NCBI GenBank assembly: GCA_016278295.1
Contig: JADQCC010000022.1
Span: forward strand, 1-40,038
Reading direction: 5' to 3'
Source: Roseovarius sp.
GTDB lineage: Bacteria; Pseudomonadota; Alphaproteobacteria; Rhodobacterales; Rhodobacteraceae
Length of the DNA: 40,038 nt
Shown: piece by piece, positions 1 to 40,038 of the stretch
Layout of the letters: each line of letters opens with the position of its first letter
Numbering within the stretch: position 1 is the stretch's first letter
The notes under the pieces: model-generated
Database searches by the model: none
Told to the model about the DNA's origin: nothing
What the model saw: only the letters and a program-made list of their open reading frames with translations
Program-made: the position numbers and the translations under genes

Positions 1-747
1 CCCCCGGCGCAGACGCCCCCGCCCCTGTCCACGCTGGCCCCCGAGCGGCCCTTCGTGGCGGTCGGGGATATCCACGGGCGGGCCGATCTCCTGCTCGATC
101 TCGACCGGCAGATCGCGGCCCATTGCGCCGGCTGGCCGGTGGTCCTGCTGGGCGATTACATCGACCGCGGAGAGCAGAGCCGCGAGGTGCTCGATCTGGT
201 GATCACGCTCTCTGCGCAAGGCACGCCTCCCGTCACCTGCCTGATGGGCAACCACGAACGTATGCTGCTGGATTTTCTCGATTTTCCCGCAAACTACGGG
301 CGGCGCTGGCTCCGCAATGGCGGCCTGCAAACGCTGGCCAGTTTCGGCATCGCCCCGCCCGTCGGCACGCAGGCCGATGCCGCCGCCCTCGCGGCGCTGC
401 GCGACCGGCTGGCCGATGCGATGGGAGAGCCGATGATCGCCTGGTTGCGGGCGCGGCCATTGTTCTGGCAAAGCGGCAATGTCTGGGTGGTTCATGCCGG
501 GGCCGACCCGGACCGGCCGGTCCCCGACCAGACGGCCGATACCCTGACCTGGGGTCATGCCGATTTCCTGCGCCGGCCGCGTCCCGACGGGCAGTGGGTG
601 GCGCATGGCCACAGCATCGTCGACACGCCCGAAATGCGCGACGGCCGCATCGCGCTCGACACCGGGGCCTATGCCACCGGCCGCTTGACAGCGGCCGCCA
701 TCGCTCCCGGCGACGTGCGCTTTTTCCAAACCGGGCCGGGCCTTTAG
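1..747 (+). CDS. Metallophosphoesterase, PPP-family (PrpA/ApaH-like), 5' end cut by window
   Basis: The reading frame is open to the first base of the window, so the true start probably lies upstream; a GTG at 55 is the first in-window start candidate but falls only just before the first catalytic motif. The protein shows the PPP metallophosphatase signature in order: GDIHG, GDYIDRG, GNHE, then VHAG and AHGH near the C-terminus, which bind two metal ions and the phosphate. Bacterial members dephosphorylate Ser/Thr/Tyr phosphoproteins or cleave diadenosine tetraphosphate. Next downstream is a tyrosine-kinase polysaccharide copolymerase, so a role in surface-polysaccharide regulation is possible, but that is inference from position only. 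Substrate cannot be told from sequence. Confidence 0.85.
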   Translation, partial: PPAQTPPPLSTLAPERPFVAVGDIHGRADLLLDLDRQIAAHCAGWPVVLLGDYIDRGEQSREVLDLVITLSAQGTPPVTCLMGNHERMLLDFLDFPANYGRRWLRNGGLQTLASFGIAPPVGTQADAAALAALRDRLADAMGEPMIAWLRARPLFWQSGNVWVVHAGADPDRPVPDQTADTLTWGHADFLRRPRPDGQWVAHGHSIVDTPEMRDGRIALDTGAYATGRLTAAAIAPGDVRFFQTGPGL

Positions 748-879
748 CCCGCGCACCCATAGCCGTAGATCGGGATGATGACGAGCGGCATCACGCCTGT
801 CTTCGAATGATGCGGGCACTTTACCTTAGGGGTATTATCATCTAGTAAACATCAACCACAGGTTGGGGATCGCCGTTCG

Positions 880-3039
880 ATGAATGACACCAGACATCCT
901 CTTTTCGAGCAGGCCGTTCCCCGCCCGTCACGGACCGGGGCGGCGGAGGATGAAATCGACCTGATCGAACTTCTCCGGGCGCTTTGGCGCGGCAAGTGGA
1001 CCATCATTCTGGTGGCGGTGCTGGCGGTCCTCGCGGGCGGATACTACGCGCTTGGCCTGGCCCAGCCGCAATACCGCTCGAGCGCCACGCTCATGCTGGA
1101 GGCGCGCAACAACCAGGTCGTCGATATCGAGAGCGTGATATCCGGGGTCTCGACCGAAACCGCCGCGTTGAACACAGAGATCGAGATCATCCAGTCAGGG
1201 CGGCTTCTGGGCAAGCTGGTGGACGAGCTGGCACTGGTGGACGACCCGGAGTTCAACCCCGACCTGAGACCGGCGTCGCTCTTCGCACAGGCCCGGTCCC
1301 GGGTGCAGGCCCTGCTGTCCGAATTGCTCGGCACAGCGGCAGCACAGGAGGCGGGCGCAGCACGATCGCCCCGGAACGAGGCGATCAACGGGCTGCGCGA
1401 CGCGCTCTCGGCCTCGGTTCAGCAGGACACCTACGTATTCACAGTCTCCATCACCACCGACAGCGCCGACAAGTCGGCGCGAATCGTGAACACCCTGGCC
1501 AATCTCTACCTTCAGGACCAGATTTCGGTAAAGTTCGATGCCACCGAAGCGGCGGTCACATGGCTGTCGAAACGGGTCTCAGAGCTTGAACAGGATCTCC
1601 GCGAAAGGGAAGAGGCGCTCAAGACCGCGCGGGCCGAAACCGACCTTATCAGCCCCGAAACGTTGCAGGGCCTCAACCTTCAGTCCAAGGACATGCGCGA
1701 GCGGCTCGAAGAAATGCGCACGCGTGCGCGCGAGGCCGAGGCAGAATTGACCCGCCTGCAAGACCTGCGCGATAGCGGCCCCCGCGAGTCCATAGCCGAG
1801 GCAACCGGAGACGCCTCGCTTCGGCAGTTGCTCGCCCCCATCGCGCGCGGCGATGCCAAGGCCGAAACCATGTTCGATCAACGCGTCGATACCCTGATTG
1901 CGACCGCGCGCGAGGCTCATGAGCGGATTCTGGGCCAGAGCAACGCGCTGGCAACCTCTTATCAGGAGCTGCAACGCCGCATCGACCGTCAATCCTCCGA
2001 TCTGGTGCGCATTCAGCAGATGGTCCGCGAGACCGAGACCACGCGCACGCTTTACGAGACGTTTCTCACCCGGCTCAAGGAAACCACGGTACAGCGCGGG
2101 CTTCAGCAGGCCGACAGCCGGATCCTCTCTGACGCCATCCCCGGCGAGGAGGTCGCGCCGCGCACGGCGCTGATCGTCGCGCTGTCGATGCTGCTGGGGC
2201 TGATGGTCGGGGCGGCGATCGTGCTCGTCCGGCAATTCATGCATAACACGTTCCGCAGCGCCGAAGATCTGGAGGCCGCAACAGGGCTGCCCGTGCTCGG
2301 CCAGATACCGAAAATGCCGCTCAAGGCACGCTATAACCTGATCGGCTACCTGCGGGACAAGCCGACATCCGCCCCGGCCGAGGCGGTGCGCAACCTGCGC
2401 ACCTCGCTCCTGCTGTCGAATATCGACAATCCGCCCAAGGTAATCATGTCCACCTCCGCCCTGCCGGGCGAGGGCAAGACCACGCAATCCATCGCGCTGG
2501 CGCAGAACCTGGCAAGCCTGGGCAAGAAGGTGCTGCTGATCGAGGGCGACATCCGCCGCCGGGTCTTTGCCGAATACTTCCGCAACGCCCCGCAAGGCGG
2601 GATCCTGACCGCGCTATCAGGCGAGGTTCCGCTGCACGAGGTCGTGTTTCACGACGACCGGCTCGGGGCCGACGTGCTGATGGGCGAGAAATCGCGCGCC
2701 AACGCCGCCGACCTGTTTTCGTCCGACACGTTCAACGCCTTCGTGGCGCGGGCGCGCAACATCTATGATTTCGTCATCATCGACACCCCGCCGGTGCTGG
2801 TGGTGCCTGACGCGCGCGTCATCGGACAGCATGTCGATGCCATCATGTTGACCGTCGCCTGGAACAGCACGCAGCAGTCCCAGGTCGCCGCCGCCCTGCG
2901 CGAGTTCGCCTCTGCCAATCTGACGATTACCGGCATTGCACTGGCGCAAATCGACCCGAGAGGAATGCGCCGATATGGCTATGGCGGCAAGTACGGGGCC
3001 TACGGGGCCTATGGCAGGGGCTACTACGAGGCGGCCTGA
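880..3039 (+). CDS. Polysaccharide copolymerase fused to BY-type tyrosine kinase (Wzc/ExoP-like)
   Basis: This 719-residue inner-membrane protein should control chain length and export of a polysaccharide. The N-terminal part has a Wzz-type domain with one membrane segment near residues 38-58, a long coiled-coil periplasmic region (about 200-410), and a second membrane segment near 430-450. The C-terminal cytoplasmic kinase carries Walker A (SALPGEGKTT, about residue 526), Walker A' (VLLIEGDIRRR) and Walker B (FVIIDTPPV). The tail is Tyr-rich (YGYGGKYGAYGAYGRGYY), the usual autophosphorylation cluster of Wzc-like kinases. In Walker A' the usual second Asp is Glu-Gly-Asp, still acidic. The Wza-like partner is encoded at 6566. 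No strong ribosome site precedes the ATG. Confidence 0.93.
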   Translation: MNDTRHPLFEQAVPRPSRTGAAEDEIDLIELLRALWRGKWTIILVAVLAVLAGGYYALGLAQPQYRSSATLMLEARNNQVVDIESVISGVSTETAALNTEIEIIQSGRLLGKLVDELALVDDPEFNPDLRPASLFAQARSRVQALLSELLGTAAAQEAGAARSPRNEAINGLRDALSASVQQDTYVFTVSITTDSADKSARIVNTLANLYLQDQISVKFDATEAAVTWLSKRVSELEQDLREREEALKTARAETDLISPETLQGLNLQSKDMRERLEEMRTRAREAEAELTRLQDLRDSGPRESIAEATGDASLRQLLAPIARGDAKAETMFDQRVDTLIATAREAHERILGQSNALATSYQELQRRIDRQSSDLVRIQQMVRETETTRTLYETFLTRLKETTVQRGLQQADSRILSDAIPGEEVAPRTALIVALSMLLGLMVGAAIVLVRQFMHNTFRSAEDLEAATGLPVLGQIPKMPLKARYNLIGYLRDKPTSAPAEAVRNLRTSLLLSNIDNPPKVIMSTSALPGEGKTTQSIALAQNLASLGKKVLLIEGDIRRRVFAEYFRNAPQGGILTALSGEVPLHEVVFHDDRLGADVLMGEKSRANAADLFSSDTFNAFVARARNIYDFVIIDTPPVLVVPDARVIGQHVDAIMLTVAWNSTQQSQVAAALREFASANLTITGIALAQIDPRGMRRYGYGGKYGAYGAYGRGYYEAA

Positions 3040-3130
3040 CCCGTGCCGCCCGAAAATCGACTGTTTAAATCGACCGCGACTTCGTATAAACTCAACCTAA
3101 GGGTGTTTTTCTTGGACGGAGGATCCTGAC

Positions 3131-3466
3131 ATGAAAAAGGTCACAGGTTCAGCTTTGGCTCTCGTGGCGGCGCTCGCCACGGCTCTACCGGCGGTTGCGC
3201 AGCAATCTGCGGTTCGGCAGGGCAATGAAACGGCGATGGAAATGGCCGCCCGCATCGGCGTATGCGGCGGGGCCGGAATCAACACCGCCCGCTTCAGCGG
3301 ATCAGGAGACACCCTGAGGGTGAGATGCGCCAATGCGCCCGCCGGAATGGAGGGCGGGCTTGGCGGCAGTGCCCTCCTTGCCGGTCTCGTTGTGGTGGCC
3401 ATCGTCGCCGCAGCTTCGGGCGGCAGCGGCAGTAGCTCCACCAGTTCCACCCCCGGCACCATCTGA
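3131..3466 (+). CDS. Small secreted or membrane protein with Gly/Ser/Thr tail (YjbE/GfcA-like build)
   Basis: This 111-residue protein starts at an ATG preceded by GGAGG. It has a Sec signal peptide (MKK then a hydrophobic stretch ending near AVAQQ, residue 24), a middle segment with two cysteines (VCGG and VRCAN) that could form a disulfide, a hydrophobic segment (about 80-95), and a Gly/Ser/Thr-rich tail. I do not recognise a named family. The layout, signal peptide then a Ser/Thr/Gly tail, resembles YjbE/GfcA of enterobacterial yjbEFGH and group 4 capsule loci. YjbH and YjbF relatives follow at 3804 and 5924, which strengthens the analogy; it remains inference, not visible homology. Confidence 0.7.
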   Translation: MKKVTGSALALVAALATALPAVAQQSAVRQGNETAMEMAARIGVCGGAGINTARFSGSGDTLRVRCANAPAGMEGGLGGSALLAGLVVVAIVAAASGGSGSSSTSSTPGTI

Positions 3467-3803
3467 CAGGCAACCGATCAGGTGGTTCTGACCAGCAATT
3501 GAAGGCGCGCCTCCCGTCGGCATGTAGGGCGGCGGGCCACGGCACGCGCATGTCGTCTGCCGCTGTGGTTCACGGCGGCGGGCTTGGCGTGCGTTCGCGC
3601 CTCGTGATCCCCCGTCGGCGATATCCTGCCCTCGGCTGCGGCCACACATCCCGGCTCGTTCACACAGCAACAGGTTGTGCATATTGCAAAAGTCACCTGC
3701 CCCGGCGCACTCGCCGTAACCCGAATGCCACGGTCCCCGTCACCGAACGGAATTGACGCACTTCCGTCGTTGTTTTCCCGCGGTGTTCTGATAATCACAC
3801 GTT
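3467..3803. other. 337-base intergenic stretch with no convincing gene
   Basis: This gap holds no frame with a recognisable protein. An 85-codon frame at 3499-3756 is rich in Arg, His and Cys, has no ribosome site and reads like non-coding GC-rich DNA. The last part is AT-richer and has a GATAAT hexamer at 3790-3795, seven bases before the ATG of the YjbH-like gene. The promoter of that gene is therefore probably in the right-hand part. No clear terminator hairpin was seen after 3466. Confidence 0.5.
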
Positions 3804-5927
3804 ATGCGGGAGTTACTTGGAAAAACTGGCGCTTGGGTGATCGTGGCAGTATTCTGCGCGCCTCGTGCGATATTCGCAGACGATGCGCCAACAACGATCG
3901 AAACCGGCTACAACAGCTACGGCTATCCGGGCCTTATCGACATGCCGGTCGCCACAAGCAGACCCGACGGCGAACTGGGCTTCACCGTCAGCAGCTTCGC
4001 CGGGCAGACCCGCAATACGCTGACCTTTCAGATTCTGCCCCGCGTGTCGGGCAGTTTCCGCTATTCCGTGCTCGACAATGTGGCGAATGCGGGCCGCAGC
4101 ACACTGTACGACCGCAGCTTCTCGCTGCACTACCGTTTCGCCGATGAAACCGCTCTGCGCCCGGCTCTCGCGGTCGGGCTCAACGATTTTCTCGGCACCG
4201 GCATCTATTCGTCCGAATACCTCGTCGCCACCAAGACCCTGGGCGATTCGGTTCGGCTCACCGGCGGTATCGGCTGGGGCCGGCTGGGCGGGTCGGGTGG
4301 ATTCACCAATCCCCTCGGCGTGCTGGACGACCGGTTCAAGCGCCGGCCAGAGCGTGACTTCGGGCAGGGCGGCGATGTGGAAGCGGCGCAATTCTTCCGC
4401 GGCGACGCGGCGCTCTTTGGCGGCGTCGAATGGCAGGCGACCGACCGGCTGAAATTCACGGTCGAATACTCCTCCGACGCTTATCCAAACGAAGACCCAA
4501 GCGCATTGAGGCGCAAATCACAGCTGAACTTCGGGGCCACCTACGGCCTCGGGCCGATGACCGACCTGTCGGTCCGCTACCTCTACGGCAGCGAGCTGGG
4601 CGTGCAGATCAGCACCGCGCTCAATCCCAAATCCCCGCCCAACCATTCCGGGCGCGACCCCGCGCCGCCCCCGGTGCTGGCACGCGACGCCCCGTCGGTG
4701 GCCGCGCTCGGCTGGACCGGCGCAATCGAGCAGCGCGATGCGCTGCGCGGCGATCTCACGCGCGCACTCGCCTCGCAGGGTCTCGGGCTGCATGGCTTTT
4801 CACTGTCCGGCGGCACCGCCCGGATCGAGATCGAGAACGGCACCTACCTTCAGGAGGCACAGGCGGTCGGGCGCACCGCGCGGGTGCTGGCACGACGCCT
4901 GCCCGCGCATGTCGATGTGTTCGACATCACGCTTGTCGATGCGGGCCTTCCGGTTACACAGATCAGCCTCCGCCGCGGCGACATCGAGACGCTGGAGCAT
5001 GACCTCGATGGCGCGTGGAAGAGCTTTGCCAGGGCGCGGATTTCCTCGCCCGAGGGGCCGCCCGCCCCCGCACCGGAGCGCTACCCGCGCTTCGACTGGG
5101 ACATCTCGCCCTACCTGAGCCCCAGCCTTTTCGATCCCGACAATCCCCTGCGGGCCGATGCCGGGGCGCAGCTCGATGCGTCCTTTCAACCGATTGCGGG
5201 GTTTGAGGTCTCCGGCATTCTGCGCCAGAAAGTGGTGGGCAATCTCGACGACGCGACACGGCGCTCCAATTCGGTGCTGCCCCACGTCCGTAGCGATTTC
5301 GCGCTCTACGACCGGGAGGGGGAAACCGCCCTCACCCAGCTGACAGGCGCGTATTATTTCAGGCCGGGGCGCGATCTCTACGGTCGTGTGACCGTCGGAT
5401 ACTTTGAGCGGATGTTCGGCGGGCTGTCTTCGGAATTGCTGTGGAAACGCACCGACAGCCCCTTCGCGCTGGGGGCAGAGGTCAATTACGCCTGGCAGCG
5501 CGATTTCGACGGCGGGTTCGGCTTTCGCGACTACGAGGTGGCGACGGGCCACGTCTCGGCCTACTGGGACATGGGCAACGGCTTTCACGCGCAGGTCGAT
5601 GCCGGTCGCTACCTCGCCCGGGACTGGGGCGCGACATTCTCGCTCGATCGCGAATTCGGCAATGGCTGGCGGATCGGCGCCTTCGCGACGCTGACCGATG
5701 TCCCCTTCGACACCTTCGGCGAAGGGTCGTTCGACAAGGGCATTCGCATCACCATACCGATCCGGTGGCTGACCGGCGAGCCCAACAAGACCGCCTACAC
5801 CACCACGATCCGCCCGCTTCAGCGCGACGGCGGCGCGCGGCTCGATGTGCCGGGGCGGCTTTACGACCGGGTTCGCCCGCTACAGAAACCGGCGCTGAAG
5901 GATGGCTGGGGGAGGTTCTGGCGATGA
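3804..5927 (+). CDS. YjbH-like outer-membrane exopolysaccharide protein
   Basis: The 707-residue product has a signal peptide (cleavage near IFADD, residue 26) followed by a typical YjbH opening (GYNSYGYPGLIDMPVA) and alternating aromatic/polar strands that fit an outer-membrane beta-barrel. A central segment near 300-400 carries a small alpha/beta module, then a second barrel-like half runs to the C-terminus. YjbH proteins take part in secretion or modification of extracellular polysaccharide; the exact step is unknown. No Shine-Dalgarno sequence is visible before the ATG, and a GATAAT -10-like hexamer ends only eight bases upstream, so a leaderless message is possible. The stop overlaps the next gene by ATGA, so the two are coupled. 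Confidence 0.88.
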   Translation: MRELLGKTGAWVIVAVFCAPRAIFADDAPTTIETGYNSYGYPGLIDMPVATSRPDGELGFTVSSFAGQTRNTLTFQILPRVSGSFRYSVLDNVANAGRSTLYDRSFSLHYRFADETALRPALAVGLNDFLGTGIYSSEYLVATKTLGDSVRLTGGIGWGRLGGSGGFTNPLGVLDDRFKRRPERDFGQGGDVEAAQFFRGDAALFGGVEWQATDRLKFTVEYSSDAYPNEDPSALRRKSQLNFGATYGLGPMTDLSVRYLYGSELGVQISTALNPKSPPNHSGRDPAPPPVLARDAPSVAALGWTGAIEQRDALRGDLTRALASQGLGLHGFSLSGGTARIEIENGTYLQEAQAVGRTARVLARRLPAHVDVFDITLVDAGLPVTQISLRRGDIETLEHDLDGAWKSFARARISSPEGPPAPAPERYPRFDWDISPYLSPSLFDPDNPLRADAGAQLDASFQPIAGFEVSGILRQKVVGNLDDATRRSNSVLPHVRSDFALYDREGETALTQLTGAYYFRPGRDLYGRVTVGYFERMFGGLSSELLWKRTDSPFALGAEVNYAWQRDFDGGFGFRDYEVATGHVSAYWDMGNGFHAQVDAGRYLARDWGATFSLDREFGNGWRIGAFATLTDVPFDTFGEGSFDKGIRITIPIRWLTGEPNKTAYTTTIRPLQRDGGARLDVPGRLYDRVRPLQKPALKDGWGRFWR

Positions 5928-6535
5928 ATAACATCCGGCCCCGTCTCCGCCCCGCACGCACCGCGCTGACGGCGGGCCTTGTGCTGTTGCTGGCGGCGGG
6001 ATGCGATCGGGTGAGCCGCACGCTGGACCTCACCGGCACCGTGGCCGCGGTGCCGCCGCAACCGATCGGGCCCGCGCGCCTGCGCGTCACCCTGCCCGCC
6101 ACCGACGCACGCGCCACGCTGGCGCCGGTGGCCCGCAACGGCGACGTGACCGTCTGGCAGACGCTCGACGGCATCACGCTGAGCTTCCGTGACGGGGTGC
6201 TGATCGCGACCCGGGGGCTGGGCGACGATCTGATGTCCGCAGATGTCGACGGCACGCTGGCGATGCTGCGCGGCACCGGCGCACCGGGCCATTATCCGCA
6301 ACTCCGCAGCTATCTCGACGGCGAGGATCGGACCGTGTTTCGCAGCTTCCAATGCCGCCGCGATACGCGACCGGGGGCCGGACCGCCCCGCCGGATCACC
6401 GAACGCTGCGTCTCTCCGCGTGACGAGACGACCAACACCTACTGGCTCGATCAAACCGGCAAGATCACGAGATCGCGGCAATGGGTCAGCCCGGCCATCG
6501 ACTACATGGAAACCGAACGCCTGCCGCGTGAGTAA
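5924..6535 (+). CDS. YjbF/GfcB-like exopolysaccharide lipoprotein
   Basis: This 203-residue protein begins at an ATG overlapping the stop of the YjbH-like gene (ATGA). The N-terminus is a lipoprotein signal with lipobox LAAGC (Cys about residue 25). The rest is beta-rich and contains RGLGDDLMSAD and a C-terminal YWLDQTGKI-type strand, as in the YjbF/GfcB family of periplasm-facing lipoproteins that accompany YjbH. The family is needed for extracellular polysaccharide or group 4 capsule assembly in enterobacteria; its biochemical role is not known. Position between YjbH-like and Wza-like genes supports the call. Confidence 0.85.
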   Translation: MNNIRPRLRPARTALTAGLVLLLAAGCDRVSRTLDLTGTVAAVPPQPIGPARLRVTLPATDARATLAPVARNGDVTVWQTLDGITLSFRDGVLIATRGLGDDLMSADVDGTLAMLRGTGAPGHYPQLRSYLDGEDRTVFRSFQCRRDTRPGAGPPRRITERCVSPRDETTNTYWLDQTGKITRSRQWVSPAIDYMETERLPRE

Positions 6536-6565
6536 GCCCCGGGGCGAATGAAGGAGGATGACAAG

Positions 6566-7957
6566 ATGAAACACCGCAGGGCCGGATCCGGCGCGCATCC
6601 GCTCAACGCTCTGGCCCTCGCGGCGGGCCTGCTCCTGCCAGCGGCCTGCGGCGTCGTCTACACCAGCCCCGATGTCAGTCGCGCCGTGGGCACCGGCGTG
6701 AACGTGCGCGAGATCGCCCTGACACCGGAAACCGTCATCCTGGCCAACCGCAGCCCCTATAGCCCGCGCAATCTGCCGCGGGAATTCTACAGCGCAGCCA
6801 GTGCCCGGCAGGGGACCGGCCTCGGCACGCTGCCCCCCGCCCCGGACGCCCCCTCCACGCAACCCGTCGCGCTGGAGACGCGCCTGCCCCCGGCCTTCGA
6901 GCCACAGCCCTACCGGATCGGTATCGGCGATGTCGTTCTTCTGGCGACCAAGGAAAACGGCAACACCGTCGAACGGCTCAGCGGGCTGCTGGCGGCGCAG
7001 ACCCAGCGGCAGGGCTATACCGTTTCCGATGACGGCGCGATCTCGATCCCCGATATCGGCCGTGTCGAAATCGCCGGTCTGACCCTGCAAGAGGCGCAGG
7101 ACCGGATCTTCCGCTTCCTGCTCGACAACCAGATGGACCCGGCATTCTCGCTCGAGGTCGCGGAATTCAATTCGCAACGTATCACCGTGGGCGGGGCCGT
7201 GGGCCAGGCCGCGCGCCTGCCGGTCACGTTGACGCCGCCGGTGCTTGGTGAGGCCCTCACCGCCGCGGGCGGCGTGATGGTGCCCGACGAGGAATACGCA
7301 TCGCTGCGGCTCTACCGTGACGGGACGCTCTACCAGATACCCTACGAGGAGTATCTCGCGCGGCCAGATCTGCACGAGCTGCCGCTCAAGAACGGCGACG
7401 CGGTCTTCGTGGACAATACCTATAACCTCGAACGCGCTTTTGAGTTCTACCGTCAGGAAGTGGAAGTGATCGGCCTGCGCTCGCAGGCGCGCAAGGATAC
7501 GCTCGACATGATGCAGGCCGAAATGGAGCTCCGGCGCAGCGTCATGGAGGAGCGGCGCGCCAATTTCCGCGCGCGCACAGAGCTGGGGGCCGAGTCGCGC
7601 GACTCCATCTACCTCGTCGGCGAGGTCGAGCAACAGGCCCGCGTTCCGCTGCCCTACGGGCAGCAGGCCACGCTGGCGGATGTGTTGTTCGGCAATGGCG
7701 GGTTTCCGACACGCACCGGGGACGCCTCGAACATCTACGTGCTGCGCCCATCCGCCAACCCGGCCGAATTCGGGGCCGTCACCGCCTGGCATCTCGACAC
7801 GCGCAACGCGGTCAACATCACCCTCGCCACCCGGATGCAGATGCGCCCCAACGATATCGTCTTCATCGAGGAACAGCCCATCACCAAGTGGAACCGCGTG
7901 CTCCAGCAGTTCGTGCCGTCGCTGCTGACGACACCCGCGAACATCGCTGCCCGGTGA
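6566..7957 (+). CDS. Wza/ExoF-like outer-membrane polysaccharide export lipoprotein
   Basis: The 463-residue product should form the outer-membrane channel for the exopolysaccharide. I chose the ATG at 6566 because AAGGAGG at 6551-6557 sits eight bases before it; an in-frame ATG at 6548 would place that ribosome site inside the gene. A lipoprotein signal ends in LPAAC. A polysaccharide-export (PES) domain begins near PYRIGIGDVV, followed by SLBB-type repeats (ITVGGAVGQAARLPV and IYLVGEVEQQARVPL) and a C-terminal amphipathic segment (NRVLQQFVPSLL) suited to the Wza-type barrel. It closes the cluster begun by the YjbH-like gene and would dock with the copolymerase at 880. Confidence 0.92.
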   Translation: MKHRRAGSGAHPLNALALAAGLLLPAACGVVYTSPDVSRAVGTGVNVREIALTPETVILANRSPYSPRNLPREFYSAASARQGTGLGTLPPAPDAPSTQPVALETRLPPAFEPQPYRIGIGDVVLLATKENGNTVERLSGLLAAQTQRQGYTVSDDGAISIPDIGRVEIAGLTLQEAQDRIFRFLLDNQMDPAFSLEVAEFNSQRITVGGAVGQAARLPVTLTPPVLGEALTAAGGVMVPDEEYASLRLYRDGTLYQIPYEEYLARPDLHELPLKNGDAVFVDNTYNLERAFEFYRQEVEVIGLRSQARKDTLDMMQAEMELRRSVMEERRANFRARTELGAESRDSIYLVGEVEQQARVPLPYGQQATLADVLFGNGGFPTRTGDASNIYVLRPSANPAEFGAVTAWHLDTRNAVNITLATRMQMRPNDIVFIEEQPITKWNRVLQQFVPSLLTTPANIAAR

Positions 7958-7964
7958 GGTAGCA

Positions 7965-8018
7965 CAGACAGGGCGCAGCATCTCATCGTCGCCGCGTGGC
8001 GGGGCGGCGCCCTCTCTG
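7965..8018 (+). terminator. Possible terminator or cruciform after wza-like gene
   Basis: Two 12-base arms at 7965-7976 and 8007-8018 are inverted repeats with one mismatch (CAGACAGGGCGC against GCGCCCTCTCTG). The 30-base loop contains a smaller CGCC/GGCG stem. It begins eight bases after the stop of the export gene. There is no T-run, so it is at best an imperfect intrinsic terminator or an mRNA 3' stabiliser. Confidence 0.4.
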
Positions 8019-8179
8019 CCTCTGGCAAAATCCCCCCGGCAGCCCCACCTGCGGCGAAAGCGCAAAGAATTTACCTAAAGCCGTAGCCGAAAGGCATGGT
8101 TCTGCCGGAATTACGGTCCGCCCGGTGCGTGATCGCGGCGCATAGCGATCCGGTGTCCCAAACCCGGATCGGTGCCAGG

Positions 8180-10648
8180 ATGAGCCTGCAATTCATCTCC
8201 CACCTGCTGCTCGGCGATCCCCTGCTGGATCAAGACCTGCGCGACCTCGGCCTCGCGCAGCTCGATGGCGGCCTGCATCTCGTGGCCGGAACCGGCCCCG
8301 CCGGCGGGCTGATCTCCTGGCGTCTTGGCGAGGGCACGACCGCCACGCTGGTGGACACCACGCATTTCTCCGGCTCCGCCAGCACCGGCAAAACCGGCCT
8401 GGCGACGCCGGTGGGCGCGCCGGGCCAGCAGTCGCTCGCCTTCGGCGCCGCGCCCGATGGCAGCGGCGCGGCGCTCCTCGCCCATCGGATCAACGCCGAC
8501 GGCAGCTTCGGGGAAATGCTGTCCCTGGCCGCGCTGCCCCCGGGTGGCGGCACTGTCTCGGCAATGGTCTCGGCCCCGGTGGACGGGGTCGAGACGCTCT
8601 TCGTCGCCGATAGCGGCGCGGGCCGGATCCTCGTCTACCGCCCCGGCGCGCCGACCCCGGCCGCCACGTCGCAGGGGCCCGGCGACATGCCCGCCTTCGA
8701 CGGCCCCGCGCTGCTGGCAATCGCCGGAGAGGGGAACAGCCAGCGCCTTCTCGCGCTCGACCAGACCACCGGCGTGCTGTACGCCTTCGGCGTCGATGCC
8801 ACCACCGGCACGCTCGGCCCGGGTGGCCGGGTCGATGGCACGCACGGCCTGTCGGTGGCCGATCCCACCACGCTCAACGTGATCACGGCGCATGGGGCCA
8901 CATGGGCGGTGATCGGTTCGGCGGGCACCGATTCACTCAGCGTCGTGCGCGTCGGCAACGACGGCAGCCTGACGGTGAGCGACCACCTGCTCGACACGCT
9001 CGGCACCCGGTTCGGCGGGGTCCACGCGCTCGGCATCGCGCAGACGGGCGATCACGTCTTCATCGTCGCGGGCGGGGCCGATGACGGGCTCAGCCTGTTT
9101 CGCCTGCTGCCCGACGGGCGGCTCCTGCATGTCGAGACGCTGCCGCACAACATCGGCCTCGGGCTGGAAAACGTCGAGGATATCGGCGCGGCGATACTCG
9201 GCAAACAGCTACAGGTCTTCGTGGCCGGCGATTCGCGGGGCGGTGTCAGCCAGTTCTCGCAGGATATCTCGGGCCTCGGGGTCGTCATGACCAACACGGG
9301 CGACACCGCGACCCTTGTCGCGGGCACCGCGGGCGACGACCTGCTTGCCTCGCAGGGCGCCGGTGCCGATACGCTCGACGGCGGCGCAGGCGACGACATC
9401 CTCGTGGCCGGGCCGGGCGACACCGTCCTGCGCGGCGGCGCGGGCGCGGATACCTTCGTCGTCTCCGCCGAATCGGGCGGCGTGACGATCACCGATTTCT
9501 CCCTCGGCACCGACCGGCTCGACCTGTCGGATCTGCCGATGCTGCGCGCTCCCGCACAGCTCGGGGTCGAGGCCGGGCCCGGCACCGCGCGCATCACCTT
9601 CCGCGACACGGTGATCGAGCTGTCGAGCCCCACATCGGCCGTGCCCGACGCCGCCGCCCTGTTCGGCCCGGTGTTCGACTGGCCCGACCGGCTGCCGATC
9701 ATCGCCACGGATACGCCCCCCCCGGCTGTCGACCCCACAGAGCCCGACGCGCTCGTCGGCACCTCGGGCCCCGACACGCTGACCGGGGGCGCAGGCGACG
9801 GCACGCTCCGGGGCAAGGCAGGCAACGACACCCTCACCGGCAACGCGGGCGATGACCTGCTTGACGGGGGATCAGGGGTGGATACGGCGCTCTATTCCGG
9901 GGACCAGTCGAGCTACACGCTGACGCTGAGCCCGACCGCGACCACGCTCACCGACCGGCGCGCGGATGGCAACGGCACCGACACGCTCATCGACATGGAG
10001 CTGCTGGATTTTGATACCGAGATCCCGGCGATGGGGGGCAATCCCATGAACCTGGATCGGTTTGGCGGGCCGGTGGCGCTGAACGATGAGCAGTTCGCGG
10101 ACCTGATCGAGCTCTACATCGCGTATTTCAACCGGGCCCCGGATGCGACGGGCCTGTATTTCTGGGCGACGGCGTTCAGTAATGGATTGACCCTGGAACA
10201 GATCGCCGCCCGGTTTGATACCGCTGACGAGACCCGGGCGCTGTACCCGGACACGTCGTCCAACGCTGAATTTGTCGAGGCCGTCTACAACAACGTTCTC
10301 GGACGCGACCCCGATCAAGACGGCTTCGACTTCTGGCTGGGCCATTTGAATTCGGGGACAATCCCGCGGGACGTCTTTATTTCGAAACTTCTCAACGGGG
10401 CGCAGGGGACGGATATCGACTATATCGAGAACAAGGTCGATATCGGCATCTACTTCACCGTCATAAAGGGCATGTCGGACCCGCAGAATGGCCTCGAAGT
10501 GATGGAATTGTTCAATGGATCGCAGCAGAGCATCGAAGACGCCGTCGCGGCCACGGATCAATTTCATGCCGACGCGCTCGACCCCAGCGGCGGCGAATTC
10601 CTGATGCCGCTCATCGGCGTGCTGGACGATCCGTTCTCGGTGGCCTGA
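8180..10648 (+). CDS. Secreted RTX-repeat protein with C-terminal DUF4214 domain
   Basis: This 822-residue protein lacks a Sec signal, as expected for a type I secretion substrate. Residues 1-390 form a repetitive beta region resembling a beta-propeller (repeats of VxxxGSxGxDSLxVxxV type). Two blocks of calcium-binding RTX nonapeptides follow (GAGADTLDGGAGDD and GNDTLTGNAGDDLLDGG), and then a DUF4214 domain near 630-790 (YFNRAPDATGLYFWA, YNNVLGRDPDQDGFDFW). I chose the ATG at 8180 because the protein then opens with a conserved-looking MSLQFISHLLLGD; an in-frame ATG at 8096 is the alternative and neither has a strong ribosome site. Next to polysaccharide export genes it may be a surface or biofilm-matrix protein. 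No type I transporter is in the window. Confidence 0.85.
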   Translation: MSLQFISHLLLGDPLLDQDLRDLGLAQLDGGLHLVAGTGPAGGLISWRLGEGTTATLVDTTHFSGSASTGKTGLATPVGAPGQQSLAFGAAPDGSGAALLAHRINADGSFGEMLSLAALPPGGGTVSAMVSAPVDGVETLFVADSGAGRILVYRPGAPTPAATSQGPGDMPAFDGPALLAIAGEGNSQRLLALDQTTGVLYAFGVDATTGTLGPGGRVDGTHGLSVADPTTLNVITAHGATWAVIGSAGTDSLSVVRVGNDGSLTVSDHLLDTLGTRFGGVHALGIAQTGDHVFIVAGGADDGLSLFRLLPDGRLLHVETLPHNIGLGLENVEDIGAAILGKQLQVFVAGDSRGGVSQFSQDISGLGVVMTNTGDTATLVAGTAGDDLLASQGAGADTLDGGAGDDILVAGPGDTVLRGGAGADTFVVSAESGGVTITDFSLGTDRLDLSDLPMLRAPAQLGVEAGPGTARITFRDTVIELSSPTSAVPDAAALFGPVFDWPDRLPIIATDTPPPAVDPTEPDALVGTSGPDTLTGGAGDGTLRGKAGNDTLTGNAGDDLLDGGSGVDTALYSGDQSSYTLTLSPTATTLTDRRADGNGTDTLIDMELLDFDTEIPAMGGNPMNLDRFGGPVALNDEQFADLIELYIAYFNRAPDATGLYFWATAFSNGLTLEQIAARFDTADETRALYPDTSSNAEFVEAVYNNVLGRDPDQDGFDFWLGHLNSGTIPRDVFISKLLNGAQGTDIDYIENKVDIGIYFTVIKGMSDPQNGLEVMELFNGSQQSIEDAVAATDQFHADALDPSGGEFLMPLIGVLDDPFSVA

Positions 10649-10775
10649 CGACCTCCCCCAATCCACGAGAGTGCTCCGGCACGACGCCTTCCGCGGATGC
10701 CGCCACCGCGTACCGCTCCCTGCTGCGCCCTCTTGCCGATTGACGCGCCGGGCCAGCCTGCTACCAGTGCCTGTC

Positions 10776-11708
10776 ATGCTCGGCGTGTTCCTCCAGACCC
10801 TGCCCTTCTTTCTTCTCATCGGCCTCGGTTACGGGGCCGGGCGCAGCGGCTTCTTCTCGCCCGCGGGCACCGCCTGGCTCACCAAGTTCGTGTTCAACTT
10901 CGCGCTCTCGGCGATGCTGTTCCGCTTCTCGGCCAACCTGTCGCTCGCCGAGGTGCTCGACTGGCGGCTGGTCGCGGCCTATCTCTCGGCCAGCCTCGTC
11001 GTCTACCTGCTGGCGACGCTGGTGGCGATGCTGCGCCGCCAGCGGGTCGAGACGGCGGCGATAGAGGCACAGTGCGCGGTGATCGGCAATGTCGGCTTTC
11101 TCGGGGTGCCGATGCTCTCCATGCTGATGGGCGAGGCGGCCATCGGCCCGGTGATGCTGGTGCTGGCGGTCGACCTCATGGTGTTCGGCTCGCTGGTGGT
11201 GATCCTCATCACCGGCGCACGCGACGGGCGCATGTCGCCCGCGATCCTGCGCAGCATCGGCGGCGGCCTCATCCGCAACCCGATGATCGTCTCCATCGCC
11301 GCGGGTTTCGCATGGTCGGCGCTCGACCTGCCGATCCCCGACACGCTGAATGCCTTCCTCGCGCTCTTGGGCGGGGCGGCCACGCCCGGCGCGCTGTTCG
11401 CCATCGGCGCGTCGCTGGCGGCAAAAGCCGCCGAGCGGCCCCACGTGGCGGGCTGGCTCTCGTTTTGCAAGCTGGTGCTCCACCCGGCGGCGGTGACGGT
11501 CTCGCTCTTGTGGGTGTTCGACATGCCGGGCTTTCCGGCGGCGGTGGTGATCGCGGCGGCGGCCTTGCCGGTGGCGGGAAACGTGTTCATCATCGCGCAA
11601 AGCTACGGGGTCGCGCCGCGCCGCGTGTCCTCGGCGATCTTCATCTCCACCGCCGCCGCTGTGGTCAGCGTCTCTGCGGTGATCGGCTGGACCGGCATAC
11701 TCTACTGA
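10776..11708 (+). CDS. AEC-family (auxin efflux carrier) permease
   Basis: The 310-residue product is highly hydrophobic with about ten membrane segments in two five-helix halves, the length and layout of AEC transporters. Characteristic stretches are FFLLIGLGYGAGRSGFF at the start, CAVIGNVGFLGVPM in the first half, and GGAATPGALFAIGASLA in the second, the last matching the family's conserved Gly/Pro-rich helix. Family members export or take up small organic anions such as malonate or malate; the substrate here cannot be told. The frame is open further upstream to 10671, but the ATG at 10776 gives the normal family N-terminus. It stands 26 bases before the S-formylglutathione hydrolase and may share its transcript. 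Confidence 0.87.
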   Translation: MLGVFLQTLPFFLLIGLGYGAGRSGFFSPAGTAWLTKFVFNFALSAMLFRFSANLSLAEVLDWRLVAAYLSASLVVYLLATLVAMLRRQRVETAAIEAQCAVIGNVGFLGVPMLSMLMGEAAIGPVMLVLAVDLMVFGSLVVILITGARDGRMSPAILRSIGGGLIRNPMIVSIAAGFAWSALDLPIPDTLNAFLALLGGAATPGALFAIGASLAAKAAERPHVAGWLSFCKLVLHPAAVTVSLLWVFDMPGFPAAVVIAAAALPVAGNVFIIAQSYGVAPRRVSSAIFISTAAAVVSVSAVIGWTGILY

Positions 11709-11734
11709 CACGAAGACGACGAAAGGACAGGACC

Positions 11735-12571
11735 ATGATGCACACGGTTTCCGAAAACGCCTGCTTCGGCGGCAGGCAGGGCGTCTACACCCACGCGTCC
11801 GAGGTTTGCGGCTGCGACATGACCTTCGGGCTCTTCCTGCCCGAGGACGCGCAGAGCGGCCCGGTGCCGGTGCTGTGGTATCTCTCGGGGCTGACCTGCA
11901 CCCACGAGAACGCGATGGTCAAGGCCGGCGCACAAGGCTGGGCCGCCGAGCAGGGCGTCGCGCTCGTGTTTCCCGACACCTCGCCGCGCGGCGAGGGCGT
12001 GGCCGATGACGCGGCCTTCGATCTCGGTCAGGGGGCGGGCTTCTACGTCAACGCCACCGAAGCGCCCTGGGCACCGCATTTCCGCATGTGGGACTACGTC
12101 GCCACCGAACTGCCCGCGCTCCTCGGGGCCGAGTTTCCGCTCGACATGGATCGCCAGGCGATCACCGGGCACTCGATGGGCGGGCACGGCGCGCTGACGC
12201 TTGCGATGTCGCTTCCGGGGCGGTTCCGCTCGGTCTCGGCCTTCTCGCCCATCTGCAACCCCACCGGCGGCGACTGGGGCCGCAAGCAGTTCGCCGCCTA
12301 TCTCGGCCCGGACGAGAGCACCTGGGCCGCCCATGACGCAAGCCTGCTGATGGCCGATCGCGGCTTCGACGGGCCGATGCTCGTCGATACCGGCACCGCC
12401 GATCAATTCCTCGACCTGCTGCGCCCCGAAACCCTCGCCACCGCCGCCATTGGCCGCCGCCAGCAGGGCAGCTTTCGGATGCAGCCGGGATACGACCACA
12501 GCTACTTCTTCATCGCGACGTTCATGGAAGAGCATGTCGGCTTTCACGCCGAGGCCCTCTGGCGCGACTAA
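11735..12571 (+). CDS. fghA: S-formylglutathione hydrolase
   Basis: This 278-residue alpha/beta-hydrolase splits S-formylglutathione to formate and glutathione, the second step of glutathione-dependent formaldehyde oxidation in the cytoplasm. Visible motifs are the esterase D family's WYLSGLTCTHEN, the nucleophile elbow GHSMGGHGA (Ser147), the Asp region DTGTADQFL and the C-terminal His in GYDHSYFF. A ribosome site GAAAGGA lies about nine bases before the ATG at 11735; a second ATG follows at once at 11738. Its usual partner, class III alcohol dehydrogenase, is not beside it here. The AEC permease gene precedes it closely. Confidence 0.94.
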   Translation: MMHTVSENACFGGRQGVYTHASEVCGCDMTFGLFLPEDAQSGPVPVLWYLSGLTCTHENAMVKAGAQGWAAEQGVALVFPDTSPRGEGVADDAAFDLGQGAGFYVNATEAPWAPHFRMWDYVATELPALLGAEFPLDMDRQAITGHSMGGHGALTLAMSLPGRFRSVSAFSPICNPTGGDWGRKQFAAYLGPDESTWAAHDASLLMADRGFDGPMLVDTGTADQFLDLLRPETLATAAIGRRQQGSFRMQPGYDHSYFFIATFMEEHVGFHAEALWRD

Positions 12572-12595
12572 CAGCGCCTAAACCGACCGCGCGCC

Positions 12596-12641
12596 GTTCG
12601 GGGGCGAACCGTGCGGTTCGCGCCCCGAACCTGCAGGTTCG
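12596..12641. repeat. Strong hairpin overlapping a pair of CGAACC-N4-GGTTCG palindromes
   Basis: Bases 12596-12630 form a 16-base-pair stem with one bulged C and a GTGC loop. Within and beyond it are two palindromes of the same form, CGAACC-GTGC-GGTTCG (12605-12620) and CGAACC-TGCA-GGTTCG (12626-12641), whose centres are exactly 21 bases apart. The hairpin starts 24 bases after the fghA stop and could end that transcript, though no T-run follows. The matched spacing of the two palindromes also suits a pair of regulator dimers on one DNA face, about 160-190 bases upstream of norC. Both readings are inference; the symmetry is seen directly. Confidence 0.6.
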
Positions 12642-12722
12642 TCCCTGATCCATCTGCCACCAGCGTGCGCATTCGCCGGGTCCGGCGCCGGTGCGCCAGC
12701 GCCACACGTTCGCGCGCCGCCG

Positions 12723-12736
12723 TTGACAATTGTCAA
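12723..12736. promoter_or_regulatory. FNR/Dnr-type box ahead of norC
   Basis: TTGAC-AATT-GTCAA is a perfect 14-base palindrome matching the FNR/NNR/Dnr operator pattern. Its centre is 70.5 bases upstream of the norC ATG. If it sits at the usual -41.5, transcription would begin near 12771. The bases following it resemble those following the nirS box. The Dnr-type regulator encoded at 18777 is the likely protein. Confidence 0.85.
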
Positions 12737-12799
12737 GGAGCACGCCGCGCGCCCGGCGCACTGTCCCGCCACAAGCATCAACGCGCAAAGGAGATCATC

Positions 12800-13252
12800 A
12801 TGCGCGAAGTCATGACCAAGAGCATGGCCCGAAACATATTTTACGGGGGGTCACTGTTCTTCATCATCATCTTCGTGGGTTTGTTCATACAGTCGCAGGG
12901 CTACATCGTCTCGACCTCGAGCAATTCCGAAAAGCTGACCGACAGTGTCGCCCTGGGCAAGAAAGTCTGGGAGGACAAGACCTGCATCAACTGCCATTCG
13001 ATCATGGGCGAGGGCGCATATTTTGCGCCAGAACTGGCAAATGTCACTACCCGTTGGGGCGTGGCCGACGACCCGGACGGGGCCTACGAGATGCTCGACG
13101 GCTGGATCAAGTCGCAGCCCTCGGGAATCGAGGGGCGTCGGCAAATGCCCTATTTCGAGCTGACCGAAGAGGAAACCCGCGGGCTTGCCGATTTCCTGCT
13201 CTGGGTAGACGAGATCGATGCGCAGGGCTGGCCGCCCAATGACGCGGGCTGA
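12800..13252 (+). CDS. norC: Nitric oxide reductase cytochrome c subunit
   Basis: NorC takes electrons from periplasmic cytochromes or cupredoxins and passes them to NorB for reduction of 2 NO to N2O. The 150-residue protein has one N-terminal membrane anchor (about residues 12-32), a single heme c site CINCH (Cys62, Cys65, His66) and a candidate axial Met in RRQMPYF near 117. The ATG at 12800 is preceded by AAAGGAG at a good distance; the frame runs open farther upstream without meaning. It heads the nor operon, 15 bases before norB, with a Dnr-type box 70 bases upstream. Confidence 0.97.
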   Translation: MREVMTKSMARNIFYGGSLFFIIIFVGLFIQSQGYIVSTSSNSEKLTDSVALGKKVWEDKTCINCHSIMGEGAYFAPELANVTTRWGVADDPDGAYEMLDGWIKSQPSGIEGRRQMPYFELTEEETRGLADFLLWVDEIDAQGWPPNDAG

Positions 13253-13267
13253 GAAAGGACCGAACCA

Positions 13268-14632
13268 ATGAAATACGAAACGCAGAAAATCGCGCTGGCC
13301 TACTTCTCGGTGGCGCTGGCGTTGTTCGTCATCCAGATCATCGGCGGGCTGCTGCTGGGCTGGGTCTATGTCAGCCCCAATTTCCTCAGCGAACTGGTGC
13401 CCTTCAACACGCTTCGGATGCTGCATACCAATTCTCTCATCGTCTGGCTTTTGCTGGGCTTTTTCGGCGCCGCCTATTTCATGATCCCCGAAGAGGCCGA
13501 GCGCGAGATCCATTCGACAAAACTCGCCTATATCCAGCTTGCCATTCTTGTCATCGGTACCCTCGGCGTGGTGGTGACCTACCTCTTCAACCTGTTCGAG
13601 GGGCATTGGCTCCTCGGCAAGGAAGGGCGCGAATTCATCGAACAGCCCAAATGGGTCAAGGCCGGGATCGTCATCGCGGCGCTGATCTTTCTCTACAACG
13701 TATCGATGACGGTGCTGAAGGGGCGCAAGACGGCGATCACCAATATCCTGCTTCTCGGCCTCTGGGGGCTGGCGTTGCTGTTCCTGTTCTCCTTCTACAA
13801 CCCCGAGAACCTCGCCATTGACAAGCAATACTGGTGGAACATTGTCCATCTCTGGGTCGAGGGCGTGTGGGAATTGATCATGGCGTCGATCCTGGCGTAC
13901 CTCATGCTCAAGCTCACCGGGGTCGACCGCGAGGTGGTGGACAAATGGCTCTACGTCATCGTCGCGGCGGCACTCTTCTCGGGCATCCTCGGGACCGGGC
14001 ACCACTATTACTGGATTGGCATGCCGGGCTACTGGCAGTGGATCGGCTCGATCTTCTCATCGCTGGAGGTGGTCCCGTTCTTCGGCATGATGGCCTTCGC
14101 CTTCATCATGGTCTGGAAGGGACGGCGCGACCACCCCAACAAGGCGGCGCTCCTGTGGTCGCTGGGCTGCGCCACGCTCGCCTTCTTCGGCGCGGGGGTC
14201 TGGGGCTTCCTGCACACGCTGCACGGGGTCAACTACTACACCCACGGCACGCAGATCACCGCGGCGCATGGGCACCTTGCATTCTATGGTGCCTATGTCT
14301 GCCTCAACATCGCGATCTTTACCTACGCGTTGCCGATCCTGCGGGGCCGCGACCCCTATAATCAGGTGATGAACATGGCCGCCTTCTGGCTGATGTCGGC
14401 GGGCATGGTGTTCATGACCGTGGTGCTGACCTTCGCCGGCGCAATCCAGACCCAGCTTCAGCGGGTCATGGGCCAGTATTACATGGAGGTGCAGGACCAG
14501 CTTGCGCTGTTCTACTGGATGCGCTTCGGCGCGGGCGTTGTGGTGTTCCTCGGGTTGCTTCTGCTGGTCTATTCTCTGGCCTTCCCACGGCGCGAGGTGA
14601 TCTCGCGCAAACCCTCGGTAGCCGCGGAGTGA
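13268..14632 (+). CDS. norB: Nitric oxide reductase catalytic subunit, cytochrome b
   Basis: NorB is the membrane-embedded heme b/heme b3-FeB subunit of cNOR that joins two NO molecules into N2O. The 454-residue chain has about twelve membrane helices and the ligand motifs of the family: RMLHTN (His53, low-spin heme), HLWVEGVWE (FeB His and the conserved Glu), GTGHHYYW (two further FeB His) and HGHLAFYGAYV (heme b3 and heme b His). Its length fits short-chain cNOR rather than the quinol-fed qNOR. The stop overlaps the region of the norQ start. Confidence 0.98.
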   Translation: MKYETQKIALAYFSVALALFVIQIIGGLLLGWVYVSPNFLSELVPFNTLRMLHTNSLIVWLLLGFFGAAYFMIPEEAEREIHSTKLAYIQLAILVIGTLGVVVTYLFNLFEGHWLLGKEGREFIEQPKWVKAGIVIAALIFLYNVSMTVLKGRKTAITNILLLGLWGLALLFLFSFYNPENLAIDKQYWWNIVHLWVEGVWELIMASILAYLMLKLTGVDREVVDKWLYVIVAAALFSGILGTGHHYYWIGMPGYWQWIGSIFSSLEVVPFFGMMAFAFIMVWKGRRDHPNKAALLWSLGCATLAFFGAGVWGFLHTLHGVNYYTHGTQITAAHGHLAFYGAYVCLNIAIFTYALPILRGRDPYNQVMNMAAFWLMSAGMVFMTVVLTFAGAIQTQLQRVMGQYYMEVQDQLALFYWMRFGAGVVVFLGLLLLVYSLAFPRREVISRKPSVAAE

Positions 14633-14637
14633 GCGTC

Positions 14638-15450
14638 ATGGACGGAGATATGACCCTGCAAAAGGGGGGGGCGACAGACGCCCCCTTCTACCTTGCACAA
14701 GGCGATGAATGCGCCCTGTTCGAGGTCGCCGGCGCGAATGACTTGCCGGTCCTGCTCAAGGGCCCCACCGGCTGCGGCAAGACCCGGTTCGTGACGCATA
14801 TGGCGGCGCGTCTCGGACGCCCGCTCTATACCGTCGCCTGCCACGATGACCTCTCGGCGGCAGACCTGATCGGGCGCTACCTGCTCAAGGGGGGCGAGAC
14901 GGTCTGGGTCGATGGCCCGCTCACCCGCGCGGTGCGCGAGGGTGCGATCTGTTATCTCGACGAGGTGGTCGAGGCCCGCAAGGACGTGACCGTGGTGCTG
15001 CACCCGCTCACCGATGACCGCCGCATCCTGCCCATCGACCGCACCGGCGAAGAGATCGAGGCAGCGCCGGGCTTCATGCTCGTGGCGTCCTACAACCCAG
15101 GATACCAGAACATCCTGAAAACGCTCAAGCCCTCCACCCGGCAGCGTTTCGTCGCGATGGAGTTCGACTTTCCCGCCCCCGATCTGGAAACCCGGATCGT
15201 CAGCCGCGAATCCGGTCTGCCGGAGGATCGCGCCCGCGCCCTCGTGCGCCTTGCGGGCAAGCTGCGGGCGCTCAAGGGCCAGGACATTGAGGAAGGTGTC
15301 TCGACCCGCCTCGTCATCTACGCCGCGACCCTCATCAATCAGGGAATGCCCATCGAGCGTGCCATAGAGGCGGCGATGATCCAGCCCCTGACCGATGACG
15401 CGGATATCAAACGCGGGCTCCTCGATCTCGTCACGGCCGTCTTTGGGTGA
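14638..15450 (+). CDS. norQ: NO reductase activation AAA+ ATPase
   Basis: NorQ is a MoxR-class AAA+ ATPase that works with NorD to mature NO reductase, thought to insert the non-heme iron. The 270-residue protein has Walker A (GPTGCGKTR), Walker B (ICYLDEVVEA), sensor 1 (ASYNPGY) and a C-terminal lid with STRLVIYAATL, all typical of NorQ/CbbQ. Three in-frame starts are possible (GTG 14629, ATG 14638, ATG 14650); I prefer 14638 because GGAG lies eight bases ahead. It follows norB almost without gap and ends three bases before norD. Confidence 0.96.
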   Translation: MDGDMTLQKGGATDAPFYLAQGDECALFEVAGANDLPVLLKGPTGCGKTRFVTHMAARLGRPLYTVACHDDLSAADLIGRYLLKGGETVWVDGPLTRAVREGAICYLDEVVEARKDVTVVLHPLTDDRRILPIDRTGEEIEAAPGFMLVASYNPGYQNILKTLKPSTRQRFVAMEFDFPAPDLETRIVSRESGLPEDRARALVRLAGKLRALKGQDIEEGVSTRLVIYAATLINQGMPIERAIEAAMIQPLTDDADIKRGLLDLVTAVFG

Positions 15451-15453
15451 GGC

Positions 15454-17397
15454 ATGGTCATGACCACGATCGAAATCGAGCCATGGGAGCCCGAGGAAAC
15501 CGTCGGGAAGCTGTGGCACGCTTTTGCCAGTCGCCTCGATGCGCCGCAGGTGCATCACGGGGCCGCGGTTGACCTCTCTGAGGTCAGCGGGCGGCTGGCA
15601 GTCTTTTTCCGCGGGCTGGGGGGCGCGCCGTCGGTCGAGATCAGGCCGGTCTCGCCAGAGGTCTCGCGCCACCGCCTGCGTTTCCTGCGTCGTCTGGGCG
15701 CCGAGGCGGAAATGACCCCCCGCGCCAGTTTTGACGGGGAAGTGCTGCGGCTGCCCGAACGCCTCGCCCTCTTTCCGTCGCGCGAGGCCAACGGCGCGCT
15801 CTACCTGTGGCTGGCCGCGGCGGTTGCCCATGCGCCCCCGCACCGCAGCGACCCCGATCCCTTGCGTGCCGATCTGCTCAGCTTGCGCGCGGCGCATCAG
15901 ATGACCCGCGCCGCGCTGACTGCCGCACCGGGGCTGCGTGACCTCAACGCCAATCTCTGCGCGGCCACGCTGCGCGACCGCCCCGCCACCTCCCTGCCTC
16001 GCTCCGAGGCGGCCATCGAGGCGCTGATCCGCCACCTGCTCGGAGACCCCGCGCCGCTCTCGGGGCGGGCCCGAATCCTCAAAACGGTGATCGACACCGG
16101 CGACCTGGCCGCAATGACTGCACCGCGCGGTTATCGCCCGTTTCAGCCCGTCACCCTCTGGCCCGACCTGCGCGAACTCGAACTGTCGGCGCGCGACGAG
16201 GTCGAGAGCCGCGACACCGAAGGCGCGCCAGAAGAGGGTAGCGATAAAACCCACCGCGCCCGCCGCCGCAAGGCCGATCAGGCCGAACGCCGCGACAGCC
16301 TGATCCTGCACAAGTTCGAGGCGATCCTGAGCTGGGCCGAGTTTCTCAACCTCAACCGCCGGGTCGATGACGACGATCCCGATTCAGCCAAGAAGGCCGC
16401 CGACGATCAGGAGGAAATCGGCCTCGGACAGGTTTCCAAGGCCCCCGCCACGCGGCTCAAGCTGCATCTCGACCTCGCCCCCGAGGACGTGGACCGCGAG
16501 CGTATTTCAGGCATCACCACCTACCCGGAATGGGACACGCGCAGCGGCGCATACCTGCCCGACCATGTGCGCGTCCTCGATAGCCTGGCAGAGCCGGAGG
16601 ATTGCGTCCCCTCCTTCCGCCAGGACCCGCGCGCGGCCCGCCGCATCACCCATGTCAGACGTCAGTTCGAGGCCCTGCGCCCCGGGCGTGTTTCGATCCC
16701 CGGCCAGTTGGACGGTGACGAGCTTGACATGGAGGCGGCGGTGCGCGCGCGGGTCGATATCCTCGCCAATGGCGCGGGCACCAACCGCATCTGGCGGCAG
16801 ACACGCCCCATCGCGCGCGATCTCGCGGTGTCGATCCTGCTCGACGTGTCGCGCTCCACCGAAAGCGCGGTGGGCGACCGCGCCGTGATCGACATCGAAC
16901 GCGAGGCGCTGGCGGCACTTGCCTGGGGGTTGGATGCCTGCGGCGACGATTTCGCCATCCACGCCTTTTCGTCGCTCAAGCGCGACCGCGTCTATATCCA
17001 GACCTGCAAGGGTTTCGCCGAGCCGATGACCGGGACGGTCGAGCAGCGCATCGGAGCGCTTCGCCCCGGCTTCTACACCCGCCTGGGGGCCGCAATTCGC
17101 CATTCATCCGCCGGTCTGGCACAACAGGCACGCAAGCGCCGCCTGCTCTTGGTCATCACGGATGGCAAGCCCAACGACCTCGACCATTACGAGGGCCGTC
17201 ACGGCATCGAGGACACCGCGATGGCGGTGCGCGAAGCGCGTCGCGCCGGGCAGTCGGTCTTTGGCATCACCGTCGACAAACAGGCCAAGAGCTGGTTCGC
17301 GCGCATGTTCGGGCAGGGCGGTTTTCACGTCATCCCACACCCCGAGCGCCTGACCGAAGCCTTGCCGATGATCTACCGCGAACTGGTCGGTGCATGA
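15454..17397 (+). CDS. norD: NO reductase activation protein with von Willebrand A domain
   Basis: NorD partners NorQ in maturing cNOR. The 647-residue protein has a poorly conserved alpha-helical N-terminal two-thirds, a charged Lys/Arg/Asp/Glu-rich linker around 240-320, and a C-terminal VWA domain with an intact MIDAS metal site (DVSRS near residue 464, plus a TDGKPND loop). The first ATG (15454) is three bases after the norQ stop; a second ATG two codons on is equally plausible. The stop overlaps norE by ATGA, so the two are probably coupled. Confidence 0.95.
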   Translation: MVMTTIEIEPWEPEETVGKLWHAFASRLDAPQVHHGAAVDLSEVSGRLAVFFRGLGGAPSVEIRPVSPEVSRHRLRFLRRLGAEAEMTPRASFDGEVLRLPERLALFPSREANGALYLWLAAAVAHAPPHRSDPDPLRADLLSLRAAHQMTRAALTAAPGLRDLNANLCAATLRDRPATSLPRSEAAIEALIRHLLGDPAPLSGRARILKTVIDTGDLAAMTAPRGYRPFQPVTLWPDLRELELSARDEVESRDTEGAPEEGSDKTHRARRRKADQAERRDSLILHKFEAILSWAEFLNLNRRVDDDDPDSAKKAADDQEEIGLGQVSKAPATRLKLHLDLAPEDVDRERISGITTYPEWDTRSGAYLPDHVRVLDSLAEPEDCVPSFRQDPRAARRITHVRRQFEALRPGRVSIPGQLDGDELDMEAAVRARVDILANGAGTNRIWRQTRPIARDLAVSILLDVSRSTESAVGDRAVIDIEREALAALAWGLDACGDDFAIHAFSSLKRDRVYIQTCKGFAEPMTGTVEQRIGALRPGFYTRLGAAIRHSSAGLAQQARKRRLLLVITDGKPNDLDHYEGRHGIEDTAMAVREARRAGQSVFGITVDKQAKSWFARMFGQGGFHVIPHPERLTEALPMIYRELVGA

Positions 17398-17942
17398 ACG
17401 ACACGCACGTGATCGACGAGTTGCCCGGCGATCTGATGATCTGGGTGCTGATCGTCAGTGAGCTCTTGGTGTTCGGCGCCGGATTGGCGGCCTTTCTCGC
17501 CGTGCGGATCACAGACCCGGTGGGCTTTGCCACGGCGCAGGACGCGCTCTACCGCACCGGGGCGGGGATCAACACTGTCGTGCTCATTACCTCCGGCGCC
17601 CTCGCCGCCTTCGCCTTGCGTCTGAGCGAATGCGCCCGACGCGGCCCGGCGCGTCTCGCGCTTCTCGGTGCGGCCATTCTGGGCGTGGTGTTCCTCATCA
17701 TAAAATACGTGGAATACGCGGGCAAGGCGGGCGAGGGCATCGCCTGGGATACGCACCCGTTCTTTACCTTTTACTACCTGCTCACCGGCTTTCACGCCGC
17801 GCACGTGGCGGCGGGGGTGGTGGTTCTCGCCCTGGTCGCGTGGCAGGACGCACCCCGCAACATAGAGGCGGGGGCGGCCTTCTGGCACATGGTCGATCTG
17901 GTCTGGGTGCTGCTCTTTCCGGTCATCTACCTGCTGAGGTGA
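17394..17942 (+). CDS. norE: NO reductase accessory membrane protein, cytochrome oxidase subunit III-like
   Basis: NorE is a 182-residue membrane protein with five hydrophobic segments and the fold family of cytochrome c oxidase subunit III. The C-terminal pair of helices shows the family's conserved stretches FTFYYLLTGFHAAHV and FWHMVDLVWVLLFPVIY. In Paracoccus, norE and norF are not catalytic subunits but raise NO reductase activity or stability. Start and stop are tightly packed: ATGA overlap with norD, and five bases to norF. Confidence 0.93.
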   Translation: MNDTHVIDELPGDLMIWVLIVSELLVFGAGLAAFLAVRITDPVGFATAQDALYRTGAGINTVVLITSGALAAFALRLSECARRGPARLALLGAAILGVVFLIIKYVEYAGKAGEGIAWDTHPFFTFYYLLTGFHAAHVAAGVVVLALVAWQDAPRNIEAGAAFWHMVDLVWVLLFPVIYLLR

Positions 17943-17947
17943 CCGCG

Positions 17948-18217
17948 ATGCCCCGCGACCCCCTGCTGCGCGCCTGGGCCGTGCTGATCGGGCTCAGCCT
18001 CGGCTCGACCGCCTTGTCGCTCTGGCTCTGGCCGCCGGGCCTCACGGCGATCGCCGGGGTGTCCATTCTGACACTCGCATGGCTCAAGGCCCGGGTGATC
18101 CTCGCGCAATACCTCGGGCTGGCGCAGGCGCCATTCTGGCGGCGCGGGTTCGAGATCGCGCTCGCCCTGTTCTGCCTCGTCCTCCTCGGGCTCTACCTCG
18201 CGCCGGGCCTGGGCTAG
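17948..18217 (+). CDS. norF: NO reductase accessory small membrane protein
   Basis: The 89-residue product has three hydrophobic segments and includes LAWLKARVILAQYLGL, a stretch typical of the cytochrome oxidase subunit IV-like/NorF family. A GAGGTGA ribosome site spans the norE stop and precedes the ATG. It is the last gene of norCBQDEF. Its stop overlaps the stop of the convergent DUF4202 gene by four bases, leaving no room for a conventional terminator between the two transcripts. Confidence 0.88.
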   Translation: MPRDPLLRAWAVLIGLSLGSTALSLWLWPPGLTAIAGVSILTLAWLKARVILAQYLGLAQAPFWRRGFEIALALFCLVLLGLYLAPGLG

Positions 18218-18780
18218 GCTCGGGGCCGAAACGCCGCGGCGAATGTCTCGGGGAGATCGAACTCGTCCAGCACGCGCGCGCGCCCTTGCGCCGACATCTT
18301 GCGCGCCGTCTTGACGACGATCCTTTCGAGCTTGGCCGGGTCCTGCGTGGGCGCGAAGGGGGCGAAATACCACTTCAGGAAGGTGAAACAGATGACGTCT
18401 TCCAACGCCTGCACCTCCGGGTCGCGCTTGATCCCTTCCTTGCGGATCATGCAGCCCGCGCGCTCGGCATCGGCCCGGTCATAGCCCGCCTCCAGCATGA
18501 TCTCGCCCACGCGCACGGCATGATGTTTGGCAAGCTCGGTGCGCCATTCCAGGTACCCGGCACGCCCCTCAGGAAACGCCTGCCTTTTCATGATCCAGCG
18601 TTCGATATGCTGCCCCCGCGCAGCGATCTGCAACAGCTCCGAGGCATCGGGGAACAGCCGGGACAATTCCGCGCTCATCCTCTGGCCATAGAGCTGCGCG
18701 GCCGGTTGCCCCTCGGTCGTGTCGGGGTCGTGCGCGTTGGCCGCATCAATCGCGGCGAGGGCAATTTCGAGCCTGTTCAT
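18214..18780 (-). CDS. DUF4202-family protein coupled to the Dnr regulator
   Basis: The 188-residue soluble protein matches the DUF4202 family as I recognise it: an opening MNRLEIALAAIDAANAHDPD, a middle RWIMKRQAFPEGRAGYLEWR, and KHHAVRVGEIMLEAGY with a paired His that could bind metal or nucleotide. Its biochemical function is not established. The start is taken as the ATG at 18780, which overlaps the stop of the upstream regulator gene by ATGA; an earlier in-frame GTG-like start exists but would lie inside that gene. Coupling to a Dnr regulator inside a denitrification island suggests a job in NO response or cofactor supply, which is inference. Confidence 0.85.
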   Translation of the reverse strand: MNRLEIALAAIDAANAHDPDTTEGQPAAQLYGQRMSAELSRLFPDASELLQIAARGQHIERWIMKRQAFPEGRAGYLEWRTELAKHHAVRVGEIMLEAGYDRADAERAGCMIRKEGIKRDPEVQALEDVICFTFLKWYFAPFAPTQDPAKLERIVVKTARKMSAQGRARVLDEFDLPETFAAAFRPRA

Positions 18781-19484
18781 AATACCTTGCCCCATGCGTC
18801 TGCCGGATCTCTTTCGGCATAGTCATGCAGCGCCTCGATATCGTCAATGGTGGCGTTGTGGCGTGCGATATGCACTCCAACCGGTTTCAGCTTGGCAAAT
18901 GCCCGCGACAGGCTCTCGGGTTTCATTCCCAGCCGCCCGGCAATCAGCACCTTGTCATAGGGCAGCGTCACGACACAGGTCCCGGAATCGCGCGTGCAAA
19001 GATGTATCAGGAAATCCGCCACCCGCTGCGCGCCGGTCTGCGATTTGATCTGCTCGACCTGCCCGACAAGATCGTGCAGGTGCTGGAAGGTCGAGGCCAG
19101 AACGGCAATCGCCACTTCCGGTTCCCGATGCAGGATAGAGATGAAACGGCGCGCCGGAATCTGCATGAGAACACAATCCGTCACGGCTTCGGCCGACACC
19201 GGATAGGGCTGCATCCGAAACGCCACCGCCTCGCCAAAGCTGTGGCCCCGCGTAAACACGCTGACGACGGCCTCGCTGCCGTTGGGCGCGATACGGTAGA
19301 GCTTGACCCAGCCGTCAAGAACCACGTGGATCACGCTCGCATTCTCTCCCTGTAGGAAAACCGTTTCTCCCCGGGCGAATTCACGGATCGACGCATCGCT
19401 CAGCAATGCGCCGGTCACCTGCTCCGGCAGGTTGGCCAGCAGCAGCGATCTTTTCGCGATCTCCAGGCTCTCGGATTTCTTCAT
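18777..19484 (-). CDS. dnr: Crp/Fnr-family regulator, Dnr/NnrR type (NO-responsive)
   Basis: This 235-residue regulator has an N-terminal cyclic-nucleotide-like sensor domain (GETVFLQGENASVIHVVLDGWVK), a long dimer helix (HLHDLVGQVEQIK), and a C-terminal winged helix with recognition helix KPESLSRAF. The ExxSR in that helix is what FNR-class proteins use to read TTGA half-sites, matching the boxes ahead of norC, nirS and nosR. It lacks the N-terminal cysteine cluster of oxygen-sensing FNR, so it belongs to the heme/NO-sensing Dnr-NnrR group by exclusion. I chose the ATG at 19484; a TTG three codons earlier is an alternative. It follows nirI on the same strand after 151 bases. Confidence 0.9.
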   Translation of the reverse strand: MKKSESLEIAKRSLLLANLPEQVTGALLSDASIREFARGETVFLQGENASVIHVVLDGWVKLYRIAPNGSEAVVSVFTRGHSFGEAVAFRMQPYPVSAEAVTDCVLMQIPARRFISILHREPEVAIAVLASTFQHLHDLVGQVEQIKSQTGAQRVADFLIHLCTRDSGTCVVTLPYDKVLIAGRLGMKPESLSRAFAKLKPVGVHIARHNATIDDIEALHDYAERDPADAWGKVL

Positions 19485-19539
19485 GAGGATCAAACCACCG
19501 ACCAGAGCACGTTCTTCGCCCCACGTCTTAGCGCAATGG

Positions 19540-19578
19540 CTGCCGACGGTCCATCGGCAGACAGACTGTTCCTGCCAA
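19540..19578. promoter_or_regulatory. Cluster of TCGGCAG-type half-sites ahead of dnr
   Basis: Three related heptamers stand in alternating orientation: CTGCCGA (19540-19546), TCGGCAG (19554-19560) and CTGCCAA (19572-19578). The first two form a hairpin with seven-base arms and a seven-base loop. They lie 56-94 bases upstream of the dnr ATG, in the gap after nirI. No T-run follows on the minus strand, so an operator or weak attenuator is more likely than a terminator. The regulator is unknown. Confidence 0.3.
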
Positions 19579-19635
19579 CGCTTCGGTTTTCCTGTCAGTA
19601 TCTTGTCAGAGAGTGGCCTGGCACGGGACCGGTCA

Positions 19636-23545
<3,910 letters not shown>

Positions 23546-23553
23546 CGCGCGCC

Positions 23554-23583
23554 GCCGGGGTCCCGCAAGGGCGGGGTCCCGGC
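23554..23583 (+). terminator. 13-bp hairpin between nirS and nirE (partial terminator or mRNA stabiliser)
   Basis: Arms at 23554-23566 and 23571-23583 pair over all 13 positions in RNA, with two G-U wobbles in the middle, around an AAGG loop. It begins eight bases after the nirS stop and ends 44 bases before the nirE start. ACCTTTCCC follows, with only three Ts. Such a structure could let part of the transcripts end or protect the nirS message, giving more NirS than the heme d1 enzymes; that outcome is inference. Confidence 0.65.
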
Positions 23584-23627
23584 ACCTTTCCCGAATGAAT
23601 CCCGAGCCAAGCCGAGGAGCCAGGACA

Positions 23628-24401
23628 ATGACAGCCGCAGGCAAGGTATATCTGATCGGTGCAGGCCCCGGCGCGGCAGACCTGATGACGGTGCGCGCGC
23701 GCCGGATGCTGGCAGAAGCCGACGCGGTGGTCTACGATCGGCTGGTCTCGCCGGAAATCCTCGCCCTCGCTCCGGCGGATGCCCGGATGGTGCCGGTAGG
23801 CAAGGCGCCCAAATGCCATACCGTGTCGCAGGACCGAATCAATGAGATCCTTCACCAACTGGCCTGCGAGGGGCTGACCGTTGTCCGGCTAAAGGGCGGC
23901 GACCCGTTGATCTTCGGGCGCGGCTCGGAAGAGGCCGCCTATCTCGCCGCCCACGGCATCGGGGTGGAGTATGCCCCCGGTATCACCGCCGCGCAGGGCA
24001 TGGCGGCAACGACCGGCGTTCCGCTCACCCATCGCGGGCTCGCGACCGGCGTGCGTTACGTGACCGGCCACCGCGCCCGCGACGCGCGGCTCGATCTGGA
24101 TTGGAAAAGCCTGGCCTGCGAGGACACCACGCTGGTGATCTACATGGCGGCCGCCAATATCGCCGAGATCGCGCTCAACCTGATGCGCGCGGGCCTGCCG
24201 GGAACCCTGCCGGTTCTGGCGGTCGCCAATGCCACGACCCCGCGCGAGGCACGGGTACTCTCGCGGCTCGACCGGATCGGCACCGACATGGCCGCGCGCT
24301 CAATGGCCGCGCCGGTGCTTTTCGTCGTTGGGCACGTGGTGTCGCTCTACCATGACGTCCCGCTGCCGGACGACCTGCCGCAGGTGATGGCCGGTGAATA
24401 G
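23628..24401 (+). CDS. nirE: Uroporphyrinogen-III C-methyltransferase for heme d1 synthesis
   Basis: NirE methylates uroporphyrinogen III twice with S-adenosylmethionine to make precorrin-2, the entry to heme d1. The 257-residue protein has both SUMT signatures: VYLIGAGPGAADLMTVRA at the N-terminus and VVRLKGGDPLIFGRGSEE near 85-102, plus GITAAQG and THRG in the middle. The ATG at 23628 with GAGGAG upstream is preferred over an ATG at 23595. Its stop lies inside the start of nirC (8-base overlap). The position directly after nirS identifies it as NirE rather than a siroheme or cobalamin CobA. Confidence 0.95.
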   Translation: MTAAGKVYLIGAGPGAADLMTVRARRMLAEADAVVYDRLVSPEILALAPADARMVPVGKAPKCHTVSQDRINEILHQLACEGLTVVRLKGGDPLIFGRGSEEAAYLAAHGIGVEYAPGITAAQGMAATTGVPLTHRGLATGVRYVTGHRARDARLDLDWKSLACEDTTLVIYMAAANIAEIALNLMRAGLPGTLPVLAVANATTPREARVLSRLDRIGTDMAARSMAAPVLFVVGHVVSLYHDVPLPDDLPQVMAGE

Positions 24402-24693
24402 GGCGGCGCTGATACTGGCGTTGGCCGCCACGCCCGCGCTCGCCGATCAGGATGCCGCGGTGCTCGAACGGCTGGTGCGGCAGGATTGCGGCTCGTGCCA
24501 CGGGCTGACCCTCCGCGGAGGGCTGGGGCCGGATATCCGCGCACGGGCGCTGGCGCATCACGACGACGAGAGCCTCGCCGCCGTCATCCTCGACGGCGTC
24601 CCCGGCACGCCGATGCCGCCCTGGCGCCCGCTGCTGAGCGAGGAGGATGCAGCGTGGATTGCCGAGTATCTGCTGAACGGAGATCGCAAATGA
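24394..24693 (+). CDS. nirC: Periplasmic c-type cytochrome NirC
   Basis: NirC is a small periplasmic monoheme cytochrome that can deliver electrons to NirS and in Pseudomonas also supports heme d1 maturation. The 99-residue precursor begins at a GTG, has a short Sec signal (cleavage near ALADQ, residue 17), one heme site CGSCH (Cys32, Cys35, His36), and a likely Met ligand in GTPMPPW. It overlaps nirE by eight bases and the nirF start by ATGA, so translation is tightly coupled. Confidence 0.93.
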   Translation: MNRAALILALAATPALADQDAAVLERLVRQDCGSCHGLTLRGGLGPDIRARALAHHDDESLAAVILDGVPGTPMPPWRPLLSEEDAAWIAEYLLNGDRK

Positions 24694-25958
24694 CCCGGAT
24701 CCGACGCTTGTTCGCGGGCGCTGCCCCCGTCGCCCAGCGGGCGACTCCCCCGGAGTATTTGAAGAACGGTGAAACCGGCCCTGCGCTTCTTCTTGGCAAA
24801 AATACCCCTGCCCGACACCTGCTGAAAGCGGTGACAGTCGTGCTGTGCACGGCGCTGGCCACGGGCGCGCAGGCGCAGGCCACGGGCGATCTGGGCCTGG
24901 TGGTGGAGCGCGCGAGCGGATCGCTCCTGGTCGTCGATCAGTCCGAGCGTGCGCAGGTGGGCCGGATCGAGGGGTTGGGCGATCTGAGCCATGCCAGCCT
25001 CGTCTATTCGCCGGATGAGCGCTTTGCCTACGTCTTCGGCCGCGATGGCGGGCTAACGAAGGTTGACATCCTCGAACGGCGCATCGTGGCGCGCGTGATG
25101 CAGGCGGGCAATTCCATCGGCGGGGCGATATCGGACGATGGCCGCTACGTGGCCGTGTCGAATTACGAACCGGGCGGCGTGCGGGTATTCGACGCCGAAA
25201 CGCTGGAAATGGTGGCGGACATCCCCACCGGCTCCAAGACCATCGGGTTGGTGGACATTCCCGGCACGCGGTTCGTCTTCTCGCTGTGGGACAAGGGCGA
25301 GACGTGGATCGCCGACCTGTCGGGCGAGGCGCCGCGGATCAGGAAAATCGAAGGCATGGGCAGCAATCCCTACGATGCGCTCGTCACGGGCGACGGACGG
25401 ACCTATATCGCCGGGCTCTTCGGCGAGGATCACCTGACCGCGCTCGACCTTTGGCAGGACAAACCCGTGCCGCGCCCGATCCTGTCCGGCTATGCCCGGG
25501 GGCGCGAGGGGTTGCCGGTCTACAAGATGCCGCACCTGGAGGGCTGGGCGCTTGCCGGGCAAGAGTTCGTGCTGCCCGCGATGGGCCAGCACGAGGTGCT
25601 CTGGGTCGATGCACGCACCCTCGAGGAGACCGGGCGCACCGCCGTCCACGGCCAACCGGTGTTCGCGATGGCACGGCCGGACGGTCGTCATGTCTGGGTG
25701 AATTTCGCCCCCCCCGATAATGACACCATCCAGGTGATCGACACGCTGACCAAGCAGGTCATCCGCACCTTCAAACCCGGCCCTGCCGTGCTGCACATGG
25801 AGTTCACGCCGCGCGGGCACGAGGTATGGCTGTCGGTGCGCGATGCCGGCAAGATCATGGTCTACGACACGCAGAGCTTCGAGAAACTGGGGGAGATCGC
25901 AGCCAGGAACCCCTCGGGCATCTTCTTTACCGCCCGCGCGCACAAGACGGGGCTCTAG
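24690..25958 (+). CDS. nirF: Heme d1 biosynthesis protein NirF, with unusual N-terminal extension
   Basis: NirF is a periplasmic d1-type beta-propeller required for heme d1, held to act on a late precursor. The mature part (from about GDLGLVVERASGSLLVVDQ) shows the NirS-like blade repeats, such as SHASLVYSPDERFAYVFGRDG and VAVSNYEPGGVRVFD. The frame starts at an ATG overlapping the nirC stop by ATGA, giving 422 residues, but about 45 residues precede the apparent signal peptide (LLKAVTVVLCTALATGAQA). That extra segment overlaps an inverted-repeat element at 24751-24808 and is very Pro/Arg rich. Translation could instead begin at GTG 24831 or a nearby non-ATG codon; the real start needs experiment. 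Confidence 0.92.
   Translation: MTRIRRLFAGAAPVAQRATPPEYLKNGETGPALLLGKNTPARHLLKAVTVVLCTALATGAQAQATGDLGLVVERASGSLLVVDQSERAQVGRIEGLGDLSHASLVYSPDERFAYVFGRDGGLTKVDILERRIVARVMQAGNSIGGAISDDGRYVAVSNYEPGGVRVFDAETLEMVADIPTGSKTIGLVDIPGTRFVFSLWDKGETWIADLSGEAPRIRKIEGMGSNPYDALVTGDGRTYIAGLFGEDHLTALDLWQDKPVPRPILSGYARGREGLPVYKMPHLEGWALAGQEFVLPAMGQHEVLWVDARTLEETGRTAVHGQPVFAMARPDGRHVWVNFAPPDNDTIQVIDTLTKQVIRTFKPGPAVLHMEFTPRGHEVWLSVRDAGKIMVYDTQSFEKLGEIAARNPSGIFFTARAHKTGL
24751..24808. repeat. Small inverted-repeat element in the nirF leader
   Basis: Outer arms GGAGTATTT (24752-24760) and AAATACCCC (24800-24808) face each other, with inner arms GAAGAA (24761-24766) and TTCTTC (24787-24792). The base use is more AT-rich than the flanks. 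From memory, segments with GGAGTATTT and CTTCTTGGCAAAAATACTCC are common between genes in Rhodobacteraceae, so this looks like a copy of such a dispersed element, here read through in frame by nirF. The match to the family elsewhere is not something I can verify from this window. Confidence 0.6.
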
Positions 25959-25962
25959 AGCG

Positions 25963-26952
25963 ATGCGCTGTTTCGCCGATCCCATCGACCGGGCGCTGCT
26001 GGATGACTGGCAGCGCGATTTCCCGGCCGCCGCGCGGCCCTTCGCCGCGCTGGCACAGCACCTGGGCACCTCGGAGGCGGACGTGATCGCGCGGCTGCGG
26101 GCCAAGCAGGCGGCCGGGCAGATCACCCGCGTCGGGGCCACCGTCGCGCCAGGCACGATCGCGGCCAGCACGCTCGCTGTCATGTCGGTGCCCGAGGACC
26201 GGGTCGAGGAGGTGGCGGCGCTGGTCGGGGCGGAGCCGGGAGTGAACCATTCCTACCTGCGCGAGAATTCCTGGAACCTGTGGTTCGTCGCCACCGGCCC
26301 GGACCGCACCCATGTGGCGGCCACACTGACCCGAATCGGGCAGCGCAGCGGGCTGCGCGTGCTCGACCTCCCGCTGGTGCGGCCCTTCAACCTCGATCTG
26401 GGATTTTCCCTGCGCGGCGAGACCTGCGTGAGGCCGGTCGCACCGCCACCCGACGTATCGGTTCTACAGCCCGGCGACCGCGAGATCGTGCAGGCGCTGG
26501 CGCGCGGCCTGCCGCTGATCGAGCGCCCCTATGCCCATGTCGGCGACGCGCTGGGGCTGAGCATGGACGCGGTGATCGCACGCGTCCGGGCACTGTCGGC
26601 GGCGCGGATCATTGCCCGCCTCGGCGTGATCGTGCGTCACCGCGCGCTTGGCTGGCGATCCAATGCGATGGTGATCTGGGACATGCCGCATGACGCGATC
26701 ACGCGCGCCGGACCGGTTCTTGCGGCACAGCCGGGCGTGACCCTGTGCTACGAACGCAGGCCGGTGGCAGGGGTCTGGCCTTACCGGCTCTATTCCATGA
26801 TCCACGCCCGCAGCCGGGCCGAAGCGCTGGAGAATCTGGAAGCGGCGGCACGACGCCCCGAGCTTCAGGACGTGCCGCACCTGGCGTTGTTTTCAAGCCA
26901 TTGCTTCAAGCAGACCGGCGCGCTGGTGGCCCGCGAAAGGAGCCCGGCATGA
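25963..26952 (+). CDS. nirDL: Fused siroheme decarboxylase subunits NirD and NirL
   Basis: This 329-residue cytoplasmic protein has two AsnC/Lrp-like halves. The first (about 1-160) resembles NirD (RALLDDWQRDFPAAARPFAALA, NHSYLRENSWNLWFVATG), the second (about 175-320) resembles NirL (DREIVQALARGLPLIERPYAHV, CYERRPVAGVWPYRLYSMIHA). With NirG and NirH it removes two acetate side chains of siroheme as CO2 to give didecarboxysiroheme for heme d1. The fusion is known in Paracoccus-type operons. It starts five bases after nirF and overlaps nirG by ATGA. Confidence 0.95.
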   Translation: MRCFADPIDRALLDDWQRDFPAAARPFAALAQHLGTSEADVIARLRAKQAAGQITRVGATVAPGTIAASTLAVMSVPEDRVEEVAALVGAEPGVNHSYLRENSWNLWFVATGPDRTHVAATLTRIGQRSGLRVLDLPLVRPFNLDLGFSLRGETCVRPVAPPPDVSVLQPGDREIVQALARGLPLIERPYAHVGDALGLSMDAVIARVRALSAARIIARLGVIVRHRALGWRSNAMVIWDMPHDAITRAGPVLAAQPGVTLCYERRPVAGVWPYRLYSMIHARSRAEALENLEAAARRPELQDVPHLALFSSHCFKQTGALVARERSPA

Positions 26953-27398
26953 CCCTCGACGCCACCGACCGGGCGATCCTGAACCGGCTGCAAGAGGGAT
27001 TCCCGGTCACCCCCGCCCCCTTTCGCGTCGTGGCGCAGGAACTGGGGTTGAACGAGGCCAGCCTGCTGGCGCGGCTCGAACGGTTGAAAGCAGACCGCAT
27101 CATCACCCGCTTTGGCCCGTTTTACGACGCCGGGGCAATGGGGGGGGCGTTTTGCCTGTGCGCCATGGCGGTGCCCGATGCGGATTTCGAATGCGTTCTG
27201 ACAAAAGTCAATGTCCGGCCAGAGGTCGCGCATAATTATCAACGCGATCACCGGCTCAACATGTGGTTCGTGCTGGCCACGGAAACGGAAGCGGAGATCG
27301 AGGAGGTGGCCATGTCGATCGAGCGGGAAACGGGGCTGCGCGTGCTCCGTTTCCCGAAACGCCGGGAATTTTTCATCGGGTTCAGGATAGCCGCATGA
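26949..27398 (+). CDS. nirG: Siroheme decarboxylase subunit NirG
   Basis: The 149-residue protein has an N-terminal winged helix of AsnC type (DRAILNRLQEGFPVTPAPFRVVAQELGL) and a C-terminal ligand-domain-like half (HNYQRDHRLNMWFVLATE). It resembles the NirD half of the fused gene, and the HNYxRxHxxNMWFV stretch carries the His thought to be used in siroheme decarboxylation. Together with NirDL and NirH it makes didecarboxysiroheme. ATGA overlaps join it to both neighbours. Confidence 0.93.
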   Translation: MTLDATDRAILNRLQEGFPVTPAPFRVVAQELGLNEASLLARLERLKADRIITRFGPFYDAGAMGGAFCLCAMAVPDADFECVLTKVNVRPEVAHNYQRDHRLNMWFVLATETEAEIEEVAMSIERETGLRVLRFPKRREFFIGFRIAA

Positions 27399-27886
27399 GC
27401 ATCGACGCCACAGACCGCCGCATCATCGCCGCCACGCAGGGCGGGCTGCCGCTGATCCCCGAGCCCTATGCCGCCATCGCGGCGGAGCTGGGGCTGAGCG
27501 AGGCCACGCTCTGCGACCGCCTGCACGCCATGCAGGCGCGCGGCGTGATCCGTCGCATCGCCGCCGCCCCCAATCATTATGCCTTGGGGATGGTCGCCAA
27601 TGGCATGTCGGTCTGGGATGTGGAGGATGCGGCCGTGGCACAGCTGGGTGCCTGCGTCGGTGCCCTGGATTTCGTCAGCCACTGCTACGAGCGCCCCCGC
27701 GCCCCGCCGGACTGGCCCTATAACCTGTTCGCCATGATTCACGCAAAGAGCCGCGCCGAGGTCGAGCATCAGCGCGGGCGCATCGCCGCGTTGCTGGGCC
27801 CGGCCTGTCGCGGTCATGACATCCTCTATTCGACCCGGATTCTGAAAAAGACCGGGCTGCGGCTGCGGCCCGAAGGAGGCACGTAA
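27395..27886 (+). CDS. nirH: Siroheme decarboxylase subunit NirH
   Basis: This 163-residue protein is built like the NirL half of NirDL: a winged-helix start ([28 protein letters not shown]), then [21 protein letters not shown] and a C-terminal [13 protein letters not shown]. It belongs to the siroheme decarboxylase set. It overlaps nirG by ATGA and its TAA shares one base with the ATG of nirJ; GAAGGAGG just before the stop serves as ribosome site for nirJ. Confidence 0.93.
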
Positions 27887-29103
27887 TGTTTCGCCTGACC
27901 GAATACATGCACCAACTGGTGACCCCCACCCCGGTGCGCCCAAGGCGTGGCGCGGTCGAGATCAGGCCGGTGGTGATCTGGAACCTGACCCGGCGCTGCA
28001 ACCTGAAATGCCGGCATTGCTACACGGTCTCTGCGAATGTGAATTTCCCCGGCGAGCTGACCCACGCGCAGGCCATGACAACACTGGACGATCTGGGCGA
28101 TTTCGGGATCCCCGCGCTGATCCTGTCGGGGGGCGAGCCGCTCGACAGGCGGGATCTGTTCGAGATCGCGCACGCCGCGCGCGACAAGGTGCGGATGTTG
28201 GCGTTATCGACCAACGGGACGCAGATCCATGACGAGACGGCGGATCGCGTGGCCGAGATCGGCTTTGACTATGTCGGCATTTCCATCGACGGGATCGGTA
28301 AAACCAATGACTGGTTTCGCGGCGTCCCGGGCGCCTTTGCCGAGGCGCTGCGCGGCGTGCGGGCCTGCAAGGCGCGCGGCATCAAGGTGGGGCTTCGGTT
28401 CACCCTGACGCGGGACAATGCCGCGCAATTGCCCGACCTTCTGAAGCTCTGCGATGACGAGGGGGTGGACAAGTTCTACCTCTCGCACCTCGTCTATGCC
28501 GGGCGTGGTGACAAGAACCGGGGCGAGGACGCGGTGCACGCCCATACCCGTGCCGCCCTCGACGCGTTGATCGACCGCGCCTGGGCGGCTGCGTTGGAGG
28601 GGGCACCGCTCGATATCGTGACTGGCAACAACGATGCCGACGCCGTCTACCTGCTGCGCTGGGCCGAGCGACACTTCACCCCCGAGCGCGTGGCGCATCT
28701 GCAGGCCCATCTCGAGGCATGGGGCGGCAATTCCTCCGGTCTCGGCGTGGCCAATATCGACACGCTGGGGCGTGTGCATCCCGATACCTACTGGTCGGAT
28801 TACACCGTGGGGAACGTGAAAACCGCACGCTTCTCCGATCTGTGGACCGGCGACGACCCGATGCTTGCGCAACTGCGCCGCCGTCCGCGCCCGCTCCAGG
28901 GGCGCTGCGGCGCCTGCGCCCATCAGTCGGTCTGCGGCGGCAATACCCGTATCCGCGCACTGCAACTGACCGGCGATCCCTGGGCCGAGGACCCGGCCTG
29001 TTACCTTGATGACGACGAGATCGGCGTGCGCGATGCGGGCGACCGCCTGACCGTCACCCCCTTCAGAGGCAAGCGACATGATCCGGCTCATCGTTTCCAC
29101 TAG
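27886..29103 (+). CDS. nirJ: Radical SAM heme d1 synthase NirJ
   Basis: NirJ removes propionate side chains from the decarboxylated siroheme precursor, leaving the keto groups of heme d1. The 405-residue protein has the radical SAM cluster motif CNLKCRHC (Cys38, Cys42, Cys45), the SAM-binding LSGGEPL and STNGT strands, and a C-terminal SPASM-like cysteine region ([12 protein letters not shown] and a later CYL) for an auxiliary iron-sulfur cluster. A strong GAAGGAGG precedes the ATG. The 3' end overlaps nirN by 26 bases. Confidence 0.96.
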
Positions 29104-30625
29104 CGCGTTGACCCTCGCCGCCGGCATGGCACTGGCAGAACCGGCAGAGACCTACAACGCCCGTTGCGCCGCGTGCCACGGGGCGGATCGGCTGGGCGGC
29201 CTCGGGCCCGCGCTCATCCCCGAGACACTGGGGCGGATGCGCGGTCCCGACCTGACCCAGGTGATCTCGAGCGGGCGCGCGGCCTCGCAGATGCCCGGCT
29301 TTGCCGGTCAGATCGGCGAGGGCGAGATCGCAGCGCTGGCCGACTGGCTGCGCACGCCACTGGCCGAGGTGCCGGAATGGGGCCCGGCCGAGGTCGCGGC
29401 GACGCGCTGGCTCGACCCAAAGTACACGCCCGCCGAGACCCCGGTATTCGCCGCCGACCCCCTCAACATCACGCTGGTGGTGGAGACGGGCGACCATCAT
29501 GTCAGCGTTCTGGATGGGGACACGTTCGAGGTCCTCGACCGGTTCAAGACGCCCTTTGCCGTTCATGGCGGCCCAAAATTTTCGCCCGACGGGCGCTACG
29601 TTTTCATCATGTCGCGCGATGGCTGGGTGCAGAAATACGATATCTGGTCGCTGCATCAGGTGGGCCGCGTGCGCGCGGGCCTCAACAGCCGCAACATCGC
29701 GATGAGCCGGGATGGCAAGTGGCTCGCGGTGGCCAATTACCTGCCGATGACGCTGACGATCCTCGATACCGACGACCTGAGCGTGAAAAAGGTGATGGCC
29801 GTCACGGGCAAGGACGGCACGGCGAGCCGCGTTTCGGCGGTCTATCAGGCACCGCAGCGCGACAGCTTCATCCTCGCGCTCAAGGATGTGGCGGAAATCT
29901 GGGAGGTCGCCACCGACCCCGAGGCCGAGCCGGTCTACGAGGGCTTTGTCCACAGCCGCCGCAAGGACATGATCGAGGCGCTGCCCTCGTCTCAGGGTCT
30001 TTTCGCGCGGCGGCGGATCGAGGTTTCCGCGCCGCTGGACGATTTCTTTTTCACCGACGATTACCGCGCCCTGATCGGGGCCGCGCGCGAGACGGGGCGC
30101 GGGGTGGTTGTGAACCTCAATGTTGGCCGCGAGATCGCCGAATTGCCCCTGCCCGGCATGCCGCACCTGGGATCGGGTATCTCGTGGGAGCGGAATGGCC
30201 GCCGGGTGATGGCGACGCCGCACCTCAAGGAGGCCAAGCTGTCGGTGATCGACACCGAAAGCTGGACCGTGACGGATACGATCGAGACGGCGGGGCCCGG
30301 CTTCTTCCTGCGCAGCCACGAGAACACGCGCTATTTCTGGGCCGACGTGTTCTTTGGCCCCAACCGCGACGCGATCCATGTGATCGACAAGCAAAGCCTG
30401 GAAATCGTCAAGACCCTGCGTCCGGTTCCCGGCGCGACCGTGGCCCATACCGAGTTCACCCGCGACGGCAAATATGCGCTTGTCTCGGTCTGGGAGGAGG
30501 ACGGCGCGGTGATCGTCTACGACGCCGAGACGCTGGAAGAGGTCAAACGGTTGCCGATGCGCAAACCCTCGGGGAAATACAATGTCTTCAACAAGATCAC
30601 CTTCTCCGAAGGCACCAGCCATTAG
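29078..30625 (+). CDS. nirN: Dihydro-heme d1 dehydrogenase NirN (cd1-like cytochrome)
   Basis: NirN performs the last step of heme d1 making, oxidising a propionate to an acrylate, and hands the cofactor to NirS. The 515-residue precursor has a Sec signal (cleavage near ALAEP, residue 20), one heme c site CAACH (Cys30, Cys33, His34) and a d1-type propeller resembling NirS ([41 protein letters not shown] at the end). It overlaps nirJ by 26 bases, so it is translated from the same message. A small membrane-protein gene follows. Confidence 0.96.
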
Positions 30626-30632
30626 CCCGCTC

Positions 30633-30866
30633 ATGGCCCGGATACCTCGCCCGCCGCTGCGGCTGTTCCTGCTGCTTTACGCCTTCACCACGATGGCGGT
30701 GGCGATCAATCTGTTCATGCTGGGACTGCTGTGGCAGGCAGTGGGCTGGCCCGCGCTGTCGCCTTTGGCTGCACTCTGGCTTAGCCTGCCGCTCGGCCTG
30801 CCCGCCAACTGGTGGGTGACGCTGTGGGTAAAGGGGCTGATCGACGAGGCCGAAGGCCGGAAATAG
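30633..30866 (+). CDS. Small membrane protein, possibly NnrT-like
   Basis: The 77-residue product has two hydrophobic segments (LRLFLLLYAFTTMAVAINLF and the stretch around LSPLAALWLSLPLGLP) joined by a short loop with GWPALSP, and a charged C-terminus. Small proteins of this layout at the end of nir gene sets in Rhodobacteraceae have been called NnrT; I think this is one, from memory of the AINLF and GWP-L-SP pattern. Function is not known. It starts seven bases after the nirN stop and is probably in that operon. The start used here is the ATG at 30633; an in-frame start at 30582 would overlap nirN. Confidence 0.7.
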   Translation: MARIPRPPLRLFLLLYAFTTMAVAINLFMLGLLWQAVGWPALSPLAALWLSLPLGLPANWWVTLWVKGLIDEAEGRK

Positions 30867-30921
30867 GGCAGACCGCCCCGCGCACATGGCAAGGCGGCCC
30901 TGAGCGATGGCGAAACGCGGG

Positions 30922-31299
30922 TCAGTCGAACGTCGCGAGGTAGGCGATCACGTCGGCGATCTCTGCATCCTTGCGCAGGCCGGGAAAGGTCATCTTGGTG
31001 CCCTTGGCATATTTGCGCGGGCTGGCGAGGAAGGCGGCCAGTTCCTCCTCGGTCCAGACCGCATCTGCGGCGGCCATCTCTTGTAACACGCCGGAATACT
31101 TGAATCCCTCCACTGATGCGACCGGTCGGCCCACGACGCCGTTAAGCACGGGACCGACGCGGTTCTTGGCGCCCTCTCCGACCATGTGACAGGCCTTGCA
31201 CTTTCGGAATACCTTTTCGCCGGTCTCCGGGTCGCCCTCGGCCCATGCCGGGGCCGCCAGGACAAGCGCGAGAATCGCGGTCACGAGTGATGTCTTCAT
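30922..31299 (-). CDS. Periplasmic class I c-type cytochrome (c550/c2-like)
   Basis: This 125-residue precursor has a Sec signal (cleavage near AWAEG, residue 20), a heme site CKACH (Cys34, Cys37, His38) and a Met ligand in GTKMTFPG (about 103). GPVLNGVVGRPVA and the closing ADVIAYLATFD mark it as a soluble cytochrome c2/c550 type. A good ribosome site (AAAGGAAA) precedes the ATG, and it follows nosX on the same strand after 30 bases, so it is likely co-transcribed. Soluble cytochromes of this type feed electrons to NosZ, NirS and NorC in Paracoccus; the partner here is inferred. Confidence 0.9.
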   Translation of the reverse strand: MKTSLVTAILALVLAAPAWAEGDPETGEKVFRKCKACHMVGEGAKNRVGPVLNGVVGRPVASVEGFKYSGVLQEMAAADAVWTEEELAAFLASPRKYAKGTKMTFPGLRKDAEIADVIAYLATFD

Positions 31300-31329
31300 G
31301 GTGTTTTCCTTTGTTTGGTGGCTGATCTT

Positions 31330-32217
31330 TCAGGTGAACGCCTCGATCCGCACGCCTGCGAACCGGGCCACGGCGCGCCGCGCCGCATCCGCATCCAGCA
31401 GGCAAAGCGCGGTCGACAGGCCATCGGCAATAGATGCCCGGCGGGCGGAAACGCTGACCAGCGCATTGCGCGGGGCGCGGCCCGAGGGGTCGATGATATG
31501 GCCGCGCCCGCCCGGCATGACCGTACCCATCGGCGCAGAGGTGGCCAATGCGCGGTCGCGCAGCGTCACGCGCTCCACCACCCGGCGATCCGGGTCGGCG
31601 ATGCCCGCGCGCCACGTCGCGCCGTCCGCGCGCCGTCCGCGCGCCACGACCTCGCCGATATCCACCAGCACGTCGCCAAAACCGCGCGCCGCCAAAAGAT
31701 CGGCGATCCGGTCGGTGACATAGCCCTGCGCGATGCCGTTGAGGGTGAGCGCCATGCCGGGGCGGTCGAACCGCACGGTTCCGGCGTCGAACCGCACGGA
31801 TCGCCAGCCTACGCGCGACTGCGCCGCAGCCTCTTCCCGGCCCGCCGCGCGCGCCTGCCAGAGCGGCTGCACCGACGGATCGAACGCGCCGCCGGTCGCG
31901 TCATGGATCGCGCCCGCCAATGCGAGCACCTCCAGCAGCTCGGGCGGGGGCGCGTCGAGACGACCATGCGCATTGAGCCGCACCAGTGCGCTGTCGGCGC
32001 GGTAGAGGCTGAATATCCGCTCCAACCGCCGCAACTCGGCCTCCAGCGCGGCAAACACCGGGCGCGCCTCCAGCGGCGTGACACCCGCCAGGACCATCGT
32101 GGCCGGTGCCCCCAGTGCGACGCCATTCCAGCGTGCGCTCTGGCCTGCGAGGGCGGCGGAGGGCGCGGCCAGCGCGGCCGCGGAAATGGTCAGGAAGCGG
32201 CGGCGGGTAAGGGTCAT
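31330..32217 (-). CDS. nosX: NosX, ApbE-type FAD:protein FMN transferase
   Basis: NosX attaches FMN to a Thr of NosR (and probably supports NirI in species lacking nirX), which keeps nitrous oxide reduction running. The 295-residue precursor has a twin-arginine-type signal (RRRFLT) and the ApbE family stretches LERIFSLYRADSALVRLNA, ATGGAFDPSVQPLW, ALTLNGIAQGYVTD and DIGEV. The C-terminal SIADGLSTAL region is also conserved in ApbE proteins. It overlaps nosL by ATGA. No nirX was seen in the nir cluster, so this could be the only flavin transferase for both NosR and NirI. Confidence 0.94.
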   Translation of the reverse strand: MTLTRRRFLTISAAALAAPSAALAGQSARWNGVALGAPATMVLAGVTPLEARPVFAALEAELRRLERIFSLYRADSALVRLNAHGRLDAPPPELLEVLALAGAIHDATGGAFDPSVQPLWQARAAGREEAAAQSRVGWRSVRFDAGTVRFDRPGMALTLNGIAQGYVTDRIADLLAARGFGDVLVDIGEVVARGRRADGATWRAGIADPDRRVVERVTLRDRALATSAPMGTVMPGGRGHIIDPSGRAPRNALVSVSARRASIADGLSTALCLLDADAARRAVARFAGVRIEAFT

Positions 32218-32723
32218 GACGGAGGGTCCTCCAGCGAAATATCGACAGGGGCAAGCACGGTCTCGGGCGGGATGGCGTCGAGCGTCATCACCTCGCCACC
32301 CTTCTCGGCGGCAAAGGCGCGCGCCGCTGCGGCATCCGAAAACGGCACGATCTCGGGCGCACCCATGCCCCCGGTAACGTCCGCGCCCACCACGAAATGC
32401 GCGGCGGTGGCGTCGGTCCAGTTGTCAGGTCCGGGCGCGTCCCAGCTCGGGGCGCGGCCCATATCGCTGACATAAACGGCGGCAATCCCGGCGTCGCGCT
32501 CCGGTCCCTTGATATAGGCCAGCGCGTCGCGCACCTGGTCGAAAAAGATCGGATCGGGTAGCCCGGCAAGGTGAACCTGCGCCTTGGGGCCGGGTTGTCG
32601 ATCGACCTGCATCCGGCACAAGTAGCCCCGCGCCGCATCGGTCATGGTGACGGGGTCGGGCGCGCGCGCCTCCTCTTCCCGGCAGGCGGCAAGCAGGAGC
32701 GCGGCAAGCAGGAAACGTTTCAT
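32214..32723 (-). CDS. nosL: Copper chaperone lipoprotein NosL
   Basis: NosL is an outer- or inner-membrane-anchored periplasmic lipoprotein that binds Cu(I) and delivers it to NosD/NosFY for the copper centres of NosZ. The 169-residue precursor has a lipobox LLAAC (Cys14) and the NosL copper motif Cys-x-Met (YLCRMQV) followed by GPKAQVHL, and the C-terminal FSDAAAARAFAAEKGGEV strand-helix typical of the family. Overlaps of ATGA join it to nosY and nosX. Confidence 0.94.
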   Translation of the reverse strand: MKRFLLAALLLAACREEEARAPDPVTMTDAARGYLCRMQVDRQPGPKAQVHLAGLPDPIFFDQVRDALAYIKGPERDAGIAAVYVSDMGRAPSWDAPGPDNWTDATAAHFVVGADVTGGMGAPEIVPFSDAAAARAFAAEKGGEVMTLDAIPPETVLAPVDISLEDPPS

Positions 32724-33544
32724 GGCTCAATCCTCGCAAAAACGGCACGGGCCAGCAAAAGCGCCAGCACGGGCCAGATAAAAAGCGACAACGGCGCGGC
32801 CCAGCCAGGCAGCGCGCCGCCCGCCCCTGCCATGCCCGAGACGAGCGCAACCTCCTGCGCCGCCGAGACATTCCAGAGACGAAACGCATCCGCCGGGTTG
32901 AGCGCCAGAAGCCACGGAAAGACGTATGTGGTAAACATCCCGCCGCCATCCATCACCAGCGCGCCGAGCAATCCCAGATCGTACAGCACCACCAGCACCA
33001 GCCACAACGCCACCGCCAGCCCCGCCGCCCCCGCACCGCTGCCCGACAGCGCCGACGCGACATAGCCCAGCGCGAGGAAACAGGCCCCCAGCAGGATCGC
33101 CGTGGCGATGAGCCGGGCGAGCGCAAACGCGCTCTCTGCCCCCGCGCCCCCGGCAAGCCAGGCCGCCACCCCGGCAGAGCCGAGGCCGAGCGCGATGGCG
33201 ATGGCCAGAACCGCAAGATGCGCCGCGAACTTGCCCAGGAGCATCTCGCCACGGCTGAGCGGGTAGGTGAGCGTGAGCCCCAGCGTGCCACGATCCGCCT
33301 CTCCCGCGATGGCGTCGAAGGCGATCATCAGCGCGAGGAAGGGCGCGAGGTATACCGCGAGCGTCGTCATCGAAGCGACCGAGACCGTCAGCAAATCCAC
33401 CCCGAGCGATCCGGTGGGCGCCGATCCGGCAAAGGTCAGCGCCAGCGCGAAGAGCATCATCAGCACCGTGGCCGACGCCAGCCAGCGGTTGCGCGTCTGG
33501 ATGCGGAATTCGGTTGCCGCGATGGCCATGATTCGGGTGATCAT
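32720..33544 (-). CDS. nosY: Membrane permease NosY of the NosDFY complex
   Basis: NosY is the membrane subunit of the ABC-type NosDFY machine that works on copper or sulfur supply for NosZ. The 274-residue protein has six hydrophobic segments and the ABC-2-type stretches TEFRIQTRNRWL at the start and LTLTYPLSRGEMLLGKF in the first cytoplasmic loop. I chose the ATG at 33544, overlapping the nosF stop by ATGA, rather than an open frame six codons earlier. The last residues overlap nosL by ATGA. Confidence 0.93.
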   Translation of the reverse strand: MITRIMAIAATEFRIQTRNRWLASATVLMMLFALALTFAGSAPTGSLGVDLLTVSVASMTTLAVYLAPFLALMIAFDAIAGEADRGTLGLTLTYPLSRGEMLLGKFAAHLAVLAIAIALGLGSAGVAAWLAGGAGAESAFALARLIATAILLGACFLALGYVASALSGSGAGAAGLAVALWLVLVVLYDLGLLGALVMDGGGMFTTYVFPWLLALNPADAFRLWNVSAAQEVALVSGMAGAGGALPGWAAPLSLFIWPVLALLLARAVFARIEP

Positions 33545-34446
33545 TGCCTGTTCTCCCCGCAATAGTGTCGATAAAGGTCCTCAAGACTCGGCGGCACCAT
33601 CTCGACATCGCGCACCGCTTCGCCCAGCCCCGAGATACGCGCGAGCTGCGCCATCTTCTGCTCGGTCGTGCAGTGCAGCTCGACGGCGCGGCCATTGATG
33701 CGCCGCCCGCCAAGCTCGGCCTGCACCGCCTCTGCCGCGCCCTCGCGCGCCGTGAGGCGGATGCGCGTGGGAAGGGCTGCGGCGCGCGCGAGATTGCCGA
33801 GGCTGTCATCCGCCACCAGCCGTCCGCGGGCCATGATCGCGATACGGTCGGTGCGCGCCTCCAGCTCGGTGAGCGCATGGCTCGCGATCAGGAGCGCGGT
33901 GCCGTTCGCCGCCATCTCGTCGATCACGGAATACAGGTCGTGGCGCGCGATCGGGTCAAGCCCGCTCGTCGGTTCGTCCAAGAGCGCCACACGACGGCGA
34001 CCGAGAAGCGCCTGCGCCAGCCCCAGCCGCTGCCGCATCCCCTTGGAATATGTCCCGATGCGGCCATCGGCGGCAGGGGCGAGCCCGACCCGTTCCAGCA
34101 GCGGCGCGACGGTTTTCGGATGCTCGCCCGCCAGCCGCGCGAACATGGTCAGTTGCTCGCGCCCTGTCAGTGACTTGTGAAACGCCACCTGCTCGGGCAG
34201 GTAGGCGGTGGCGGCGCGCGCCGCCGCGCTGCCGGGGCCGTGCCCGGCCACGCGAATGCTGCCCGAACCGGGCCGGATCAGCCCGAGGATCAGCTTGATG
34301 AGCGTGGATTTGCCGGCGCCGTTATGCCCCAAAAGCGCCACCCGCTCGCCCGGTGCCACGTCGAGCGTGATATCATCGAGCACCTGCGTGCGCCCGAAAC
34401 TCTTGTCCAGCCCCGCGATGGCCAGCGCCGTGTCACGATCCGTCAT
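33541..34446 (-). CDS. nosF: ABC ATPase NosF
   Basis: NosF powers the NosDFY complex. The 301-residue protein has a full nucleotide-binding domain: Walker A GHNGAGKST, Q-loop YLPEQVAF, signature YSKGMRQR, Walker B VALLDEPTSGLD and switch His in IASHALTE. A C-terminal extension of about 80 residues follows, as usual for NosF. The start overlaps nosD by 14 bases and the stop overlaps nosY by ATGA, so translation of the set is linked. Confidence 0.96.
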   Translation of the reverse strand: MTDRDTALAIAGLDKSFGRTQVLDDITLDVAPGERVALLGHNGAGKSTLIKLILGLIRPGSGSIRVAGHGPGSAAARAATAYLPEQVAFHKSLTGREQLTMFARLAGEHPKTVAPLLERVGLAPAADGRIGTYSKGMRQRLGLAQALLGRRRVALLDEPTSGLDPIARHDLYSVIDEMAANGTALLIASHALTELEARTDRIAIMARGRLVADDSLGNLARAAALPTRIRLTAREGAAEAVQAELGGRRINGRAVELHCTTEQKMAQLARISGLGEAVRDVEMVPPSLEDLYRHYCGENRQ

Positions 34447-35713
34447 CTGTCACCTCCCAGTCCGGGATGGAAATTTCCACCGGCCGCATCAGCGGCGCAC
34501 GGTCCACCACGCCCCCCGGCAACAGCGCCGGAAACGCCGATTGCGCCCATTTCACCAGTTGCACGGCCGGCGCGCCCAATAGCAACTTGGCCGCCGGCTG
34601 CGTCCACAGGATGTGATCCATGCTGTCATTGGGCCGGTAGGGCGCGTCGGCGATGCCGTCGCCGTCGAGGTCATAGCCGGCGAAATCGGACCAGTAATTG
34701 CCGCGCCCGCCTTCGCTCCAGTCCACCCAGGTGGAGCCCACGTATTTTACCTGCGTGCGGTTGCCGACAAAGGCGTTGCCGGTAATCCTGTTTCGCTCGG
34801 AACCGGCGGTGAAATGCACGCCGATGTCGCAGCGTTCGAACCGGTTGCCGGTGATCTCGTTTTTGTGGGCGTTGTAGATGAACAGGCATTTGTTGCCGCC
34901 GTTCAACACCAGATTGCCCCGCACCTCGGAACCGTTGGTATAATTGAGCATCATCCCGTGTTCGGCATCGTTCACCGAGACGTTGTCGATGATCTTCACA
35001 CCGCGCGAGTACATAACGGCAAAACCAAGGTCGTTGCCGATGGAGAGGTTGTCGCGCACCTCCGAGCCGTTGGCATACATGTAATGCACGGCAAAGCGCA
35101 GGTCGCGAAACCGGTTGCCGACAAAGCGGTTGGCCCGCGAGGTGTTGACGAAGATGCCGTCGCGGCCCCAGCGGATATCGTTGCCCACCACGTCCGAGCC
35201 CGGCGCGTTCCAGACGTAGACACCGTTGCCACGCTCGTTCATCCGCCGGTCCTGCCGCCCCTCGATCACATTGCCGGAGACAAGCGCATCCCGCGCACCG
35301 TGGATGTCCACGCCGTAGAGGTTGCCGGTCAGGCGGTTGCCGCTGACGCGCGCGCGCACCGCGCCCTCGAGCAGGCGGATGCCGCTGTCGATCCCCTCGT
35401 GATCGCTGCCCGATCCGGTGATGGTGCAGCCGGTTATGGCCACGTCGGGCGCGGTTACGGTCAGGGTGGAGCCTTGCCCGCCGCCGTCGATCCGCGCGCC
35501 CGGCGCGCAATCGAGCGTCAGCGGTTTGTCAATCTCCATGCCGCCCCGATGGCGGCCGGGGCCAAGGCGGAGGGTCTCCCCCGCCCCGGCGTTTTCAATG
35601 GCCTCTGCCAGCGCCGTACCGCCCGCCGGGATCTCGCGATCCGCGGCCGGGGCCATCGACGACCACGCGACCCAGATCGACCAGATCAGAAGCGGCAGCA
35701 GCAGGCGCAGCAT
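34433..35713 (-). CDS. nosD: Periplasmic beta-helix protein NosD
   Basis: NosD forms the periplasmic part of NosDFY and receives copper from NosL for CuZ assembly in NosZ. The 426-residue precursor has a hydrophobic signal (cleavage near PAADRE) and a long right-handed beta-helix with repeating N-x-I/V turns (GNDIRWGRDGIFVNTSRANRF, YNAHKNEITGNRFERCD). It begins three bases after the nosZ stop. A large open frame on the opposite strand over nosD and nosZ is a shadow. Confidence 0.95.
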   Translation of the reverse strand: MLRLLLPLLIWSIWVAWSSMAPAADREIPAGGTALAEAIENAGAGETLRLGPGRHRGGMEIDKPLTLDCAPGARIDGGGQGSTLTVTAPDVAITGCTITGSGSDHEGIDSGIRLLEGAVRARVSGNRLTGNLYGVDIHGARDALVSGNVIEGRQDRRMNERGNGVYVWNAPGSDVVGNDIRWGRDGIFVNTSRANRFVGNRFRDLRFAVHYMYANGSEVRDNLSIGNDLGFAVMYSRGVKIIDNVSVNDAEHGMMLNYTNGSEVRGNLVLNGGNKCLFIYNAHKNEITGNRFERCDIGVHFTAGSERNRITGNAFVGNRTQVKYVGSTWVDWSEGGRGNYWSDFAGYDLDGDGIADAPYRPNDSMDHILWTQPAAKLLLGAPAVQLVKWAQSAFPALLPGGVVDRAPLMRPVEISIPDWEVTDDGS

Positions 35714-35716
35714 GGT

Positions 35717-37624
35717 TCACGCCTCCCGCGGCTCGACCAGCATCCGGCCGCGCATTTCCATGTGCAGCGCGTGGCAGAACCACTGGCAGTAGAACCAGTG
35801 CACGCCCGGCCGGTCGGCGGTGAAGGTGACCGAGGCGGTGGCCTGCGGCCCGATCTCCATCGCCACCCCGTGGTTCGACAGGGTAAAGCCATGAGTCACG
35901 TCATCGATATCGTCGAGATTGGTGATATAGACCGTCACCTCGTCGCCCTGCCGCACGGTAAACTTCTCCATCGAGAAGGTCGGCGCCATCGACCACATAT
36001 AGACCCGCACCTTGTTGCCGTCGCGGATCGGCTCTTCTGCCCCGTCCTCCAGCACCACACCATCGGCCTCGGCCTGTTTGCGGGCCGCCTCCCACATCGG
36101 ATCGTTGCGGTCCCAGACGTTCACCGGGTTGACGACGTCGCGGCGCACGATGATGCAGTCATGCGGCTCGGCAAAGGTCGGGCCGTCATGAACCACCGGC
36201 ATATCGTCTTGCGTGATGTCCAGAAGCTGCTCGTTCTCGGGCTTGAGCGGGCCGACGTTGATGAACCGATCCTTGGAGAATTTATTCAGCGAAATCAGCC
36301 ACTTGCCATCTGCATCCTTGGTTTCGCCCATCGACGTGTGGTTGTGGCCGGGCTGATACATCACGTCGGTCTTGTGCAGGATCGGGTCCACGTCCTCGCC
36401 GGCATAGGCGCGCACGGCCTTGTCGAGATTCCATTTCACGATCTGGCTGTCGAGGAACAGCGTGGTGTAGCAGTTGCCCTTGCCATCGAACGCGGTGTGC
36501 AGCGGCCCGAGACCAAGCTGCGGCTCTGCCACGATACAGGAGCGTTCATCGGCATTGTCGGTAAAGAGCGCATCGACCTTGGTCACGTCGATCACCGAGC
36601 AGGTCGGCGACAGCTTGCCGTTGAGCACCACGTGCTTGCCATCCGGCGCGGTGTTGCAGCCGTGCGGGCTGTTGGGGATGGGCACATAGCGGGTATAGTT
36701 CTTGTTGCGCTCCTTGCGCCCGTCGATGACCTTGACGCCGTTCAGTTCCTGATAGTCGCCCGCCGCTATGCCCTTCTCGATCTCCTTGAGATCGAAGATC
36801 ACGACATGGTCCATCTCGTTCGCCGTCATCTCGGCGAGGTTCATCCCCATTTCCGAGTTGTAAGAGGTCGAGAAGGCGTATTTGCCCTGATAATCGGCGT
36901 CGCAATTGTCGAGGTTGCCCGACACCATCACCTGCCAGGCAATCTCCATCGTGTCGCCGTCGATGGCGGTGAAGAAGGTGACGTATTTATCGGGCTCATC
37001 GAGGATCTTGCCGTCGTTGACGATCGGTGCCTCGTGTTCGCCGTTGGCGAAGACATAGCCGGTGCGCGGGTATTTCTGCGGACGCAGCCCGTGGATGGCC
37101 TGCGCGTTCGGGATCTCGACGATCTTGTCACATTTCATCACGTCGCAGCGTATCCGCCCCACGCGGGTGTTGGCCTTGTCGTTCACGAACAGGTAGCGCC
37201 CGTCATAGGTGCCGTCGGTGAACGACATGTGCGGGTGGTGCAGGTCGCCGTTGTCGTAGGTCTTCATCCCACGCTTGGCGAGGAATTCCCTGGTCTCGGG
37301 CAGCAGCCCCTCGGTCAGCACCTTGAGGCTTTCGTTGGTCTGGCCCCAGCCGGTGGCCGAGCAGCGGTTGAACACCGGCACGCGCATCAGTTCGCGCATC
37401 GACGGAAAGCCGAGGATGCGCAATTCGCCGGTCTGGCCCGAGGACCAGAAGCCGTAATACTCGTCCAGCTCGCCGGGGGCGAGATTGACCTTGCCCGCCG
37501 CCTGCGCCATCGGCGCATTGGCGAACAGGCCCGCACCGCCGGTGGTGACCGCGAGCGCGCCGGTTGCGGTGGCCCCCATCATGCCCCGCCGGCTCAGTTT
37601 CATCTGTGTTTTGTCATCAGACAT
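35717..37624 (-). CDS. nosZ: Nitrous oxide reductase, clade I, Tat-exported
   Basis: NosZ reduces N2O to N2 in the periplasm. The 635-residue precursor has a twin-arginine signal (LSRRGMMGA, residues 10-18), marking clade I. CuZ histidines are in DLHHPH (129, 130, 132), [23 protein letters not shown] and EPHDC. The CuA site is [12 protein letters not shown] near the C-terminus (Cys613, Cys617, His621, Met624). Total length and motif order match the family. The ATG at 37624 is preceded by AAAGGAG and shares a base with the nosR TAA (TAATG), so coupling is likely. Confidence 0.98.
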
Positions 37625-39807
37625 TAGTGGGTCTCCTTTCCCGCTGTCTTGGGGCTGACGAGGCGCTCCAGCGCGCCTCCATCGGCCTCCTGCGCCGCGC
37701 GGTCCTTCGCGCGCCGTTTCAGTTGCCGGATAATCACCGGGCATTTCGCGTCGGACTGATAAAGCACCTGGCAGTGCAGGCAGTTGACGCATTCGTTGGG
37801 GTTGATCTCGCCCGTGGGGTGGATCGCCTGCACCGGGCACTCATGGGCGCAGGTCTGGCACGGGCTGCCGCATTCGCGGTAGCGTTTGAGCCAGTCAAAC
37901 ATCCGCATCCGCGCCGGGATCGCCAGCGCCGCGCCCAGCGGGCAGAGATAGCGGCAGTAGAACCGCTCGACGAACAACCCGATCACCAGAAGCACCACGG
38001 CAAAGACCACGAACGGCCAGTCGCGCACGAACTTGAGGATGATCGCGGTCTTGAACGGCTCGACCTCGGCCAGTTGCTCTGCCATCGGGATAGAGGCGAG
38101 CGAGACGCCGAACAGACCGAGAAAGATCATGTACTTCACCGGCCAGAGCCGCTCGTGCAGACCCCAGGGCAGCGTCCATTGCGGCACCTTCAGCAGGCGG
38201 GCGACCCGATTGGTCAGCTCTTGCAGCGCGCCGAACGGGCACAGCCAGCCACAATAGGCCCCCCGCCCCCAGAAAATGAGCGCCGCGGCCACCGCGAACC
38301 ACTGGATGAACACCAGCGGATCCATCAAAAACGCGTCCCAGGTAAAGCCCGAGCGCAGCGATCCCGCCAGCGCCATCAGGTTCACGACCGACAGTTGCGC
38401 ATTGGCATACCAGCCGAGGAACACCAGCGTCACGGTAAGAAACGACATGCGAAACCACAGGTAGGCGCGCGGATGGGCCGTGATCTGCATCTGGAAGAAG
38501 AACGCGCCGGTAAGCACCGTCAGCATCACCGCCAGCACCACGATTTCGGGCGTCTTGTCGCGCCAGATGCGCTGCCACAGCGCGGTCTTGGCGGCGGCCT
38601 CCTCGTCGGGGGCGTTGATCTGCGTCGCGGGCGCCAGCGGCGCGAGGTAGCGCTCGGGCAGGCTGTAGCCGAGGTCGAAGGTGACATAGCTCTTTTCCAC
38701 CGCGCCCACGGCGCGCTGCACCAGCAGTTGCAGGCGCCACGGCCTGGCCGGGTCAAAGCCGCTGTCGGCGGGGATGCGAAAGAGGTCGAGCTCGGTGAAA
38801 CTCGGCGCGCCATTCGCCGCGATCTCGCCCAGCCGCCGGTGATCGCGGTCACGAAAGCGTACCGAGCGATCCCCCTGGATAAGCTGGATGCGGTCAAAGA
38901 TGCCGCCGCGCACATACCCCGACCCCTTGAAGGAATAGCGCCCGCGCCCGGCGACGAGAATGGCGTGATCCCCCTCGTTCAGCCAGCCTTGCAGGTTGGC
39001 GTATTCGTTCTCGCCCAGCAGGCTCCGCCCGATGGTGGGCACGCTGACCAAGGCGGCGCGCATGTCGATAAAGGTGGCCTCGTCCGGGGCTTTCTCGGGC
39101 CGCGCGGCGGCACGGTCGTCGCCGCTCTCGGCAAAGGCGCGATTGACCTGTCCCACGTCCAGCGTCAGCCCCCGCACCGATCCGTCACCGGCCAGCGCCT
39201 GCCAGTCCTCGACCGTGCCCTCGCCGGGCTTCAGCTCGCGCGCGGGCCCCGCCTGCGCCACCGGCGACAGGCCCCCCAGCCCCAGCGCCCGCGCCACCTT
39301 GAGCCCGCCGCGCACGAGGCTGTCGTCGATCACCATCACCGTGACCGTCGCACCCGAGATGATGTCGAGATCGTGCGCCGTGCCCGATGCGGCAGCCTCG
39401 GCCTTGAGGTCGAGCCCGGCATAGCCGCCGATCACGCCGCGCATCTTGGATTCGGGGATGCCGACGAGCACGATCGGCTCGGAATGTTCGACCAGCGCCG
39501 CGCCGGTCACGACCGCATCATCGTCGATCGCGGCGACGACGTGGATTGGCTTGCCCGAATAGCCGGTGGTGCCCGCGAAATCCGATGTAAGGAAGGCCCA
39601 CGCCACCGTCTCGCCGTTCCGCAATACCGGGGCCACGGGAAGATCCCCGCGCAGCGCACCAAAGCCGTCGGCCCCGTCGACCAGCGTGGCGGGGTCGAGA
39701 TCGGGCAGAAAGCGGCCCAACTGCGCCCCCTCCTGCGCCTGCGCCGCCATAGCGGACAGGGCAAGACCGATGGCCAGGACAAGACGAGAGATGAGATGCG
39801 CGACCAT
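37624..39807 (-). CDS. nosR: NosR, membrane flavoprotein/iron-sulfur electron donor for NosZ
   Basis: NosR keeps nosZ expressed and its product active, probably by passing electrons from the quinol pool to the CuZ site. The 727-residue protein has a signal peptide (AMAAQAQE, about 25), a periplasmic FMN domain with the flavinylation motif SGAT (residues 151-154), about six membrane segments, two CxxxCP motifs ([12 protein letters not shown] and [12 protein letters not shown]) and a cytoplasmic 2x[4Fe-4S] domain ([13 protein letters not shown] and CVNCLHC...CP). Its FMN is installed by NosX. A Dnr-type box precedes it. Confidence 0.96.
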
Positions 39808-39865
39808 GAGACCCCGGCGTATCGACAGCTTGGCACCGGGCTAGGGGGTCGGGGGGCGGACTGCG

Positions 39866-39879
39866 TTGACCTAAATCAA
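39866..39879. promoter_or_regulatory. FNR/Dnr-type box ahead of nosR
   Basis: Read on the minus strand this is TTGAT-TTAG-GTCAA, matching the FNR/Dnr pattern with one non-identical arm position. The centre lies 65.5 bases upstream of the nosR ATG, comparable to the spacing at norC and nirS. A mixed TTGAT/GTCAA site could be read by both FNR and Dnr. Confidence 0.8.
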
Positions 39880-39930
39880 GCGCTGCCAATCTTTCTCGCG
39901 CGGCGATGGGTGCGGGGTCAGGCGGGGCGG

Positions 39931-40038
39931 TCAGTAGTGCGGCGGGCGTTCCGCGCCGAGCACGACGCCGCCCTCGCCCTCGCCCCCGCGGTCCGCCTCG
40001 CGGCGCCGGAGCCAGGCCACCTGCGCGCGCAGGTGCTC
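39931..40038 (-). CDS. SlyX-like protein, C-terminal 35 codons only
   Basis: The frame enters from the right edge and ends at a TGA at 39933-39931. The last residues read heptad-like LRAQVAWLRRREA, then a Gly/Glu-rich linker, and end in ERPPHY. The closing RPPH-aromatic is a hallmark of SlyX, a small coiled-coil protein of unknown function. Only the tail is visible, so the call rests on that ending and on the coiled-coil character of the part before it. Confidence 0.75.
   Translation of the reverse strand, partial: EHLRAQVAWLRRREADRGGEGEGGVVLGAERPPHY

Follow-up and report, generated by a model that had tools for sequence, protein, structure and literature searches.

A single ApbE-type gene at the junction of the nos and nir clusters of a Roseovarius genome, with NosR and NirI as candidate flavin acceptors

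The closest described systems are those of Pseudomonas stutzeri and Paracoccus denitrificans, for which the comparisons made here draw on published work (PMC7660919, PMC3541799, PMC12052999, PMC5928378, PMC11334425, PMC8238504). In P. stutzeri, ApbE attaches FMN to NosR (Zhang 2017, as cited therein), and is encoded outside the nos cluster. P. denitrificans possesses two ApbE-family proteins, NosX and NirX, that are tied to the nos and nir clusters, together with a third ApbE that has been predicted to be cytoplasmic, and in strain DSM 413 an ApbE gene stands directly 3′ of nirI (locus L182), whose product carries the motif SRAT. Overlapping roles have been reported for NirX and NosX (Saunders 2000, as cited; Bergaust 2012), and a preliminary description of the locus treated below relied on this overlap; however, a later deletion study found that nosX alone is essential for N2O reduction and that nirX is no substitute, so that the overlap is disputed. 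Furthermore, an eLife survey of 2021 described NapH-like flavinylation systems and already reported flavinylation clusters with nirS, its main text naming NirI 0 times (PMC8238504).

The stretch analysed here, called the window throughout, comprises 40,038 nucleotides of a Roseovarius sp. assembly (GCA_016278295.1, contig JADQCC010000022.1). An intact open frame occupies exactly 31330-32217 on the minus strand, a strand assignment that goes beyond the preliminary description, as do the SRAT in place of SGAT in NirI and the commonness of the single-ApbE layout. The 295 aa product, NosX, is an ApbE-type FAD:protein FMN transferase according to its Pfam match (PF02424, E 4.9e-49; score 167.7 bits, cut-off 25.6). 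Its residues S227, H240, and D265 align with Ser241, His257, and Asp285 of V. cholerae ApbE, whose catalytic roles are taken from a review, and S227 and D265 are near-invariant across the ApbE alignment. With these residues in place, NosX is predicted to be active as an FMN transferase, and the twin-arginine stretch RRRFL near its N-terminus suggests export by the Tat pathway. Chance or artefact as the source of the gene was ruled out by its clear frame, its place in the operon, and its conservation.

nosX closes a run in the order nosR-Z-D-F-Y-L-X, encoded on the minus strand. nosR (37624..39807) encodes an FMN_bind domain with DIISGATVT in a NapH-like iron-sulphur membrane protein. It is followed by what we take to be nosZ (35717..37624, from its position in nosRZDFYLX, the start being assumed at a Tat-like MSDD...RRG), nosD (34433..35713, from position and family features), the ABC ATPase gene nosF (33541..34446), and the membrane protein gene nosY (32720..33562). 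nosL (32214..32723, PF05573) then directly precedes nosX, the two frames sharing four bases at the nosX start. From the opposite side the nir cluster converges on nosX: on the plus strand, presumably, nirS (21791..23545, start assumed) is followed by nirE, nirF, nirD/L, nirG, nirH, and nirJ, reaching up to 29103, and by nirN (29078..30625), and a small cytochrome c gene (30922..31299, minus strand) adjoins nosX. The gene for the NosR paralogue, nirI, bounds the nir cluster on its far side and diverges from nirS; its minus-strand frame is listed as 19636..21861, with the real start probably near 21675, and the acceptor site of its product reads DIISRATVS. The window holds no ApbE gene 3′ of nirI; after a gap of 142 bases stands a CRP/FNR-type regulator gene, called nnr here (18777..19493, minus strand), at the place where Paracoccus-type clusters carry nirX. 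Whereas Paracoccus has one ApbE gene per cluster and a third besides, the window has one, at the junction, and it belongs to a clade distinct from that of the nirI-adjacent genes.

A six-frame PF02424 search over the whole assembly (3.18 Mb, 325 contigs, 88.82% complete, with about 11% missing) returned a single match, nosX. As a control, the same search of P. denitrificans DSM 413 returned three ApbE genes, the number also given in the literature. The preliminary description had named NosX as the sole ApbE for two flavoprotein paralogues and proposed a search for nirX/apbE elsewhere in the genome; within the assembled contigs this search bears the claim out, and the absence of further ApbE genes beyond the assembled sequence is probable. 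A PF04205 search over the assembly gave NosR (E 7.7e-7), NirI (E 0.0012), and one further match (E 0.41) that was taken as chance, leaving NosR and NirI as the only credible FMN_bind proteins. The assembled sequence thus contains one enzyme and two candidate substrates.

As a periplasmic ApbE-type FMN transferase, NosX would take FAD and attach FMN to the threonine of the NosR periplasmic domain, as suggested by analogy with the flavinylation of NosR by ApbE in other species, and flavinylated NosR would pass electrons towards N2O reductase. NosX probably does likewise to NirI, in which case one enzyme would serve both membrane flavoproteins, accepting SGAT in NosR and presumably SRAT in NirI. 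We favor the reading that one NosX serves both NosR and NirI, with a probability of roughly 0.6. The preliminary description had reached the same sharing by noting that the nir cluster lacked a nirX; the comparison with relatives favors it and makes it likely, although the SRAT of NirI and the doubtful need of this protein for flavin weaken the NirI half. NosR needs flavin, and how it works has a bearing on whether the gas released by a denitrifier is N2O or N2; should the same enzyme act on NirI as well, a single modification step would link the respiration of nitrite with that of N2O.

How common a single ApbE is was assessed in two sets of relatives. In a family sample of 394 genomes, a protein search at E 1e-190 or better, by which fragments are missed, found NirI in 32 genomes, all 32 of which have ApbE; partial NirI-like matches in two further genomes (G022 and G100) fell under this threshold. 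NosR proper accompanies NirI in 23 of the 32 and is absent from nine. ApbE genes were classed by tree, place, and score, nine of those called generic being placed by the tree and the rest only by a PF02424 score of ~219 bits or more. On this classification, 11 of the 23 genomes with both paralogues carry one NosX/NirX-type gene (G000, G044, G106, G125, G250, G255, G267, G288, G338, G346, and G389), another 11 carry two, and one (G119) is unclear where its contigs end. In G338 the only ApbE gene is split by a frameshift (L168, about 4570-5410), either an error or a pseudogene. Within a genus sample of 60 genomes, NirI was found in 14, plus one broken copy (G404); NosR accompanies it in 13, with a single NosX/NirX-type gene in 10 and two or more in the remaining three (G409, G452, and G426). 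The broken copy belongs to a genome 76% complete in which nirI and the neighbouring nor genes lie in several pieces (L331) and ApbE gave no match. Taking both samples together and counting the window once, one NosX/NirX-type gene is present in 20/35 genomes with NirI and NosR, two or more in 14/35, and 1/35 is unclear, some of the single-ApbE genomes being incomplete (G450 73%, G445 81%, and the window genome 89%).

Three genomes that are 99-100% complete (G389, G416, and G435) have one ApbE, and Roseovarius salinarum N53 (G395) has one in all, located between NosR and NirI in the same layout as in the window. The one-ApbE layout is common and a fairly ordinary arrangement of known parts, in which the duties of NirX and NosX are apparently carried by one gene in many relatives; a loss of nirX peculiar to the window organism was ruled out by the recurrence of the layout in genus and family. 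It is very improbable that a further ApbE, generic or nirX-type, is encoded in the missing sequence and takes on part of the task. The completeness of 88.82% gives room for one, and among the 13 genus members possessing both paralogues a generic ApbE (by score), which might contribute, occurs elsewhere in five and a second NosX/NirX-type gene in three, but R. salinarum N53 and the three nearly complete genomes just named each manage with one, and the chance that the missing tenth contains another is small.

The descent of the window gene was followed in an ApbE tree that omits the split G338 gene, the G119 fragments, the G426 C32 and C128 fragments, the distant L197 (<200 residues), eight of the 10 named nirI-adjacent rows, and all generic rows. 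In this tree a single clade (99/93) unites 14 nirI-adjacent ApbE genes. Another group, of 22 rows (89/96), comprises most of the copies travelling with one kind of nos cluster; eight distant NirX also fall here, as do the copies next to nirI in G143, G301, and G130. The window gene falls into a third clade, a mixture of 30 rows (88/94) made up of nos/nir junction copies, nir-end copies without nos, and copies after nosL, whereas the nos copies of G131 (C184), G409 (X1), G435, and others lie in another clade. Within the mixed clade, a subgroup of 10 (99/95) unites the window gene with those of R. salinarum, G450, G131, G422, G412, G403, G426, and G445 and the second tandem copy of G409; a smaller tree had placed G131 as its sister (99/92), which with more rows pairs with G450. 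The window gene accordingly belongs to no nos-only clade, nor is it a NirX of the Paracoccus type, being neither directly 3′ of nirI nor in the nirI-adjacent clade.

Several relatives of this subgroup show what can become of the junction. In G131 all that is left of the nos genes next to nir is a decayed-looking nosL, whose N-terminal part has no match and for which a matching stretch occurs in a different frame; the ApbE beside it is intact and compares with the window gene at dN 0.26 and dS 0.95 (dN/dS about 0.27). The nos cluster of this genome is found on contig C19, and contig C184 starts with a second ApbE, presumably the nosX of that cluster. G426 has an ApbE copy after a piece of nosL and its nos cluster on another contig, and G409 has two tandem copies after nosL, one of each kind. 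Given these three layouts, ApbE has stayed close to nir in genomes in which NosR had an enzyme to itself. Among other genomes with both NirI and NosR, G435 has only the nos-side ApbE left, with NirI on another contig, whereas in G416 the only ApbE stands at nir, with no copy following nosL. By descent, then, the window gene is not simply a nos gene; its lineage is common to the two clusters, occupies their junction, and may remain with one or the other. The occurrence of this lineage at nir clusters without nos, as well as its staying after the loss of nos, supports service to NirI. The absence of nirX from the nir cluster, as stated in the preliminary description, holds in that no ApbE stands beside nirI; it is partly a matter of naming, given that the same lineage is also found at the same nir end without nos. 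A NosR tree, made quickly and containing two long rows (one a fragment), splits the nos clusters broadly like the ApbE tree; G110 is a misfit in that its NosR groups with one kind of nos while the ApbE on its nos side groups with the other kind, and the positions of G070 and G131 lack resolution.

With regard to the acceptors, NosR combines the motif DIISGAT with an FMN_bind score of 26.7 bits (cut-off 22), and searched by sequence against solved structures it gave no match at E 0.01. The window NirI reads DIISRAT, in which Arg replaces Gly and the rest of D-x-x-[S/T]-G-A-[S/T] is kept, so that the strict motif is absent. At the Gly position, the 32 NirI of the family have Arg in 30, His in one (G130), and Gly in one (G267), while Gly is kept in 23/23 NosR; the first Asp is replaced in 5/32 NirI and 7/23 NosR, and the acceptor Thr/Ser is kept in 32/32 NirI, as Ser once (G301). 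An alignment of 34 of 80 named loci, the other 46 being covered by a regular-expression scan only, revealed Arg in all 21 NirI of a close group that includes P. denitrificans and Aurantimonas marina, and Gly in all 13 more distant ones. A literature search, with subscription papers mostly outside its reach, found no paper describing the SRAT variant in NirI, and neither SRAT nor TKAT fits the [S/T]GA[S/T]-like motif given in PMC8238504. The comparison suggests that motif searches requiring SGA[ST] would miss many NirI.

The fold of NirI was considered separately from its motif. Against FMN_bind the window NirI stays under the Pfam cut-off (E 0.012), as do the NirI of G389, G052, G254, G299, and P. 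denitrificans, and this search returned no NirI match in G143 and G301; over the cut-off are the NirI of seven of 15 genomes, in G111 only with its neighbours in frame. The structure of the NirI periplasmic domain is predicted well (pLDDT 87.6). RnfG chains account for each of the top five PDB matches (E 7e-5 to 9e-3, with moderate TM scores of 0.46-0.57), the next standing at E 0.3. The model thus indicates that NirI has the FMN_bind fold; the idea that NirI is not of the flavin fold, raised by the Pfam miss, was ruled out by the model, the RnfG matches, and the seven orthologues over the cut-off.

It could still be that NosX modifies NosR alone and that the NirI of this clade, having exchanged the motif Gly for Arg, lacks covalent FMN and works without it. 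The near-uniform Arg in the family and the close group, set against Gly in the distant NirI, would agree with such a change, as would the finding, given in a review, that Gly to Ala in the acceptor motif lowered flavinylation to about 50% in another substrate. However, Thr/Ser, Ala, and the fold are all kept in NirI, and the SRAT clade retains ApbE directly 3′ of nirI in 14 of the 32 family genomes, seven of them without NosR. Indeed, all nine family genomes with NirI and without NosR have a NosX/NirX-type ApbE, directly 3′ of nirI in these seven and beside a cytochrome c gene on another contig in two; completeness is at least 99% in six of these genomes, and the absence of NosR is less sure in G133 (90%), G329 (76%), and G359 (77%). 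In Litoreibacter arenae, which has no NosR, one ApbE stands at the nir cluster and NirI is the sole FMN_bind match.

A third NosR-like paralogue adds to this picture. It is present in 11 of the 32 NirI genomes (loci L118, L134-L137, L140-L142, L147, and L171), similar to NosR at about 30-34%, and at the one locus examined it adjoins a PedF cytochrome and a PQQ alcohol-dehydrogenase transport protein. Its flavin site reads TKAT in 9/9 readable rows, and the Lys of this protein goes together with an adjacent ApbE in nine of the 11 genomes, the others being G106, where the contig ends, and G130. This, too, speaks against a flavin-free NirI, which we regard as unlikely, and we infer from the sequences that a basic residue at the Gly position would be tolerated. 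A more general form of the shared-enzyme reading is that the NirI of Rhodobacteraceae and the NosR-like protein of PQQ alcohol-dehydrogenase clusters use a basic-residue motif ([SA]RAT, TKAT) and mostly have a dedicated ApbE, and that the window enzyme would have dual specificity for Gly and Arg motifs, one gene acting as nosX plus nirX; to this we tentatively give nearly even odds. A search for residues that distinguish ApbE enzymes of Arg/Lys-motif users from those of Gly-motif users, with ~270 columns scanned for acidic and for basic residues, yielded five columns past loose thresholds, which were regarded as noise; the most suggestive, residue 128, is acidic in 75-78% of two basic-motif groups and in 11-18% of two Gly groups.

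The experiment proposed in the preliminary description, nirS activity in a nosX mutant, has in effect been done in P. denitrificans, whose NirI is of the SRAT type. A nirI mutant of this organism loses nir expression; a nirX nosX double mutant lost N2O reduction and still grew by denitrification to N2O (both as reported), and because it still reduced nitrite, nir expression in that strain did not depend on any flavin that NirI may carry. By analogy NirI may act in nir expression without need for flavin, an outcome that also agrees with a flavin-free NirI. As reservations on this reading, the nosX lesion was an insertion and the third, predicted cytoplasmic ApbE was present. It is possible, if somewhat doubtful, that both proteins are flavinylated and NosR alone needs its flavin, that of NirI being dispensable for nir expression and mattering in some other condition. 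The phenotype of the double mutant and the ApbE genes retained at nir clusters without NosR are in keeping with this, but the persistence of ApbE next to nirI over long times points to a benefit of the modification, and the two reservations on the mutant apply here as well.

For the reading in which one NosX serves both proteins, the layout offers a usable test of which acceptors the enzyme takes, and R. salinarum, L. arenae, G131, G409, G416, and G435 are natural test cases. What seems worth keeping is a lineage found with either cluster and a non-standard acceptor motif in NirI.

Some minor observations concern the neighbouring genes. Aurantimonas marina (L179), which lies outside the family, has an SRAT-type NirI that is 63% identical, with an adjacent ApbE; this NirI gene was perhaps acquired by transfer. 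Between nirE and nirF no cytochrome-like match was found in the window, and a weak one occurs there at six other loci. Among the 19 loci with ApbE at the nirN end, a small cytochrome c gene stands beside ApbE at 17, the exceptions being L. arenae and R. salinarum. Finally, the CRP/FNR regulator gene of the window adjoins a gene for a DUF4202 protein (18214-18795), and this pairing recurs in many relatives.
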